Part shown: piece by piece, positions 1 to 64,000 of the stretch
Position numbering within the stretch: the stretch's first letter is position 1
Layout of the letters: every line of letters begins with the position of its first letter
Source: Paraconexibacter algicola
Lineage (GTDB): Bacteria; Actinomycetota; Thermoleophilia; Solirubrobacterales; Solirubrobacteraceae
NCBI RefSeq assembly: GCF_003044185.1
Contig: NZ_PYYB01000001.1
Location: 930,001 to 994,000, forward strand
Reading direction: 5' to 3'
DNA: 64,000 nucleotides
Translations under genes and position numbers: made by a program
The notes under the pieces: generated by a model
Databases searched by the model: none
What the model saw: only the letters and a program-made list of their open reading frames with translations
Told to the model about the DNA's origin: nothing

Positions 1-275
1 ACCCGGCGTCGCTGCGGGCCGCGCTGGCGCAGGCCCTCGGCGAGTCCGGGACGGTCGTGAAGTCCCGCCGGCTGCTGATGCACGGCGCGGTCCGGATCCA
101 CCTCGACCGCATCGAGGGGCTCGGGAACTTCGTCGAGCTCGAGGCGGTCGCACCGCCGGACTCGGACCTGCGGGCCGAGCACGCCGCCGTCGACGCGCTC
201 GCGCGGGCCCTCGGGATCACCCCGGACCGGGTGGTCGACCGCGGCTACGCGGAGTTGCTCGGCATCCACGACTAG
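1..275 (+). CDS. CYTH-domain protein, C-terminal fragment
   Basis: The frame is open from the first base of the window, so this is the 3' end of a gene whose start lies outside. About 90 residues are visible. The stretch with VRIHLDRIEGLGNFVELEAV resembles the end of the CYTH (CyaB/thiamine triphosphatase-like) fold: the basic-acidic VRxHLDxVxGLGxFxExE strand pair binds triphosphate and metal, and the end (GYAELLG) matches the usual SYxDLL tail. CYTH enzymes hydrolyse or cyclise triphosphates, but the substrate here cannot be told. A GTG at 57 could be mistaken for a start, but it falls inside the domain. The stop lies 11 bases before the MYG1-like gene. Confidence 0.7.
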   Translation, partial: PASLRAALAQALGESGTVVKSRRLLMHGAVRIHLDRIEGLGNFVELEAVAPPDSDLRAEHAAVDALARALGITPDRVVDRGYAELLGIHD

Positions 276-278
276 GCT
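273..278 (+). promoter_or_regulatory. Putative -10 element of leaderless MYG1-family gene
   Basis: TAGGCT overlaps the stop codon of the preceding gene and ends 8 bases before the ATG at 287, leaving no room for a Shine-Dalgarno sequence. The spacing fits a leaderless transcript. Confidence 0.4.
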
Positions 279-286
279 GCAGCGCC

Positions 287-1174
287 ATGCGCGTCGCCAC
301 CCACTCGGGCTCCTTCCACGCCGACGAGGTCTTCGCCCTCGCGGTCCTGCGCGCGGTCCACGGGGCGGAGAACGTGGAGATCGTCCGCACGCGCGACCGG
401 GACCTGCACGCCGCCGCCGACCTGCGGGTGGACGTCGGACACCGCTACGACCCCGCCACCGGGGACTTCGACCACCATCAGCGCGGGGGCGCGGGCGAGC
501 GGCCGAACGGGATCCGCTACGCGTCGTTCGGCCTGGTCTGGAAGGCGTTCGGGGTGCAGGCGTGCGGCGGGGACGAGGTCACGGCGCGGTTCGTGGAGGA
601 GGTCCTCGTGCAGGGGATCGACGCCAACGACACGGGCCAGACGATCGCCACCCCGGTGGTGGAGGGCGTGGCGATCATGGGCGTCAGCGGGGTGATCGGC
701 GGCTTCAACCCGACGTGGGAGGAGCCGGAGGACGACGCCACGGTCGACGCGCGCTTCCACGAGGCGCTCGCGCTCGCCGAGGGCGTCCTCGCGCGCGAGA
801 TCCGCGGCGCGGCGGCGACGGCGCGCGCGCAGGAGATCGTCGCCCGCTGCGTGGCGGCGAGCGCGGACCCGCGGATCGTCGAGCTGGACCGGTCGCTCCC
901 GTGGATGCGCGCGGTGCACGCGCACGCCCCCGAGGCGCTGTACGTGCTCGCCCCGAAGTCGGCCGGCTGGGGCGTGCAGGCCGTCCAGGCGGTGCCGGGC
1001 CAGTTCGCCAACCGCAAGGACCTGCCGGAGGCGTGGGCGGGCCTGGAGCACGAGGCGCTGCAGGAGGTCACCGGGGTGCCGGACGCCGTGTTCTGCCACG
1101 CGGCGCGGTTCCTGGCGGTGGCGCGCAGCCGCGAGGGCGCGATGGCGCTCGCGCGCGCCGCGGTCGACGCCTGA
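287..1174 (+). CDS. MYG1-family DHH-like metal-dependent hydrolase
   Basis: A 295-residue protein of the MYG1/UPF0160 family, related to DHH phosphoesterases; eukaryotic MYG1 is a 3'-5' RNA exonuclease, while bacterial members are poorly characterised. The N-terminus carries the metal-binding signature THSGSFHADE (residues 5-14), followed by VDVGHRYDP and the DFDHHQRG motif near residue 65, all in the expected order. The length matches the family, so the gene looks intact. No ribosome-binding site is visible; the ATG is supported by the family N-terminus and by TAGGCT 8 bases upstream. It sits between a CYTH gene and the converging marR gene, with no operon partner that hints at a substrate. 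Confidence 0.9.
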   Translation: MRVATHSGSFHADEVFALAVLRAVHGAENVEIVRTRDRDLHAAADLRVDVGHRYDPATGDFDHHQRGGAGERPNGIRYASFGLVWKAFGVQACGGDEVTARFVEEVLVQGIDANDTGQTIATPVVEGVAIMGVSGVIGGFNPTWEEPEDDATVDARFHEALALAEGVLAREIRGAAATARAQEIVARCVAASADPRIVELDRSLPWMRAVHAHAPEALYVLAPKSAGWGVQAVQAVPGQFANRKDLPEAWAGLEHEALQEVTGVPDAVFCHAARFLAVARSREGAMALARAAVDA

Positions 1175-1185
1175 GCGCACTGCGC

Positions 1186-1623
1186 TCAGAAGCGCAGCAG
1201 CAGGGCGGTGAGCCGCTCGAGGGTCCGGGTCGCCTGCGCGAGCTCCTCGGGGGTGTCGTCGCCGAACGCCTCGTCCCACAGCGGCTGGATGCGCGCGCCG
1301 ACCGCGTCGTACTTCTCGCGCCCGGCGGCGGTGAGCACGACGTCGACCCGGCGGCGGTCCGCGTCGGAGCGGGCGCGCTCGACGAGCCCGAGGGTGGCGA
1401 GCCCGTCGACGGCCTGGGTGAGCGACGCGGGCGTCATCTCGGCGGCGACGGCGAGCTTGCCGGCGGGCGCGGTGCCGCCGAGCTCGACGAGCGCGTGCAC
1501 GACGCGGTACTGCGGCCACGACAGCCGGCCGGGCTCGGGTTCGCGGCTGCGCAGCCGCCGCTCGGTGTGCAGCAGCTCGCGCAGCGCGCGGCGCAGCTCC
1601 AGGAGCTGCTCCTCGCGGGTCAC
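1186..1623 (-). CDS. MarR-family transcriptional regulator
   Basis: 145 residues starting at GTG. The winged-helix domain includes LSWPQYRVVHAL (about residues 34-45), recognition-helix region MTPASLTQAVDGL, and the wing RSDADRRRVDVVLT with the typical DxRxxxxxLT pattern. MarR dimers usually repress an adjacent efflux gene and leave DNA on binding a small aromatic ligand. Its GTG overlaps the TGA of the upstream MFS transporter by 4 bases (GTGA), so the two are co-transcribed and probably translationally coupled, with the transporter first. The likely operator is the inverted repeat at 3121-3132 in front of the operon, which would give autoregulation. The ligand is unknown. Confidence 0.92.
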   Translation of the reverse strand: MTREEQLLELRRALRELLHTERRLRSREPEPGRLSWPQYRVVHALVELGGTAPAGKLAVAAEMTPASLTQAVDGLATLGLVERARSDADRRRVDVVLTAAGREKYDAVGARIQPLWDEAFGDDTPEELAQATRTLERLTALLLRF

Positions 1624-3107
1624 GCGGGCACCGCCTCGCGCAGCGTCTCCTGCGCCTCCTCGACGGCCTCGGCGTCGGTGGCGCGGCGCGCGGCGCGCTC
1701 GACGGCGAGCAGCCGCAGGGCGGGCAGGAGGGCCAGCAGGGTCACGCCGAGCACCCACCAGTAGGTGCTGGCGAACCCGTCGGCGGCGCCCGCCGCTCCC
1801 GGGGCCGCGTCGTCGAGGCGGTGCTGCAGGACGACGGTGAAGAGCGCGGTGCCGAGCGATCCGCCGACGCGCTGGAGCGTGTTCAGCTGCGGGGAGGCGT
1901 CGCCGACCTGGTCGGGGCGCAGCACCGCGAACGCGACCGACATCGCGGGGACGAACGCGATCCCGATGCCGATGCCGCGGACGACCATCGCGGCGCCGAT
2001 CAGGACGTAGGAGGTCTCCGCCCCGATGAACGCGAACGGGATCGTCGCGACCGCGGTGACGACGACGCCGATCGTGGCGATGAGCCCGCCGCCGTAGCGC
2101 TCGGTCAGCCGTCCGGAGAGGAACATGGCGAGCGCGGCGCCGACGCCCTGGGGGGCCATCAGCAGGCCGGTGGCGGTGGCGCTCTCGCCGCGCAGCGTCT
2201 GGAAGTAGAGCGGCAGCAGGATCATCGAGCCGAACATCGCGGCGCCGAGCGCGAAGGTCAGCAGCGACGCGTTGCGGAAGCCGCCGTTCTGGAACAGCCG
2301 CACGTCGAGCAGCGGGCGGGGGATCCGCAGGGCGCGCAGCGCGAAGGCGACGACGAGGACGGCACCGGCGAGCAGCGGCAGCACGACCGGCGCGCTGGCG
2401 AGGTCGTGGGTGGCGGTCTCGGCGAGGCCGTAGGTGATGCCGACGAGGCCGGGGGCCAGCAGCGCCATCCCGGCGAGGTCGAGGCGACCGGCCTCCTGCG
2501 GCTCGTCGTGCGGGAGCAGGCGCAGCGCAGCGACGACGGCGACCGCGCCGACGGGCACGTTGATGAGGAAGATCCACTCCCAGCCGGCGCTCTCCAGCAG
2601 CACGCCGCCGAGGACGGGGCCGAAGATCGGCGCCATCACGACGGCGACGCCGACGAGGCCCATGACGCGGCCCATGCGCTGCGGGCCGGCGGCCCGGGCG
2701 AGGATCATCTGGCCGACGGGGAGCAGCAGGCCGCCGCCGGCACCCTGGATGACGCGGGCGGCGACGAGGCTCGGGGTCGACCAGGCGAGCGCGCAGAGCG
2801 CGGAGCCGGCGGTGAAGAGGACGAGGGCGGTGAGGTAGAGCCGTCGCGCGCCCCAGCGGCGGGAGGCCCAGCCGGTGATCGGGATGACGGCGGCGAGGGC
2901 CAGGAGGTAGCCGGTGACGATCCACTGGATGTCGGCGAGCGGGCTGCCGAGGTCGCGCGCGAGCGTCTCGAGGGCGACGTTGACGATCGTCGTGTCGAGG
3001 ACCGACATGACGGCGCCGAGGACGACGACGATCGCGACGGAGACGACCTCGCGGCCGAGCGGCTCGGGCGGGGTGCGGGGGTCGTGTGCGGTGACCGGAG
3101 AACTCAT
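1620..3107 (-). CDS. DHA2-family MFS multidrug efflux transporter
   Basis: 495 residues, typical of the 14-helix EmrB/QacA (DHA2) drug:proton antiporters of the inner membrane. Seen in the sequence: the helix-1 motif LDTTIVNVAL (motif D1, about residues 38-47), GWASRRWGARRLY (motif A), ARVIQGAGGGLLLPVG (motif B) and GPVLGGVL (motif C, the antiporter motif), with many hydrophobic segments to the C-terminus. It leads an operon with the MarR regulator, overlapping it by 4 bases. The start ATG is fixed by a -10-like TAATGT 10 bases upstream. Substrate cannot be predicted; the MarR partner suggests induction by a lipophilic or aromatic compound. Confidence 0.93.
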   Translation of the reverse strand: MSSPVTAHDPRTPPEPLGREVVSVAIVVVLGAVMSVLDTTIVNVALETLARDLGSPLADIQWIVTGYLLALAAVIPITGWASRRWGARRLYLTALVLFTAGSALCALAWSTPSLVAARVIQGAGGGLLLPVGQMILARAAGPQRMGRVMGLVGVAVVMAPIFGPVLGGVLLESAGWEWIFLINVPVGAVAVVAALRLLPHDEPQEAGRLDLAGMALLAPGLVGITYGLAETATHDLASAPVVLPLLAGAVLVVAFALRALRIPRPLLDVRLFQNGGFRNASLLTFALGAAMFGSMILLPLYFQTLRGESATATGLLMAPQGVGAALAMFLSGRLTERYGGGLIATIGVVVTAVATIPFAFIGAETSYVLIGAAMVVRGIGIGIAFVPAMSVAFAVLRPDQVGDASPQLNTLQRVGGSLGTALFTVVLQHRLDDAAPGAAGAADGFASTYWWVLGVTLLALLPALRLLAVERAARRATDAEAVEEAQETLREAVPA

Positions 3108-3117
3108 CAGGTACCGA

Positions 3118-3132
3118 ACATTAGGGACCTAA
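3118..3132 (-). promoter_or_regulatory. Probable MarR operator overlapping the MFS/marR -10
   Basis: Positions 3121-3132 form the inverted repeat TTAGG-GA-CCTAA, the TTAG/CTAA-type dyad common for MarR proteins. On the minus strand TAATGT (3123-3118) could be the -10 element, overlapping the dyad by 3 bases and ending 10 bases before the MFS ATG. Such overlap would let MarR block RNA polymerase. Confidence 0.55.
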
Positions 3133-3166
3133 CGATCCCGTGCAAGGGCGCCGCGGGCAGGTTGGC

Positions 3167-3202
3167 GGGTCGCCCTGCGCGGGTGGACACGCAGGGCGAC
3201 CC
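3167..3202. other. Perfect 13-bp hairpin in divergent intergenic region
   Basis: GGGTCGCCCTGCG (3167-3179) is followed after 10 bases by its exact complement CGCAGGGCGACCC (3190-3202). It lies between the divergent MFS and ppk2 genes, upstream of both, so it is not an ordinary terminator, and no T-run follows on either strand. It could be a DNA-level operator, a terminator for antisense transcription, or part of a small RNA. Confidence 0.6.
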
Positions 3203-3338
3203 TGTTGGGCGGGCCGGTGACAGCGAATCCCGGCCCACGCCTGCCGTCGCGCACGCGACGGGCGAAGACTCCGTGCGCGCCAGCATCCTCCCTTCCCGAC
3301 CCCTGGGTCAAGGGCGACGGAGATGCGATGCTGCGCGC

Positions 3339-4160
3339 ATGCCCTCCCGCCCCGTGTCCGACCGCTGGCGGATCCGCCCGCGCACCACCGTCGACCTCGC
3401 GGCGATCGACCCCGGCACGAAGGCCGGCGCCCCCGGCGACAAGCTCGCCACCAAGGACGCGTCGGCCGTCCTGCGCGCCCGTCTCGCCGAGCTGCAGGCC
3501 CGCCTGTACGCGGAGGGCTCGCGGTCGCTGCTCGTCGTCCTGCAGGCGATGGACGCCGGCGGCAAGGACGGCACGGTGCGGGCCGTGTTCGAGGGCGTCA
3601 ACCCGCAGGGCGTGCGCGTCGCCTCGTTCAAGGCCCCCACCGCCCAGGAGCTCGCGCACGACTTCCTCTGGCGGATCCACGCGCAGGCGCCGGGCGACGG
3701 CGAGATCGCCGTGTTCAACCGCAGCCACTACGAGGACGTGCTCGTCGTCCGCGTCCACGGCCTCGTCGGCGAGGACGTCGTGCGCGCCCGCTTCCGCCGC
3801 ATCCGCGCGTTCGAGGAGCTGCTCGTCGGCGAGGGCACGACCGTCGTGAAGATCATGCTCCACATCTCCCCCGAGGAGCAGCGGACGCGCCTGCAGGAGC
3901 GGGTCGACGACCCGGCCAAGCGGTGGAAGTTCAACGCCGCCGACCTCGCCGAGCGCGAGCACTGGGACGCCTACCAGCGCGCGTTCGAGGACGCCATCGC
4001 CGCGACCACCACGCGCGACGCGCCCTGGTACGTCGTGCCCGGCGACCGCAACTGGTACCGCAACTGGGCGGTCCTGAACATCCTCGTCGACACGCTCGAG
4101 CGGCTCGACCCGCAGTACCCCCCGGCGCCCGCGGGCGTCGAGGGGACCGTGGTGGAGTGA
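3339..4160 (+). CDS. ppk2: PPK2-family polyphosphate:nucleotide phosphotransferase
   Basis: 273 residues. PPK2 kinases move phosphate between polyphosphate and nucleotides in the cytoplasm. Visible motifs are Walker A MDAGGKDGT (about residue 71), the Walker B/lid region FNRSHYEDVLVVRV, and DPAKRWKF followed by HWDAYQRAFEDAI, in the usual order of the single-domain PPK2 family. Class (ADP- versus AMP-phosphorylating) cannot be settled by eye. The ATG at 3339 is chosen over longer upstream frames because the family N-terminus (WRIRP...DLAAIDP) starts just after it and GATGCT ends 6 bases before it, a leaderless-type -10. It is divergent from the MFS operon and convergent with purB. Confidence 0.92.
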   Translation: MPSRPVSDRWRIRPRTTVDLAAIDPGTKAGAPGDKLATKDASAVLRARLAELQARLYAEGSRSLLVVLQAMDAGGKDGTVRAVFEGVNPQGVRVASFKAPTAQELAHDFLWRIHAQAPGDGEIAVFNRSHYEDVLVVRVHGLVGEDVVRARFRRIRAFEELLVGEGTTVVKIMLHISPEEQRTRLQERVDDPAKRWKFNAADLAEREHWDAYQRAFEDAIAATTTRDAPWYVVPGDRNWYRNWAVLNILVDTLERLDPQYPPAPAGVEGTVVE

Positions 4161-4176
4161 GCCGCCGGGCGGCCGG

Positions 4177-5601
4177 TCAGAGGATCGCGCCGGGCGTGTA
4201 GGTGGCCGCCTGCGGGAAGCGGGCGAGCACCTCCTCGACGCGGGCGACGACCGCGCGCGTCTGGGCGACCGCCCCGCCGGTGAACGCGAGCGGCTCGGCG
4301 ACCGCCTCGCGCAGCGCGTCGAGCGTCATGCCCAGCCGGTCGTCGGCGGCGAGGCGCCCGAGCAGCTCGTTCTCCGCCGTGCCCTGCTCGCGCATCCCGA
4401 GCGCGACGCCGACCGCGTGCTCCTTGATCGCCTCGTGCGCCTCCTCGCGGCCGGTGCCCGTCCGCACGGCGGCCATCAGCACCTTCGTGGTGGCGAGGAA
4501 CGGCAGGTAGCGGTCGAGCTCGCGCGCGATCACCGCGGGGAACGCGCCGAACTCGTCGAGCACGGTGATGAACGTCTCGTAGAGGCCGTCGGTGGCGAAG
4601 AACGCGTCGGGCAGCGCGACCCGGCGGACCACGGAGCAGGAGACGTCGCCCTCGTTCCACTGGTCGCCCGCGAGCTCGCTGACCATCGACAGGTGGCCGC
4701 GGAGGATCACCGCCAGGCCGTTGACGCGCTCGCACGAGCGCGTGTTCATCTTGTGCGGCATCGCCGACGAGCCGACCTGGCCGGGCTGGAAGCCCTCGGT
4801 GACGAGCTCGTTGCCCGCCATCAGCCGGATCGTCGTCGCGAGGTTCGACGGCGCGCTGACGACCTGCACGAGCGCGGAGACGACGTCGAAGTCCAGGGAC
4901 CGCGGGTACACCTGCCCGACGCTCGTCAGCACGCGCTCGAAGCCGAGGTGCCGCGCGACCCGCTCCTCCAGCTCCGCGAGCCGCCCCTCGTCCCCGTCGA
5001 GCAGGTCGAGCATGTCCTGGCTCGTGCCGACCGGCCCCTTCACCCCGCGCAGCGGGTAGCGGGCGATCAGCTCCTCGAGCCGCTCGAGCGCGACGAGCTG
5101 CTCGTCGGCGACCGTGGCGAACCGCTTGCCGAGCGTCGTGGCCTGCGCCGGCACGTTGTGGGAGCGGCCCGCCATCACGAGCGTCTCGTACTCGGCGGCG
5201 CGCGCGGCGAGCCGCGCGAGCGTCGCGACCACGCGCGTGCGGACGAGCTCCAGCGACGCGCGGATCTGCAGCTGCTCGACGTTCTCGGTCAGGTCGCGCG
5301 AGGTCATCCCCTTGTGGATGTGCTCGTGCCCGGCGAGCGCGGAGAACTCCTCGATGCGCGCCTTGACGTCGTGCCGCGTGACCCGCTCGCGCTCGGCGAT
5401 CGACGGCAGGTCGACCCGGTCGACGACCGCCTCGTAGGCCTCGATCACGCCGTCGGGGACGTCGACGCCGAGGTCCTTCTGCGCCCGCAGGACCGCGATC
5501 CACAGCTGCCGCTCGAGCACGATCTTGTGCTCGGGGGACCAGATGCGCGCGAGCTCCGCCGAGGCGTAGCGGTGGGCGAGGACGTTCGGGACGGCGGTCA
5601 C
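4177..5601 (-). CDS. purB: Adenylosuccinate lyase
   Basis: 474 residues from a GTG start. PurB cleaves fumarate from SAICAR and from adenylosuccinate in purine and AMP synthesis. The fumarase/aspartase superfamily signature GSSAMPHKMN is present near residue 280, with the catalytic-serine loop, and the upstream TSRDLTENVEQLQ and GRSHNVPAQ (His) motifs are intact. The beginning VPNVLAHRYAS fits the family, so the GTG at 5601 is preferred to upstream starts that would run into the divergent nitroreductase gene. GAGAAT lies 6 bases upstream on the minus strand as a possible leaderless -10. It is not in the same operon as purD/purE but lies under 3 kb away. Confidence 0.94.
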   Translation of the reverse strand: MTAVPNVLAHRYASAELARIWSPEHKIVLERQLWIAVLRAQKDLGVDVPDGVIEAYEAVVDRVDLPSIAERERVTRHDVKARIEEFSALAGHEHIHKGMTSRDLTENVEQLQIRASLELVRTRVVATLARLAARAAEYETLVMAGRSHNVPAQATTLGKRFATVADEQLVALERLEELIARYPLRGVKGPVGTSQDMLDLLDGDEGRLAELEERVARHLGFERVLTSVGQVYPRSLDFDVVSALVQVVSAPSNLATTIRLMAGNELVTEGFQPGQVGSSAMPHKMNTRSCERVNGLAVILRGHLSMVSELAGDQWNEGDVSCSVVRRVALPDAFFATDGLYETFITVLDEFGAFPAVIARELDRYLPFLATTKVLMAAVRTGTGREEAHEAIKEHAVGVALGMREQGTAENELLGRLAADDRLGMTLDALREAVAEPLAFTGGAVAQTRAVVARVEEVLARFPQAATYTPGAIL

Positions 5602-5635
5602 CGGGCGATTCTCGCGCACCTGCCAGGATCGGGGC

Positions 5636-6253
5636 ATGGCGCTCGACCGCGAACCCGGGCAGGACGGCCCGCCCATCCACGAGCTGCTCGCGCAGCGCTG
5701 GAGCCCGCGCGTGTACGACCCGGGGCACGAGCTGACCGACGAGGACCTGCGGACGGTGCTGGAGGCGGCCCGCTGGGCGCCGTCGTTCGGCAACGTGCAG
5801 CCGTGGGCGTTCGTCGCGCTGCGCCGGGGGGACGCGCAGCACGCGGCGTTCACCGAGCTCCTGTCGCGCGGCAACGCGTCCTGGGTCCCCCGCGCGAGCG
5901 CCGTGGTGGTGACCGCCCATCGGGTGACGGAGGACGACGGCGCGCCGGTCGACTACGCCGCGTACGCGGCGCACGACCTCGGCCAGGCGACGGCGCACCT
6001 GTCGGTCCAGGCGACGGCGCTCGACCTGCACGTCCACCCCTTCGCGGGGTTCGACCACGCGGGCGCCGCGGCGCTCCTGGAGGTCCCGGCGGCGTGGCAG
6101 GTGACCATCGGCGTCGCGATCGGCCGCCTGGCCCCGCCGGAGTCCGTCGAGGCCTCCGACCCCCGCCTCGCCGAGCGCGACCGGCGCCCGCGGGCCCGCA
6201 ACCCCCTCGCGGAGATCGCCTTCGCCGACCGCTTCGGCACCCCGCTCGGCTGA
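5636..6253 (+). CDS. Nitroreductase-family FMN oxidoreductase
   Basis: 205 residues, a complete small nitroreductase-fold flavoenzyme. The N-terminal FMN-binding motif QRWSPRVYDP (about residues 19-28), the AARWAPSFGNVQPW segment that contacts flavin, and the Gly-rich C-terminal part (VTIGVAIGRL) are visible. Members reduce nitroaromatics, quinones or other acceptors with NAD(P)H as homodimers; the physiological substrate is unknown. It is divergent from purB with 34 bases between the starts, and converges on purE. CAGGAT ends 6 bases before the ATG and no Shine-Dalgarno sequence is evident. Confidence 0.88.
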   Translation: MALDREPGQDGPPIHELLAQRWSPRVYDPGHELTDEDLRTVLEAARWAPSFGNVQPWAFVALRRGDAQHAAFTELLSRGNASWVPRASAVVVTAHRVTEDDGAPVDYAAYAAHDLGQATAHLSVQATALDLHVHPFAGFDHAGAAALLEVPAAWQVTIGVAIGRLAPPESVEASDPRLAERDRRPRARNPLAEIAFADRFGTPLG

Positions 6254-6260
6254 GCCCGCG

Positions 6261-6304
6261 CCGGGAACGCGAGGGTGCGGTCGGGCGCGCCGTGGCGTTC
6301 CCGG
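6261..6304. terminator. Candidate bidirectional terminator hairpin
   Basis: CCGGGAACGC (6261-6270) pairs perfectly with GCGTTCCCGG (6295-6304) around a 24-base loop, between the converging nitroreductase and purE genes. There is no T-run, as often in high-GC actinobacteria, so it is a candidate only. Confidence 0.45.
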
Positions 6305-6319
6305 GCCCGGTCGCGCGCG

Positions 6320-6787
6320 CTACGCGGCGAGGATCCGCAGCGCGAGGTGCGCCGCGTTCTGCGCGTTGTCGAGCCCGACCGCCGCGACCGGGACGCCCGG
6401 CGCCATCTGCACCACGCCCAGCACGGCGTCGAGGCCGCCGGACACCGTCCCCGGTGCGGTCAGCGGCACGCCGATCACCGGCAGGTCGGTGTGCGCGGCG
6501 GCGACGCCCGGCAGCCCGGCCGACAGGGCGGCGCCCGCGACGATGACACGCAGGCCGCGCATCCGGGCGTTGCGGCAGTAGTCGGCGACGGCCTCCGGGC
6601 TCTTCAGCACGCGGATCTCGTACCGCACGCCGGCCTCCTCGAGCACCGGGCCGGCCTGCTCCATGACGGGCAGCGCGGCCTTCGTGCCCATGACGATCCC
6701 GACGCGCGGCGCCCCGACCTCGAGCTCCTCGAAGGCGACCTCGGGCCGCGTGGTCGGCGTGAGGTCCGCCCCGGGCTGCTCGCTCAT
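6320..6787 (-). CDS. purE: PurE-like AIR carboxylase family protein, catalytic His motifs absent
   Basis: 155 residues with the PurE fold. The [31 protein letters not shown] and [11 protein letters not shown] segments align well with N5-CAIR mutase, which makes CAIR in purine synthesis. However, the canonical GSxSDW start is here MGTKAAL, the SAHRTP motif with the catalytic histidine is replaced by LKSPEA, and the GGAAHLPG loop reads ALSAGLPG. Both conserved histidines are thus missing. The gene overlaps purD by 4 bases (ATGA), which argues for a purine role, yet activity as a standard mutase is doubtful. It may be a diverged enzyme or a regulatory/structural paralogue. Confidence 0.8.
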
Positions 6788-8055
6788 GGGTGCTGGCTGC
6801 GCTCCACGGCGCGCAGCGCGATGTCGCTGCGCTGCTGCTTGCCCTCGAAGGTGATCCGGTCGGCCGCCGCGTACGCGGCGGAGCGGGCGGCGGCCGCGTC
6901 GGACCCCAGCGCCGTGACGTTCAGGACCCGCCCGCCGGCGGTGACGATCGCGCCGTCCACCGCCCGCGTGCCAGCGTGCGTGATCTCCACGCCCGTCGCG
7001 GCGGCCTCGTCGAGCCCGGTGATCGGGTCGCCGGTGCGCGGCGCCTCCGGGTAGCCGGCGCTGGCGAGCACGAGCGTCACCGCCCAGCCGTCGTCCCAAT
7101 CGAGCGCGATGCCGTCCAGGCCGCCCGGCTCGACGGCGCGCAGGAGATGCTCGAGCAGGTCGGACCGCAGCCGCGGCAGGACCGCCTGCGTCTCCGGGTC
7201 GCCGAAGCGCGCGTTGAACTCGATGACCTTGGGGCCCGCGGCGGTGAGCATGAGGCCGGCGTAGAGCACGCCGTGGAACGGGGTGCCGCGCCGCGCGAGC
7301 TCGTCGATGACGGGCTGGTGGATCTCGCGGACGATCCGCTGCACCAGCGCGCCGTCGACCCCGGCAACCGGGGAGTAGGAGCCCATGCCGCCCGTGTTCG
7401 GGCCCTCGTCCCCGTCGAAGATCCGCTTGTAGTCCTGGGCGGGGGCGAGCGCCACCGCCCGCTCCCCGTCGCAGAGCGCCAGCAGCGACAGCTCCTCCCC
7501 GACGAGGAACTCCTCCACGACGACGCGACCGTCGCCGTAGCGGCGCTCGACGAGGAACGCCTCGAGCGCCTCGCGGGCCGCCGCCTCGTCGGGCGCGATG
7601 ACGACGCCCTTGCCGGCGGCGAGCCCGTCGAACTTCAGGACCGTCGGGTAGCCGGTGATCGCGGCCAGACCGGTCTCGACGTCGTCCACCGCGGTCCACG
7701 AGGCGGTCGGGACGCCCGCCGCCTCCATGACCTCCTTGGCGTACTCCTTGGAGCCCTCCATGCGCGCGGCGGCCGCGATCGGGCCGAACGCCCGGCGGCC
7801 GACCGCGGCGAGCGCGTCGACGAGGCCTGCGACGAGCGGGACCTCGGGACCGACCACCACGAGGTCGACGTCGTGGTCCTGCGCGGCGGCCACGAGCCCG
7901 TCGGTGTCGGTCACCGCCACGTCGACGAGCGTCGCGTCGGCGGCGATGCCGGGGTTGCCGGGGGCGCAGAGCAGCTGCGGGGACTGCGGGCTGCGGGCGA
8001 GCGCGCGCACGATCGCGTGCTCGCGGCCGCCGCTGCCGACGACGAGGACCTTCAT
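6784..8055 (-). CDS. purD: Phosphoribosylamine-glycine ligase
   Basis: 423 residues, the usual length. PurD joins glycine to phosphoribosylamine with ATP, the second step of purine synthesis. Seen: the N-terminal GSGGREHAI motif (residues 8-16), the ATP-grasp core with [10 protein letters not shown] near residue 150, [21 protein letters not shown] and the metal-binding [12 protein letters not shown]. The C-terminal subdomain is complete. It follows the GYD-protein gene by 25 bases and overlaps purE by 4 bases, so the probable transcript is GYD protein-purD-purE. The ATG at 8055 starts directly at the family N-terminus. Confidence 0.96.
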
Positions 8056-8080
8056 GGGTGGCGGGGCTCCTGGGGAGGGT

Positions 8081-8362
8081 CTAGAGCGACGCGATGAAGT
8101 CGTCGATCGGGATGGCGGGCAGCGTCTCGTAGCGGGCGGTGCCGCGCGAGCCGAGCTCGAGGCTGACGCGCGCCATCGTCTGCTCGTCGGGCGCCTCGAC
8201 GATGTTGATGAAGTCGTAGCGGCCGAGCGTGGACCACTGGGCGGTGACCTTCGCCCCGAGCTGCGCGACCTCGTTGTTGACCTCGCGGATGCGCTGCGGG
8301 TTGTTCTTGACCGTCTGCACGCCTTCCGGGGTGAGGGTCGAGAGCATGATGTACGTGGGCAT
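8081..8362 (-). CDS. GYD-domain protein
   Basis: 93 residues beginning [15 protein letters not shown], with [14 protein letters not shown] in the place of the conserved GxYD segment. GYD proteins are small ferredoxin-fold proteins, often near metabolic genes; no biochemical role is established. The ATG is preceded by AGGT about 8 bases upstream. It lies just ahead of purD on the same strand, and the pairing of a GYD gene with purD suggests a link to purine metabolism, though nothing in the sequence defines it. Confidence 0.85.
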
Positions 8363-8497
8363 GGGGACCTCCGTGGGTTGGTGCCGCAGGACGACTTCCG
8401 GACACCGCGCGTTCTACCCGATCCGCGTGTTCCCGTGTGCGGACACCGTCGCACGGAGCGGCTACCGTCCGTCCACCCCGCCCGCCCCGGAGGTCCC

Positions 8498-9211
8498 ATG
8501 AACGCCCGTCGTACCGCCGTGTCCGTCCTCGCGCTGTCGCCGCTGCTCGCGGTGCCGGCCGTCGCCCAGACCCCGGCCGCGACCCCGCGGATCCAGACCG
8601 ACCTGGACTGCTACGCGGACGTCGGCGGCGACGACCGCCGTCCGGTGATCCTGTCGGGCAACCAGTTCCAGCCGAACGCGGACTACCAGATCAACCTCGA
8701 CGGGCAGCCGCTGCCGGGCGGCACCGGCAGGACCGACGCGCTCGGCGCGATCGGGCCGGGCGAGGTCCGCACGCCGTCGCTGGCGTCGCTCGGGGAGCGC
8801 CAGCGGCGCTGGACGCTGCGGGTGGACTCGGGTGCCCAGTCGGCGACGACGAGCTTCTTCACCTCCGACGTGTTCGCGGGCTTCTCCCCCTCCCGCGGGC
8901 GGCCGTCGACGCTGAAGGTGCGGTTCACCGCGACCGGCTTCAACCTCGAGCAGCGCGCGAAGGCCCCGTCGGTGTACCTGCACTACGTGCGACCGAACGG
9001 GAGGCGCAAGGCGACCGTGCGGCTGGGCACCGCCACGGGCGCGTGCGGCAACCTCGCCCGCACGAAGCTGCGGCGGCTGTTCCCGTTCGAGGCCGAGAAG
9101 GGGCTGTGGCGGCTGCAGTTCGACACCAGCCCGACGTACCGCAAGGGCACGTCCAAGACGACGTTCACCTACTACACGGTCGGCGTGCGGATCCGGACCG
9201 TGACGGGCTGA
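8498..9211 (+). CDS. Secreted protein of unknown function
   Basis: 237 residues. The first 24 form a signal peptide: basic NARR, hydrophobic core [15 protein letters not shown] and an AxA-type site at AVA-QT. The mature part is rich in beta-strand-type sequence with two cysteines (about residues 38 and 183), and ends in a Lys/Arg-Thr-rich region ([14 protein letters not shown]). I recognise no family. The start is well supported by GGAGGT at 8489-8494 and by TACCGT near 8463 as a possible -10, so this gene seems to have a true 5' leader, unlike many neighbours. It converges on clpB. Confidence 0.75.
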
Positions 9212-9266
9212 GGGCCCCGGCCCGCCCCGTACCGCACCGGGCGGCGCGGGACGGGCGGACGGACGG

Positions 9267-11843
9267 TCAGGCGGTCGCCACGTCGGGCGACGGCGCGCCG
9301 GCGGTGAGCACGAGCTCCCCGTCGACCGCCTCGACGTGCACGGTGTCGCCCTCGCGGTAGGTGCCCTCGAGGATCGCGATCGCCAGCGGGTCGACGAGCC
9401 GCTTCTGGATGACCCGCTTGAGCGGCCGGGCCCCGTAGGTGGGGTCGTGCCCGAGGTCGCCGAGCAGGGTGCGCGCACCGTCGGTGAGCTTGACCTCGAC
9501 CCCGCGCTCGCGCACGCGGCCGACGAGCCGCTCGACCTGGATGTCGACGATCTCCGACAGCTGCTCGCGGCTGAGCGCGTGGAACTCGACGATGTCGTCG
9601 AGGCGGTTGAGGAACTCGGGCCGGAACGTGCGCTCGAGCGCGGCGCGGTAGCCGTCCGCACTGCCCGCCCCGACGTTCGAGGTCATGATAAGCACGACGT
9701 TCTTGAAGTCGACGGTGCGCCCCTGGCCGTCGGTCAGGCGCCCGTCGTCCATCACCTGCAGCAGCGCGTTGAACACGTCCGGGTGGGCCTTCTCGACCTC
9801 GTCGAGCAGCACGACGCCGTAGGGCTTGCGGCGCACCGCCTCGGTCAGCTGGCCGCCCTCGTCGTAGCCGACGTAGCCGGGGGGCGCCCCGACGAGCCGG
9901 GCGACGGAGTGCTTCTCCATGTACTCGGACATGTCGATGCGGACCATCGCGTCCTGGCTGTCGAACATCTGCTCGGCGAGCGCGCGGGCGAGCTCGGTCT
10001 TGCCGACGCCCGTGGGGCCCATGAACAGGAACGAGCCGATCGGCCGGTCCGGGTCCTGCAGGCCGGCGCGCGAGCGGCGGATCGCGGCGGCGACCGCGGA
10101 GACCGCTTCGTCCTGGCCGATGACGCGGCGGTGCAGCCGCGCCTCCATCTGCACGAGCTTCTCGATCTCGCCCTCCATCAGGCGGCTGACCGGGATGCCG
10201 GTCCAGCGGCCGACGACCTCGGCGATGTCCTCGGCGTCGACCTCCTTCTTGAAGAAGCGGCTGGCCGGCGCGTCCTCGTCGGCGGCCGCGGCCTCGGCCT
10301 CCTCGAGGCGGCGGCGCAGCTCGGGCAGCTCGCCGTGGCGGAGCTTCGCGGCGGTCTCGAGGTCGGCCTCGCGCTCGGCCCGCTCGAGCTCGCGCTCGAC
10401 CTCGCCGATCCGCTGGATGACCTCGCCGACGCCCTGCGCGGCGTCCTTCTCGCGCTGCCACTCCGCGGTCATCGCGGCGTGCTGCTCCTCGAGGTCGGCG
10501 ATCTCGCGCTGGAGCGCGTCCAGGCGCGCCTTGGAGGCGTCGTCCTTCTCCTTCTCCAGCGAGGTCTGTTCGATCTGCAGCTGCAGGATGCGGCGGCCGA
10601 CCTCGTCGATCTCGGTGGGCACGGAGTCCATCTCGATCGCCAGCCGCGACGACGCCTCGTCGATGAGGTCGATCGCCTTGTCGGGGAGGAAGCGGTCGGA
10701 GATGTAGCGGTGCGACATCGTCGCGGCGGCGATGAGCGCGGCGTCCTGGATGCGGACGCCGTGGTGCTCCTCGTAGCGCTCCTTCAGGCCGCGGAGGATC
10801 GCGATGGCGTCCTCGACGGACGGCTCCCCGACCGTGACGGGCTGGAAGCGCCGCTCGAGCGCCGCGTCCTTCTCGATGTGCTTGCGGTACTCGTCCAGGG
10901 TCGTGGCGCCGACGGCGCGCAGTTCGCCGCGGGCGAGCATCGGCTTGAGCAGGTTGGCGGCGTCGACGGCGCCCTCGGCGGCGCCCGCCCCGACGATCGT
11001 GTGGAGCTCGTCGAGGAACAGGATGATCTGCCCCTTGGCGTCCTGGACCTCCTTGAGGACGGCCTTCAGGCGGTCCTCGAACTCGCCGCGGTACTTGGCG
11101 CCCGCGATCAGCGAGCCGATGTCGAGCGCGACGACGCGGCGGTGGGTCAGGGCGGCGGGCACGTCGTTCTGCACGATCCGCTGGGCGAGGCCCTCGGCGA
11201 TCGCGGTCTTGCCGACGCCGGGCTCGCCGATCAGCACCGGGTTGTTCTTCGTGCGCCGGGAGAGGACCTGGATGACGCGGCGGATCTCGTCGTCGCGGCC
11301 GATCACCGGGTCGAGCTCGCCGCGCTCGGCACGCGCGGTGAGGTCGATGCCGAAGCGCTCGAGCGCCTGGTAGCGCTCCTCGGGGTTCTGGTCGGTGACC
11401 TTGTGCGGGCCGCGGACCTCGCCGATGGCGGGGAGCAGCCGCTCCTTCGTGGCGCCGGCGCCGCGCAGTGCCTCGCCCGCCCGCGAGCCGTGCCCGGAGA
11501 GCGAGAGCAGCAGGTGCTCGGTGGAGATGAAGTCGTCGCCGAGCTCGCGCATCTCGTGCTCGGCGGCCCGCAGGACCTGCACGAGCTCGGAGGCCGGGCC
11601 GGCGACCTCGCCGCCCTCGCCGAGGCGCGGGAGGTCGTCGATCGCCGCCTCGGTGGCGGCGCGGATCGCGGTCGTGGCCACGCCGAGCTTCGCGAGGACG
11701 GCCGGGACGATGCCGTTCTCCTGGTCGATGAGGGCGAGCAGGAGGTGCTCGGGCATCGCCTGCGGGTTGCGGCGGCGCTCCGCGAGCGAGACGGCGTCGC
11801 GGACGGCTTCCTGGGTGAGCGTGGTGAAGCGATCGGGCTGCAT
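9267..11843 (-). CDS. clpB: ATP-dependent disaggregase ClpB
   Basis: 858 residues. ClpB is a hexameric AAA+ machine that, with DnaK, pulls proteins out of aggregates. The order is complete: Clp N-domain ([13 protein letters not shown]), NBD1 with Walker [10 protein letters not shown] near residue 208, a coiled-coil middle domain rich in Glu/Arg (about 410-525), NBD2 with Walker [10 protein letters not shown] near residue 607, and the C-terminal D2-small domain. The middle domain distinguishes ClpB from ClpC/ClpA. Transcribed alone. The inverted repeat at 11873-11895, about 30 bases upstream, matches one in front of dnaK and is a probable HspR site. Confidence 0.97.
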
Positions 11844-11872
11844 GGGCGGGTCCGTTCGGGAGAGGAGGCACG

Positions 11873-11895
11873 ATCTCAGTCGTGCGGACTAAGAT
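11873..11895. promoter_or_regulatory. HAIR-like inverted repeat, probable HspR operator of clpB
   Basis: The plus strand reads ATCT-C-AGT-(7 bases)-ACT-A-AGAT, two 8-base arms with one mismatch. The half-site and 7-base spacing recall the HAIR element (CTTGAGT-N7-ACTCAAG) bound by HspR in Streptomyces and Mycobacterium. The same layout occurs before dnaK at 19327-19349, and hspR is in this window. Confidence 0.6.
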
Positions 11896-12099
11896 TTTTG
11901 CATACCACCACCATCGCCGCAAGACCGGTCCACGCTGCCGTGCGTGCCTGCCGTCCGCCCCGCGATCGCGACGCCGGTCCTGCTCCTCGGCCTCCCCCTC
12001 GCCGACGCCGCGGGCAACCGACGCGCGTCGACACGCCGGGTCCGCATCGGCTGGGCGGGCCCGGTTTCCGGCCCCCGGCCGGCGGGTACGACCGGGCCC

Positions 12100-12330
12100 A
12101 TGTCGCTAGAGCGCGAGATCAACCCCGAGGCCCGCGACGAGTCGAGCCCGCACGACGGCGCGTCCAAGGAGCCGCTGGGCCCCTTCACCCCGGACGACGA
12201 GACCCCCGCCGGGGACACGCCCGAGGTGCACGACACGATCAACCCGCACGACCTGCGTCCCGGCACGCCGGCCCGCCGGGCGGCCGAGGAGGCCGTCGGC
12301 GAGGACGGCTTCACCAAGGGGAACGTCTGA
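12100..12330 (+). CDS. Small acidic hydrophilic protein, unknown
   Basis: A possible 76-residue protein (MSLEREINPEARDESSPH...), rich in Asp, Glu, Pro and Thr, without hydrophobic segments or cysteines, probably disordered. No family recognised. Support is modest: the start has TACGAC ending 7 bases upstream and no clear Shine-Dalgarno sequence, but the composition (EINPEAR, DTINPHDLRP) is more protein-like than the alternative frames. Its stop overlaps the ATG of a second small frame (TGATG). It is divergent from clpB; a stress role would be only a guess. Confidence 0.5.
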   Translation: MSLEREINPEARDESSPHDGASKEPLGPFTPDDETPAGDTPEVHDTINPHDLRPGTPARRAAEEAVGEDGFTKGNV

Positions 12331-12488
12331 TGCGCCGCGTCATGCTGCTGCGCGAGCCCCTGCGTCGCCGACCCTACGGTGAGCGCTCGCTCTCGCAGTC
12401 CCATGGCGCCCGCCGCTCGCGCGTGGCCGTCGTCGGCCCGCGGTACGCGTCCGCGGTGGCGCGGCGCGGCATGGATCGCCAGCGCTGA
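12330..12488 (+). CDS. Possible 52-residue basic peptide
   Basis: An ATG shared with the preceding stop (TGATG) opens a frame for 52 residues, very rich in arginine (MRRVMLLREPLRRRPYG...). Coupling by overlap and the strong hairpin 8 bases after the stop are mild support. The Arg-rich composition is also what random high-GC DNA produces, so it may be spurious. Confidence 0.25.
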   Translation: MRRVMLLREPLRRRPYGERSLSQSHGARRSRVAVVGPRYASAVARRGMDRQR

Positions 12489-12495
12489 GCGCCGC

Positions 12496-12514
12496 GCGGC
12501 CCGCCCCGGGCCGC
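12496..12514. terminator. Candidate terminator hairpin
   Basis: GCGGCCCG (12496-12503), loop CCC, then CGGGCCGC (12507-12514): a perfect 8-bp stem directly after the small reading frames and before the CBS/CNNM operon. No T-run follows. Confidence 0.45.
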
Positions 12515-12540
12515 CGATGTCCTACCCTTTCGGGGCACCG

Positions 12541-12605
12541 ATGCCCGACGACCCAGGCTGTAGCGCCCCGCGCCCCCTTCCCGTGAGCAGACAGGGGGGC
12601 GCGCG

Positions 12606-12609
<4 letters not shown>
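12541..12609 (+). CDS. Possible 22-residue leader frame before CBS/CNNM gene
   Basis: ATG at 12541 opens 22 codons (MPDDPGCSAPRP...) ending in a TGA that overlaps the GTG start of the next gene (GTGA). TACCCT lies 12 bases before this ATG and could be a -10. It may be a translated leader that couples to the transporter gene or only a chance frame. Confidence 0.25.
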
Positions 12610-13969
<1,360 letters not shown>

Positions 13970-13973
<4 letters not shown>

Positions 13974-15013
13974 GCCCGCTCGCCGCGCTCGGCGTCTCCC
14001 TCCTGCTGCTGGCCGCCAACGCGTTCTTCGTCGGCGCCGAGTTCGCGATCATCAGCGCCCGCCGCACCTCGATCGAGCCGCGTGCCGAGGAGGGCTCGCG
14101 CGCCGCCCGCATCACGCTCGGCGCGATGGAGAACGTGTCGATGATGCTCGCCGCCGCGCAGCTCGGCATCACGATCTGCTCGCTGGGCCTCGGCTTCGTC
14201 GCCAAGCCCGCGATCAGCTACGCGCTCGAGGCGCCGTTCGGCGACCTCGGCATCCCGGACTCCGCCGCGTACGCGCTGTCGTTCGCGATCGCGCTGACGC
14301 TCGTCAGCTACCTGCACGTCGTGCTCGGCGAGATGGTCCCGAAGAACCTCGCACTCGCCACCCCCGACCGCGCCGCGCTCGCGCTCGGCCCGCCGCTCGT
14401 GCTCGTCGTGCGCGCGCTGAAGCCCGCGATCTTCGCGATGAACTGGACGGCGAACGCGATCCTGCGGGCGTTCGGCGTCGAGCCGAAGGACGAGGTGACG
14501 AGCGCGTTCACGCGCGACGAGGTCGCCGGCCTCGTCGAGGAGTCGCGCAAGGAGGGCCTGCTCGACGCGGACGAGACGCGGCTGCTGACGGGGGCGCTGA
14601 CGTTCGAGGAGCGACGCGCGCGCTCGGTCCTGATCCCGCTCGAGGCGCTGGAGACCGTGCCGCCCGACGTGACGCCCGCCGAGCTCGAGCAGGCCGCGAC
14701 CCGCTCGGGGTACTCGCGGCTGCTCGTCGCCGGACCGGACGGCACGCTCACCGGCTACCTGCACGTCAAGGACGTCCTGGAGTTCGAGGACCGCCACCGC
14801 CACCGGCCGATCGCACCGTCGTGGATCCGGTCGATGCCGACCGTCCGGGCGGACGACCGCCTGCGCGAGACGCTCGAGTCGATGCGCCGGGGCACCGCGC
14901 ACCTCGCGCGCGTCGTCGACGCCGACGGCACCGTGCTCGGCGTCGCCGCCCTCGAGGACGCGCTGGAGGAGCTCGTCGGGGAGATCCGCGACGAGGCTGG
15001 CGCCTCCGCCTGA
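13970..15013 (+). CDS. CNNM/CorC-type membrane protein with CBS pair (second of two)
   Basis: 347 residues, related to the gene before it: DUF21 domain with FFVGAEFAIISARR, QLGITICSLGLGFVAKPAI and LGEMVPKNLAL (about residues 1-190), then CBS repeats (SVLIPLEALETVPP to ALEDALEELVGEI). It ends right after the second CBS domain and lacks the CorC_HlyC domain that its partner has, so the pair is asymmetric. The ATGA overlap shows coupled translation. A role in divalent-cation transport is inferred from the family only. It converges on hspR. Confidence 0.9.
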
Positions 15014-15068
15014 GGCCGTAGCCCGCCGGGCGGGTGGCGGACGGACCGGATCGCCCGCGGCCGCCGCG

Positions 15069-15575
15069 TCAGCCGCGGTCGATGCGGATCCGGGTCGTGC
15101 GCGGCGCGACGTCCTTCGCGCGCACGACGTCGGTGCCCGGCTGCTCGTAGCGGACGATGTCCGCGCGGACCTGCTCGCGGACGGCCTCGAGGCGCTCGAT
15201 CTCCTTCGTGAGCGTCTCGGCGCGCGCCTCGAGCTCGTCGACCTTGCGGCGGGCCTGCTCGAGCTGCGTCTGCTTGCGCTCGAGCGTGTCCTCGAGCTCC
15301 ATGACCTTCTCGACCCCGGCCAGGTTGAGGCCGAACTCGGTCGTCATGTGCTGGATCTTGCGGAGCCGCTCGACGTCGGCGTGCGAGTACAGCCGGGTGC
15401 CCTTCGGCGAGCGCTGCGGCTCGATCAGACCGCGCGCCTCGTACATCCGCAGCGTCTGCGGGTGCATCTCGGCGAGCTCCGCGGCGACCGAGATCATGAA
15501 GACGCCGCGGTCCTCCGCGACGGTGACGCGGACCGAGCTGCGACTGACGGTGCGGCGGCGGTCGTCGTCGGTCAT
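15069..15575 (-). CDS. hspR: Heat-shock repressor HspR (MerR family)
   Basis: 168 residues. The N-terminal MerR helix-turn-helix (VFMISVAAELAEMHPQTLRMYE, about residues 26-47, with the wing GLIEPQRSPKGTRLYS) is the HspR signature. It is followed by a long Glu/Lys/Arg coiled coil (about 95-145) that would mediate dimerisation and is longer than in classical HspR. HspR represses the dnaK operon and clpB with DnaK as co-repressor. It is the last gene of dnaK-grpE-dnaJ-hspR and overlaps dnaJ by one base (TGATG). The 23-bp repeats before dnaK and clpB are its probable targets. Confidence 0.93.
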   Translation of the reverse strand: MTDDDRRRTVSRSSVRVTVAEDRGVFMISVAAELAEMHPQTLRMYEARGLIEPQRSPKGTRLYSHADVERLRKIQHMTTEFGLNLAGVEKVMELEDTLERKQTQLEQARRKVDELEARAETLTKEIERLEAVREQVRADIVRYEQPGTDVVRAKDVAPRTTRIRIDRG

Positions 15576-16705
15576 CAGGTCGTCGCCTCGAACAGCTGGG
15601 CTCGCGGGTCACCGGTGAGCACGGCCTGCAGTCTCTCGACCGCCTCGGACTGCTCCTTGCTGAGCTCGGTCGGCACGTCGATGACGAACCGGTAGTGGAT
15701 GTCGCCACGCGTGCCGGTGGCGCCGAGCTTCGGCGGTCCGGCGCCGCGGAGCCGCTGGACCGTGCCGTGCTTCGTGCCGGCCGGGACGCGCAGGGTCTTG
15801 CGGCCGTCGAGCGTCGGCACCTCGACCTCCGCGCCGCGCACCGCCTCCGGGATCGACAGCGGCACCTCGACCTCGAGGTTGTCGCCCTTGCGCCGGAAGA
15901 TCGGGGACGGGTCCACGCGCGTGAGGACGTACAGGTCGCCGGGCGGTCCGCCGTGGCGGCCGGGCTCGCCCTTGCCCGCCAGCCGGACCTTCGAGCCGTC
16001 CTGGACGCCGGCCGGGATGTTGACCCGGTACTTCTTCACCGTCCGGGTCGCGCCGCTGCCCCCGCACGTCGGGCACGGGTGCTCGACGATCGTGCCGGTG
16101 CCCTCGCAGCGCCGGCACGGCTGGGAGATCGAGAACAGGCCCTGGCCCTGCGCCTCGATCCCGCGGCCCGAGCAGCGCGGACAGATCGTCGGCGACGTGC
16201 CGGGCTTGGCGCCCGCCCCGCGGCAGGTCCCGCAGGTCTGCGAGGTCGGCACCTGCAGCGGGACCTGCGCCCCGTCGATCGCCTGCTGGAAGCTGATCGA
16301 GACGCTCGCCTCGAGGTCGCCGCCGCGCTCGGGGCGCGGCCCGGTCGGTCCGCGACGCGTCCCGGCCCCACCCCCGGCGGGGCCGGTCCCACCGCCGAAG
16401 ATGTTGCTGAAGATGTCCGAGAACGAGCCGGCGTCGAAGCCGCCGCCCCCGCCCGCCGTGCCGCCGCCGAAGCCCCCGGCCCCGCCGCCGAACAGGCCGC
16501 CGCGGTCGTACTGCTTGCGCTTCTCCGGGTCGCCGAGGACGTCGTAGGCCGCCTGGACCTCCTTGAACTTCGCCTCCGCGGCGGTGTCCCCCGGGTTGCG
16601 GTCCGGGTGGTGCTGGCGCACGAGCTTGCGGTGCGCCTTCTTGATCTCCTCCGCGGAGGCCTTCTTGTCGACGCCGAGCGTCTTGTAGAGATCGGGACGA
16701 GCCAT
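15575..16705 (-). CDS. dnaJ: Chaperone DnaJ (Hsp40)
   Basis: 376 residues. J-domain at the N-terminus with the HPD tripeptide (QHHPDRNPG, about residues 33-41), a Gly-rich segment to residue 125, then four zinc-binding repeats [24 protein letters not shown] and CPTCGGSG (from about residue 155 to 220), and the C-terminal substrate-binding domain. It stimulates DnaK ATPase and delivers unfolded proteins. The Gly-rich linker and the intact zinc finger make this a type I DnaJ. It follows grpE by 14 bases and overlaps hspR by one base. Confidence 0.97.
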
Positions 16706-16719
16706 GTGGTGCTCCTGCG

Positions 16720-17355
16720 CTACTGCGCGACGACGACCTTCGCGGCCCGCAGGACGTCGTCCCCGAGCAGGTAGCCGGCGGAGTAGACCTCGGTGATCGT
16801 GCCGCTCGCGACGCCCTCCGCGGGCATCTGCGCGATGGCCTCGTGGCGGTGCGGGTCGAACGCGGCGCCCTTGGGGGCGTCCTGGACGATGCCGACGCGG
16901 CCGAGCGCGGCGATCAGCTCCTGCTGGACCAGGCGGATCCCGCTGGTGAGCTGGTGCTCGTCGCCCTCCTGCGCCTCGGCGGCGGCGAGCGCCCGCTCGA
17001 GGTTGTCGAGCGCCGGGAGCAGCTCCTTCGCGAGCTTGGCGACGCCGCGACCGTGCGCGACCTCGACGTCGCGCCGCGCGCGCTTGCGCACGTTGTCGGT
17101 CTCGGCGACCGCGCGGAGGTACTGGTCCTTGTAGTCGGGCTCGGGCGCGGCCTCCGGGGCGGGTGCCTCGGCCTCCGCCGCGACCGGCTCACCGGGCGCG
17201 GCGGGGTCGGCGGCCGGCTCGGGCTGGGGCGCCGAGCCGGTGCCGGGCACGTCGGTCGTCGCCGCGGGCTGCGCGGCGCCGTCCGGCGCGGGCCCGGCCC
17301 CCGACGCCTCGGGCGTCGGGGTGTCCGGCGTGGTGGGCTCCTCGGGAGCGGTCAT
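16720..17355 (-). CDS. grpE: Nucleotide exchange factor GrpE
   Basis: 211 residues. GrpE opens the DnaK nucleotide site for ADP release. The first 85 residues are a low-complexity Pro/Ala/Glu/Thr tail typical of actinobacterial GrpE; the conserved core follows: [20 protein letters not shown] (long helix, about 90-110), [12 protein letters not shown], and the C-terminal beta domain [13 protein letters not shown] ... [15 protein letters not shown]. It starts 6 bases after dnaK and precedes dnaJ, the standard actinobacterial order. Confidence 0.96.
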
Positions 17356-17361
17356 CGGGGA

Positions 17362-19275
<1,914 letters not shown>

Positions 19276-19326
19276 GTTCAGGCTCCTTCAGTGACGTGAG
19301 GGGGCTGCGGCTCCTCGCCGCTGCAA

Positions 19327-19349
19327 ATCTAAGTGCGAGTATGGCAGAT
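19327..19349. promoter_or_regulatory. HAIR-like repeat, probable HspR operator of dnaK operon
   Basis: The plus strand reads ATCT-A-AGT-(7 bases)-TGG-C-AGAT. The outer ATCT/AGAT arms and left AGT match the clpB site at the same spacing (ATCT-N15-AGAT); the right inner triplet is diverged. It lies 52 bases upstream of the dnaK ATG. A TGCAAA run flanks the ATCT arm in both sites. Confidence 0.55.
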
Positions 19350-19405
19350 GTGTGACGCGTGCTCGACTCAGGGCGCCACGCCGCGCCGCGTGGAAGACTC
19401 TGGGG

Positions 19406-20356
19406 GTGCCAGGAACGGCCTCCGCCCAGCCGTTCGAGGACTTCGACGCCGCCTGCGCGGCGGTCCTCGACTACCTCCGCGACCGCTTCGGCCTCGGCCT
19501 GTGGATGGTCACGCGCACCCTCGGCGAGGACTGGATCGTGCTGCGGACGACCACCGGCGAGCACCCGCTGGTCACCGCCGGCTCGGTGCACGCCTGGGAC
19601 GACTCCCTCTGCTCGCGGATGATGGCCGGGGAGGGGCCGCCCGCCGCGCCCGACGTCCGCGCGATCCCCGCGTACGCGACCGCCCCGATCACCGCGCAGC
19701 TCGGCATCGGCTCCTACCTCGGGGTCCCGATCGAGCTCCCCGACGGCGAGCTGTTCGGCACGCTCTGCGCGATCGACCCCGACCCCGCCGAGCAGGACCT
19801 CGCGCACGAGCTGCCCGCCGTGCGCATGTACGCGCGGCTGCTCTCCACGATCCTCGCCCGCGAGCTGGAGGCCCAGCGCGAGGCGCGCCGCGCCCAGGTC
19901 GCCGAGGACGAGGCGACCCACGACGCGCTCACCGGCCTGCTCAACCGCCGCGGCTGGGACATCGCGCTCCGCGAGGAGGAGGCGCGCTGCGTCCGCTACG
20001 GGCACCCCGCCGCCGTGCTCTCGGTCGACGTCGACGGCCTCAAGGAGATCAACGACGCCGAGGGCCACGCCGCGGGCGACGACCTGCTGCGCCGCGCCGC
20101 CACCGCGATGCGCACCGCGGTCCGCGCGCACGACGTCGTCGCGCGGCTCGGCGGCGACGAGTTCGGCGTCCTGCTGCCGGAGTGCCCCGGCGGCGAGGCC
20201 TCGCGGCTGGCGACCCGCATGCGCGACCGGCTCGCGATCGCCGGCGTCACCGCGTCTATCGGCTGCGCCACCCGCCCCACCGGTGACGGCGGGCTCGTCG
20301 CCGCGCTCGCCCGCGCCGACGAGCGCATGTACCGCGCCAAGCGCGGCCGGGGCTGA
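19406..20356 (+). CDS. GAF-GGDEF diguanylate cyclase
   Basis: 316 residues from GTG. An N-terminal GAF-type sensor (about residues 5-150, with SYLGVPIELPDGELFGTLCAID) is followed by a GGDEF domain (about 170-312). The active-site loop RLGGDEFGVLL is intact, and RAHD lies exactly 5 residues before GGDEF, so the inhibitory product-binding I-site (RxxD) is present: a c-di-GMP synthase with feedback control is predicted. No membrane segment or signal peptide, so it is cytoplasmic. A GTG at 19352 is possible, but 19406 is preferred because AAGACT ends 6 bases before it and the upstream one abuts the dnaK operator. Divergent from dnaK. Confidence 0.9.
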   Translation: MPGTASAQPFEDFDAACAAVLDYLRDRFGLGLWMVTRTLGEDWIVLRTTTGEHPLVTAGSVHAWDDSLCSRMMAGEGPPAAPDVRAIPAYATAPITAQLGIGSYLGVPIELPDGELFGTLCAIDPDPAEQDLAHELPAVRMYARLLSTILARELEAQREARRAQVAEDEATHDALTGLLNRRGWDIALREEEARCVRYGHPAAVLSVDVDGLKEINDAEGHAAGDDLLRRAATAMRTAVRAHDVVARLGGDEFGVLLPECPGGEASRLATRMRDRLAIAGVTASIGCATRPTGDGGLVAALARADERMYRAKRGRG

Positions 20357-20380
20357 GGCGCGGGACGGCCCGCTCCGCAG

Positions 20381-20401
20381 CCCCGGCGCTGGGTGCCGGG
20401 G
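20381..20401. terminator. Candidate terminator hairpin
   Basis: CCCCGGC, loop GCTGGGT, GCCGGGG: a perfect 7-bp stem 25 bases after the GGDEF gene stop. No T-run. The remaining intergenic stretch up to 20605 holds shorter GC-rich palindromes with no clear function. Confidence 0.4.
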
Positions 20402-20605
20402 CGTGGGGGGAACGCTCCCGGCCCGCGGGCGCGCAGGGATGCGCCACGCGGCTGGTCCGTCCGTGGAGGCGGACGGGCACGCCGGCGCCCCACCGTGTGG
20501 CGCCGGACACGTGCGACCGTCCTGTCGTCGGGTCCCCACGGAGCAGCGGCTCCGCCCACCTGACGGCCGGGACGGTAGAGCGGCGGGCGCGCCGACTCCA
20601 GTCGA

Positions 20606-20639
20606 GGTGGGTAGTTCCACCCACCACGCGCCCTAGAGT
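20606..20639 (+). promoter_or_regulatory. Leaderless promoter with overlapping dyad, LuxR-type gene
   Basis: TAGAGT (20634-20639) ends 6 bases before the ATG at 20646, so transcription should begin at the start codon. GGTGGGT (20606-20612) and ACCCACC (20619-20625) form a perfect dyad with a 6-base centre across the expected -35 region. The dyad is a good candidate operator, perhaps for the regulator itself. Confidence 0.5.
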
Positions 20640-20645
20640 GGGCGC

Positions 20646-22514
20646 ATGGGGATCACCGTGGACCTGACGGACTGGATGGACGCGATCACCGAGCGGGACC
20701 CGCTCTCGCTCCTGCTGGCCGACGAGGACGGCACCCCGTCCGATCGCGCCCGCTGCATCGCGATCCTCGAATCGGTGCGCGAGGACGCCGCCCAGCGCGC
20801 GGACGAGGTCGCGCGCGGCTACATCGAGATCGCCTCCGCCGTCCTGGGCCACGCCTCCTTCGACGAGCAGACCGTCGAGCAGGCCAACTCGTTCAACCCT
20901 GGCGCGGACGGCCACGCCGTCCTCATCGCGCGCGAGCGCGTCTGGTGGGCGGCGATGTCGGTCGCGGACGCCGACGGGTCGATCGCGCGCGCCCTGCGCG
21001 AGACCTACGACGGCATCCTCAACGCCTACGCGCCCGCGACCACCGCGATGCTCCTCGCCGGTCGGCGGCGGCCGCGCGGCGGCATGACGAGCGACGAGCT
21101 CAACGTGCTGATGGGCTACCTCACCGACGGGATGACGCTGCGCGGCCGCATCGACCCGCTGTTCGGGCCCGAGCAGCAGGCGCTCGTGACCGGGCGCCTC
21201 TTCGACCTGCTCACCGAGGACGACCCCGACGGCCTCGTCGACGACGAGGCCGAGGGCAGCGCCGCCTGGCTCGACCGGGAGCTCGCGGTCCGCGGCGTGA
21301 CCGTGGCCGGCGCGGCCCCGCAGGTCCTGCAGCTCCTGCGCATGGCCCAGCTCGACGACATCGCGCTCGTCCGCGCCCGCCTGCGCTGCGCGACGGTGCT
21401 CCGCGCCCGCGAGCTACGCGGGACCGCCGAGGGACTGGCCGCATGGCGGCTCGCCGCGCTCACCGTCGGGGTGCTCGACCCCGCCCACGAACCGCTGGTC
21501 GCCGACGTCGCCAGCAGCCCGGGCGCCGCGGGCGAGCCGCTGGACGAGCTCGCCCGGGTCCGGGCGCTGCTGCGGCTCGGGCGTCCCGCCGCGGCCGCCG
21601 ACGCCGCGAGCGGCCTCGCGGCCCGCTGGCGCGACCCGTCCGGCGCGGCGCTGGCGACCGCGCTCGCCGCCCAGGCCCGTCTCGAGCTCGACGATCCCGG
21701 TGCCGCGCAGCTGCTCGCCGACGAGGCGGTCGCCGCCGGGGGCACGGCGGCCGCGCTCGCGCACGCGGTCCGTGCCCACCTCCTGCACGACCGTGGCGAG
21801 CACGAGGCGGCCACGGCCGCCATCGAGCTCGGACGGGCCGCGGCCGACGCCGCCGGCGCCGATCACCGCCCGCACGTCGCCCTGGACCTGGCCGCCGGGA
21901 CGGTCGCGCTCGCGACCGGCCAGGCCACCGCCGCCGCCGACCTCGGCCGCACCGCCGGCGACCGTCTGGCCCGCGTGCTCGACACCCACCCGGCCGGCGG
22001 CCCCTGGCGCCTGCTCGTCGCGCGCGCCCGCGTCGCCGAGGGCGACGCCCCCCAGGCCCGCCGGCTCGTCAGCGACACGCTGCTCGCCCTCGGTGGCGCC
22101 GAGTCGCCGGCCGTGCGGACGCTCGCGCTGCTCGTGCACGCCCGCACCGAGCAGGGCGCCGCGGCCACCGCGACGCGCGAGGAGGCCGCCGCGATCGCCG
22201 ACCGGCACGGCCTCGCGCGCCTGGCCCGGATCGCGCGCGCCGACGGCTGGACCGGCGCCCCCGCCCCGGCGCCCGCCACCGCGCCCGCGGCCACGGCCGC
22301 CGCCCCGACCGTGGTCGACCTCGCCGCGCTCGGCCTCTCGCCGCGCGTCGCCGAGGTCGTGGCGCTCGTGGCCAAGGGCATGCGCGACGCCGAGATCGCC
22401 GACGCGCTCGGGATCGCCGTGCGCACGGTCAACCGGCACGTCGCCACCGCGCTGAAGACCACCGGGGCCCGCAACCGCGTCGCGCTCACCCGGCTCGTGC
22501 TCGGCCAGGACTGA
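20646..22514 (+). CDS. Large LuxR-type transcriptional regulator
   Basis: 622 residues. Only the C-terminus is recognisable: a LuxR/FixJ helix-turn-helix at about 556-618 (LSPRVAEVVALVAKGMRDAEIADALG, then VRTVNRHVATALKTTGARNR). Before it is an Ala/Pro-rich linker (about 535-550) and a long Ala/Leu/Asp-rich helical region (about 230-530) that looks like repeat helices of the TPR type. The N-terminal 150 residues, with WWAAMSVADADG, match no domain I know. No receiver domain and no Walker A motif are seen, so it is neither a response regulator nor a classical LAL regulator. No kinase is adjacent. It is probably a ligand- or protein-sensing activator. Confidence 0.8.
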   Translation: MGITVDLTDWMDAITERDPLSLLLADEDGTPSDRARCIAILESVREDAAQRADEVARGYIEIASAVLGHASFDEQTVEQANSFNPGADGHAVLIARERVWWAAMSVADADGSIARALRETYDGILNAYAPATTAMLLAGRRRPRGGMTSDELNVLMGYLTDGMTLRGRIDPLFGPEQQALVTGRLFDLLTEDDPDGLVDDEAEGSAAWLDRELAVRGVTVAGAAPQVLQLLRMAQLDDIALVRARLRCATVLRARELRGTAEGLAAWRLAALTVGVLDPAHEPLVADVASSPGAAGEPLDELARVRALLRLGRPAAAADAASGLAARWRDPSGAALATALAAQARLELDDPGAAQLLADEAVAAGGTAAALAHAVRAHLLHDRGEHEAATAAIELGRAAADAAGADHRPHVALDLAAGTVALATGQATAAADLGRTAGDRLARVLDTHPAGGPWRLLVARARVAEGDAPQARRLVSDTLLALGGAESPAVRTLALLVHARTEQGAAATATREEAAAIADRHGLARLARIARADGWTGAPAPAPATAPAATAAAPTVVDLAALGLSPRVAEVVALVAKGMRDAEIADALGIAVRTVNRHVATALKTTGARNRVALTRLVLGQD

Positions 22515-22529
22515 CGGAGCGGCCGCGGC

Positions 22530-23129
22530 TCACGCGGTCGGCCAGTCCTCCGGTCCGGGCGCCTGCGGCAGCGGCACGATCTCCGCGAGCGTCGCGGCGA
22601 GCACCGCGCGCGCCGGCCGCCGCTCCCCCGGCCGCACCTCGGCGAGCGCGTGGGCGCCCGCGTGCAGCGCGCGGGCGAGGAACGGCGCGAGCGCCGGGTC
22701 CAGGCCGTCCGCCGAGAGGTCCCGGCGCAGCGTCTCGGCCATCCGGTCCGGCACCCGGCGGACGGCGGCGCGCACGTCATCGGCGACCGTCGAGGACTCG
22801 TGGTGCGCGGTGCGGTGCAGCAGCCGGGCGCCCGCCGGACGGGCGGCCGCGTGGTCCAGCAGCGCGCGGACCGCGGCGGTCGCCCGGTCGCGCGCGGTCC
22901 GTCCCGCGGCGGCCCGCTCGGCCCCGTGCAGGCGGTCGACCACCCGCTCGACCTCCGCCTCGACGGCCAGCAGGAACAGCGAATCCTTCGAGGTCCCGTG
23001 CACGTACAGCGTGGGCTTCGCGACCCCGAGACGCTGCGCGAGCTCCGCCGCGGAGATCCCGTGCAGCCCGTCGGCCGCGAACGCGTCGGCGAGGACGGCG
23101 AGGTCGAGACGGGCGCGGGGACGGGCCAT
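22530..23129 (-). CDS. TetR-family transcriptional regulator
   Basis: 199 residues. The N-terminal helix-turn-helix is clear (LADAFAADGLHGISAAELAQ, then LGVAKPTLYVHGTSKDSLF, about residues 12-50); the rest is an all-helical ligand domain of the usual size. It is divergent from narK with 120 bases between the starts, and that gap holds a perfect dyad at 23147-23160, so it may control narK and itself. CACCAT ends 6 bases before the ATG on the minus strand, a leaderless-type -10. The ligand is unknown; involvement in nitrogen control is an inference from position. Confidence 0.9.
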   Translation of the reverse strand: MARPRARLDLAVLADAFAADGLHGISAAELAQRLGVAKPTLYVHGTSKDSLFLLAVEAEVERVVDRLHGAERAAAGRTARDRATAAVRALLDHAAARPAGARLLHRTAHHESSTVADDVRAAVRRVPDRMAETLRRDLSADGLDPALAPFLARALHAGAHALAEVRPGERRPARAVLAATLAEIVPLPQAPGPEDWPTA

Positions 23130-23146
23130 GCGCACATGGTGTTCCC

Positions 23147-23160
23147 GAACCACCTGGTTC
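23147..23160. promoter_or_regulatory. Probable TetR operator between tetR and narK
   Basis: GAACCA-CC-TGGTTC, a perfect 14-bp dyad, 18 bases upstream of the tetR ATG and about 90 bases upstream of narK. A second perfect dyad, TCGACCG-A-CGGTCGA, lies at 23198-23212, nearer narK. Either or both could bind the divergent TetR. Confidence 0.5.
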
Positions 23161-23249
23161 ATCTTCGACCGCGCGGTGCGAGCTGCCCGGGCATCCTTCG
23201 ACCGACGGTCGATGGAGGGTCGACCGGCGGCGCTCCAACGTGGTCTCCC

Positions 23250-24773
23250 ATGAGCACCACCATCGATCGGGCCGGCGCACCAAAGGCCCAGAGAACCTTC
23301 GCTCCGAGCGGCGCGCGCGGCCGCTGGATCGACCACTGGGAGCCCGAGGACGAGCACTTCTGGGAGACCACCGGCAAGCGGATCGCCCGGAAGAACCTGA
23401 TCCTCTCGATCTTCGCCGAGAACATCGGGTTCAGCGTCTGGGTCCTCTGGACCATCATCGTCCTGAACCTCGGCAACGCCGGGATCACGATGTCGATCTC
23501 GGAGCTGTTCTGGCTCACCGCCGTCCCGAACCTCGTCGGCTCGTTCCTGCGGATCCCCTACACGTTCGCCGTCCCCCGCTTCGGCGGTCGCCTGTGGACC
23601 GGGATCAGCGCCTCGCTGCTGCTGATCCCGACGCTGCTGCTCGCGTTCCTCGTCCCCAGCGGCTGGCTGCTCGAGCAGTCCCACGACACCCAGTTCTGGG
23701 TGCTGCTCGCCTGCGCTGCGACGGCCGGCTTCGGTGGCGGCAACTTCTCCTCCTCGATGGCGAACATCTCGTTCTTCTACCCCGAGGGCAAGAAGGGCCT
23801 GGCGCTCGGCCTCAACGCGGCCGGCGGCAACCTCGGCGTGGCGATCGCCCAGCTGCTCGTCCCGCTGGTCCTCATCATCGGCGTCCCCGCCGCCGCCGTG
23901 AAGCTCCCGCAGCACGAGGTGCACCTCGCCTACGCGGGCTTGATGTGGATGCCGTTCATCGTCCTCGCGGCGATCGGTGCCTGGCTCGCCATGGACTCGC
24001 TCACGCAGGCCAAGGCGGACACGTCCTCCTACGTGAAGGCCCTCGGCCACGGCCAGACCTGGATCATGTCGGTCCTCTACATCGGCACCTTCGGCTCGTT
24101 CATCGGCTACTCGTTCGCGCTGCCGCTGGTGATCAAGAACACGTTCCCGGAGTTCCTCGCCCAGCACCAGTTCATCGCCACGTACCTCGCCGGGCTCGGC
24201 TTCGTCGGCGCGCTGCTCGGCTCGGTCTCGCGGCCGTTCGGCGGCTGGCTCAGCGACCGCATGGGCGGGGCGCGCGTGACGCTCGCCTGCTTCCTCGGGA
24301 TGGGCGTCTTCACCGGGCTCGCCATGGTCGGCGTCCAGGAGCGCAGCTTCGGCGTGTTCTTCGCCGCGTACATGGCGATCTTCGTCCTGGCCGGCATGGG
24401 CAACGGCTCGACCTACCGCATGATCCCGTCGATCTTCGCGGAGCTCGGGCGGCGCAACGGCGGCGACGCGGTCGACTACAAGCGCCGCGCCGCCGCGGTG
24501 ATCGGCATCGCCGGGGCGATCGGCGCCTTCGGCGGCTTCCTCATCCAGGTCGCGTTCCGGCAGGCGTCGCTCGACGTCGCCGCCGCGGTCAAGGCGGCGA
24601 AGGACCCCGCCGAGAAGGTCGCGGTCGCCGCCGCGAACGCCGACTGGTCGATCCCCGCCCTGTGGGTGTTCCTCGGCGCCTACGTCGTCCTCGCCGCCCT
24701 CACCTGGGCCGTGTACCTGCGGCGGACCTCGGACACCAGCCGCGTGCCGAGCTTCGCCTCCGCCGGGGTGTAG
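23250..24773 (+). CDS. narK: NarK-type nitrate/nitrite transporter (MFS)
   Basis: 507 residues, about 12 membrane helices. NarK/NrtP proteins carry nitrate in and/or nitrite out across the inner membrane. The two nitrate-signature glycine motifs are visible: GFGGGNFSSSMANISFFYPE (helix 5, about residue 165-184) and GMGNGSTYRMIPSIF (helix 11, about 385-399), with GLALGLNAAGGNLGV between. The hydrophilic N-terminal 50 residues (WIDHWEPEDEHFWE) are usual for this subgroup. It is followed by nirB-nirD-nasA on the same strand, but 145 bases with hairpins and a new promoter separate it from nirB. CAACGT ends 8 bases before the ATG. Confidence 0.92.
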   Translation: MSTTIDRAGAPKAQRTFAPSGARGRWIDHWEPEDEHFWETTGKRIARKNLILSIFAENIGFSVWVLWTIIVLNLGNAGITMSISELFWLTAVPNLVGSFLRIPYTFAVPRFGGRLWTGISASLLLIPTLLLAFLVPSGWLLEQSHDTQFWVLLACAATAGFGGGNFSSSMANISFFYPEGKKGLALGLNAAGGNLGVAIAQLLVPLVLIIGVPAAAVKLPQHEVHLAYAGLMWMPFIVLAAIGAWLAMDSLTQAKADTSSYVKALGHGQTWIMSVLYIGTFGSFIGYSFALPLVIKNTFPEFLAQHQFIATYLAGLGFVGALLGSVSRPFGGWLSDRMGGARVTLACFLGMGVFTGLAMVGVQERSFGVFFAAYMAIFVLAGMGNGSTYRMIPSIFAELGRRNGGDAVDYKRRAAAVIGIAGAIGAFGGFLIQVAFRQASLDVAAAVKAAKDPAEKVAVAAANADWSIPALWVFLGAYVVLAALTWAVYLRRTSDTSRVPSFASAGV

Positions 24774-24797
24774 GCGCCCCGCCTCCACCGTTTCCTG

Positions 24798-24826
24798 ACC
24801 GCCCGGTTCGGATTGGACCGGGCGGT
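24798..24826. terminator. Hairpin after narK, candidate terminator
   Basis: ACCGCCCGGT and ACCGGGCGGT form a perfect 10-bp stem around a 9-base loop, 24 bases after the narK stop. It probably ends or attenuates the narK transcript before nirB. No T-run. Confidence 0.5.
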
Positions 24827-24853
24827 GTGAACTTCCCCGCCGCGCTCGACCCG

Positions 24854-24870
24854 GGGGCCGTAGAGGCCCC
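24854..24870. other. Small hairpin upstream of nirB promoter
   Basis: GGGGCC-GTAGA-GGCCCC, a perfect 6-bp stem with a pentaloop, 13 bases before the putative nirB -10. As DNA it could be a regulator site near -35; as RNA it would belong only to a transcript reading through from narK. Confidence 0.4.
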
Positions 24871-24883
24871 GACGACCCGGTCC

Positions 24884-24889
24884 TAGCGT
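24884..24889 (+). promoter_or_regulatory. Putative -10 element for nirB
   Basis: TAGCGT ends 7 bases before a GTG at 24897 and 29 bases before the nirB ATG. The predicted start site falls at the GTG of a 6-residue mini-frame. Confidence 0.4.
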
Positions 24890-24896
24890 GGCGGAC

Positions 24897-24917
24897 GTGA
24901 CCGAAGGGACCCCCTGA
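24897..24917 (+). CDS. Possible leaderless 6-residue leader frame of nirB
   Basis: GTG-ACC-GAA-GGG-ACC-CCC-TGA encodes (M)TEGTP and stops one base before the nirB ATG. TAGCGT stands 7 bases upstream, the spacing expected for leaderless initiation. Ribosomes ending here could reinitiate at nirB. GAAGGGA may instead simply serve as a ribosome-binding site, since it lies about 9 bases before the ATG. Confidence 0.3.
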   Translation: MTEGTP

Positions 24918-24918
24918 C

Positions 24919-27354
24919 ATGTTCTCCACCCACGGCATCCTCGTCATCGGCGGCGGCATCGCCGGCCAGGCCGTCTGCGAGGCGGTCCGCGCCCGCGACA
25001 CCGACGTCCCCGTGACGCTCGTCTGCGCCGAGGACCACCTCCCCTACGACCGCGTCCGGCTCGGCGACCTGCTCGAGGAGACCGGCTCCGTGCAGGCCCT
25101 GCGGCTGCGCCCCGACGCCTGGTACGAGGACGCGGGGATCACCGCGATCACCGGGGCGCGCGTCACCGCGCTGTCCCCCGACGCCGGCACGGCGACCCTG
25201 TCCACCGGCACCGTCCTGCACTACGACCGCGTCGTGCTCTGCACCGGCAGCGACGCGCTCGTGCCCCCCATGGAGGGCTCGGCCGCCACCGGCGTCGAGG
25301 TCTTCCGCGACCCGGCGGACTGCGCGGCCATCCTGGGCGCCGCGCGGTCCGCCCGGCACGCGGCGGTCATCGGCGGCGGGCTGCTGGGCCTCGAGGCCGC
25401 CCACGCGCTCGCCCGCGGCGGCACCCCGGTCACGCTCGTCCACCTCGTCGACCGGCTGATGGAACGCCAGCTCGACGCGCCCGCGGCCGCGCTGCTCGCG
25501 CCCGCGATCGAGGCGCTCGGCGTCGAGGTGCGGCTCGAGCACGCCACCCGCGAGATCCTCACCCACGGCGACGGGCGCGCCGCCGGACTGCGGTTCGCCG
25601 ACGGCACGACGCTGGACTGCGACCTCGTTGTCGTGGCGGTGGGCATCCGCCCGCAGGTCGCCCTCGCCCGGGACACCGGCCTCACGGTCGAGCGCGGGAT
25701 CGTCGTCGACGACCGGCTCGTGACCTCGCACCCGAACGTCCTCGCCGTCGGTGAGTGCGCGCAGCACCGCGGCGTCGTGCACGGGATCGTCGCCCCGATC
25801 CACGACCAGGCGCAGGTCGCGGCCGACACGCTCGTCGGGCGTCCCGACGCGCCCGCGTACACGGGCTCGATCCCGACCGCGAAGCTCAAGGTGATGGGCG
25901 TCGACCTCGTGACGGCCGGCGCCCCCGAGGGCGAGCGGGAGGTCGTGGTCGCCGACGCGGCCGCGGGCACCTACCGCAAGCTCGTCTGCGATCCCGACGG
26001 GGTCGTCCTGGGCGCGGTCCTGCTCGGCGACGCCCGCGGCGCCGAGCTGCTGATGGACGCGGTGCGGACCGGTCGCACCACCGACGACCCGCTGGCGCTG
26101 CTGGCCGAGGCGTCCCAGGCCACCGCCGCCGAGCTGCCCGACAGCGCGCAGGTCTGCAACTGCAACGGGATCTGCAAGGGCGAGATCGTCGCCGCCATCC
26201 GCAGCGGCGGGCTCGGCTCCACGCAGGAGGTCGTCAACGTCACCCGGGCGGGCGCGGGCTGCGGCTCCTGCAAGCCGGTCGTCAGCGAGCTGCTGCAGAT
26301 CGAGCGCGCAGGCGCCGCCGAGGAGCCCACCTACCTGTGCCCGTGCCGCAAGCTCACCCGCGAGGCCGTCGGCGAGCTCGTCCGCACCGAGGACCTCTGC
26401 TCGGTCAGCGAGATCTCCGCCGCGTGCGGGGCCGGCCGCGACTGCGGCGCCTGCAAGCCCGGCCTGAGCTACCTCGTCGAGGAGCGCCAGAAGGTGAAGT
26501 TCCGCCAGGAGCGCCACGCGAAGTTCATCAACGACCGCGTGCACGCGAACATCCAGAACGACGGCACCTTCAGCGTCGTCCCGCGCATCCGTGGCGGCGT
26601 CGTCACCAGCGACGAGCTGCGCCGCTTCGCCGACGTCGCGGACAAGTACGAGCTGCCGATGATCAAGATCACCGGCGGCCAGCGCATCGACCTCCTCGGC
26701 GTCAAGAAGGAGCAGCTGCCCGCCGTGTGGGAGGACCTGGGGATGACCTCCGGCTACGCCTACGCGAAGGCGGTCCGCACCGTCAAGACCTGCGTCGGCA
26801 CGCAGTTCTGCCGCTTCGGCCTCGGCGACGCGATCACGGTCGGCATCGACCTCGAACGCGCGATGGAGGGCCTGCACACGCCGCACAAGGTGAAGGCCGC
26901 CGTGACCGGCTGCCCGCGCAACTGCTCCGAGGCGTACGTGAAGGACATCGGCCTCGTCGCGATCGGGGACGCCGCCGCCCCGCAGTGGGAGATCTACGTC
27001 GGCGGCGCCGCCGGCGCGTCGATCCGCAAGGGCGACCTCCTCACGACCGTCGACTCCGCCGAGGAGGCCCAGCGGGTCGCGCTCGCCTACCTGCAGCACT
27101 ACCGCGAGCACGGCGAGCACCTCGAGCGCACCTACGGCTTCCAGGAGCGCGTCGGGCTCGAGGCGGTCCAGGCGGTCGTGCTGGACCCCGAGCAGCAGAC
27201 CGCGCTGCTCGAGCGGTTCGCGATCGCGAAGGCCGCCTGCGACCCCGACCCGTGGCAGGAGCGCTACGCGCCCGTCCACCCCAAGCAGTTCTCCGAGCTC
27301 GACAGCGATCCCGAGGGCCTCGACCTCGTCGCGCTCGCGGAGGCGGCCCGATGA
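24919..27354 (+). CDS. nirB: Assimilatory NAD(P)H nitrite reductase, large subunit
   Basis: 811 residues. NirB reduces nitrite to ammonium in the cytoplasm. Domains: FAD/NAD(P)H reductase (about 1-400; ILVIGGGIAG and VIGGGLLGLEAAH dinucleotide motifs), two BFD-type [2Fe-2S] domains (C413/C415-C448/C451 and C474/C476-C509/C512), then the siroheme/[4Fe-4S] half (about 525-790) with C625-x5-C631 and C665-x3-C669 as cluster and siroheme ligands. All key cysteines are present. Its stop overlaps nirD by 4 bases. The reductase half is closely similar to the C-terminal half of the neighbouring nitrate reductase, which suggests a duplication within this locus. Confidence 0.96.
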   Translation: MFSTHGILVIGGGIAGQAVCEAVRARDTDVPVTLVCAEDHLPYDRVRLGDLLEETGSVQALRLRPDAWYEDAGITAITGARVTALSPDAGTATLSTGTVLHYDRVVLCTGSDALVPPMEGSAATGVEVFRDPADCAAILGAARSARHAAVIGGGLLGLEAAHALARGGTPVTLVHLVDRLMERQLDAPAAALLAPAIEALGVEVRLEHATREILTHGDGRAAGLRFADGTTLDCDLVVVAVGIRPQVALARDTGLTVERGIVVDDRLVTSHPNVLAVGECAQHRGVVHGIVAPIHDQAQVAADTLVGRPDAPAYTGSIPTAKLKVMGVDLVTAGAPEGEREVVVADAAAGTYRKLVCDPDGVVLGAVLLGDARGAELLMDAVRTGRTTDDPLALLAEASQATAAELPDSAQVCNCNGICKGEIVAAIRSGGLGSTQEVVNVTRAGAGCGSCKPVVSELLQIERAGAAEEPTYLCPCRKLTREAVGELVRTEDLCSVSEISAACGAGRDCGACKPGLSYLVEERQKVKFRQERHAKFINDRVHANIQNDGTFSVVPRIRGGVVTSDELRRFADVADKYELPMIKITGGQRIDLLGVKKEQLPAVWEDLGMTSGYAYAKAVRTVKTCVGTQFCRFGLGDAITVGIDLERAMEGLHTPHKVKAAVTGCPRNCSEAYVKDIGLVAIGDAAAPQWEIYVGGAAGASIRKGDLLTTVDSAEEAQRVALAYLQHYREHGEHLERTYGFQERVGLEAVQAVVLDPEQQTALLERFAIAKAACDPDPWQERYAPVHPKQFSELDSDPEGLDLVALAEAAR

Positions 27355-27677
27355 GCACCTGGACCCGCATCGCCGACGTCACCGACGTGCCGCTGCTGGA
27401 GGGCCGCAGCGTCGAGCTGGACGGCCGCCGCATCGCGATCTTCCGCCTGCCCGACGGCTGGGCGGCCACCGACGCCGCGTGCCCCCACCGCGGCGGCCCG
27501 CTGCAGGACGGCATCGTCGCCGACAGCTGCGTGACCTGCCCGCTGCACCAGCGCCGCTTCGACCTGCGCAGCGGCGCGCAGGTCGGCGGGGAGGACCGCG
27601 TCGCCGTGCACGAGGTCGAGGAGCGGGACGGCGGCCTGTGGGTGCGGCTCGCCGTCGCCGCCCGGGTCGCCGCGTGA
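27351..27677 (+). CDS. nirD: Nitrite reductase small subunit (Rieske-type)
   Basis: 108 residues with a Rieske fold: CPHRGGPL (about residues 44-51) and CPLHQRRFDL (about 63-72) give the two Cys and two His ligands of a [2Fe-2S] cluster. Many NirD proteins have lost these ligands; this one keeps them, so it probably carries a cluster and passes electrons to the siroheme of NirB. It overlaps nirB upstream (ATGA) and nasA downstream (GTGA), so the three are made in step. Confidence 0.93.
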   Translation: MSTWTRIADVTDVPLLEGRSVELDGRRIAIFRLPDGWAATDAACPHRGGPLQDGIVADSCVTCPLHQRRFDLRSGAQVGGEDRVAVHEVEERDGGLWVRLAVAARVAA

Positions 27678-30600
27678 GCCTCCCGGCCCCGCCCCCCGCG
27701 ACCCGCACCCGCGAGGTGCGGACCGCCTGCCCGTACTGCGGCACCGGCTGCGGCCTCGTCGCCGAGGTCGCCGGCGGCCGCGTGCAGGCGGTCAAGGGCG
27801 ACCCGCTGCACCCGGTCAACCGCGGCGCGACGTGCCGCAAGCCGCTGCGGCTCCCGGACGCCCTCACCGCCGCCGACCGCGCCACCACCCCGCTCTGGCG
27901 GGACGCCCTCGACGCGCGCTGGCGACCGCGGACCTGGCGGCAGACCGCCGGGGAGCTCGCCCGCCGGCTGCAGGACGTCACCCGCCGTCACGGCCCCGAC
28001 GCGATCGCGCTCTACCTCTCCGGTCAGATGCTGACCGAGGACTACTACGCGGCCTCGAAGCTCGCCAAGGGGTTCCTCGGCACCAACAACGTCGACTCGA
28101 ACTCGCGGCTGTGCATGTCCAGCGCGGTCGCCGGCTACACCGGGGCGCTCGGCTCCGACGGGCCGCCCGCGTCCTACGCCGACCTCGACCAGGCCGACCA
28201 CGTGCTCGTGCTCGGCTCCAACACCTCCGCCTGCCACCCGATCGTGTGGTCGCGCATCCGTCGCCGCCGCCAGGAGGGCGCGACCGTCACGGTGATCGAC
28301 CCGCGCGCCACCCCGACCGCGCAGCAGGCCGACCTGCACCTCGCGGTGCGTCCCGGGGCGGACCTGCCGCTGCTCAGCGCGATGCTGCACGTCCTCGAGG
28401 GCGAGGGCCTGCTCGACGAGGCGTTCCTCAGCCGGCACACCGAGGGGGCCGAGGAGGCGCTCGCCGCCGCGCGCGAGTGGACCCCCGGCCGGGCGGCCGA
28501 GGTCTGCGGCCTGGACGCCGAGGAGATCGTGCGCGCCGCGCGCATGTTCGGCGGGGCCCGCCGCGCGATGGCGCTGTGGTCGATGGGCGCCAACCAGTCG
28601 ACCGTCGGCACGCTGAAGAACCGCGCGCTGATCAACCTCTGCCTCGCGACCGGGAACATCGGCCGGCCCGGCACGGGACCGTTCTCGCTGACCGGCCAGC
28701 CCAACGCGATGGGTGGGCGCGAGTCCGGCGGGCTCGCGCACCTGCTCCCCGGCTACCGGCTGGTGACCGACCCCGAGCACCGCGCCGAGATGCGACGGCT
28801 GTGGGACCTGCCGGCCGACCTTCCCGGCATCTCGCCCGCGCCCGGCATCCCCGCGACCGAGCTCGTCGAGGCGCTCGAGGACGACCGCGTCAAGATCGTC
28901 TGGATCATCGCGACGAACCCCGCCGTCTCGCAGCCCGACGCGGCGCGCTTCGCGGCCGCCCTGCGCCGCGCGGAGCTCGTCGTCGTCCAGGACGCCTACC
29001 ACCCGACCGAGACCGGGGCGCTCGCCCACGTGGTCCTCCCGGCCGCGCAGTGGGGGGAGAAGGACGGCACCCAGACCAACAGCGAGCGGCGCGTCTCGCT
29101 CGTGCGCAAGCTCGTCGACCCGCCCGGGGACGCGCTCCCCGACTGGGAGATCTTCGCGCGCGTCGGGCGGGCGCTCGGGCATCCCGACGCGTTCGGCTGG
29201 CGCACCGCGGCCGACGTGCACGCGGAGTACGTCACCGCGACCGCGGGACGGCTGTGCGACCAGACCGGCCTCTCGCACGAGCGACTGCGCCGCGAGGGAC
29301 CGCTGCAGTGGCCGGTGCCCGCGCGCGGCGTCGACGGCGAGGACCACGCCGGGACCGAGCGCCTCTACACCGGCCGGCGCTTCCCCACCCCGACCGGCCG
29401 CGCGCGCCTCGCGCCGACCCCGCACGCCGAGCCCGCCGACCGGCCGGGTCCCGAGCACCCGCTCGTGCTGACGACCGGCCGGGTCGCCCACCAGTGGCAC
29501 ACGATGACGCGCACCGGCAAGGCGAAGGACCTGCTGGCCGCGGAGCCCGAGCCGTTCGTGGAGCTGCACCCCGACGACGCCGCCACCGCCGGGGTCGCCG
29601 ACGGCGAGCTCGTGCTCGTCCGCTCGCCGCGCGGCCGTGCGACCATGCGCGCCCGCGTCACGGACACCGTCCTCCCCGGCGTCGCGTTCGCCCCGTTCCA
29701 CTGGGGGGCGCTGCACCTGCCCCCCGGGGCCGGGGCGCTCAACGGCGTCGTCGCCCGCGCGATCGACCCGGTCTCCAAGCAGGCCGAGCTGAAGGCGAGC
29801 GCGGTGCGGATCGAGCCGCTCGGCGCCGACCGCACGGCCGCTGCCGCGTCCGCCGACGATCCCGGCGCGCGCCCGCGGCGGCTCGTCGTCGTCGGTGGAG
29901 GCATGGCGGGCATGGCGACCGTGGAGGCGGCGCTCGCCAACGTGCCCGCGGGCGCGCCCGGCTTCGACGTCACGATCATCGGGGCCGAGTCCGTCGCCCC
30001 CTACAACCGCGTGCTGCTGTCCACCTACCTCGCGGGCGGGGTCGGGGAGCACGAGCTCGCGCTGCGGCACCCCGACTGGCTGGCCGCGCGCGGTGTGACG
30101 CTGCGGCTCGGCGTGCCCGCCCGGCACGTCGACACCGCCGCCCGGGTCGTCGAGCTCGCCGACGGCGACACCGTCCCGTACGACGACCTCGTGCTGGCGA
30201 CCGGCTCGCGACCGTTCGTCCCCCCGGTCCGCGGCGCGGACTCCGGCGGCGTGCACGTGTTCCGCACCACCGCCGACGCGGGCGCGATCCTCGAGCGGGC
30301 CGCGCGCCCCGAGGTCCGCCGCGCGGTCGTCATCGGCGGTGGCCTGCTCGGTCTCGAGGCCGCGCGGGCGCTGACCGAGCGCGGCCTGCGGGTCACCGTC
30401 GTGCACCTCGCCGACCGGCTGATGGAGCAGCAGCTCGACGGCCCCGCCGCCTCGCTGCTCACCCGGGCGCTCGCGGCGCTGCGGATCACCGTGCGGGTCG
30501 GGGCGCGCACGCAGGCGATCGTCCCCGACGAGGACGGCCACGTCCGCGCGGTCGCCCTGGAGGGCGGCGAGGAGCTGCCCGCCGACCTCGTCGTGATCGC

Positions 30601-31306
30601 CGCGGGCATCCGACCCGACGTGGACCTCGCCCGCACCGCCGGGCTCGAGCTCGACCGGGGCGTGCTGGTCGACGACGAGCTGCGCACGAGCGCCCCCGGC
30701 GTCCGGGCGGTCGGGGAGTGCGCCGAGCACCGCGGGCACGTGTACGGCCTGTGGGCGCCGCTGCTGGACCAGGCGCGGGCGGCCGGCGCGTCGCTCGCCG
30801 GGCAGCCCGCCGCCTTCCAGGGCGCACTCCCCGCCACGACCCTGAAGGTCGCGGGGATCGAGCTGTTCTGCTGTGGCCGGGTGCTCGAGGAGGACGGGGA
30901 CGAAGAGGTCCTCGCGCTCGACACCCGCCAGGGCCGCTACCGCCGTCTGCTGCTGCGCGACGGCCGGCTCGAGGGCGCGATCCTCCTCGGCGACCTGCGC
31001 GACGCGCGGGCGCTGCGCGAGCTGCTGCGCGACCGCGGCGAGGTGCCCGCGTCGCTGCTGGACGGCCCCGCCGCGTCGGCGAACGCGGACGCCGCGCTGG
31101 CCGGCGCCGTCGACCCGGCGATGAACGTCTGCTCGTGCCAGGGCGTCACGCACGGCGAGATCGAGCACGCGATCCGCGACCGCGGGCTCACGAGCGTCGA
31201 CCAGGTCGCCGAGCACACGCGCGCGTCGACCGGCTGTGGCGGCTGCCGCCCGGACGTCGCCGAGATCCTCGCGCGGCTGCGCTCCCGCGCGGCCACCCCG
31301 GCCTGA
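27674..31306 (+). CDS. nasA: Assimilatory nitrate reductase fused to FAD/NAD reductase and BFD domain
   Basis: 1210 residues from a GTG that overlaps the nirD stop. Residues 1-725 are a molybdopterin nitrate reductase of the Nas/Nap type: [4Fe-4S] ligands C19-x2-C22-x3-C26-x27-C54, probable molybdenum ligand C147 in NSRLCMSS, and the C-terminal cofactor-binding domain (LTTGRVAHQWHTMTR). Residues about 734-1130 are an FAD/NAD(P)H reductase like the NirB front half (LVVVGGGMAGMA, VIGGGLLGLEAAR). Residues about 1150-1205 are a BFD [2Fe-2S] domain (C1153/C1155, C1188/C1191). The protein could thus take electrons from NAD(P)H and reduce nitrate without a separate reductase. The frame is continuous, with no sign of a sequencing artefact. 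Confidence 0.93.
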   Translation: MSLPAPPPATRTREVRTACPYCGTGCGLVAEVAGGRVQAVKGDPLHPVNRGATCRKPLRLPDALTAADRATTPLWRDALDARWRPRTWRQTAGELARRLQDVTRRHGPDAIALYLSGQMLTEDYYAASKLAKGFLGTNNVDSNSRLCMSSAVAGYTGALGSDGPPASYADLDQADHVLVLGSNTSACHPIVWSRIRRRRQEGATVTVIDPRATPTAQQADLHLAVRPGADLPLLSAMLHVLEGEGLLDEAFLSRHTEGAEEALAAAREWTPGRAAEVCGLDAEEIVRAARMFGGARRAMALWSMGANQSTVGTLKNRALINLCLATGNIGRPGTGPFSLTGQPNAMGGRESGGLAHLLPGYRLVTDPEHRAEMRRLWDLPADLPGISPAPGIPATELVEALEDDRVKIVWIIATNPAVSQPDAARFAAALRRAELVVVQDAYHPTETGALAHVVLPAAQWGEKDGTQTNSERRVSLVRKLVDPPGDALPDWEIFARVGRALGHPDAFGWRTAADVHAEYVTATAGRLCDQTGLSHERLRREGPLQWPVPARGVDGEDHAGTERLYTGRRFPTPTGRARLAPTPHAEPADRPGPEHPLVLTTGRVAHQWHTMTRTGKAKDLLAAEPEPFVELHPDDAATAGVADGELVLVRSPRGRATMRARVTDTVLPGVAFAPFHWGALHLPPGAGALNGVVARAIDPVSKQAELKASAVRIEPLGADRTAAAASADDPGARPRRLVVVGGGMAGMATVEAALANVPAGAPGFDVTIIGAESVAPYNRVLLSTYLAGGVGEHELALRHPDWLAARGVTLRLGVPARHVDTAARVVELADGDTVPYDDLVLATGSRPFVPPVRGADSGGVHVFRTTADAGAILERAARPEVRRAVVIGGGLLGLEAARALTERGLRVTVVHLADRLMEQQLDGPAASLLTRALAALRITVRVGARTQAIVPDEDGHVRAVALEGGEELPADLVVIAAGIRPDVDLARTAGLELDRGVLVDDELRTSAPGVRAVGECAEHRGHVYGLWAPLLDQARAAGASLAGQPAAFQGALPATTLKVAGIELFCCGRVLEEDGDEEVLALDTRQGRYRRLLLRDGRLEGAILLGDLRDARALRELLRDRGEVPASLLDGPAASANADAALAGAVDPAMNVCSCQGVTHGEIEHAIRDRGLTSVDQVAEHTRASTGCGGCRPDVAEILARLRSRAATPA

Positions 31307-31309
31307 CGG

Positions 31310-31825
31310 TCAGGGCAGCGCGGACACCAGCGCGTCGAACGGGCGCAGCCCGCGCGCCCGGTAGTTCGGCAGCGCCGCCGGGCCGTCGAGGCGGCGGGTG
31401 TGGACCCACACGCGACGCGTCCCGTCCGGGTGCAGCGCCCACGCCTCCTCGATCGCGCGGGTCAGCAGCCAGCCGCCGAGGCCGAGCCCGTGGTAGTCGG
31501 GCAGCAGGCCGAAGATGACGATCTCCACGGTCCCGCGCGGCTGGACGGCCAGCTCGAAGAAGCCCGCCTCGCACGGCACGCCGTGCACCGCGGCGAGCGC
31601 GCGGTGCGTGGTCACCGACGCCGTCCACGCCGCCCACCGCTCCGGCGTCCACGACAGCCGGTCGGTCCACGCGTGCGCGGCGCCGACACCGCGGTAGAGG
31701 CGCCGGTTCACGTCGTCCTTCTCGGGCGGGACGGGCGTCAGGTCGGCCGGGATGCGTGGGGGCGCGGCCGGGCGCAGGTCCGCCGGCGAGCGCATCTCCA
31801 GGGAGGTCTGCACGTCGATCCTCAT
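31310..31825 (-). CDS. GNAT-family N-acetyltransferase
   Basis: 171 residues. The acetyl-CoA-binding loop is YHGLGLGGWLLTRAIEEA (about residues 112-129), preceded by a strand IVIFGLLPDY, and a C-terminal NYRARGLRPFD typical of GNAT folds (Y-x-x-x-G-F-like). The acceptor substrate is unknown. The first 40 residues are Pro/Ala/Asp-rich and unusual. It is the last gene of pfkB-nth-GNAT, overlapping nth by 4 bases (ATGA), and it converges on nasA with 3 bases between the stops. Confidence 0.88.
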   Translation of the reverse strand: MRIDVQTSLEMRSPADLRPAAPPRIPADLTPVPPEKDDVNRRLYRGVGAAHAWTDRLSWTPERWAAWTASVTTHRALAAVHGVPCEAGFFELAVQPRGTVEIVIFGLLPDYHGLGLGGWLLTRAIEEAWALHPDGTRRVWVHTRRLDGPAALPNYRARGLRPFDALVSALP

Positions 31826-32550
31826 CGGGCCACCCCCACGCCCGGGCAGGACCGCCGCAGCGCGCAGCCGCGACAGGCGGGCCGCTGCGCGTGACACGTG
31901 CGGCGGCCGTGGCGCAGCAGCTGCACGTGCAGCTCCAGGGCGCGGCCGCGCGGCGTCAGCGCGTTCATTGCGTCGTGGCGCTCGGGATCCAGGCCGGATC
32001 CGGGCCGCAGCAGCCCGAGCCGCTCCCCCACGCGCGAGACGTGCGTGTCGACCGGCACGTCGTCGCGGCCGAACGAGAACAGCAGCACGCACGCGGCGGT
32101 CTTGCGGCCCACCCCGGGGAGCGCGCAGAGCGCCTCGCGGCACGCCGGCAGCGGCGCGTCGCGCATCCAGTCCAGCGACAGGTCCGCGGGCAGCGCCTGC
32201 AGCATCGCGACGATCCGCCGGGACTTCTGGACGTGCAGCCCGCCGGGCCGGATCGCCTCCTCCACGTCGGCGATCGGCGCGTCGCGGACCGCCTCCCACG
32301 TCGGGAACCACTCCCGCAGCCGCAGGTAGGCGACGTCGCGGTTGCGGTCGTTGGTCGACTGCGACAGGACCGTCAGGACGAGCTCGGCGAGCGGGTCGCC
32401 GTGCGGCGGCTGGACGGGCACCCCGTAGAGCGCGGCGAGCCGCCGGCGCAGGCCCGCGACGCGGGCGCGGCTCGGCGGCGCCCACTGTGCGCGCGGGACG
32501 GGCGCGACCGCGACCGGCCGGGCCGCGGCGCCGGCACGCGCGGGACTCAC
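31822..32550 (-). CDS. nth: Endonuclease III-like DNA glycosylase/AP lyase
   Basis: 242 residues. The helix-hairpin-helix LPGVGRKTAACV carries the catalytic lysine (about residue 154), and VPVDTHVSR supplies the catalytic aspartate. The C-terminus has C-x6-C-x2-C-x5-C (CHAQRPACRGC, RRSC), the [4Fe-4S] signature of Nth/MutY. All catalytic and cluster residues are present, so a working base-excision enzyme acting on oxidised pyrimidines is expected. The GTG start (VSPARAG) overlaps the pfkB stop by 4 bases; a start further in, near WAPPSRAR, cannot be excluded. Confidence 0.9.
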   Translation of the reverse strand: MSPARAGAAARPVAVAPVPRAQWAPPSRARVAGLRRRLAALYGVPVQPPHGDPLAELVLTVLSQSTNDRNRDVAYLRLREWFPTWEAVRDAPIADVEEAIRPGGLHVQKSRRIVAMLQALPADLSLDWMRDAPLPACREALCALPGVGRKTAACVLLFSFGRDDVPVDTHVSRVGERLGLLRPGSGLDPERHDAMNALTPRGRALELHVQLLRHGRRTCHAQRPACRGCALRRSCPGVGVAR

Positions 32551-33446
32551 CCGACGGCGCCCCACCGCTCGGTCGCGCGCGCGGCGGCCGCGACCGCGAT
32601 CGGCAGGCCGGCGGCCAGCGACGCCGGGTAGAAGCGGGTCTTCGCGAGCTCCGCGACGAGCGTGCCGAGCAGGACGTCGCCGGCGCCGGTCGTGTCGACG
32701 GTGGCCGCCGGCACGCCGGGAACCTCGAAGCGCATGCCCGGCCCGCGCAGCACCGCGCCTTCGGCGCCGCGGGTGACGACCGCGTGCTGCACGCGCGAGG
32801 ACACGAGGCTCCCCGCGACGCCCGCGGCGTGGATCTCGCCGGTGAGGAGGCGTCCCTCCTCCTCGTTGAGCTTCACGAGGAACGCGCCGTCCAGGCAGGC
32901 ACGGGTCGCCTCGACCGCCTGCGCGGTCGACGGCCAGCGGTGCAGGCGGAAGTTCGGATCGACGATCACCGGCACCCCGAGGGCGAGCGCGCGCTCGCGC
33001 GCGGCCATCGTCAGGGCCCGCTCGGTCTCGCCGACGAGCGTGTTGGAGGTGATGACGAGCGCGTCGGCCTGCTCGACGAGCTCCGGCAGGTGCGGCCCCG
33101 CCGCCTCGACACCCACGCCGATCGTGTCCCCGTGGATCAGGAACGACGGCTGCGCGTCGGCGTCGACGGTGACGAACGCGACGGCCGTCGCCGCTCCGGT
33201 GACGAGCCGGAAGCCCTCCAGGCCGACGCCCTCCGCCTCCAGCCGGCCGCGCAGCCACGCGCCCCACGCGTCGTCCCCCGCCCCGCCCGCGAGCTGCACC
33301 GCCGCGCCCGCCCGGGCGGCGGTCACCGCGACGTTCGCCATCGCCCCGCCGAAGTGCGGGACGAAGGAGGTCGCCTGCGAGAGATCGTCCACCGGGGACT
33401 CGCAGACCAGATCGACGAGCGCCTCACCGAGGCAGAGCGTGGCCAT
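32547..33446 (-). CDS. PfkB-family sugar kinase
   Basis: 299 residues. The ribokinase fold is shown by the N-terminal GEALVDLV, the first PfkB motif region HFGGAMANVAVTAARAG (about residues 31-47), and the catalytic/anion-hole motif DTTGAGDVLLGTL (about 248-260) near the C-terminus. Sequence resembles fructokinases and 2-keto-3-deoxygluconate kinases, but the sugar cannot be named with confidence. It leads the operon with nth and a GNAT gene, an arrangement without an obvious pathway link. Divergent from the alpha/beta hydrolase with 33 bases between the starts; CACACT ends 7 bases before the ATG. Confidence 0.9.
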   Translation of the reverse strand: MATLCLGEALVDLVCESPVDDLSQATSFVPHFGGAMANVAVTAARAGAAVQLAGGAGDDAWGAWLRGRLEAEGVGLEGFRLVTGAATAVAFVTVDADAQPSFLIHGDTIGVGVEAAGPHLPELVEQADALVITSNTLVGETERALTMAARERALALGVPVIVDPNFRLHRWPSTAQAVEATRACLDGAFLVKLNEEEGRLLTGEIHAAGVAGSLVSSRVQHAVVTRGAEGAVLRGPGMRFEVPGVPAATVDTTGAGDVLLGTLVAELAKTRFYPASLAAGLPIAVAAAARATERWGAVG

Positions 33447-33466
33447 GCGCGGCAGTGTGACACGAC

Positions 33467-33472
33467 TATTGT
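33467..33472 (+). promoter_or_regulatory. Putative -10 of leaderless alpha/beta hydrolase gene
   Basis: TATTGT ends 7 bases before the ATG at 33480, with no Shine-Dalgarno sequence between. It lies in the 33-base gap that also drives pfkB in the other direction. Confidence 0.5.
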
Positions 33473-33479
33473 GGCGCCC

Positions 33480-34310
33480 ATGGGCGTGAAGGACGTGGTG
33501 CTCCGCACCGGCGAGCTCGACGGCCGGCCCGTCGCCTGGCGGGAGGCCGAGCCCCCGGCCGGGGAGCTGCCGACCGTGTACGTCCACGGGGTCCCGACCA
33601 ACGCGGACCTGTGGCTGCCGTTCCTCGCCCGCACCGGCGGGGTCGCGCCCGACCTGCCCGGCTTCGGCCGCAGCGGCAAGCGCGGGGACGGCGACTACAC
33701 GATGGAGGGCTACGACCGCTGGCTCGAGCGGTTCCTGGAGTGGCGGGGGATCGACCGCTTCAACCTGCTCGTGCAGGACTGGGGCGGCGTCGGGCTGCTG
33801 CCCGCCATGCGCTTCCCCGAGCGCGTCGCGCGGCTCGCCGTCGTCAACGCCGTGCCGCTGCTGCCCGGCTACCGCTGGCACCGGATCGCGCGCGCGTGGC
33901 GCACCCGCGGGCTCGGGGAGATCGCGGTCGGCCTGATGGTCCGCCCGCTGCTCAAGCAGCTCTCGCGCGAGGCGCGCGCCACTCCCGGACCGATGCCCGA
34001 CGACTTCCTGGACCTCGTCTGCGACCACCTCGACCAGGGCACGCAGCGCGCGATCCTCGCGCTCTACCGCTCCAGCCCGCCCGAGAAGCTCGCGGCGGCG
34101 GGCGCCGGGCTCGGCGCGCTCGACTGCCCCGCGCACGTCTGGTGGGGGCAGGAGGACCCGTACATCCCGGCGCGGTTCGGCCCCGACTACGCGGCCGCAC
34201 TCGGGAACGCCGGGTTCACCGCCGTGCCCGGGGCCGGGCACTGGCCGTGGGTCGACCGCCCCGAGCTCGTCGACGAGATCACCGCGTTCCTGCTGGCGGA
34301 CGCGGGGTGA
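33480..34310 (+). CDS. Alpha/beta hydrolase, haloalkane dehalogenase/epoxide hydrolase-like
   Basis: 276 residues. The oxyanion-hole motif VHGVPTNADLW (about residues 33-43), nucleophile elbow VQDWGGVG with Asp as nucleophile (about residue 101), acid in WGQEDPYIP and base in GAGHWPWVDRPE are all visible. Asp in QDWGG is typical of haloalkane dehalogenases and epoxide hydrolases rather than serine esterases. Between these two the sequence does not decide. The stop overlaps the GTG of a large membrane protein by 4 bases, so the pair is coupled. The ATG is set by TATTGT 7 bases upstream. Confidence 0.88.
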   Translation: MGVKDVVLRTGELDGRPVAWREAEPPAGELPTVYVHGVPTNADLWLPFLARTGGVAPDLPGFGRSGKRGDGDYTMEGYDRWLERFLEWRGIDRFNLLVQDWGGVGLLPAMRFPERVARLAVVNAVPLLPGYRWHRIARAWRTRGLGEIAVGLMVRPLLKQLSREARATPGPMPDDFLDLVCDHLDQGTQRAILALYRSSPPEKLAAAGAGLGALDCPAHVWWGQEDPYIPARFGPDYAAALGNAGFTAVPGAGHWPWVDRPELVDEITAFLLADAG

Positions 34311-35923
34311 GCACCGCCGCCGTCCCCCGCCCGGTCCGCGTGGCCCGGGCGTCGCTGTCGCACCACCACGCCCCCTGGGTCGTCGCGGGCTTGCTCGCGC
34401 TCGTCTACGTCCTCTGGCAGCCCGCCGCGGGCGACCTGCCCGCCCAGACCTACCGGACGTGGCTGTTCGAGCACGAGGGCCCGTCGCTGTTCGACACCGC
34501 CTGGTACGGCGGCCATCACCTGCCCGGCTACTCGCTGCTGTTCCCGCCGCTGGCGTCGCTGCTCGGCGTGCAGCTCGTCGGCGGGCTGAGCGCGGTCGCC
34601 TCCGCGTGGCTGTTCGCCCGGATCGCCGAGGAGACGCTCGACGACGACGTCTGGCTCGGCTCGCTGTGGTTCGGGGTGGCGAGCGCGTCGACGCTGCTCG
34701 CCGGTCGGCTGACGTTCGCGCTCGGGATCGCGTTCGCGCTCGGCGCCGTGCTGCTCGCCGTCCGGCGCCGGCCGGCCTGGGCGACCGCCGCGGCGGTCGG
34801 CACCGCGGTCGCGAGCCCGGTCGCCGCCCTGTTCCTGGCGATGGTGCTCGGCGCCTGGTGGCTCGTGCAGCGCGACCGGCGCGACCTGCTGCTGGTCGCC
34901 GTCGTCGGCGCCGCGCCGGTCATGGCGATCAACCTGTTCTTCCCCGAGGGCGGCGGGCAGCCGATGGAGACCGGCACGTTCCTGCGCACGCTGGGCACCA
35001 CCGTCGCGATCGCGCTGCTGCTGCCGCGCGAGCGGCGGGTGCTCCGCGCGGTCACCTGGGTGTACGCGCTGGCGATCCTCGCGAGCTTCGTGATCGTCAG
35101 CCCGATGGGCTCGAACGTCACGCGGCTCGGCACGCTGTTCGCGGGCCCGGTGCTCGCCTGCGCGCTGCTGCCGCACCGCCGGGTCCTGCTCGCCGTCCTC
35201 GCCCTGCCGCTCGTGCAGTGGCAGTGGCAGGCGCCCGTGCTCGACTGGCACCGCGCGCACGACGACCCGCTCGTGCAGGCCCGCGCCTACGAGCCGGTGC
35301 TGCGCTTCCTGGACCGTCAGCGCAGCCTCGAGGGCCCGTTCCGCGTCGAGGTGCCGTTCACCCAGAACCACGTGGAGGCCGACCTCGTCGCGCGGCGTCA
35401 CCCGCTCGCGCGCGGCTGGCAGCGCCAGCTCGACACGAAGTGGAACGGGCTCTTCTACGAGGACGGCGAGCTCGAGCCCGCCGAGTACCGGCGCTGGCTG
35501 GACGAGAACGCGGTCCGCTACGTCGCGCTGCCCGAGGGCCGGCTCGACCAGACCGCGAAGGCCGAGCGACGGCTGCTGCAGCACGGCGACGTCCCCGGCC
35601 TGCGCAAGGTCCTCGACGAGGGCCGCTGGACCGTGTGGCGCGTCGAGGGTCCGACCGCGACCGCCCTCGCGACCGGCGCCGGGGCGCGCGTCACCGTCCT
35701 GGACCACGACCGCGTCGAGCTCGACGCCCCGGCCGCGGGGGACGTGCTCGTGCGGGTCCGCTTCACCCCGTACTGGCGGGTCCGCACCGGCGACGCGTGC
35801 GTCTCGCGGGACGCGGGGGACCAGCAGTGGACGCGCGTGCGGGTGCGGCGGCCCGGACCGGTGACGCTCGTGACGACGTTCTCGCCCGGCCGCGTCGGCG
35901 CGACCGGCGAGCGCTGCCCCTGA
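34307..35923 (+). CDS. Polytopic membrane protein, unknown, first of tandem paralogues
   Basis: 538 residues from a GTG overlapping the hydrolase stop. About 9-10 hydrophobic segments fill residues 25-320; the C-terminal 210 residues are soluble and probably outside. Motifs shared with the next gene include WYGGHHLPGYSL (about residue 65) between the first two helices, GRLTFALG, PMGSNVTRLGTLFAGP (about 265), EVPFT with PLARGWQRQLDT (about 350-375), and TPYWR near the end. The arrangement of a large first periplasmic loop, many helices and an external C-domain recalls GT-C glycosyltransferases, but I find no catalytic DD/DE pair I can trust. Function unknown. Confidence 0.8.
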   Translation: MSTAAVPRPVRVARASLSHHHAPWVVAGLLALVYVLWQPAAGDLPAQTYRTWLFEHEGPSLFDTAWYGGHHLPGYSLLFPPLASLLGVQLVGGLSAVASAWLFARIAEETLDDDVWLGSLWFGVASASTLLAGRLTFALGIAFALGAVLLAVRRRPAWATAAAVGTAVASPVAALFLAMVLGAWWLVQRDRRDLLLVAVVGAAPVMAINLFFPEGGGQPMETGTFLRTLGTTVAIALLLPRERRVLRAVTWVYALAILASFVIVSPMGSNVTRLGTLFAGPVLACALLPHRRVLLAVLALPLVQWQWQAPVLDWHRAHDDPLVQARAYEPVLRFLDRQRSLEGPFRVEVPFTQNHVEADLVARRHPLARGWQRQLDTKWNGLFYEDGELEPAEYRRWLDENAVRYVALPEGRLDQTAKAERRLLQHGDVPGLRKVLDEGRWTVWRVEGPTATALATGAGARVTVLDHDRVELDAPAAGDVLVRVRFTPYWRVRTGDACVSRDAGDQQWTRVRVRRPGPVTLVTTFSPGRVGATGERCP

Positions 35924-35987
35924 ACGCCAGCCCGCGGTCACGGCTCGTTCACCGCGCCCGTCCGCCGGTGCGCCACCGTGGGCGGCG

Positions 35988-37571
35988 ATGGCGACGGTCC
36001 TGCGCACCCCCGTCCGCGTCCCGGCCTGGCTGCTCGCCGCGATCGGCGCGACGCTCTGGCTGCTGCTCGCGCCGCGCACCCCGGACCTCGCCGCGCAGGT
36101 CTTCCGCGCGGGCCTGTGGGCCAGCGACGGCTTCGAGGTCTGGAACGGCAACTGGTACGGCGGCCACCACCTCCCCGGCTACAGCCTGACGTTCCCGCCG
36201 CTGGGCGCCTGGTTCGGCCCGCGCGTCGTCGGCGCGGTGGCCGCCGTCGCCTCCGCGGTGCTGTTCGACCGGCTCGCCCGCGCGCACGTCGGCGACCGTG
36301 CGCGCTGGGGCGTCGCGTGGTTCGCCGCCGCCACCACCTGCGACCTGCTGATCGGCCGGCTGACGTTCGGGCTCGGCGTCGCCGTCGGACTCGGCGCGCT
36401 GCTGGCGCTGCAGCGCGACCGGCCGCGCACGGCGGCCGCCCTGGCCGTCGTCTGCGCGGCGACGAGCCCGGTCGCCGGGGCGTTCCTCGCCCTGGCCGGA
36501 TCCGCCGTCGCGCTGACCGCCCCGGCACGGCGGGCCGGCCTGGCGCTCGTCGCCGCCGCGGGCGCGACCATCGCGGTGCTCGTCGTCGCGTTCCCGGAGG
36601 GCGGCCGCCAGCCGATGTCGCTCGGGGCGGTCTGCGCGATCGCCGGGTTCTCGCTCGCGCTCGCGGTCCTGCTGCCCGCGCGCGAGCGGACCCTGCGGGT
36701 CGGGGCGCTGCTCTACCTGCTCGCCGGGCTCGCCGCGTTCCTCGTCGCGACCCCGATGGGCAGCAACGTCGCGCGGCTCGGCGCGACGTTCGCCGGGCCG
36801 CTGCTGATCATCGCCGCGTGGTCGCCGCACGCCGCGCGGTGGCGGCGGGCGGCGATCGTGGCGCTCGCCGTGGGGATGGCCGCCTGGCAGTGGCTCGCAC
36901 CGGTCCGGGAGGTCGCCAAGGGCGCGGGCGACCCGTCGACCTCGGCCGCGTACCACGCCCCGGTCGCCGCGTTCATCGCCGCGCAGGGCGGACCGCTCGG
37001 GCGCGTCGAGGTGCCGTTCACGCGCGGGCACTGGGAGGCCGTCCACCTGGGCCGCCGCCTGCCGCTGGCGCGCGGCTGGGAGACCCAGCTCGACACGCGC
37101 TACAACCCGCTCTTCTACGACGGCACGATCGACGCGCGCAGCTACCGCGCGTGGCTGCGACGCACCGCCGTCCGCTGGGTCGCGGTGCCCGACGCGCCGC
37201 TGGACCCGTCCGGCCGCGCGGAGGCGGCGCTCGTTGCGCAGGGCCTGCCGTACCTGCGGCGCGCGTGGTCGGACGCGCACTGGGTCATCTACGAGGTCCG
37301 CGACCCGGCGCCCCTGGCCCGCGGTCCCGCCGAGGTCGTGCGCCTGGACCGCGACGAGGTGGTGCTCGACGTGCGGGCGGTCGCCCCGATCGTGCTGGCG
37401 GTGCACCACACGCCGTACTGGCGGGCCGACCAGCCGGGCGCCTGCGTCGGGCCGCAGGGCCGCTGGACCCGGGTCGTGCCGACCCGCCCGGGCCGCCTGA
37501 CGCTGCGCGCGAGCTTCGCCCCGGACCGCATCCTGCGCCGCGACGCGCGGTGCACCCCGCGCGCCCCCTGA
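35988..37571 (+). CDS. Polytopic membrane protein, unknown, second of tandem paralogues
   Basis: 527 residues, clearly a paralogue of the gene 64 bases upstream: NWYGGHHLPGYSLTFPPLG, GRLTFGLG, TPMGSNVARLGATFAGP, EVPFTRGHWEAVH, PLARGWETQLDT, NPLFYDGTID and HHTPYWR align in the same order and spacing. About 9-10 membrane helices precede a soluble C-terminal part. Sequence between the motifs has diverged strongly, so the duplication is old, and the conserved blocks mark likely functional sites. CACCGT ends 8 bases before the ATG. No family is recognised. Confidence 0.8.
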   Translation: MATVLRTPVRVPAWLLAAIGATLWLLLAPRTPDLAAQVFRAGLWASDGFEVWNGNWYGGHHLPGYSLTFPPLGAWFGPRVVGAVAAVASAVLFDRLARAHVGDRARWGVAWFAAATTCDLLIGRLTFGLGVAVGLGALLALQRDRPRTAAALAVVCAATSPVAGAFLALAGSAVALTAPARRAGLALVAAAGATIAVLVVAFPEGGRQPMSLGAVCAIAGFSLALAVLLPARERTLRVGALLYLLAGLAAFLVATPMGSNVARLGATFAGPLLIIAAWSPHAARWRRAAIVALAVGMAAWQWLAPVREVAKGAGDPSTSAAYHAPVAAFIAAQGGPLGRVEVPFTRGHWEAVHLGRRLPLARGWETQLDTRYNPLFYDGTIDARSYRAWLRRTAVRWVAVPDAPLDPSGRAEAALVAQGLPYLRRAWSDAHWVIYEVRDPAPLARGPAEVVRLDRDEVVLDVRAVAPIVLAVHHTPYWRADQPGACVGPQGRWTRVVPTRPGRLTLRASFAPDRILRRDARCTPRAP

Positions 37572-37646
37572 CGGTCACCGGATCGCGACAACCGGGTAAC
37601 AGGTGTTTCACCACCCCGGGTCCGACGGGTAGTCTGTCCGTCTCCG

Positions 37647-38465
37647 ATGCTCGTCCGCGTCCTCGACTACCGGACGCGACTGTTCCCCAGGGGCGTCCTC
37701 GACGTCGCGGTGCAGGTCGCGATCTTCTTCGCCATGTACTACGCGTACAGGATGCTTCGCGGCGCCATCGACAACCCCGAGGGGGCCGCGGTCGCGTTCG
37801 AGAACGCGCGCAACCTCATCGACATCGAGCGGTCGCTCGGGCTGTTCGTCGAGCCGAGCATGCAGGCGTGGGCGTCGGGCACCGGCTTCCTCGTGGACGC
37901 CGCCAGCGCGATCTACGTCAACGCCCAGACCTCGGTCACCGTCGGCGCCCTCGCCTACCTGTACCTCCGCCACAACGCGCACTTCTACTTCGTGCGCAAC
38001 ATGTTCTTCTTCGCGTTCCTCTGCGCGATCGCGGGCTACGTGCTGTACCCGACCGCGCCGCCGCGGTTCTTCCCCGAGTGGGGCTTCTTCGACGCGGTCG
38101 CGGAGTTCAGCGGGATCTCGAGCACCGACCCGTCGCTGGTCAACAAGCTCTACAACCCGTACGCCGCGGTGCCGTCGATGCACATCGCGTTCGCGCTGAT
38201 GATCGGCATCCCGCTCGCGAAGCTCGTGAAGTGGCGCGTGCTGAAGGTGTTCTGGGCCACGTACCCGGTCATGGTGCTGTTCGTCATCGTCGTGACCGGC
38301 AACCACTTCCTCGCCGACGCGTTCCTCGGCGCGGTCGCGGCGGTCGTCGCCGCGCTCTGCGCCCGGACGGTCTCGCGGATCCGCCCGGACCGCTGGGGAT
38401 GGGGCCCGGCCGCGCCGGCCGGCCCGCCCACCACGCCGCCGGCCCCGGCCGCGGCGACCGCCTGA
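37647..38465 (+). CDS. PAP2_3-type membrane phosphatase/inositolphosphotransferase
   Basis: 272 residues, about six membrane helices. The core matches the PAP2 superfamily branch that includes Aur1/Ipt1-like inositolphosphotransferases: the motif YAAVPSMHIAFAL (about residues 171-183) and VTGNHFLADAFLG (about 211-223) supply the two histidines and the aspartate of the active site. The C-terminal 30 residues are a Pro/Ala tail. Such enzymes remove or transfer a phosphate group on a lipid at the outer membrane face. It lies directly ahead of a phosphatidyltransferase gene (40 bases), so a common lipid pathway is plausible. TAGTCT lies 11 bases before the ATG. Confidence 0.87.
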   Translation: MLVRVLDYRTRLFPRGVLDVAVQVAIFFAMYYAYRMLRGAIDNPEGAAVAFENARNLIDIERSLGLFVEPSMQAWASGTGFLVDAASAIYVNAQTSVTVGALAYLYLRHNAHFYFVRNMFFFAFLCAIAGYVLYPTAPPRFFPEWGFFDAVAEFSGISSTDPSLVNKLYNPYAAVPSMHIAFALMIGIPLAKLVKWRVLKVFWATYPVMVLFVIVVTGNHFLADAFLGAVAAVVAALCARTVSRIRPDRWGWGPAAPAGPPTTPPAPAAATA

Positions 38466-38505
38466 CCGCCGGTCCGGGCACCGGCCCGCTACCCTCCCCG
38501 ACGCC

Positions 38506-39108
38506 ATGAGCACGCCGACCCCGCGCGGTCAGCGCCGCGAGATGACGCGCAACGCGCTCATCGAGTCGCGCCTGACGCCCAACGCGATCTCGCTCACCGG
38601 TCTGGCCCTCCACTTCGTGGCGGCCGCCGTCCTGTGGAACGGCCACTTCGTGGCCGGCGGCATCGCGTTCATCATCGGCTCGGTCTGCGACACCCTCGAC
38701 GGGCGCTACGCGCGCATGTCGGGCAAGGGGTCGCCGTTCGGGGCGTTCCTGGACTCGACGCTCGACCGCGTCGAGGAGGCGATCATCCTCACGGTCGTCG
38801 CCCGGTACTTCGCCCAGCAGGGCGACGACGCCGCTGTCGTGGGCTGCGTCGTGGCGGTCGCCGGGTCGCTGCTGGTGAGCTACACGCGCGCCCGCGCGGA
38901 GGCGCTCGGGGTGGAGTGCAAGGTCGGCTTCGCGAACCGCGCCGTGCGCGTCGTGATCCTCTCCGTCGGCCTGCTGTTCGCCACCGGTCCGGGGGACGTC
39001 GAGCTGCTCGCTCCCGCCGTGTACGTGCTCGCGGCGATGTCGCTCGTGACGACCCTGCAGCGCATCTTCCACGTGCGCGGCCAGCTGATCGCCGCCAAGA
39101 CCTCCTGA
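38506..39108 (+). CDS. CDP-alcohol phosphatidyltransferase (PgsA/PIP-synthase type)
   Basis: 200 residues, about six helices. The full active-site signature D-x2-D-G-x2-A-R-x8-G-x3-D-x3-D is present (CDTLDGRYARMSGKG, then FGAFLDSTLDR; about residues 64-90). These enzymes transfer a phosphatidyl group from CDP-diacylglycerol to an alcohol. The start RREMTRNALIESRLTPNAIS resembles actinobacterial phosphatidylinositol-phosphate synthases more than glycerol-phosphate enzymes, but that assignment is tentative. TACCCT ends 10 bases before the ATG. A strong hairpin follows the stop, so this is probably the last gene of its transcript. Confidence 0.9.
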   Translation: MSTPTPRGQRREMTRNALIESRLTPNAISLTGLALHFVAAAVLWNGHFVAGGIAFIIGSVCDTLDGRYARMSGKGSPFGAFLDSTLDRVEEAIILTVVARYFAQQGDDAAVVGCVVAVAGSLLVSYTRARAEALGVECKVGFANRAVRVVILSVGLLFATGPGDVELLAPAVYVLAAMSLVTTLQRIFHVRGQLIAAKTS

Positions 39109-39117
39109 TCCCGCCGA

Positions 39118-39160
39118 CGCCGGACCGCAGCTCGCGGGGCCCGCGAGCTGGCGTCCGGCG
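39118..39160. terminator. Strong terminator-like hairpin
   Basis: CGCCGGAC pairs with GTCCGGCG at the base and CAGCTCGCGGG with CCCGCGAGCTG at the top, separated by a symmetric 2x2 internal loop: 19 paired positions in 43 bases, 10 bases after the stop of the phosphatidyltransferase gene. No T-run. Confidence 0.6.
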
Positions 39161-39202
39161 GACGGTGGGTCGCCGTCACTGTCCGCGCTCCCGCGCGCGC
39201 AC

Positions 39203-39208
39203 TAGCCT
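39203..39208 (+). promoter_or_regulatory. Putative -10 of histidine kinase gene
   Basis: TAGCCT ends 8 bases before the GTG at 39217. AGGG lies between, so either leaderless or very short-leader initiation is possible. Confidence 0.4.
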
Positions 39209-39216
39209 GCAGGGCG

Positions 39217-41205
39217 GTGAGCGACCGCCGGCGCATCGACATCCTGGACCGCGCAGGCCTCGCCGTCCGCGCGCCCGACGAGGACCCCGACATCGCGGTC
39301 CGCGTCATCAGCCTGCGGTTCCTCATGGTCGTCCGCATCGTCGGGCTGGCGGTCACGATCGCCGCCGGAGCGCTCGGGGACCCGCAGGCGGCCTACTGGG
39401 TCGTTGCCGCGGTCGCGCTCGCCGCGCAGCTGGCCAGCGCGCGCGTCGCGTTCTCCGCCCGCTGGGAGCGGACGTCGGAGCACCTCGTGCCGCTGCTCGG
39501 CCTGAGCCTCGTCAGCGGGCTCGTGCTGACCTCCGGGGGCGCCGCGAGCCCCGCCGCGCACGTCGCGATCGCCTTCCCCGCCATCGGCGCGTTCATCCTC
39601 GGCCGGGTCCGCGTCCTGGCCTCGTGCGCGGTCGTCTTCGTCGCGCTCGCCGTCCCGGTCCTCCCCGACGTGCTCGCCGGCGAGCCGGGCGCCGGGCGCA
39701 CGGCGGTCGGGCTGCTGTGCGGCCTCGGCTTCGCCGCGGCCGTCGCCGTCGCGATCGCCGCCGGGCGCACGATCCTCGGCGAGCGGCTCGCCGACCTCTA
39801 CCGCGAGCGCCGACTGCTCCTCGTCGACGAGCTCGCCACGGCGGCGACCGAGCGCCGCCGCATCTCTGCGGAGCTCGGCGCCGGACCGCTCCAGCTGCTG
39901 CTCGCCGCCAAGCAGGACCTCGAGGAGCTCGCCGAGCCCGGCGGCGACGAGGCCGCGGCCCGCACCCGGAGCGCCGCCACCCTCCACGACGCGGCCCGGC
40001 TGCTGCGCGCGACGATCGTCGCCCTGCGCGAGCCACGCGCAGGCGCCGACCCGCCGGAGGACGCCGCGCCGATGTCCGACCCGCAGATCGCCGGCCGGCT
40101 GCTCGCGATCGTCCAGCTCGTCGCCGTCCCGACCTTCGGCGCCGCGACCATCGTGGGCGCCGCCGACGGCGGCGAGCTCGGTCCGGCGATCGCGCTCGTC
40201 GGCCTCGTCGCGGTGGTCCAGCTCACCGTCCTCGCCGTCGCGTTCGGTCCGCACTGGGACCGACTCCCGCAGACTGCGGTCGCGGTCGCCTGCACGCTCG
40301 CCGTCGCGACGGCGACCGCCCTGAGCGGTGGGGCGCAGTCCCCCGTGCTGATCCCCGCGGCCGTCCTGCCGATGAGCTTCCTGCTGCTCGGACCGGGCAC
40401 GGTGCAGGCACCGGTCGCCGGCGCGCTCGTCGTCGGCCTGGCGGCCACGATCCTCCCCGACGTCGCGCAGGGCGAGCCGGGAGCCGGCGTCGCGATGGCC
40501 GTGACCGCCATGGCCCTCGTCTGGACCGGCCTCGCGGCCTTCGTCGGCACGCTGGGCCGCCAGCGCCTCGAGCAGCGCACCGCGCGCCTGGAGACGGCCC
40601 GCCGCACCCTGCTGCGCGACTCCGTCGCCGTCCAGGAGCGCGAGCGCGGCGCCGTCGCGCGGGCGCTGCACGACGACGTGCTGCAGCTCGTGCTCGCAGC
40701 GGCGCAGGAGACCGCCGAGCCGGACCCGGACGCCCCGGCGCGGGCCCTCGCCCACACCACCGCGGCCGTCGCCGCGCTGCGCGAGGGCGCCGACGCGCTG
40801 CACCCCTCCGCACTCGAGCACGGCGGCCTGGCCCCGGCGCTGCGGGACATCGCGGCGCGGGCCGCGCGCCTCGGCGGCCCGACCCCGAGGGTGCGGGTGG
40901 CCGACGGGGTCGCCGCCCGCCATCACGAGCTCGTCGTCGGCGTCGCCCGCGAGCTGCTGACGAACGTCGCGAAGCACGCCTCGGCCACCGGCGCGACCGT
41001 CGAGGTCACCCCGGACGGCCCCGCGGTCGCCCTCGTCGTCACCGACGACGGCTGCGGCATGCCGCCCGCCCGGCCGCAGCGCGCCCTCGAGTCCGGACAC
41101 GTCGGCCTGGCGTCCTGCCGCGAGCAGGTCGAGGCGGCCGGCGGGACGGTCGAGCTGCGCTCGGCGCCCGGCGAGGGCACGACCGTCCGGGTGTGGCTCC
41201 CGTAG
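39217..41205 (+). CDS. Sensor histidine kinase with internally duplicated module
   Basis: 662 residues. The second half is a NarL-type kinase: membrane sensor (about 295-455), dimerisation helix ERERGAVARALHDDVLQLVL with phospho-acceptor H485, and an ATPase domain with ELLTNVAKHAS (N box), TDDGCGM and GEGTTVRVWLP. The first half repeats the same plan: five or six helices (about 30-190) and a dimerisation-like helix ERRRISAELGAGPLQLLL, but glycine (G221) stands where histidine should be and no ATPase domain follows. Both halves share GEPGAG before a helix (about residues 155 and 424), which supports duplication. No response regulator is adjacent; the partner must lie elsewhere. Confidence 0.88.
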   Translation: MSDRRRIDILDRAGLAVRAPDEDPDIAVRVISLRFLMVVRIVGLAVTIAAGALGDPQAAYWVVAAVALAAQLASARVAFSARWERTSEHLVPLLGLSLVSGLVLTSGGAASPAAHVAIAFPAIGAFILGRVRVLASCAVVFVALAVPVLPDVLAGEPGAGRTAVGLLCGLGFAAAVAVAIAAGRTILGERLADLYRERRLLLVDELATAATERRRISAELGAGPLQLLLAAKQDLEELAEPGGDEAAARTRSAATLHDAARLLRATIVALREPRAGADPPEDAAPMSDPQIAGRLLAIVQLVAVPTFGAATIVGAADGGELGPAIALVGLVAVVQLTVLAVAFGPHWDRLPQTAVAVACTLAVATATALSGGAQSPVLIPAAVLPMSFLLLGPGTVQAPVAGALVVGLAATILPDVAQGEPGAGVAMAVTAMALVWTGLAAFVGTLGRQRLEQRTARLETARRTLLRDSVAVQERERGAVARALHDDVLQLVLAAAQETAEPDPDAPARALAHTTAAVAALREGADALHPSALEHGGLAPALRDIAARAARLGGPTPRVRVADGVAARHHELVVGVARELLTNVAKHASATGATVEVTPDGPAVALVVTDDGCGMPPARPQRALESGHVGLASCREQVEAAGGTVELRSAPGEGTTVRVWLP

Positions 41206-41223
41206 GCCCGGACGCGGTCGAAG

Positions 41224-41229
41224 TATCGT
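41224..41229 (+). promoter_or_regulatory. Putative -10 of leaderless GT4-PHP gene
   Basis: TATCGT ends 7 bases before the GTG at 41237, 18 bases after the kinase stop. No Shine-Dalgarno sequence is seen. Confidence 0.45.
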
Positions 41230-41236
41230 TCGGCGC

Positions 41237-43171
41237 GTGTCCGTCCCGCGCCTGACGATCGCCCACGTGACGCCGTACCCGTGGGACGGTGACGGCCCGG
41301 ACACGACGCCCGGCGCGGCCGGCGAGGTCGGCCGCGCGGTCGCCCGGACCACCGCCCTGCTCGCGCGGCGCGGGCACCGCGTGCTCGTCGTCGCGCCGTC
41401 CACGTCGGCAGCCGCCGTGCGGACCACCCGCCGGGCGATCCGCGCCGGCGAGCTGTTCGCGCAGGACGGCACCGTCGCCGTCGCGGCGGTCGGCGAGGTC
41501 CTCACCGCGCCCGGCCCGGTGCGGCGCAGCCCCGGCCTGCCGGTCGACGTGGCCCGCACCGTCGAGGAGCTGCTCGGCTCCGTGTCGCTGGACATCTGCC
41601 ATGTGCACGAGCCGTTCGCCCCGTCGGTGCCGAGCGTCGCGCTGCGCCACTCGCGCGCGCTGAACGTCGGCACGTTCCACGCGCCGACCGAGCGGCACGT
41701 CGCCACGCAGGTGACGAAGAAGCTCGTCGAGCGGGTCTTCGGTCGCCTCGACGCGCGCCTGGCGAGCTTCCAGGCCACCGCCGAGCTGATGGGCCGCCAC
41801 TTCCCCGGCCGCTACGAGGTCGTGCACCCCGGGGCGGACCCGGCGCCCGCCGGCGCCACGCCGCGCGCGACGTACGCGGGCGCCCCGGTGCGGCTGCTGT
41901 TCGTCGACGAGGAGGAGCGCGGGGCCCTGCGGCTGTTCCTGCGCGCCCTGCGGCGGCTGGACACCGGGGAGCTCGCCGCCCCGTGGGAGGCCGTCGTCGT
42001 CAGCGCCCGCGGCCCGTCCTCCTCCACCCCGCTGCGGCACGAGCTGCGCGAGCGCGTCCGCTTCGTCGGGGGCGCCGAGGCCGACGCCGAGCTCGCCGCC
42101 GCGCACGTGCTCGTGTGCGCCAGCGACGGCGGCGCGCCGGCCCCCGGACTGCTGCTGCGCGGCCTCGCCGCGGGAGCGGTGCCGGTCGCGTCGCGCCTGC
42201 CCGCCTACGAGGAGCTCACCGAGGACGGCGCGGGCCTGCTGTTCGAGCCGCGCGACGTCGACACGCTCGCGGCGCAGCTGCAGCGGCTCGTGTCCGACGC
42301 CGCGCTGCTCGCCCGCGTCCGCGGCGCCGGGCAGGAGCTGCGCGACCGCAGCGGCTGGGAGCGGGTCACCGACGACCTCGAGCGCGTCTACGGGGCGGTC
42401 GTCGCCCGCCGCCACGACACCACCGGGGACCCGGAGATCCGTCGGCGCCTGCAGTCGCGGCCGCTGATCGACGTCGACCTGCACATGCACACCGACCACT
42501 CGCACGACTGCGCGACCCCGGTGGAGGTGCTGCTCGCCACCGCCCGCGACCAGGGCCTCGGCGCGATCGCCGTCACCGACCACAACGAGATCTCCGGCGC
42601 GCTCGACGCCGCCGAGAAGTGCGCCGAGTACGGCGTGAAGGTGATCGTGGCGGAGGAGGTCAAGACCGCCAACCAGGGCGAGGTGATCGGCCTCTTCCTG
42701 ACCGAGAAGATCCCGCGCGGCCTGACGCTCGAGGAGACCGTCGCGGAGATCAAGCGCCAGGGCGGGCTCGTGTACGTGCCGCACCCGTTCGACCGCATGC
42801 ACGCCGTGCCCGACTACGAGCACCTGCTGACGATCGTCGACGACGTCGACGCGCTCGAGATCTTCAACCCGCGCGTCGCGATCGGCTCCTTCAACGAGGA
42901 GGCCGAGCGGTTCGCGGCCAAGTACCGCATCGTCGCGGCGGCGGGCTCGGACTCGCACGTCGCGCAGGGTCTCGGGACCGTCCGGATCCGGATGCGCGAC
43001 TTCGACGGGCCGCAGGAGTTCCTGGAGTCGCTGCGCGACGCCGAGATCCACACCCGGCGCGGCACGCTGCTGTACGTGCAGGCGCTGAAGTTCCTCGAGA
43101 CGAAGGCCACGCCGCCCGCGGCGCGCAAGGCCCGCCGGGCGCGCCGCGTCGAGCGCGCCCGCCGCAGCTGA
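41237..43171 (+). CDS. GT4 glycosyltransferase fused to PHP-domain phosphoesterase
   Basis: 644 residues. Residues 1-395 form a GT-B fold of family GT4: Gly-rich N-terminal loop, HVHEPFAPSVPSVAL, FHAPTE near residue 150, and RFVGG ... LVCASDGGAPAPGLLLRGLAAGAVPVAS (the E-x7-E region, here altered; about 275-320). Residues about 408-620 form a PHP domain with metal-binding motifs DLHMHTDHSHD, VTDHNEIS, PHPFDRMH and GSDSHVAQGLG, all intact. The tail is very basic (ARKARRARRVERARRS). PHP domains cleave phosphoesters. A natural reading is a glycolipid or sugar-phosphate enzyme that couples transfer and dephosphorylation, but the substrate is unknown. Confidence 0.9.
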   Translation: MSVPRLTIAHVTPYPWDGDGPDTTPGAAGEVGRAVARTTALLARRGHRVLVVAPSTSAAAVRTTRRAIRAGELFAQDGTVAVAAVGEVLTAPGPVRRSPGLPVDVARTVEELLGSVSLDICHVHEPFAPSVPSVALRHSRALNVGTFHAPTERHVATQVTKKLVERVFGRLDARLASFQATAELMGRHFPGRYEVVHPGADPAPAGATPRATYAGAPVRLLFVDEEERGALRLFLRALRRLDTGELAAPWEAVVVSARGPSSSTPLRHELRERVRFVGGAEADAELAAAHVLVCASDGGAPAPGLLLRGLAAGAVPVASRLPAYEELTEDGAGLLFEPRDVDTLAAQLQRLVSDAALLARVRGAGQELRDRSGWERVTDDLERVYGAVVARRHDTTGDPEIRRRLQSRPLIDVDLHMHTDHSHDCATPVEVLLATARDQGLGAIAVTDHNEISGALDAAEKCAEYGVKVIVAEEVKTANQGEVIGLFLTEKIPRGLTLEETVAEIKRQGGLVYVPHPFDRMHAVPDYEHLLTIVDDVDALEIFNPRVAIGSFNEEAERFAAKYRIVAAAGSDSHVAQGLGTVRIRMRDFDGPQEFLESLRDAEIHTRRGTLLYVQALKFLETKATPPAARKARRARRVERARRS

Positions 43172-43241
43172 GCCCGCGCGGGTTCGTGAGAGCTCCGTGA
43201 GGGCGGGCGTGCCGGGACGCGCGCGCGGGAAGGACCGGCCC

Positions 43242-44105
43242 ATGACCCGTCTGCGCCGTTCCCTCGCCGTCCTGCCGCTGCTCGCGACCGCCGCCGTCGC
43301 GCTCGCGGGCCCGACCAGTCCCGCGCAGGCCGCGGATCCCCCGCGCTACAAGCTCTACTACGACCTCTTCGACCGTGGCGGCGCGAAGATCCCCGGGCAC
43401 GACACCTCCTGGGTGCCGCAGGGGCTCGCGTACTGGTCCGAGCAGGACGCGCTCGTGATCTCGTACTACGACGGGAACGAGAAGCAGAAGAGCCGCATCG
43501 CGATCATCGACCGGAACACCGGCGCCAAGCGCAAGATCCTCGTGCTCCCCCGCAAGGGTCACGCGGGCGGCATCGGGTTCACCAAGCGGTACCTGTGGGT
43601 CACCCAGGACGGCATCGTCTACCGCGTCCGCAAGAGCGAGCTCGCGAAGCCCGAGATGTCGACGGTGAAGCTCGACGAGGACTGGCCCGTCTCGGCCTCG
43701 TCGTTCATGACCATCGCCGGCGACCGGATGTGGCTCGGGCAGTTCCGCGAGAACGCCAACGGCACCACCTGGGAGTACCGCTTCGCGAAGGGCGGCGTCC
43801 CGGTCCGCACGGGCCGCAACATGATCAACCCCCCGCAGGTCCAGGGCATGGTCATCACCGGCGGCAAGGTCGTCTGGAGCCGCTCCTACGGGCGCGACAA
43901 CGACAGCCGCATCGACGTCCACGCGCTCGGGTCGACGTTCGGCCGGCCGCTGCGCTCGATCCTCGCCCCGAACATGTCCGAGGGCATGGTCATCGCCCGC
44001 GGGGAGCTGCGCGTCGTCTACGAGTCGGGCTCCTCGACGTACAGCGACGCCGACTACCGCGTGCGCACCGTGCACCGCGCCCCGATCGGGCGCATCGTCG
44101 GCTGA
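43242..44105 (+). CDS. Secreted protein, propeller-like, unknown
   Basis: 287 residues. A clear signal peptide (MTRLRR, hydrophobic SLAVLPLLATAAVALAG, cleavage near AQA-AD at about residue 30). The mature protein repeats short strand patterns (GLAYWSEQDALVISYYDG, GGIGFTKRYLWVTQDGIVY, VQGMVITGGKVVWSRSYG), as in beta-propeller proteins. I do not recognise a family. The ATG is chosen because the signal peptide starts there and AAGGA lies 7 bases upstream, so this gene has a leader and Shine-Dalgarno sequence. Confidence 0.78.
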   Translation: MTRLRRSLAVLPLLATAAVALAGPTSPAQAADPPRYKLYYDLFDRGGAKIPGHDTSWVPQGLAYWSEQDALVISYYDGNEKQKSRIAIIDRNTGAKRKILVLPRKGHAGGIGFTKRYLWVTQDGIVYRVRKSELAKPEMSTVKLDEDWPVSASSFMTIAGDRMWLGQFRENANGTTWEYRFAKGGVPVRTGRNMINPPQVQGMVITGGKVVWSRSYGRDNDSRIDVHALGSTFGRPLRSILAPNMSEGMVIARGELRVVYESGSSTYSDADYRVRTVHRAPIGRIVG

Positions 44106-44133
44106 CCCCGGCGGGCCCGCCTCCGCGCGGCGC

Positions 44134-44139
44134 TACCAT
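44134..44139 (+). promoter_or_regulatory. Putative -10 before UDG-like gene
   Basis: TACCAT ends exactly 6 bases before an ATG at 44146, which opens a 9-residue frame ending at the start of the UDG-like gene. Confidence 0.45.
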
Positions 44140-44145
44140 CGGTCG

Positions 44146-44175
44146 ATGGCCGGTCGAGCGCCGCGCAAGTCGTGA
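44146..44175 (+). CDS. Possible leaderless 9-residue leader frame
   Basis: ATG followed by MAGRAPRKS and TGA, whose final A is the first base of the next ATG (TGATG at 44173-44177). The -10-like TACCAT stands 6 bases upstream. Translation of this frame would deliver ribosomes to the UDG-like start, which has no Shine-Dalgarno sequence of its own. Confidence 0.35.
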   Translation: MAGRAPRKS

Positions 44176-44828
44176 TGCAGGGCGAGGACGCAGCCCCGCC
44201 GCCGTCGAACAAGACGTCGCCGATGCCTGCGACCGACGACGAGATCCGGGAGAAGTACCTGGAGCGCGCGATCCGTGAGCTGAACACGCTCACGCGCGAG
44301 ATCCAGGACTGCTCCGACTGCCCGCGCGGGAGCCTGATGCCGGTTCTCGGCTCCGGGCACCCGCAGGCCGACGTGTTCCTGCTGAAGCTCGCGCCGACCG
44401 CGGCGGAGATCGAGGAGGGCGTGGCGTTCTACGGCCGTGTCGGCACGGCGCTGATGAAGTCGCTGGAGCGGCTGCGCATCGATCCGCTCGTCGTGTACGG
44501 GACGCTGTGCGTGAAGTGCCCGGTCAGCGACACCGCCCTCGCCGACCCGGGGTGCATGGCCCGCGTGGTGCAGGAGCTCGCGATCGTGCAGCCGAAGATC
44601 GTGGTCGTGATGGGCGAGGAGGCGCTCGCCGTGCTGAACGACCTCGACGTGCCGCTCGCGCGGCCGGTAATCGCCGAGCCGGGCCGGGTGCAGGAGCTGA
44701 CGCCGTCGATCGACGCGCTCTACACGCCCGACATCGACCACGCGCTCGACGAGGAGGGCGCCAAGCGCGCGTTCTGGTCGGCGTTCCGGGTCCTCGGCGA
44801 TTGGTACGCCGACCTCCCGCCGTACTGA
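44175..44828 (+). CDS. Uracil-DNA glycosylase-like Fe-S protein with altered catalytic motifs
   Basis: 217 residues. The fold and cluster ligands match family 4 uracil-DNA glycosylases: C46-x2-C49 at the N-terminus and C112 with C127 (14 residues between), plus QPKIVVVMGEEALAVL near residue 140. However, the catalytic GEAPG motif is replaced by LKLAPTAAE, and the C-terminal HPS motif is not found (the region reads LTPSIDALYTPD). Repair of uracil by the normal mechanism is therefore doubtful; another base, or a non-catalytic role, is possible. GTG at 44172 or ATG at 44223 are alternative starts. Followed after 4 bases by a membrane protein gene. Confidence 0.75.
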   Translation: MQGEDAAPPPSNKTSPMPATDDEIREKYLERAIRELNTLTREIQDCSDCPRGSLMPVLGSGHPQADVFLLKLAPTAAEIEEGVAFYGRVGTALMKSLERLRIDPLVVYGTLCVKCPVSDTALADPGCMARVVQELAIVQPKIVVVMGEEALAVLNDLDVPLARPVIAEPGRVQELTPSIDALYTPDIDHALDEEGAKRAFWSAFRVLGDWYADLPPY

Positions 44829-44832
44829 GTCG

Positions 44833-45384
44833 ATGGTCGACGCGGGCGCGCTGCTCGTCGCGTTGGCGACCGGCGCGGGGGTCGTCGCGGCGACCCCGCT
44901 GGGGGATGTCCGCTGGAGCGTCGTGCTCGTGCTCGTCGCGACGGGCCTGCTCGCGGGCGCCGGGCTCGCCTCCGGGCAGGACGCGACGGCCACCGTGGTG
45001 CTCGTGCCCGCCGCGGTCGCGTTCGCGTGCGCGGGGATGCTGTTCGCGCGCGTCTTCCACGAGCCCGCGTTCGTGCTCGCGATCCCGCTGCTCGTCGCCG
45101 CGCTGGAGCTGGTCGGGGGCGACGTGCGGACCGATGCGACCGACACCGTCGACCGCGTTCTCGCCTCGTCGGTGTTCTTCCTCGCGGTCTTCGCGACCTG
45201 GGCGCGCCGCGACGGGCGCCTGCGTCGCGGGCCGACGCTCGTGGCGCTCGCCCTCGCCCCGGCTCTGGCGGGTCTCGTGGGGGACCTCGTCGACGGGTTC
45301 GGCACGGCGCCGATCGCGTTCGTGGCCGCCGCCCTGCTGGTGCCCAACGCCGACCGGCTCGTGCGCGAGCCGGCCGGCGCTTGA
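44833..45384 (+). CDS. Small membrane protein, unknown
   Basis: 183 residues with about six hydrophobic segments (for example VVLVLVATGLLAGAGLA, VVLVPAAVAFACAGMLFA, AFVLAIPLLVAALELVGG) and short charged loops such as WARRDGRLRRG (about residues 122-132). No family recognised. It starts 4 bases after the UDG-like gene stop, so it is probably in the same transcript. Link between the two is unknown. Confidence 0.7.
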   Translation: MVDAGALLVALATGAGVVAATPLGDVRWSVVLVLVATGLLAGAGLASGQDATATVVLVPAAVAFACAGMLFARVFHEPAFVLAIPLLVAALELVGGDVRTDATDTVDRVLASSVFFLAVFATWARRDGRLRRGPTLVALALAPALAGLVGDLVDGFGTAPIAFVAAALLVPNADRLVREPAGA

Positions 45385-45432
45385 CCCTGGGCGCACACAC
45401 CGCGAACCGAGAGAGCGGCGGTGCGGAGCCCA

Positions 45433-45471
45433 GGCGGGGGACGGCTCCGCTGCGTGGCACCGTCCCCCGCC
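45433..45471. other. Perfect 12-bp hairpin in intergenic region
   Basis: GGCGGGGGACGG (45433-45444) and CCGTCCCCCGCC (45460-45471) pair perfectly around a 15-base loop, 48 bases after a gene stop and 157 bases before the converging ABC permease stop. It may be a terminator for the plus-strand genes; no T-run. Confidence 0.6.
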
Positions 45472-45563
45472 CGAGATCCGCGCCGCCGATGAGGAGCGGA
45501 ACCGTCGCGCTGACTCGACCAGCTCCTCGGCGGTGATCGGGGGAGCTGCATCCTCCCGCGTCC

Positions 45564-45614
45564 GGCAGGCGTCTCCATCCGGGGAAACCCCGGATGCGCG
45601 CTCCGCAACCTGCC
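45564..45614. other. Compound hairpin in intergenic region
   Basis: Outer arms GGCAGG (45564-45569) and CCTGCC (45609-45614) enclose a perfect inner stem CATCCGGGG-AAA-CCCCGGATG (45576-45596). It lies 15 bases downstream of the minus-strand ABC permease stop and may end that transcript, or be part of a structured RNA with the hairpin at 45433-45471. Confidence 0.55.
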
Positions 45615-45628
45615 GCAGACCTGGGCGC

Positions 45629-46816
45629 TCAGGCGCGGGCGGCGCGCCAGGTCTCGCGCAGCGAGGCGCGCTTGCCGGTGCGCAGCGCGCCGCCGGCGTA
45701 GATGCGGCCCGCCAGCGGGATGACGACGGCGATCGCGGCGAGCATGAGGCCGACCGACAGCGCGATCTCCCAGGTGGCCGCGGCGTCCTGCACGATCCGC
45801 GAGGGCATGACGAGCGGGGCGCTGGGCGGCAGCAGGCTCGCGATCCGCGCGACGCCGCCCTCGGGGTCGCTCTGCGCGGCGAACGAGGCGAAGAACGCGG
45901 CCATCAGCACGAGGTTCATCGGGCCGGTCGCGGACTGCAGGTCCTCCTGGCGGGCGACCGTGGCCGCGAGCAGCGCGAACACGGTGGCGTAGAACGCGTA
46001 CCCGAGCAGGAACCAGGGCAGGACCGCGAGGATCGCCGGCAGGGTGGCGTCGGGGAGCTCGACCGCCCCGGTCGCGGCGGCGACCCCCACCCCCAGGCCC
46101 GCCATCCCGAGCAGCTGGACGAGCCCGAGCGCCCCGATCCCGAGGATCTTCCCGGCGAGCAGCTGCCACGGCCGCACGGTCGAGAGCAGCAGCTCGACGA
46201 CCCGGGAGGACTTCTCCTCGACGACCCCGGACGCGACCCAGTTGCCGTAGCCGATCAGCTGGAAGTAGAGGAGCAGCGCGACGACGAACGCGACGCCGGC
46301 GGCGGCCGCGTCGTCCCCGCCAGGGTCCAGCTGCGCGGTCCGGACCGGGCTCGGGTCGAGGATCCGGCGGACCTCGGCGGCGTCGGCGCCGCGCTCGCGC
46401 AGCGCGCTGGCGGTCCCGAGGTCGCGGGCGGTGGTCTGCACGAGCAGCGCCAGGTCGTCGTCGGGATCCTGCTCCGCCGACAGGGTGGCGCCGCGGTCGG
46501 TGAGGGCGGCGTCGGCGTCCCCGTCGGACACGGCGGCGCGCGCGGCGACCACGTCCGCGACGCGGTCGACGGTGAGCTCGACGTCGTAGGCGTCGGCGCG
46601 CGCCTGCAGCTGCGTGACGAGCGCGGCGGGCACGTCGGGCGTGACGGCGAGCGTCTGCTTGGACGGCCCGTCGAGGCCGAGCGCGCTCGGGACGACGACG
46701 ACCGCGATGAGGATCACGACGGACAGCACCGTCGAGACGAGGAACGACCGCTCGCGGCCACGCTCGACGATCTCGCGCCGCGCGACCAGCCAGGTGGCTC
46801 CGCCGCGCTCAGGCAC
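45629..46816 (-). CDS. ABC-2 type transporter permease (NatB-like)
   Basis: 395 residues from GTG. One N-terminal helix (FLVSTVLSVVILIAVVVV, about residues 25-42), a 150-residue outside loop rich in Asp and Ala, then five or six helices from about residue 175, with the YGNWVASGVVEEKSSRVVELLLSTV motif typical of NatB/ABC-2 permeases. Works with the ATPase encoded just upstream, with which it overlaps by 8 bases. NatAB exports sodium in Bacillus, but many homologues export other compounds, so the substrate is open. Confidence 0.9.
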   Translation of the reverse strand: MPERGGATWLVARREIVERGRERSFLVSTVLSVVILIAVVVVPSALGLDGPSKQTLAVTPDVPAALVTQLQARADAYDVELTVDRVADVVAARAAVSDGDADAALTDRGATLSAEQDPDDDLALLVQTTARDLGTASALRERGADAAEVRRILDPSPVRTAQLDPGGDDAAAAGVAFVVALLLYFQLIGYGNWVASGVVEEKSSRVVELLLSTVRPWQLLAGKILGIGALGLVQLLGMAGLGVGVAAATGAVELPDATLPAILAVLPWFLLGYAFYATVFALLAATVARQEDLQSATGPMNLVLMAAFFASFAAQSDPEGGVARIASLLPPSAPLVMPSRIVQDAAATWEIALSVGLMLAAIAVVIPLAGRIYAGGALRTGKRASLRETWRAARA

Positions 46817-47489
46817 GGACGAGCTCCCGGTAGCGGGCGGGGAGGCCGGCGACCTCGCCGATGGTCACGACCTGGCCGCCCGAGACGATCGCGACCGCGT
46901 CGCAGAGCTTCTCGACGAGCTCGAGCTGGTGGCTGGAGAAGAGGACGGGGACGCCGGCTTCGGCGCGCTCGCGCAGGACCTCGGACATGAGGTCGACGCC
47001 GACGGGGTCGAGGCCGCTGAACGGCTCGTCGAGGATCAGGCACGCGGGGTCGTGCACGAGCGCGGCGGCGAGCTGGACCCGCTGCTGGTTGCCCAGGGAC
47101 AGGTCCTCGACCCGGTCGTCGGCGCGGTCGGCGAGGCCTACGCGGTCGAGCACGGCGTCGGCCGCGTCCGCGGCGGTCGCGGCGTCCCGGCCGTGCAGGC
47201 GCGCGAAGTGGACGAGCTGTGCGCGGGCACGCATCCGCGTGTAGAGCCCGCGCTCCTCCGGCAGGTAGCCGAAGCTCGCGCGGTCAGCGGGCGTCGCGGG
47301 CCGACCGTCCCAGAGGACGTCTCCGGCGTCGGGCTCGAGGACGCCGAGCGCGATCCGCATCGTCGTGGTCTTTCCGGCGCCGTTGGCGCCGACGAAGCCG
47401 AGCAGCTGCCCGGCCTCGAGGGTCAGGGAGAGGCCGTCGAGGGCGACGCGGTCGCCGAACGCCTTCCGCAGCTCGCGCAGTTCCAGCAC
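46809..47489 (-). CDS. ABC transporter ATP-binding protein (NatA-like)
   Basis: 226 residues from GTG. Walker A GANGAGKTT (about residue 35), signature LSLGNQQRVQ (about 127-136), Walker B CLILDEPFSGLDP and the switch His in SSHQLE are all present. The Q-loop region GYLPEERGLYTRM matches the NatA/YhaQ subgroup. It powers the permease that follows. The GTG is chosen because VLELRELRKAFG is the family N-terminus. It is the first gene of the pair, and 98 bases separate it from the converging end of the quinone reductase gene upstream. Confidence 0.92.
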   Translation of the reverse strand: MLELRELRKAFGDRVALDGLSLTLEAGQLLGFVGANGAGKTTTMRIALGVLEPDAGDVLWDGRPATPADRASFGYLPEERGLYTRMRARAQLVHFARLHGRDAATAADAADAVLDRVGLADRADDRVEDLSLGNQQRVQLAAALVHDPACLILDEPFSGLDPVGVDLMSEVLRERAEAGVPVLFSSHQLELVEKLCDAVAIVSGGQVVTIGEVAGLPARYRELVRA

Positions 47490-47587
47490 GCCCGCGGGAT
47501 ACCCACCGGACCGCCGGGGCGAACGGTCGACGCGGCGGTACGGGGCGGAAAACCCGAGCGTCGGACGCCCCGGAGACGGGTCCCGCG

Positions 47588-48529
47588 CTACAGCTCGAGG
47601 ACGATCTTCCCGAGCTTGCCGCCCGCCGCGAACCGCTCGTAGGCGTCGTGGACCCGCTCCAGCGGGAACGTCTCGGCCACCGGGACGGTGAGCGCGCCAC
47701 GGGCGAGCAGCGGCAGGACGCTGCGCTCCATCGCCCGCGCGGTCAGCGCCTTCTCCTCCAGCGGCCGGGCGCGCAGCGTCGAGGCGCGGATCGCGCCCCG
47801 CTTGGCCATCAGCGCCAGCAGGTTCAGCTCCGCCTTCCCGCCGCCGCCCACGCCGATCACGACGATCCGCCCGCCGGTGTTCAGCGCCTGCACGTTGCCA
47901 GGCATGTTGGGGCCGCCGACGAGCTCGAGGACGACGTCGAACGGGCCGTGGTCGGCGAACCCCTCGGGGTCCAGGACGACGTCGGCGCCGAGCTCGGCGA
48001 CCCGGTCGCGCAGCTCGGGGTTGCGGACCGTCGCGGTGACGTGCGCGCCCGCGGCCGCACCGAGCTGGACGGCGGCGGTGCCGACCCCGCCCGCGGCGCC
48101 GTGGACGAGCAGCCGCTCGCCCGCGACGAGGCCGCTCTGCGTGAAGATCGCGTCGTGCGCGGTCGTGAACACCTCGGGCACGCCGCCCGCCCCGGGCCAG
48201 TCCAGGCCCTCGGGGACGGCCATCAGCTGCCGCTCGTGCACGACGCACAGCTCGCCCTGACCGCCGCCGCCCACGATCGCCATGACGCGGTCGCCCTCGG
48301 CGAAACGAGTGGCGCCTGGGCCGAGCTGTGCGACCTCGCCGGCGAGCTCGAGGCCGGGGATGTCGGCCGGGGAGCCGGGCGGGGCCGGGTAGAAGCCCTT
48401 GCGCTGCAGGAGGTCGGCGCCGTTGAGGCCCGCGGCCCGGACCCGGACGAGGACCTCCCCGGCGCCGGGGGTCGGGTCGGGGTGCTCCTGCACCGACACG
48501 GCACCGTCACGGATCGTCGCTGCTCTCAT
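47588..48529 (-). CDS. Zinc-independent quinone oxidoreductase/alcohol dehydrogenase-like (MDR superfamily)
   Basis: 313 residues. The N-terminal GroES-like domain has AAGLNGADLLQRKGFYPAPPG and IPGLELAGEV (about residues 30-65); the NADPH-binding fold has VHGAAGGVGTAAVQLG (about 142-157). The zinc ligands of alcohol dehydrogenases are missing, and the pattern is that of PIG3/TP53I3-like NADPH:quinone oxidoreductases. It probably reduces quinones or related electrophiles. Divergent from the YceH gene, with only 20 bases between the starts; TAGGGT on the minus strand ends 8 bases before the ATG. Confidence 0.92.
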   Translation of the reverse strand: MRAATIRDGAVSVQEHPDPTPGAGEVLVRVRAAGLNGADLLQRKGFYPAPPGSPADIPGLELAGEVAQLGPGATRFAEGDRVMAIVGGGGQGELCVVHERQLMAVPEGLDWPGAGGVPEVFTTAHDAIFTQSGLVAGERLLVHGAAGGVGTAAVQLGAAAGAHVTATVRNPELRDRVAELGADVVLDPEGFADHGPFDVVLELVGGPNMPGNVQALNTGGRIVVIGVGGGGKAELNLLALMAKRGAIRASTLRARPLEEKALTARAMERSVLPLLARGALTVPVAETFPLERVHDAYERFAAGGKLGKIVLEL

Positions 48530-48536
48530 GGCCGAC

Positions 48537-48543
48537 TACCCTA
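48537..48543. promoter_or_regulatory. Overlapping divergent -10 elements
   Basis: TACCCTA serves both strands: TACCCT (48537-48542, plus) ends 7 bases before the GTG at 48550, and TAGGGT (48543-48538, minus) ends 8 bases before the ATG at 48529. The two genes appear to share one promoter core, so RNA polymerase can serve only one at a time. Confidence 0.45.
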
Positions 48544-48549
48544 CGCGCC

Positions 48550-49272
48550 GTGGATCCCGATGCCGTCGAGCTCCGCGTCCTGGGCTGCCTGATCGAGAAG
48601 CAGCGCACGACGCCGGACCAGTACCCGCTGAGCCTCAACGCGCTGCGCCTGGCGTGCAACCAGTCGACGAACCGCGACCCGGTGGTCGACTACGACGAGC
48701 ACACCGTGCGGGAGGCGGCCCAGCGGCTCGGGCGGCGGCGCTGGTCGCGGCTGGCGAGCAGCTCCTCGTCGCGGACCGCGAAGTACCGGCACCTGCTCGA
48801 CGAGGCGCTCGGCATCGGGCAGGACGAGCTCGCGCTGCTCGGCGTGCTGCTGCTGCGCGGCCCGCAGACTCCGGGCGAGCTGAAGGCGCGCAGCGAGCGG
48901 CTGCACCGCTTCGCGGACCTCGACGAGCTGCTGTTCACGCTGCAGAAGCTGATCGGCCGGGGGCACGTCGCGAAGCTCGAGCGGCGCCCGGGGCAGAAGG
49001 AGGAGCGCTACGTGCAGCTGCTCGGGGGCGAGGAGGAGGCCGGGGCCGACACGACGTCCGTGGCCGGCGCGCCCGCGCCCGTGACGACGCCGGGTGCGGC
49101 GGTCGTGTCCGACGCGCCGACGCCCGCCCCCACCCCGGTCCCCACGGCCGCGCCCGCGCCCGCCGACGACGCGCGGGTCGCGGCCCTCGAGGCGCAGGTC
49201 GCGCGCCTGCAGGACGACCTCGCGGCCGTCCGCGGCGAGCTGCGCGCGCTGCGCGAGGAGCTCGGCGCCTGA
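48550..49272 (+). CDS. YceH/DUF480 family winged-helix protein
   Basis: 240 residues from GTG. The conserved start (VELRVLGCLIEKQRTTPDQYPLSLNALR, about residues 6-33) and LACNQSTNRDPVV are hallmarks of the YceH (UPF0502) family, with a second winged-helix unit (LLLRGPQTPGELKARSERLHRF, about 99-120). The last 70 residues are an Ala/Pro/Thr linker and a short coiled coil (VAALEAQVARLQDDLAAVRGEL). The family's role is not established. Start fixed by family alignment and by TACCCT 7 bases upstream. Confidence 0.93.
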   Translation: MDPDAVELRVLGCLIEKQRTTPDQYPLSLNALRLACNQSTNRDPVVDYDEHTVREAAQRLGRRRWSRLASSSSSRTAKYRHLLDEALGIGQDELALLGVLLLRGPQTPGELKARSERLHRFADLDELLFTLQKLIGRGHVAKLERRPGQKEERYVQLLGGEEEAGADTTSVAGAPAPVTTPGAAVVSDAPTPAPTPVPTAAPAPADDARVAALEAQVARLQDDLAAVRGELRALREELGA

Positions 49273-49324
49273 GCGCCGCGTGCGACTTGCGTCGTACGGC
49301 GGCCCCGTGAGAAGGTCCCGCCCC

Positions 49325-50029
49325 ATGAGGATGAGGCTGGCGGCAGGGATCGTCGTACTGGCCTGCGCGGCCCTTCCGGGCGCGGCGCAGGCCCAGAGCC
49401 CGTGCGGCGGGTTCCTGCAGCGGCCGTGCCCGGCGCCCACGCCGACCCCGACCCCGGAGCCGACGCCGACGCCCACGCCGGAGCCGACGCCCGCCCCGGA
49501 GCCGGCGCCGCTGGAGGCGTCCCGGTACGCGGCGCTCGAGCCCGTCATGGCCGCCGCGGTCCCGGCGTTCAGCCCGAAGGCCACGCGCGCGCAGGAGCGG
49601 CGCTATCTGCGCCTCTGCCGCGACCTGTCGACCGACGACGCGCTGCTGCGCGACTACCGCCGCCACTGCCTGGCTGAGGTGGCCAGCGCGTCGGCGTTCG
49701 AGTGCTCCGGCAGCGCATGCGTCGGCGCGCTGCGCCGCGGCATCACCCGGCTGACGACCGAGATCGCGCGCGCCCGCGCGCTCGGACGCACGGCGACCCG
49801 GGAGGTGGAGGATCGCGCCTGCCGCAACGTGCTGCGCGTGCCCGCCAACGACATCGCCTTCCTCGGCGTGCTGCGGACCTACGCGCGGGAGCTGTCGCGT
49901 GCGAAGAGCCGCCGCGCGCTCGACCGGGCCGAGACCCGCTTCGACCGGGCCTCGCGCCGCCTCGACCCGCCCCGCAGCCCGGCGGCCCGGCTGACCGCGC
50001 TGCGGGCCCGTTGCGCGCCGCCGGCCTGA
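49325..50029 (+). CDS. Secreted protein with Pro-Thr-Glu linker, unknown
   Basis: 234 residues. Signal peptide MRMRLAAGIVVLACAALPGAAQA-Q (residues 1-23), then Cys-containing CGGFLQRPC, a low-complexity PTPTPEPTP repeat (about 38-60) and an alpha-helical domain rich in Arg, Ala and Leu with several cysteines (about 100, 117, 127, 132 and 170), probably disulphide bonded. No family recognised. A GTG at 49307 in frame would lengthen the signal peptide by 6. It converges on the TVP38 gene with one base between the stops. Confidence 0.75.
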   Translation: MRMRLAAGIVVLACAALPGAAQAQSPCGGFLQRPCPAPTPTPTPEPTPTPTPEPTPAPEPAPLEASRYAALEPVMAAAVPAFSPKATRAQERRYLRLCRDLSTDDALLRDYRRHCLAEVASASAFECSGSACVGALRRGITRLTTEIARARALGRTATREVEDRACRNVLRVPANDIAFLGVLRTYARELSRAKSRRALDRAETRFDRASRRLDPPRSPAARLTALRARCAPPA

Positions 50030-50030
50030 G

Positions 50031-50732
50031 TCAGGTCTCGGCGTCGACGACGGGCGTACGCCGGCGGTGGGCCCAGATGCCGGCGGCGACCGCGAGCAGC
50101 AGCGGCGTGAGCGCGGCCCACAGCCGCGGGTCGGACGGGTGCAGCGACTCGAGCCGCGAGCCGAGGTAGACGCAGGCGATGGTCAGCGGCAGGAACCCGA
50201 TGACGGTCGTCCAGACGAACCGCCACAGCGACACCCTCGTCGCGCCGGCGACGTAGCCGATGAGGCTGAACGGGACGAGCGGGATCAGCCGCGCGGCGAG
50301 CAGCGCTCCCGCGCCGCCGCGGTCGACGACCGCCTCCGCCTTGCGGGCCCGCTCCTCGCCGACGAGGCGGTGGATCGCGGGCCGGCCCGCGTAGCGCCCG
50401 ACGTAGTAGGTGCCGATCGCCGACAGCGTCCAGCCGGCCATCGCGATCGGCACGGCCGCCCAGAACCCGTACACGTAGCCCGAGGCGGCGCTGGGGATCT
50501 CCGACGGGTACGGCACGACGATGTGGACGAGCATGAACGCGTAGAGCAGCAGCACGCCCGCGACGCCGAGCTCGTCCAGCCGCTCGCGCACGAGGCCCGT
50601 GTCGCCGCGGAAGGCGGCCTGGGCCAGCTCGCGCAGATCGGGGACGAGCAGGACGAGCGCCACGAGCGCTGCCATCCCGCCGAGCGTGAACAGCAGCGCG
50701 GTCCGGGAGGCGCGTTCGGGCGGGAGACTCAC
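50031..50732 (-). CDS. TVP38/TMEM64-family (SNARE-associated/DedA-like) membrane protein
   Basis: 233 residues from GTG, with about five to six helices. The family signature is visible: PYPSEIPSAASGYVYGFW (about residues 74-91), GTYYVGRYAGR, and RLIPLVPFSLIGYVAGATRVSLWRF (about 148-172) with the re-entrant-loop pattern FxxxGxxxG/GA. Related bacterial proteins take part in membrane lipid traffic or envelope stability; no defined substrate here. Upstream of the GTG a 4-codon frame ATG-ATT-GAG-GGG-TGA overlaps the start (GTGA), which may be chance. Confidence 0.88.
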   Translation of the reverse strand: MSLPPERASRTALLFTLGGMAALVALVLLVPDLRELAQAAFRGDTGLVRERLDELGVAGVLLLYAFMLVHIVVPYPSEIPSAASGYVYGFWAAVPIAMAGWTLSAIGTYYVGRYAGRPAIHRLVGEERARKAEAVVDRGGAGALLAARLIPLVPFSLIGYVAGATRVSLWRFVWTTVIGFLPLTIACVYLGSRLESLHPSDPRLWAALTPLLLAVAAGIWAHRRRTPVVDAET

Positions 50733-50816
50733 CCCTCAATCATGGCGGACGCGCCGAGCTTCGACACCGGTCGCGGATCGTGGTTCGGGACGGCGCCGAC
50801 GGGGTAGGGGCGCGGC

Positions 50817-52334
50817 ATGGCTCCCCGTGCGCGATGGCTGGCCCTCCTGACCACCGCCGCTCTCGGCGCCGCGGCGCCCCCGGCCGCCGCGGAGGTCCGC
50901 TCCGGGTCCGCCCCAGACCCGGCGGGCGACAGCGCCGACCCGGCCCCTGCCCGCGACATCCTCGGCGCGCAGGCCGGCTACGACAGCGCGGCCGGGACGT
51001 TCGCGCTGCGGCTCACCCTCGCCGCGCCCGCCGACGCGAGCACCCGCTCGTTCGTCTTCGGGTTCGTCGGCTCGGAGGTCAGCGGCGGCTGCGGCTTCGC
51101 GGAGGGCGGCACGCCGACCACGCGTCTGGGCGGCGGGACCGTGTCCGGTGACGGCTTCGTCTGGAACGAGAACGCCGGAACCCCGACCGCGCCGCAGCCC
51201 GCGAACGCCGCCTACGACGGGGCGACCGTGTCGGCCTCGGTCACCAGCCCGTCGCTCGCCGGCCGCCCCTACACGTGCGTGCGCGTCTCGCTGCAGGAGC
51301 CCGGCGGCTCGGGCACCGTCTACGACAGCGTCGCGCTCTCGGTCCTGCCGCAGTCCCCGACCCCGCAGCCCACCCCGACGCCCCCGCCGACCCCCCAGCC
51401 GTCCCCGACCCCGGTCGTCACGCCGCCCAGCCCCGACGCGGACGCCCCACCGGTCCGCGGCTCGGACCGCACGAAGCGCGGTCGCGCGTCCGGCACCGTC
51501 ATCTACGGCATCTGCGGCAAGAACCTCTGCCGCGTCGACCCGCGCACCCGGCGCCTGACGACGCTCTACCGGGCCCGCGGCAAGGACGAGTACCAGGGCG
51601 TCTCCGCCTCCCCGAGCGGCCGGACGCTCGCCTTCAGCTACGGCGACGACGTCTTCCGCGCCTCGCGCGACGGGCGCGGGCGCACGAAGATCGGCGAGGG
51701 CATCTTCCCCGCGGTCAGCCCCGACGGCCGCAACTTCGCGTGGATCCAGTACATCGTCACGCCGCTGTGCGTGCCGAACATCGACCTCGGCCTCCAGTGC
51801 CAGTACCCGCTCGCGCCGTCGCTGCAGCGCCGCGGCCCCGGGGAGGCGGACTCGACGACCGTCGAGACCCTCCTCGGCGAGTTCGCCTGGTACCGGGGCC
51901 GCACGTTCCTCGCCCCCGAGGACCCCGACGAGGGCGAGGCCGACTTCATCTGCGAGCTGAAGGACCGCACCGCCGGCAAGGACGAGGGCGACTGCCTGCG
52001 ACCGGTCGCCGTCGACCCGGCGCGGTTCCTGTCCACCCCGTCCGTCTCGCCGGACGGCCGCTACCTGGCGGTGGTCAGCGAGCCCGTCCCCGCGGACTCG
52101 AGCAACGCGATCCGCAAGGGTCGGATCGCGCTCTACAGCCCGGCGACCGGCCGCTTCATCCGCTACCTGACGAGCTCCCGGCGCGACGACACGCCGATCT
52201 TCAGCCCCGACGGGCGGACCGTCGCGTTCAACCGCGGCAAGGACCTGCTGACCGTGCCGACGCGGGGCGGCTCGCCGTCGCTGGTGAAGCGGAACATGGC
52301 CCTGACCGGCCCGAGCTGGGCGAAGCGCCGATGA
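50817..52334 (+). CDS. Secreted protein with TolB-like propeller
   Basis: 505 residues. Signal peptide (ARWLALLTTAALGAAAPPAAA-E, about residues 5-25), an N-terminal beta domain (about 30-175) with two cysteines (GGCGF and YTCVR), a Pro/Thr linker (about 180-210), then a TolB/WD40-like propeller (about 225-505) with SPSGRTLAFSYGDDV, VSPDGRNFAWIQ, VSPDGRYLAVVS and FSPDGRTVAFNRG as successive blades. Probably an extracellular or cell-envelope binding protein. It overlaps the next secreted propeller gene by 4 bases. Confidence 0.85.
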   Translation: MAPRARWLALLTTAALGAAAPPAAAEVRSGSAPDPAGDSADPAPARDILGAQAGYDSAAGTFALRLTLAAPADASTRSFVFGFVGSEVSGGCGFAEGGTPTTRLGGGTVSGDGFVWNENAGTPTAPQPANAAYDGATVSASVTSPSLAGRPYTCVRVSLQEPGGSGTVYDSVALSVLPQSPTPQPTPTPPPTPQPSPTPVVTPPSPDADAPPVRGSDRTKRGRASGTVIYGICGKNLCRVDPRTRRLTTLYRARGKDEYQGVSASPSGRTLAFSYGDDVFRASRDGRGRTKIGEGIFPAVSPDGRNFAWIQYIVTPLCVPNIDLGLQCQYPLAPSLQRRGPGEADSTTVETLLGEFAWYRGRTFLAPEDPDEGEADFICELKDRTAGKDEGDCLRPVAVDPARFLSTPSVSPDGRYLAVVSEPVPADSSNAIRKGRIALYSPATGRFIRYLTSSRRDDTPIFSPDGRTVAFNRGKDLLTVPTRGGSPSLVKRNMALTGPSWAKRR

Positions 52335-53692
52335 GCCCGCGACGCGCCGTCCGGCTCGCCGTCGCCGCCGGGCTCGCCGCCGCCCTCCCGGCGGTGGCCG
52401 CCGCGCCCGCGAGCGCCCAGCAGCTGCTGCGCAGCTGGGGGACGCTCGGGGACGCCCCGACCCAGTTCCGGGACATCAAGGACGTCGTCGCCGACGCGCG
52501 CGGCTACGTCTACGTGCTCGACGAGACGCTCGGCTCGAGCGGTCGCGTACAGAAGTTCACCGCCGACGGACGGCTGATCCGGACCTTCGGCCGGCCGAAC
52601 GACCCGGACGACCAGCGGCGCACCGAGGAGCTGCCCGACGCGATCGACAGCGGCGAGTCGCTGGCGATCGGGCCCGACGGCACCGTGTACGTCGGCGAGG
52701 CCGGCCCCGACCGCGCCCGCGTGAGCGTCTGGAGCCCCCTGGGCGAGTACCGGCGGGCGTTCGGCTCCCGCGGCGACGGTCCCGGCCAGTTCCGCAGCGC
52801 CGCCGGCCTCGCCGTCGACGGGGCGGGCAACGTGCTCGTCGGCGACAGCAGCAACCAGCGCGTGGTGGTCTTCACCAACCCCGGCGCCTTCGCCGGGACG
52901 ATCGGTGCGGGCACGAGCCTGTCCGCCGTCGACGAGCCCACGCTCGGCTCCACCGACGGCCTGACCTTCGGACCCAACGGGCTGCTGTACGTCGGCGACT
53001 CCCCGCAGGTGAAGCTGTTCCGGCCGACCGGCGAGTTCGCAGGCCTGTTCGGGCAGCGCGCCGACGACCCCGGCCCGTTCTTCCAGGACGTCAGCGACCT
53101 CGCGTTCGCCGGACCGGTCCTCTACGTCAGCGACCGGCGGCTCTCGCGCGTGCAGGCGTTCACGGAGACCGGCGGCTATCTCGGCCAGCTCGGCGCCGGC
53201 CCGGGCTCGCAGCCCGGCCAGCTGACCGAGCCGACGGCCGTGACCACGGACTGCCGCGGCGCGATCTACGTCGCCGACGCGGGCAACCGGCGCATCCAGA
53301 AGTTCGGGCCCGCGGGCGCGACGCCGTGCGGGGACGTCACGAACGACCCGCAGGAGCGGTTCCTGGTGAAGCTCGGCGGCCCGACCGTGCTGCGCTTCCG
53401 CGAGGACTTCGCGGCCGTCCCGCAGGTCACCTGCGACCGGCCCTGCACCGCGACGGTGACGGGCACGGTGCGGATCAGCGGGCGGCGCCGCGCGGTGCGC
53501 CTGGAGCCGGCGCGCGAGGTCATCAACGGCCCGGCGCCCGTCCGCGTGGCGGTGGCGCCCAGCGAGGCCGGCACCGACGCGATCACCGCCGCGCTGCGCC
53601 GCCGCAAGCGCGTCAGCGCGAGCCTGCGGCTGTCGGTGCGCGACCTCGCCGGCAAGACCGTCGTGCGCACCCGCGTCTACCGCCTGCGCTGA
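52331..53692 (+). CDS. Secreted NHL-repeat protein
   Basis: 453 residues. Signal peptide (AVRLAVAAGLAAALPAVAAAPASA-Q, to about residue 30), then NHL-type propeller blades: GDAPTQFRDIKDVVADARGYVYVLD, SLAIGPDGTVYVGE, GDGPGQFRSAAGLAVDGAG, GLTFGPNGLLYVGD and AVTTDCRGAIYVADAGNRRIQKF (about 40-340). A C-terminal beta domain of about 100 residues follows (TCDRPCTATVTGTVRISGRR). It is co-translated with the preceding propeller gene (ATGA), and the two may act together outside the cell. Ligand unknown. Confidence 0.87.
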   Translation: MSPRRAVRLAVAAGLAAALPAVAAAPASAQQLLRSWGTLGDAPTQFRDIKDVVADARGYVYVLDETLGSSGRVQKFTADGRLIRTFGRPNDPDDQRRTEELPDAIDSGESLAIGPDGTVYVGEAGPDRARVSVWSPLGEYRRAFGSRGDGPGQFRSAAGLAVDGAGNVLVGDSSNQRVVVFTNPGAFAGTIGAGTSLSAVDEPTLGSTDGLTFGPNGLLYVGDSPQVKLFRPTGEFAGLFGQRADDPGPFFQDVSDLAFAGPVLYVSDRRLSRVQAFTETGGYLGQLGAGPGSQPGQLTEPTAVTTDCRGAIYVADAGNRRIQKFGPAGATPCGDVTNDPQERFLVKLGGPTVLRFREDFAAVPQVTCDRPCTATVTGTVRISGRRRAVRLEPAREVINGPAPVRVAVAPSEAGTDAITAALRRRKRVSASLRLSVRDLAGKTVVRTRVYRLR

Positions 53693-53721
53693 CGCGGCGC
53701 CACCGGGCGCGGCGCCCGCCC

Positions 53722-53783
53722 AGCCGCGCCCCGCCGCGCCGCGCCGCGCCCCACCGCCCGCCGCGCCGCGCCGTGCCCCGCCG
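53722..53783. repeat. Low-complexity CCGCGCC-rich stretch
   Basis: Irregular tandem units of CCGCGCC and variants (about 60 bases), located 30 bases after the NHL gene. No gene. It could be a slipped-strand expansion or a terminator substitute. Confidence 0.5.
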
Positions 53784-53790
53784 CAGGGCG

Positions 53791-53836
53791 TACTGGGTGA
53801 TCTCGATGCCGGATATGGGTGCGCGATCACCCGGTA
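53791..53836. other. 12-bp inverted repeat upstream of FkbM methyltransferase gene
   Basis: TACTGGGTGATC (53791-53802) and GATCACCCGGTA (53825-53836) pair at 11 of 12 positions with 22 bases between. It lies about 50 bases before the GTG at 53885. It could be an operator, a terminator of the propeller operon or a leader hairpin. Confidence 0.45.
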
Positions 53837-53884
53837 CGCCGGGTCGTCGCGGCTCGCGGGGCGGGACCTGCGAGCATCCGGCCG

Positions 53885-54727
53885 GTGCCGGCCCACCCCG
53901 CCCGCATCGCGCGCTCCCGCGCCTACCGCCTCTACACCCGCTTCCCGCCGGCGCTGCGCGCGCGCCTGGAGGCCGACGGCGCGACGGGCGTGCCCCTGGC
54001 GCTCGTGCAGCGGCTCGTCGACCGTGGACCGGTCGAGGTCGCGGCCGGCGCGGCCCGCGGCGTGCTGCTCGACCCGCGGGCATTCCCGCTCACCCACGTG
54101 CAGGCGCACGGGGCGGTGCGCGGGACGCTCGAGCCCGAGGTGCAGGAGGCGCTGCGGCGCACCGTCGCGCCCGGGGACGTCGTCTACGACATCGGGGCGA
54201 ACGTCGGCTTCTTCACGCTGCTGGCCGCCCGGCTCACCGGTCCCGGCGGGCACGTCGTGGCGTTCGAGCCGTCCCCGCCCGCGGTCGCCGGGCTGCGCGC
54301 GAACGTCGCGCTGAACGGGCTCGCCGTCACGGTGCGGGAGGCCGCGGTCGCGGCGACGCCCGGGCGGGCAAGGCTGCTGCAGGTCGGCGAGCACAGCTGG
54401 TCGCACCTCGAGGACCGTGGCCACCACCCCGGCACGACCGCGGTCGTCGAGGTCGAGGTCACGACCGTCGACGCGGAGGTCGCCGCCGGCCGGCCCGTCC
54501 CCGCGGTGGTGAAGCTCGACGTCGAGGGGTCGGAGGTCGCGGCGCTCCAGGGGATGGCGCGGACGCTCGCCGAGCACCGCCCCGCGCTCGTGATCGAGCT
54601 GCACGGCACCAACCACGAGGTGCTGGACGTCCTCGACGACGCCGGCTACCGCGCCGAGAACCTCGAGGGCCCGCAGCCGCTGCGCGACGCGGGCCCGGTC
54701 CACCTGCTCGCGCGCCCCGCGCGCTGA
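53885..54727 (+). CDS. FkbM-family methyltransferase
   Basis: 280 residues from GTG. The SAM-binding motif VVYDIGANVGFFTLLAAR (about residues 99-116) and FEPSPPAVAGLRANVALNG (about 126-144) are clear, followed by VVKLDVEGSEVAALQG (about 208-223), all in FkbM order. FkbM enzymes O-methylate sugars or other hydroxyls. The GTG at 53885 is preferred to 53819 because the earlier one lies inside the inverted repeat and because GAGCAT ends 7 bases before 53885. No sugar pathway genes are adjacent, so the target is unknown. Confidence 0.85.
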   Translation: MPAHPARIARSRAYRLYTRFPPALRARLEADGATGVPLALVQRLVDRGPVEVAAGAARGVLLDPRAFPLTHVQAHGAVRGTLEPEVQEALRRTVAPGDVVYDIGANVGFFTLLAARLTGPGGHVVAFEPSPPAVAGLRANVALNGLAVTVREAAVAATPGRARLLQVGEHSWSHLEDRGHHPGTTAVVEVEVTTVDAEVAAGRPVPAVVKLDVEGSEVAALQGMARTLAEHRPALVIELHGTNHEVLDVLDDAGYRAENLEGPQPLRDAGPVHLLARPAR

Positions 54728-54740
54728 GCGCCGGCCCGCG

Positions 54741-56129
54741 TCAGTCCCGCGCGGGGTTCTGCACGCCGCCCGGCCCGGCCTCCAGCAGCGCGACGCACTC
54801 GATGTGCGGCGTCTGCGGGAACATGTCGACCGGCCGCACCCGGCGCAGCACGTAGCCGGCCTCGACGAGCTGGGCCGCGTTGGGGGCGAGCGTCGTCGGG
54901 TTGCAGCTGACGTAGACGATCCGCTTCGGCGCGGTCTCGACGATCCGCCGCACGACCTTCTGCGACAGGCCGGCGCGCGGCGGGTCGACCACGACGAGCT
55001 CCGGCTTCTTCGCCTTCTCCGCCAGCTCGCGGAGCGCGAGCCGCACGTCCCCGGCGAAGAACTGCGCGTTGGAGACCTCGTTGGCGCGCGCGTTGGCGAT
55101 CGCGTCCTCGATCGCCTGCTCGATGATCTCCAGGCCCCAGACCTCGCCCGCGCGCTGCGACAGCACCAGCCCGATCGTCCCGATGCCGCAGAACAGGTCG
55201 TAGACGCGCTCCCAGCCCTTCAGGCCCGCGTACTCGGCGGCGACCGCGTAGAGCTTCTCGGCCATCTCGGTGTTCGTCTGGAAGAACGCCTCGGCGCTGA
55301 TCGAGAACGTCAGGCCGCTGAGCTCCTCCTCGATCGCGGGGCGGCCCGCGACGAGCTCGGAGAAGCCGCCCTGCGTCGTCTCGCCCGTCCCGTCGACCTG
55401 CGTCCAGACGAGCGAGTCGCACGGCACCGCCGCCTCCAGCGACGCGCTGTCGAGCTCCCCGGGGGAGGTGACGAGGCGGACCTGCAGCTGCCCGGTGCGA
55501 CGGCCCTCGCGGATCACGAGGTTGCGCAGGAACCCGAGCGTCGAGCGGCGGTCGTAGGCGGTCAGGCCCTCCGCCCGCGCCCAGGCGAGCACCTGCTCGC
55601 GCGCGGCGTTCGCGCGCGCCGAGCCGAGCTTCGACTCGCCGTCGACGATCGTCTCCCACGAGCCGGGGGCGTGGAAGCCGCAGACGAGCCCGCCCGGGGC
55701 GGTCGCGTCGACGCCGAACGAGTACTCGAGCTTGTTGCGGTAGCCCCACTGCTCGACCGCCGGGACGATCTCCTCCATCTCGAAGCCGTCGAGCTTGCCG
55801 ATGCGCCGCAGAGCGTCCTCGACGTGCTCCTGCTTGTGCGCGAGCTGGACCGCGTAGGGCATGACCTGCCAGGCGGCGCCCGGGTGGTGGGCGACCGGCT
55901 CGATGCGGTCGGGGCCCGGCTCGAGGATCTCGAGCGTGCGCGCCTCCGCGTACCTGCGGTTGCGCTTCGTGACGACGGCGCGGACCCGGTCGCCCGGGAT
56001 CGCGCCCTGGACGAAGACGACGTAGCCGCCACCGTGGCGCGCGACGCCGTTGCCGCCGTGGGCGAGCCGGTCGATCGTGAGCTCGAGCTCCTCCCCGGTC
56101 TGGGGGCGGGATGCGGCGGGGGCGTCCAT
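54741..56129 (-). CDS. RumA/TrmA-type RNA (uracil-C5) methyltransferase
   Basis: 462 residues. TRAM domain at the N-terminus (LTIDRLAHGGNGVARHGGGYVVFV, about residues 16-40), then the central domain and a SAM-binding fold with AFFQTNTEMAEKLY, VYDLFCGIGTIGLVL, VVVDPPRAGLS and the catalytic-cysteine motif YVSCNPTTLAPN. It methylates U in rRNA or tRNA. The Fe-S cluster cysteines seen in RumA (C-x5-CGGC-x2-Q region) are replaced here by HHPGAAWQVMPY, so it should lack the cluster. It is divergent from the peptidase gene; CATCCT ends 7 bases before the ATG. Confidence 0.9.
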   Translation of the reverse strand: MDAPAASRPQTGEELELTIDRLAHGGNGVARHGGGYVVFVQGAIPGDRVRAVVTKRNRRYAEARTLEILEPGPDRIEPVAHHPGAAWQVMPYAVQLAHKQEHVEDALRRIGKLDGFEMEEIVPAVEQWGYRNKLEYSFGVDATAPGGLVCGFHAPGSWETIVDGESKLGSARANAAREQVLAWARAEGLTAYDRRSTLGFLRNLVIREGRRTGQLQVRLVTSPGELDSASLEAAVPCDSLVWTQVDGTGETTQGGFSELVAGRPAIEEELSGLTFSISAEAFFQTNTEMAEKLYAVAAEYAGLKGWERVYDLFCGIGTIGLVLSQRAGEVWGLEIIEQAIEDAIANARANEVSNAQFFAGDVRLALRELAEKAKKPELVVVDPPRAGLSQKVVRRIVETAPKRIVYVSCNPTTLAPNAAQLVEAGYVLRRVRPVDMFPQTPHIECVALLEAGPGGVQNPARD

Positions 56130-56150
56130 GGCTGTCAGGATGGCAGCCCG

Positions 56151-57332
56151 ATGGAGATGAGCGCCTACCGGGCCCGCGCCCAGGAGTACGCGACCGCCCT
56201 GGGCGGCGCGCACCACCGCCACTACGCGGGCGTCGACCCGACCTGGGAGCCGACGGCGATCCACGCCGCGTTCGCCGACGTGATGGCCGACGAGGCGATC
56301 GACCACCTCGCGGACCTCGCGCAGAACGGGAACGCCGGCGCGCGGCTGCTGTGGGGCTTCGCGGTCCGCAGTCGCCTGCGTGCGGTCGCCGCCCCGCACG
56401 ACGCGCAGCGCGCCCGGCTCGAGGGCGCCAGCGGCCTCGCCGCGCTGACCGAGGAGCTCGCGGTCGAGCCGTCCCCGCTGCGCCGCCACGAGCTGGAGGA
56501 GGCGCGGATGACGATCGTCGCCGAGCAGCTGTCCGCCCCGGCCGCGGCGGCGCTGGACGCGGTGCGGCGGGAGATCCGGGCGCTCGGCTGGCCGTCGGCG
56601 CGCGCGCTGTGGACGGCGATGACGAAGGTCGACCTCGGGGCGCTCGGCCGTCACGCCGAGACGCTGCTGCGCGAGGAGTCCGCCCCCACCCTCGACGGGG
56701 CGCTGACGCGCGCCGACGGCCCCGCCTGGCACCGCGCCGCGTGGGCGGACCACCACTTCCCGGCGGACGGGCAGCTGGCGCTGCTGCACGACGCGCTGCG
56801 CCAGGCGGGTGCGGACCCGGACGCGCCGGGCTTCGCGATCGACGCGGAGCCGCGACCGGGCAAGTCGCCGCGCGCGTTCTGCGCCGCCGTGACGGTGCCG
56901 GGCGACGTCCATCTCGTCGTGCGCCCGGGCGCGGGGGTCGGCGCGGCGGAGTCGCTGTTCCACGAGGCGGGCCACGCGCTGCTGCTCGTCTCCCGTGATC
57001 CGTCGTGGCGCTTCGAGGAGCGTCACCTGCTCCCCGCCCACCTCGGCGAGGCGGCCGCGTTCGCGTTCGAGGCCCGGCTGCCGGACTTCGGCGACGAGCG
57101 GCTGCGCGAGCACCTGCGGCTACGCCGCATCCTGCGCCGCCGCCGTCAGGCCGCGCGGCTGCTGCACGAGCTCGACCTGCTCGACCGCGGCCCGGTGAAG
57201 GAGCTGCGCGAGCGGTACGCGCAGCGGATGGCGACGGCGACCGGCCTGGACTGGCCGGGCGCGCCGTGGCTCGTGGACGCCGACCCGCTGCTCACCGCCG
57301 CGGACTACGTCCGCGCCGAGCAGCTGCTCTGA
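56151..57332 (+). CDS. M3-like zinc metallopeptidase, short form
   Basis: 393 residues. The zinc motif HEAGHALL is at residues 271-278, followed by LGEAAAFAFEARLPDF, which gives the third ligand (Glu) at the expected distance. The surrounding sequence resembles oligopeptidases of the M3 (thimet/oligoendopeptidase F) group, but these are usually about 600 residues, so this is a short form with about 200 fewer N-terminal residues. The N-terminal part is helical (AAFADVMADEAIDHLADL). CAGGAT lies 9 bases before the ATG. Substrate unknown. An ATG two codons later (56157) is also possible. Confidence 0.8.
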   Translation: MEMSAYRARAQEYATALGGAHHRHYAGVDPTWEPTAIHAAFADVMADEAIDHLADLAQNGNAGARLLWGFAVRSRLRAVAAPHDAQRARLEGASGLAALTEELAVEPSPLRRHELEEARMTIVAEQLSAPAAAALDAVRREIRALGWPSARALWTAMTKVDLGALGRHAETLLREESAPTLDGALTRADGPAWHRAAWADHHFPADGQLALLHDALRQAGADPDAPGFAIDAEPRPGKSPRAFCAAVTVPGDVHLVVRPGAGVGAAESLFHEAGHALLLVSRDPSWRFEERHLLPAHLGEAAAFAFEARLPDFGDERLREHLRLRRILRRRRQAARLLHELDLLDRGPVKELRERYAQRMATATGLDWPGAPWLVDADPLLTAADYVRAEQLL

Positions 57333-57335
57333 CCG

Positions 57336-57983
57336 TCAGGCGAGCTTCTTGTCGACCGCGCCGAGGACCGACTTGCGGTTCGCGTTGCGGGTCTCGTACT
57401 CGCGGACCTTCCGCAGGTCGGAGGCGTCGAGCTCCCCGAGGCGCGAGACGATCTGGGCGGCCGTCAGGTCGTCGTAGCCCTCGATCGGGAACGCGCCGCC
57501 GGGCGCCGGGAGCTTCGCCGCGCGGCGCACGCGGTCGGCGCCGCGCAGCGCCCGGTCGGAGCTCTTGACCGCGGTGTCGCGCACCTTGCGGGCGGCGTCG
57601 TCGAGGTCGGTGCGGCCTTTGTCGAGCAGGCCCTCGACCTCGGCGATCAGGTCGTGCGCCTGCTGGCGGCCGGTCGAGACGAGGCCCTGGACGAGCTGCT
57701 CGGCGTCGTCGCGGGTGAGCCGTCCGCGCGAGACCGCGTCGTCCATCGCCTCCTGCACGCGCTGGGCGGTGAGGACCACGCCACCGGCGAGGAGGTCGCG
57801 CAGCTGCGAGATGTTCGAGCGCAGCGCCTCGTCGCGCAGCGCCGCCGCCTCGTCGTCGCCGGGGGCCGCCTGGGCGACCGGTCGGCGGACGACCGCGGGG
57901 GCCGCGTCGTCGGTTCCCGTGCCGTCCGTCGACGCCCCGGAGGTGCGGCGCGTCGTTCCCTCGGACTGCTTGGGCTGCGGCAT
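57336..57983 (-). CDS. Coiled-coil protein, phasin-like, with C-terminal helical domain
   Basis: 215 residues. A disordered Ser/Thr/Asp N-terminus (about 1-45), a central helical region with regular heptads (SQLRDLLAGGVVLTAQRVQEAMDDAV, then LIAEVEGLLDKGRTDLDDAARKVR; about 58-140), and a C-terminal segment (GYDDLTAAQIVSRLGELDASDLRKVR, then YETRNANRKSVLGAVDKKL, about 165-213). The C-terminal motif recurs in actinobacterial small helical proteins and in lipid-droplet or phasin-like proteins. Function unknown. It converges on the peptidase (3-base gap) and follows argF by 10 bases on the same strand. Confidence 0.7.
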   Translation of the reverse strand: MPQPKQSEGTTRRTSGASTDGTGTDDAAPAVVRRPVAQAAPGDDEAAALRDEALRSNISQLRDLLAGGVVLTAQRVQEAMDDAVSRGRLTRDDAEQLVQGLVSTGRQQAHDLIAEVEGLLDKGRTDLDDAARKVRDTAVKSSDRALRGADRVRRAAKLPAPGGAFPIEGYDDLTAAQIVSRLGELDASDLRKVREYETRNANRKSVLGAVDKKLA

Positions 57984-57993
57984 GTGCCTGATG

Positions 57994-58875
57994 CTACGCG
58001 ACCGGCGCGAGCAGGAGCTCGAGCAGCGCCTTCTGCGCGTGACGGCGGTTCTCGGCCTGGTCCCAGATGCGCTGACGGTCGCCGTAGAGCACCTCGGCGG
58101 TGATCTCCTCGCCCGGGTGGGCGGGCAGGCAGTGCAGCGCAACTGCGTCGGGTGCCGCGAGATCGAGCAGCTCGTCATCGATCCGGTACGGGGTCAGGGC
58201 GGCGCGGCGGGCGTCCGCGGTCTCCTCGTCGCCCATGCTCACCCACACGTCCGCGTAGATCGCGTGCGCGCCCGCGACCGCCTCGGCCGGGTCGCTCGTC
58301 AGCAGCGCGCCGGTGCCCTCCTCCAGCTGGTAGCCGTCCGGCGCGGCGACCGCGACCTCGACGCCCGCCAGGCCGCCGAGCAGCGCCAGCGAGCGCGCCA
58401 CGTTGTTGCCGTCGCCGACGTACGCGAGCTTCAGGCCGCGGACGTCGCCGAACGTCTCCTTCAGCGTCAGCAGGTCGGCGAGCGCCTGGCACGGGTGGTG
58501 GCCCGCGGTGAGCATGTTGAAGACCGTGATGTCGCCCTCCGCCGCGAGCTCCTCGAGCATCGCGTCCGGGCCGGTGCGCACGCCGACCGCCTGCACGTGC
58601 CGGCTGAGGATCCGCGCCGTGTCCTTCACCGACTCGCCGCGCGAGAGCTGCAGGTCCTCGGCGCGCAGGAGCATCGGGTGACCGCCGAGCTCGACGATCC
58701 CCGCCTCGAAGCTCAGGCGCGTGCGTGTCGACGGCTTCTGGAAGATCAGCGCCACGACCTTCTCGCGCAGCGCGTCGGAGGAGTACGGCGCGGCCTTCAG
58801 CGCGACGGCGCGGTCCAGGAGGGCGTGCAGCTCGTCGGCGCTCAGCTCGAGCCCGGTCAGGAGATGGCGGGGCAT
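57994..58875 (-). CDS. argF: Ornithine carbamoyltransferase
   Basis: 293 residues, slightly short for the family. ArgF makes citrulline from ornithine and carbamoyl phosphate. Present are KPSTRTRLSFE (carbamoyl-phosphate loop, about residue 47), HHPCQALADLLT (about 125-136), DVWVSMGDEE, and the ornithine-binding HCLPAHPGEEI motif with the catalytic Cys. No other arginine gene is nearby, which is unusual. The ATG at 58875 is the family N-terminus (RHLLTGLELS). Divergent from the EEP gene; TATCCT lies 10 bases before the ATG on the minus strand. Confidence 0.95.
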   Translation of the reverse strand: MPRHLLTGLELSADELHALLDRAVALKAAPYSSDALREKVVALIFQKPSTRTRLSFEAGIVELGGHPMLLRAEDLQLSRGESVKDTARILSRHVQAVGVRTGPDAMLEELAAEGDITVFNMLTAGHHPCQALADLLTLKETFGDVRGLKLAYVGDGNNVARSLALLGGLAGVEVAVAAPDGYQLEEGTGALLTSDPAEAVAGAHAIYADVWVSMGDEETADARRAALTPYRIDDELLDLAAPDAVALHCLPAHPGEEITAEVLYGDRQRIWDQAENRRHAQKALLELLLAPVA

Positions 58876-58896
58876 GGGCTGCGGAAGGATACGGGG

Positions 58897-59679
58897 GTGC
58901 GCGTCCTGAGCTGGAACCTCTTCCACGGCCGATCGCTCCCGGAGACCGAGCGGTCGCTGCTGCCCGAGTTCTCCGCCGCCCTCGCGGCGTGGCCGTGGGA
59001 CGTCGCCCTGCTACAGGAGGTCCCCCCGTGGTGGGGGCCGCCGCTCGCCCGCGCGACGGGAGCACCGTGGGCACGCACGGCGCTCACCTCGCGCAACCAG
59101 CTGCTGTGCCTGCGCCGCGCGGTCGCGTCGCGCCGGCCGGGGCTGCTGGGCTCGTGGGGCGGCGGCGCGAACGTCATCCTCGTGCGCGCGTCGGCGGGCG
59201 TCGTGACCGACCACCGCCGGGTGCGCCTGACGCGCACGCCCGAGCGGCGCGTGGCGCACGCGGTCGCGCTGGCCGGCAGCCCGCTCGCCCCCGAGGGCGT
59301 CCTGTGGGTCGGCAACCTGCACGCCTCCCAGGCCGACCCGCTCGAGCGCGCCCGGGCCGACGGGGCGCGCGCGGAGCGGTGGCTGCTCGGCCTGCCGGGC
59401 GCCGGGCCCGCGGTCGTGCTCGGCGGCGACTTCAACGACCGCGAGCCGCCGCCCGGGCGACCGCTGCGCCCGGTCGCCTCGCGGAGTGTCGACCACGTCC
59501 AGGTGGGGGCGGCGCTGACCGCGGCGGCGGGCGCCGCGACGCTGCTGCGGCGCGCCCGCGAGGTCGACGGCGAGATGCGCCGGCTCAGCGACCACCCGCC
59601 GCTGAGCGTGGAGCTGCGCCGCGCCGAAGCAGGGAAACCGGTGTCCGAGGGTGAACCGGATGACACGCTGCGCCCGTAG
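58897..59679 (+). CDS. Endonuclease/exonuclease/phosphatase (EEP) family protein
   Basis: 260 residues from GTG. The EEP fold is marked by VLSWNLFHG (residues 3-11), the metal-binding VALLQEVPPWW (about 39-49), WVGNLHASQ, LGGDFNDREPP (about 184-194) and the C-terminal SDHPPLSVEL with catalytic Asp-His. Family members cleave phosphodiester bonds in DNA, lipids or sugar phosphates. It lacks a signal peptide and is probably cytoplasmic. Start: AAGGAT ends 6 bases upstream, and the 21 bases shared with argF leave no room for a longer promoter. Confidence 0.87.
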   Translation: MRVLSWNLFHGRSLPETERSLLPEFSAALAAWPWDVALLQEVPPWWGPPLARATGAPWARTALTSRNQLLCLRRAVASRRPGLLGSWGGGANVILVRASAGVVTDHRRVRLTRTPERRVAHAVALAGSPLAPEGVLWVGNLHASQADPLERARADGARAERWLLGLPGAGPAVVLGGDFNDREPPPGRPLRPVASRSVDHVQVGAALTAAAGAATLLRRAREVDGEMRRLSDHPPLSVELRRAEAGKPVSEGEPDDTLRP

Positions 59680-59715
59680 GAGCAGTCGCCCCTCCCCACA
59701 GGAGAACCACACCAC

Positions 59716-60111
59716 ATGCGCAAGACCGCCGTCGCCCTCTCCCTCCTCGCCCTCGCCGGGTTCGCCGGCTGCGGCGACGACGACGAGGACACCACGAGCA
59801 ACGCCCCTGCCGAGACCACGACCAGCCAGACCGGCGCCGCCCCGGCCCCCGAGGCCGCCCCGGGCGAGGTCATCATGAAGGGGATCCGCTTCCAGCCCGC
59901 CGAGATCACCGTGAAGGTCGGCGACACCGTCACCTGGAAGAACGAGGATCCCGTCGACCACAACGCCGTCGACGAGGACGGTGGCCAGTTCAAGTCCGAG
60001 CTGTTCGGCGAGGGCAAGACCTACGAGTTCAAGACCACGAAGGCCGGGGTCATCAACTACGTCTGCACCGTGCACCCGGGCATGACGGGGAAGATCACCG
60101 TCACCGAGTAG
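59716..60111 (+). CDS. Cupredoxin (plastocyanin/azurin-like) lipoprotein
   Basis: 131 residues. Lipobox LAGFAGC (about residues 13-19) for a lipidated surface protein, an acidic Thr/Pro/Ala linker (about 20-50), then a small blue-copper domain with PAEITVKVGDTVTWKNEDPVDHNAV and VINYVCTVHPGMTG. The ligands His (DHN), Cys, His and Met are all present in order, so a type 1 copper centre is expected, acting in electron transfer outside the membrane. AGGAGA lies 11 bases upstream of the ATG as ribosome-binding site. The neighbouring genes do not show its partner. Confidence 0.93.
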   Translation: MRKTAVALSLLALAGFAGCGDDDEDTTSNAPAETTTSQTGAAPAPEAAPGEVIMKGIRFQPAEITVKVGDTVTWKNEDPVDHNAVDEDGGQFKSELFGEGKTYEFKTTKAGVINYVCTVHPGMTGKITVTE

Positions 60112-60134
60112 CGCGTCCGGGACGGGGGCCGCGA

Positions 60135-61621
<1,487 letters not shown>

Positions 61622-61625
<4 letters not shown>

Positions 61626-62770
61626 GCGGCGACGCTCGCCGGGTCGAACCGCTCGGGGGCGACGGCGGGACCGGCGGCCGGATCGGTGGCGCCGCGCAGG
61701 CCGGCGGCGACGACGTCCGCGGTGACGGGCGCGAGGAGCACCCCGCCGCGGTGGTGCCCGGTGGCGAGGTGCAGGCCCGGCGCGTGCGGGTGGGCGCCGA
61801 GCAGCGGCGTGTTGTCCGGGGTGCCGGGGCGCAGGCCGGCGACGGTCTCGGCGACCGCCAGCTCGAGGCCGCCGGGCACGACCTCGTGGAGGTCGCGCAG
61901 CAGCTCGTGGAGGCCGAGCGCGGTGACCTGCGTGTCGAAGCCCTGCTCCTCCATCGTCGCGCCGAGGATGACGGTGCCGTCCTCGCGCGGGACGAGGTAG
62001 CCGCTGTCGAACCGCACGACGCGCTGCAGCAGCGGCGGCTCGCCCGCGCGCGCCGGGTGCAGGCGCAGCAGCTGTCCCTTGACCGGCCGGACGGGCACGC
62101 GCACGCCGTGGTCGCGCAGCGGCGCGGCGGCGGCCGCCGACCAGGCGCCGGCGGCGAGCACCGTCGCGCCCGCGCGCACCTCCCCGACCCCGGTGACCGC
62201 GGCGCCGTCGGTGCGCAGGACGAGGTCGCCGGCGTGCTCGCGCAGCTCGACGGCCGGGTGCGCGCGCAGGGCGGCGAGCAGCGCCGCGACGACCGCGCGC
62301 GGGTCGACGACGTGGTCGTCGGGCGCGTGCAGCGCGCCGCGGATCGTCGGTGCGAGCGCGGGTTCCATGCGGCGGGCCTGGGAGGGCAGCAGCGACGCGA
62401 CGGGCGCGCCGAGCTCGGCGCGGATCGCGGCCTCGCGGACGTTGGCCTCCGCCGCGTCGCGGTCGCGCGCCACGACGAGCGTGCCGGTCTCGCGGTAGCC
62501 GACGTCGACGCCGGTGGCGTCCTGCAGCTCGCGGGCGAACGCGGGCCAGCGGCGTGCCGAGTCCAGCCCGAGGGCGAGCAGCGCGCGCTCCCCGGCGTCC
62601 GCCTCGGCGACCGGGGCGAGCATGCCCGCGGCGACGTGGCTCGCGGCCGCGCCGGCGGCGCCGCGCTCGAGCACGACGACCCGCGCCCCGTCGCGGGCGG
62701 CACGCCAGGCGACCGCCAGACCGGCGACGCCGGCGCCGAGCACCGCGACATCAGGGAGGGGCGAGGACAC
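61622..62770 (-). CDS. thiO: Glycine oxidase ThiO
   Basis: 382 residues from GTG. The FAD-binding motif DVAVLGAGVAGLAVAWRAA (about residues 7-25) opens the protein, and the DAO fold follows with AASHVAAGMLAPV (about 41-53), VLAAGAWSA and the C-terminal LHLATGHHRGGVLLAPVTA. ThiO oxidises glycine to dehydroglycine for ThiG. It leads the thiO-thiS-thiG operon. The GTG start lies at the FAD motif; earlier starts would add an Arg-rich tail read from the thiE promoter region. Divergent from thiE. Confidence 0.93.
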
Positions 62771-62883
62771 GCCCGTCCATCGTAGCCCGCGCCCCCGCCC
62801 GGCCCGGGGACCGCGACCGGCGCCGACGGCGGCACGGCCGGGCATCGCGCGGGGCCGCAGCCACGTACCCTGGGAGATCGCCG

Positions 62884-63573
62884 ATGGCCGAGCTGTCCCG
62901 CACCGAACGCCTCGCGCGCCTGGACCGGGCGCGGCTCTATCTCGTCACCGACGCCGAGCCCGGCGCAGGACCGCTCGCCGACGTCCTCGTGCGTGCGCTG
63001 CACGGCGGGGTCGACATCGTGCAGCTGCGGATGAAGGACGCCGACGACGACGCGATCCGCGCCGCCGCGCAGGTCGTGCGGCGGGTCGTGCACGAGCACC
63101 GGGCGCTGTTCGTGCTCAACGACCGGCCGGACCTCGCCAAGGAGGTCGGGGCCGACGGCGTGCACGTCGGCCAGGACGACCACTCCGTGGAGCAGGCGCG
63201 CGCGCTCGCCGGCCCGTCGCTGCTCGTCGGGCTGTCGACGCACGCGCCCGACGACCTCGACGGCGCCTGGCTGGACCGCGCCGACTACGCGGGCGTCGGA
63301 CCGGTCCACGCCACGCCGACGAAGCCCGGGCGGCCCGCCGCGGGCCTCAAGTACGTGCGCCACGCGGCCGCGTCGGCGGCGACGCTCCCCTGGTTCGCGA
63401 TCGGCGGCATCGACACGACGAACGTCGCCGCCGTGCGCGCGGCGGGCGCGACCCGCATCGCGGTCGTCCGCGCGATCGCCGACGCGCCCGACCTGGACGC
63501 GTGCGGTGCCGCCGCACGCGCGCTGCGCGCCGCCATCACCCAGACGCAGGAGGACCCCGTTGGGACGCCGTAG
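62884..63573 (+). CDS. thiE: Thiamine-phosphate synthase
   Basis: 229 residues. ThiE joins the thiazole and pyrimidine moieties to make thiamine phosphate. Visible are [12 protein letters not shown] (about residues 17-28), [13 protein letters not shown] (about 43-55), [23 protein letters not shown] (about 76-98), [11 protein letters not shown] (about 138-148) and [11 protein letters not shown] (about 176-186), all matching the family, although QLR in place of the usual QLRxK is kept. It is divergent from thiO; no TPP riboswitch is seen in the 113-base gap. TACCCT lies 12 bases before the ATG. The end overlaps the next gene by 14 bases. Confidence 0.95.
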
Positions 63574-64000
63574 CCGCAAGTCCGGGCAGGCCGCCCCCGA
63601 GAGCGTGCGGCGGACCCCGCCGCCCGGCCTGGAGCGCGCCAAGCCGGACATGCGCGCCCAGTACGCGAGCCGCTCCGCGAAGTCCGAGGCGCGCAACGCC
63701 GAGGTCCGCGCGAAGCTGCGCCCGCTGGCCCCCGACGAGCACCCGCGCCCGCTGAAGTTCGGGATCGCGACGTGCCTGGTCCTCGCGATCTCCAACGTGA
63801 CGCTCGCGCTGTCCGGCTACGAGCTGCAGAACTCCGACACCGACGGCGCCAACGCGTACGTCGGGGTGACCGCGTTCAGCATCATCCTCGTCGTCGCCGC
63901 GGTCGGGATGTACAAGCACAAGTACTGGGCGATCCTCGGCTTCCAGGCGCTCCTGGCGCTCACCGTGCTGATCGCCGGACTGTCCGTCGTCGTCGCCTCC
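63560..64000 (+). CDS. Membrane protein with basic N-terminus, 3' end outside window
   Basis: The frame runs open from a TTG at 63560 to the last base of the window (147 codons). AGGAGGA at 63548-63554, 5 bases before the TTG, is the strongest Shine-Dalgarno sequence I noticed in the window and supports this start inside the end of thiE. The first 70 residues are basic and hydrophilic ([22 protein letters not shown]), followed by three hydrophobic segments ([34 protein letters not shown] and [20 protein letters not shown]). Family unknown; translation is probably coupled to thiE. Confidence 0.75.

What the first reader, a model, noticed from the sequence alone, without database searches (positions are those of the whole stretch)
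34307..37571. Tandem paralogous membrane proteins with invariant motifs and no known family
Both proteins keep WYGGHHLPGYS, GRLTFxLG, PMGSNVxRLGxxFAGP, EVPFT, PLARGWxxQLDT and TPYWR in the same order although the rest has diverged strongly. Strict conservation of His, Arg and Tyr in outside loops suggests catalysis or ligand binding, perhaps a GT-C type enzyme. The first is co-translated with an alpha/beta hydrolase.
Basis: seen in the sequence. Interest (0 to 1): 0.55.

Follow-up and report, generated by a model that had tools for sequence, protein, structure and literature searches.

The report
New sugar-transferase family, inositol lipid operon
Two neighbouring genes of a soil-type actinobacterium encode membrane enzymes that most likely hang sugars on inositol-containing membrane lipids; the protein fold is known, but the family has no name yet.

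Summary
Window 34307-35923 and 35988-37571 encode tandem paralogues (43% identical) that share all six motifs in order. Twenty-six residues are invariant in 81 relatives. No Pfam or NCBIfam model reaches its cut-off. An AlphaFold2 model (pLDDT 94.8, pTM 0.92) has the GT-C glycosyltransferase fold: best matches are AftD, STT3/AglB, ArnT, ALG12/ALG9 and Pmt4. An Asp at the tip of the first juxtamembrane helix (D43/D33), the catalytic position of GT-C_A enzymes, is kept in 80 of 81 rows (the other is truncated). All 26 invariant residues fall on the outer side of the predicted topology.

In 59 of the 79 best relatives the gene sits beside a PAP2-type gene, mostly with genes for phosphatidylinositol-phosphate synthase, inositol-phosphate synthase and a GT4 glycosyltransferase: an inositol-phospholipid operon. 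Phosphatidylinositol is the reported main polar lipid of Conexibacter woesei.

Best reading: a new sequence family of GT-C_A transferases that add polyprenyl-phosphate-linked sugar (perhaps mannose) to the inositol lipid head group. Donor, acceptor and activity are inferred, not shown. Tandem duplication is the exception, and the distant relatives examined (Streptomyces-like, Frankia) lack the operon.

The parts
33480..34310 (+). alpha/beta hydrolase (ABH), first gene of the operon; stop overlaps the GTG start of the first GT-C gene
   Evidence: Pfam Abhydrolase_1 E 9.1e-19; overlap seen; related ABH hits in 43 of 79 related loci, mostly just upstream
34307..35923 (+). GT-C family protein 1 (538 aa): 11 TM helices, STT3/AglB-like alpha/beta domain, C-terminal beta-sandwich
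   Evidence: AlphaFold2 pLDDT 94.8; Foldseek AftD E 2e-6; VIA Z up to 13.5
34433..34435 (+). codon of D43, predicted catalytic Asp at the tip of juxtamembrane helix 1
   Evidence: D in 80 of 81 rows, the other a gap; helix 44-57 follows TM1 17-37
35273..35647 (+). extracytoplasmic alpha/beta domain of protein 1 (residues 323-447)
   Evidence: VIA match to AglB C-terminal globular domain 3vu0_C, Z 8.7, rmsd 2.9, 115 aligned
35648..35920 (+). C-terminal beta-sandwich of protein 1 (residues 448-538)
   Evidence: folded alone pLDDT 93.2; weak matches, Z about 6, to AftD and carbohydrate-enzyme C-terminal domains; no Foldseek match at E 0.001
35988..37571 (+). GT-C family protein 2 (527 aa), tandem paralogue; predicted catalytic D33 at 36084-36086
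   Evidence: 43% identical to protein 1; carries all 26 family-invariant residues (row of A3)
37647..38465 (+). PAP2_3-type membrane phosphatase/phosphotransferase, candidate phosphatidylinositol-phosphate phosphatase
   Evidence: PF14378 E 1e-37; PAP2 present in 59 of 79 related loci
38506..39108 (+). CDP-alcohol phosphatidyltransferase, PI-phosphate-synthase-like
   Evidence: PF01066 E 2.4e-17; NCBIfam PIPSynth 129 bits, cut-off 170; D1xxD2G..AR..G..D3xxxD4 motif plus the Arg after D4 (PgsA1 R94, ino-P enzymes); these Asp and that Arg in 54 of 54
39217..41205 (+). sensor-kinase-like gene standing where most relatives have ino1
   Evidence: PF02518 E 4.1e-16; only one weak hit (L122, 31% over 106 aa) in the 99 loci L032-L130
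41237..43171 (+). GT4 glycosyltransferase fused to a PHP phosphoesterase domain, end of the conserved block
   Evidence: PF13439, PF13692, PF02811; 41 of 79 related loci

Best explanation
Both proteins are glycosyltransferases of the GT-C_A fold class and found a sequence family without a name in Pfam or NCBIfam. They sit in the cytoplasmic membrane, take a sugar from a polyprenyl-phosphate carrier on the outer face, and transfer it to the head group of an inositol phospholipid or a glycolipid built on it; D43 (protein 1) or D33 (protein 2) acts as catalytic base and the two extracytoplasmic domains hold the acceptor. Their operon supplies the acceptor: inositol-phosphate synthase (in this genome ino1 has left the operon), PI-phosphate synthase, a PAP2-type PIP phosphatase, and a GT4 enzyme that would add the first sugar inside. 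Shown here: sequence family, predicted fold, position and conservation of the Asp, operon conservation. Inferred: activity, outer-face site, lipid-linked donor, inositol-lipid acceptor, the roles of PAP2 and GT4, and that the two paralogues make different linkages. Mannose is the likeliest sugar, by analogy with PI mannosides.
For: AlphaFold2 pLDDT 94.8, pTM 0.92 from 81 sequences. Foldseek: AftD E 2e-6, STT3 from 7.6e-5, ArnT 3.3e-4, ALG12 4.5e-4, all prob 1.00. VIA: Pmt4 Z 13.5 (280 aligned), yeast STT3 13.3 (406), AftD 12.9 (462, model 16-527), PimE 7.4. Asp at the tip of juxtamembrane helix 1 in 80 of 81 rows, the place of the catalytic Asp of GT-C_A enzymes (passages of PMC12041299 and PMC12041525). 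All 26 invariant residues on the outer side. Operon: of 79 loci, PAP2 in 59, CDP-alcohol phosphatidyltransferase in 57, ino1 in 56, ABH in 43, GT4-PHP in 41. The CDP-AP has the four Asp and the Arg typical of inositol-phosphate users in 54 of 54. The own genome has ino1 elsewhere and several GT2 genes resembling polyprenyl-phosphate-sugar synthases. PI is the main polar lipid of Conexibacter woesei (PMC3035278 passage); PI and PI mannosides in a Solirubrobacter strain (PMC10722151 passage).
Against: No biochemical evidence. 15 of 79 loci with at least 2.5 kb downstream lack the operon, and none of the 14 loci from outside the order (L111-L122, L124, L125) has it, so the family is not tied to inositol lipids everywhere. 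The 79 were the best of 374 relatives, which favours close kin. Profile comparison finds no kinship with AftD (prob 0.6) or GT87/PimE (prob 2.1), so the sugar cannot be carried over. The window's own operon lacks ino1. The PIPSynth and INO1 NCBIfam models are matched below their cut-offs. The Solirubrobacter paper's formal species description lists neither PI nor PI mannosides.
Confidence: 0.6

Rival explanations
1. GT-C_A transferase of AftD type that adds pentofuranose (arabinose or ribose) to a cell-wall glycan; the operon neighbours are unrelated to its acceptor, or the PAP2 protein dephosphorylates polyprenyl-phosphoribose-phosphate.
For: AftD is the best Foldseek match, and AftD and EmbB are the rows with Z above 10 whose alignment runs from the TM part into the C-terminal beta domain; the C-terminal domain alone ties AftD at Z 6.0. 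The own genome has a true AftD homologue elsewhere.
Against: Decaprenyl-phosphate phosphoribosyltransferase (NF008978; full role name recalled) is not found in the own genome and passes its cut-off in 3 of 21 genomes, own included, though 19 of those 21 hold the GT-C family. Emb arabinosyltransferases: 0 of 21. hhalign with AftD prob 0.6. No phosphoribosyltransferase was among the labelled conserved neighbours.
Confidence: 0.15
2. GT-C transferase acting on other acceptors (secreted proteins, another lipid or a surface polysaccharide), the operon neighbourhood being co-regulation of envelope genes.
For: Members in Streptomyces-like, Frankia and other genomes lie in mixed contexts; several best fold matches are protein glycosyltransferases.
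Against: The order ABH-GTC-PAP2-CDPPT-INO1-GT4PHP or a close variant recurs in records titled Solirubrobacteraceae, Thermoleophilaceae, Conexibacter and Paraconexibacter, mostly with single-copy members.
Confidence: 0.2
3. Catalytically dead GT-C-fold protein that serves as a lipid-binding or structural partner, as PIG-U does in the GPI transamidase (role of PIG-U recalled).
For: GPI-transamidase chains U (8imx_U, 7w72_U) are among the fold matches, Z 9.7-9.8.
Against: The Asp at the catalytic position and many charged or aromatic outer residues are conserved in both paralogues and throughout the family.
Confidence: 0.05

Closest known systems
AftD, mycobacterial arabinofuranosyltransferase (PF11847; PDB 6w98, 6wbx, 6wby)
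   Same: GT-C_A fold; TM core, soluble domain and beta-sandwich aligned in order; best Foldseek match
   Different: No significant profile similarity; far smaller (538 aa against chains of 1250-1312 residues modelled); an AftD homologue is present separately in the own genome; no phosphoribosyltransferase for its donor found there
PimE, PI-mannoside mannosyltransferase (GT87, PF09594; PDB 9dm5)
   Same: Proposed role: polyprenyl-phosphate-sugar-dependent glycosylation of inositol lipids on the outer face; catalytic Asp at the tip of JM1 (passages of PMC12041525)
   Different: No GT87 profile match in 81 members, hhalign prob 2.1; VIA Z only 7.4; the PimE chain is much shorter (383 residues modelled)
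STT3/AglB/PglB oligosaccharyltransferases
   Same: GT-C_A core plus C-terminal globular domain; the AglB soluble domain matches residues 323-447, Z 8.7
   Different: About 10% identity; no oligosaccharyltransferase profile match in 81 members; different gene context
Bacteroides thetaiotaomicron inositol-lipid cluster BT_1522-BT_1526 (PMC9246714, passages)
   Same: inositol-phosphate synthase and PIP synthase encoded together with further lipid steps
   Different: There the PIP phosphatase is phosphatidylglycerophosphatase A-like; the passages read name no GT-C gene in the cluster

Membership tests
GT-C_A glycosyltransferases | Seven-TM GT-C core with juxtamembrane helices | tested here: met
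   AlphaFold2 model and fold searches; a prediction, not a solved structure
GT-C_A glycosyltransferases | Catalytic Asp at the tip of juxtamembrane helix 1 | tested here: met
   D43 just before helix 44-57, D in 80 of 81 rows, the other a gap; rule from passages. Position and conservation only; catalysis not tested
GT-C_A glycosyltransferases | Transfer of sugar from a polyprenyl-phosphate donor | not testable with these tools
   needs an assay
AftD (PF11847) | Match to the family profile | tested here: not met
   no PF11847 match at E 0.1 in 81 members; hhalign prob 0.6
AftD (PF11847) | Decaprenyl-phosphate-arabinose donor pathway in the genome | tested here: inconclusive
   NF008978 not found in G000, which is 95.57% complete; one enzyme of the pathway tested
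PimE / GT87 (PF09594) | Match to the family profile | tested here: not met
   no PF09594 match at E 0.1 in 81 members; hhalign prob 2.1
PimE / GT87 (PF09594) | Mannosylates PI mannosides | not testable with these tools
   needs lipid analysis
Emb arabinosyltransferases (PF04602) | Match to the family profile | tested here: not met
   no PF04602 match at E 0.1 in 81 members
PI-phosphate synthase (neighbour 38506-39108) | CDP-AP motif and Arg after the fourth Asp | tested here: met
   present in the window protein; four Asp and the Arg in 54 of 54
PI-phosphate synthase (neighbour 38506-39108) | NCBIfam PIPSynth curated cut-off | tested here: not met
   129.3 bits against 170

The most novel reading that the evidence does not exclude
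The two paralogues found a new glycosyltransferase family that carries out successive outer-face steps of a PI-mannoside-like pathway in Thermoleophilia, the analogue of the steps tentatively assigned to PimC/PimD and of the unknown last mannosyltransferase of mycobacteria; the operon (hydrolase, GT-C x1-2, PAP2, PIP synthase, Ino1, GT4-PHP) is a largely self-contained inositol-glycolipid pathway with its own enzymes, and the duplication in one lineage added a second linkage.
Probability: 0.3. Interest if true: 0.65.

Novelty: new member of a known kind. Interest (0 to 1): 0.45.

Why it matters
It proposes a function for a family present in most sampled genomes of a common actinobacterial order (53 of 61 genomes, own included) and points to an inositol-lipid operon there. 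Inositol glycolipids are best known from mycobacteria (recalled), where some mannosylation steps are only tentatively assigned and one enzyme is unknown (PMC12041525 passage). A second lineage with its own enzymes would show whether the pathway arose once, and would give a non-pathogenic system to study it.

Tried and rejected
Sequence search against solved structures: nothing below E 0.1, with one protein or with the profile. PHROGs: nothing. NCBIfam AZOBR_p60025 (E 0.0027, 17 bits against a cut-off of 150; 2 of 81 members) and Pfam PTPS_related (1 of 81, E 0.018) are too weak to use. Plasmid collection: two distant hits (Embleya, Streptomyces), one annotated hypothetical protein, one without annotation.

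Search for residues that distinguish the two paralogue clades gave only mild changes (D313/E308, S99 against A, and the mostly-Pro column at 227); no specificity site stands out. The C-terminal domain has no convincing fold match on its own. Literature searches for Thermoleophilia with phosphatidylinositol and glycolipid found none; Solirubrobacterales with glycosyltransferase and phosphatidylinositol found one unrelated paper (listing only). So I did not find this operon in print, but only looked for it or for its lipids, in one open-licence library.

The first ino1 search of the own genome (TIGR03450) found none and suggested a missing pathway; the Pfam model then found an ino1 elsewhere on the same contig, so that idea was dropped.

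Full report
What is there. The window holds two tandem ORFs, 34307-35923 and 35988-37571, on the + strand. They are 43% identical over their length and are the only members of the family found in their genome (95.57% complete). The six motifs of the finding occur once in each, in the same order. For the pair alone the clumping of identical positions is modest (longest run 12, reached in 41 of 5000 shuffles). Across 81 sequences 26 columns are invariant, which is the real support. The upstream alpha/beta hydrolase ends in GTGA, overlapping the GTG start.

Known family? None reached a cut-off in Pfam or NCBIfam for either protein, and no family matched more than two of the 81 members even at E 0.1; PHROGs gave nothing; sequence search against solved structures gave nothing below E 0.1.

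Fold. AlphaFold2 on the 81-row alignment gave pLDDT 94.8 and pTM 0.92. Foldseek found 7 matches at E 0.001 or better, all GT-C enzymes: AftD, STT3 (four entries), ArnT and ALG12. VIA-align gave Z 13.5 to Pmt4 (280 aligned, rmsd 4.2), 13.3 to yeast STT3 (406, 5.3), 12.9 to AftD (462, 6.2) and 7.4 to PimE. The tool warns that helical bundles can reach Z 13 by chance, so I lean on the agreement of both programs, on the long run of GT-C proteins in the list, and on the separate match of residues 323-447 to the AglB soluble domain (Z 8.7, rmsd 2.9). The last 91 residues form a beta-sandwich (pLDDT 93.2 alone) with only weak matches (Z 6.0 to AftD and to a chondroitin lyase).

Active site. The model has TM1 at 17-37 and a helix at 44-57; D43 stands at its tip and is Asp in 80 of 81 rows, the remaining row being cut short. 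Passages in PMC12041299 and PMC12041525 place the catalytic Asp of GT-C_A enzymes there. With the N-terminus inside, all 26 invariant residues fall in outer loops, outer helix halves or the outer domains; of 39 nearly invariant ones 32 do. Coordinates were not at hand, so this is topology, not geometry.

Context. Among the 79 best relatives in genome contigs, PAP2 genes are near the GT-C gene in 59, the CDP-alcohol phosphatidyltransferase in 57, ino1 in 56, the hydrolase in 43 and the GT4-PHP gene in 41; 15 with at least 2.5 kb downstream have none of the PAP2, CDP-AP or ino1 genes, and 5 are cut too short to tell. The profiles used to label these genes were built from the same loci; the clustering that defined them was by BLAST. 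The CDP-AP carries the class motif and the Arg that follows the fourth Asp in inositol-phosphate users; the four Asp and the Arg are in 54 of 54 (rule from PMC6506517 passages). The window's own operon has a sensor-kinase-like gene where ino1 stands in most relatives; one relative (L123) has neither between the same neighbours. Both genomes hold another ino1 elsewhere on the same contig. The chemistry fits: PI is the main polar lipid of Conexibacter woesei (PMC3035278 passage), and PI and PI mannosides are reported for a Solirubrobacter strain (PMC10722151 passage). The same paper's formal species description omits both lipids, so that point is not clean.

Spread and duplication. 53 of 61 genomes (own included) have the family. 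In a phylum survey 24 of 246 genomes had it: 9 of the own order (own included), 5 of the class, 10 beyond, of which 8 in one genus with large genomes; named hits include Streptomyces and Embleya, Frankia and Protofrankia. Of 80 loci (79 plus the window) 8 hold a tandem pair. In the tree, first copies and second copies fall on opposite sides of a branch (support 99), so the pairs are best read as one old duplication and not as repeated recent ones; the tree is a quick one and single-copy rows lie on both sides. Outside the order the operon is not seen (14 loci); in two Streptomyces-like loci the gene lies end to end with a PAP2 gene, which in the one that I scanned is a GT87-PAP2_3 fusion, a curious echo but not an operon.

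Which sugar? AftD is the nearest structure but not a sequence relative (hhalign prob 0.6); the same holds for GT87 (prob 2.1). The phosphoribosyltransferase that begins decaprenyl-phosphate-arabinose synthesis is not found in the own genome and passes its cut-off in 3 of 21 genomes, Emb proteins in 0 of 21, while 19 of these 21 hold the GT-C family. So arabinose is unlikely as the general donor sugar. Several GT2 genes of the own genome resemble polyprenyl-phosphate-sugar synthases, none above a curated cut-off (7 of 31 matches scanned, as fragments). Mannose is my guess from the PI mannosides.

Verdict. A real, widespread, unnamed GT-C family in an inositol-lipid operon. The fold class is well supported, the pathway moderately, the sugar and linkage not at all.

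Noticed in passing
window 39217-41205: A sensor-kinase-like gene stands in the operon where most relatives have ino1; only one weak hit to it in 99 related loci. An ino1 gene lies elsewhere on the same contig.
   Followed up: partly
window 41237-43171: GT4 glycosyltransferase fused to a PHP phosphoesterase domain, conserved at the end of the operon; role unknown.
   Followed up: no
window 33480-34310: The alpha/beta hydrolase has an Asp in the nucleophile elbow (QDWGG), as in haloalkane dehalogenases and epoxide hydrolases (class rule recalled); its substrate in a lipid operon is unclear.
   Followed up: no
L113:4055-6028: A 658-residue protein with GT87 and PAP2_3 domains fused, end to end with a GT-C family gene in a large-genome actinomycete.
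   Followed up: partly
L062: Record titled Bifidobacterium breve, but its operon and tree place fit Solirubrobacterales; probably a mislabelled metagenome bin.
   Followed up: no
window 43242-44105: An ORF of 287 aa after the GT4-PHP gene without any Pfam or NCBIfam match at the thresholds used.
   Followed up: no
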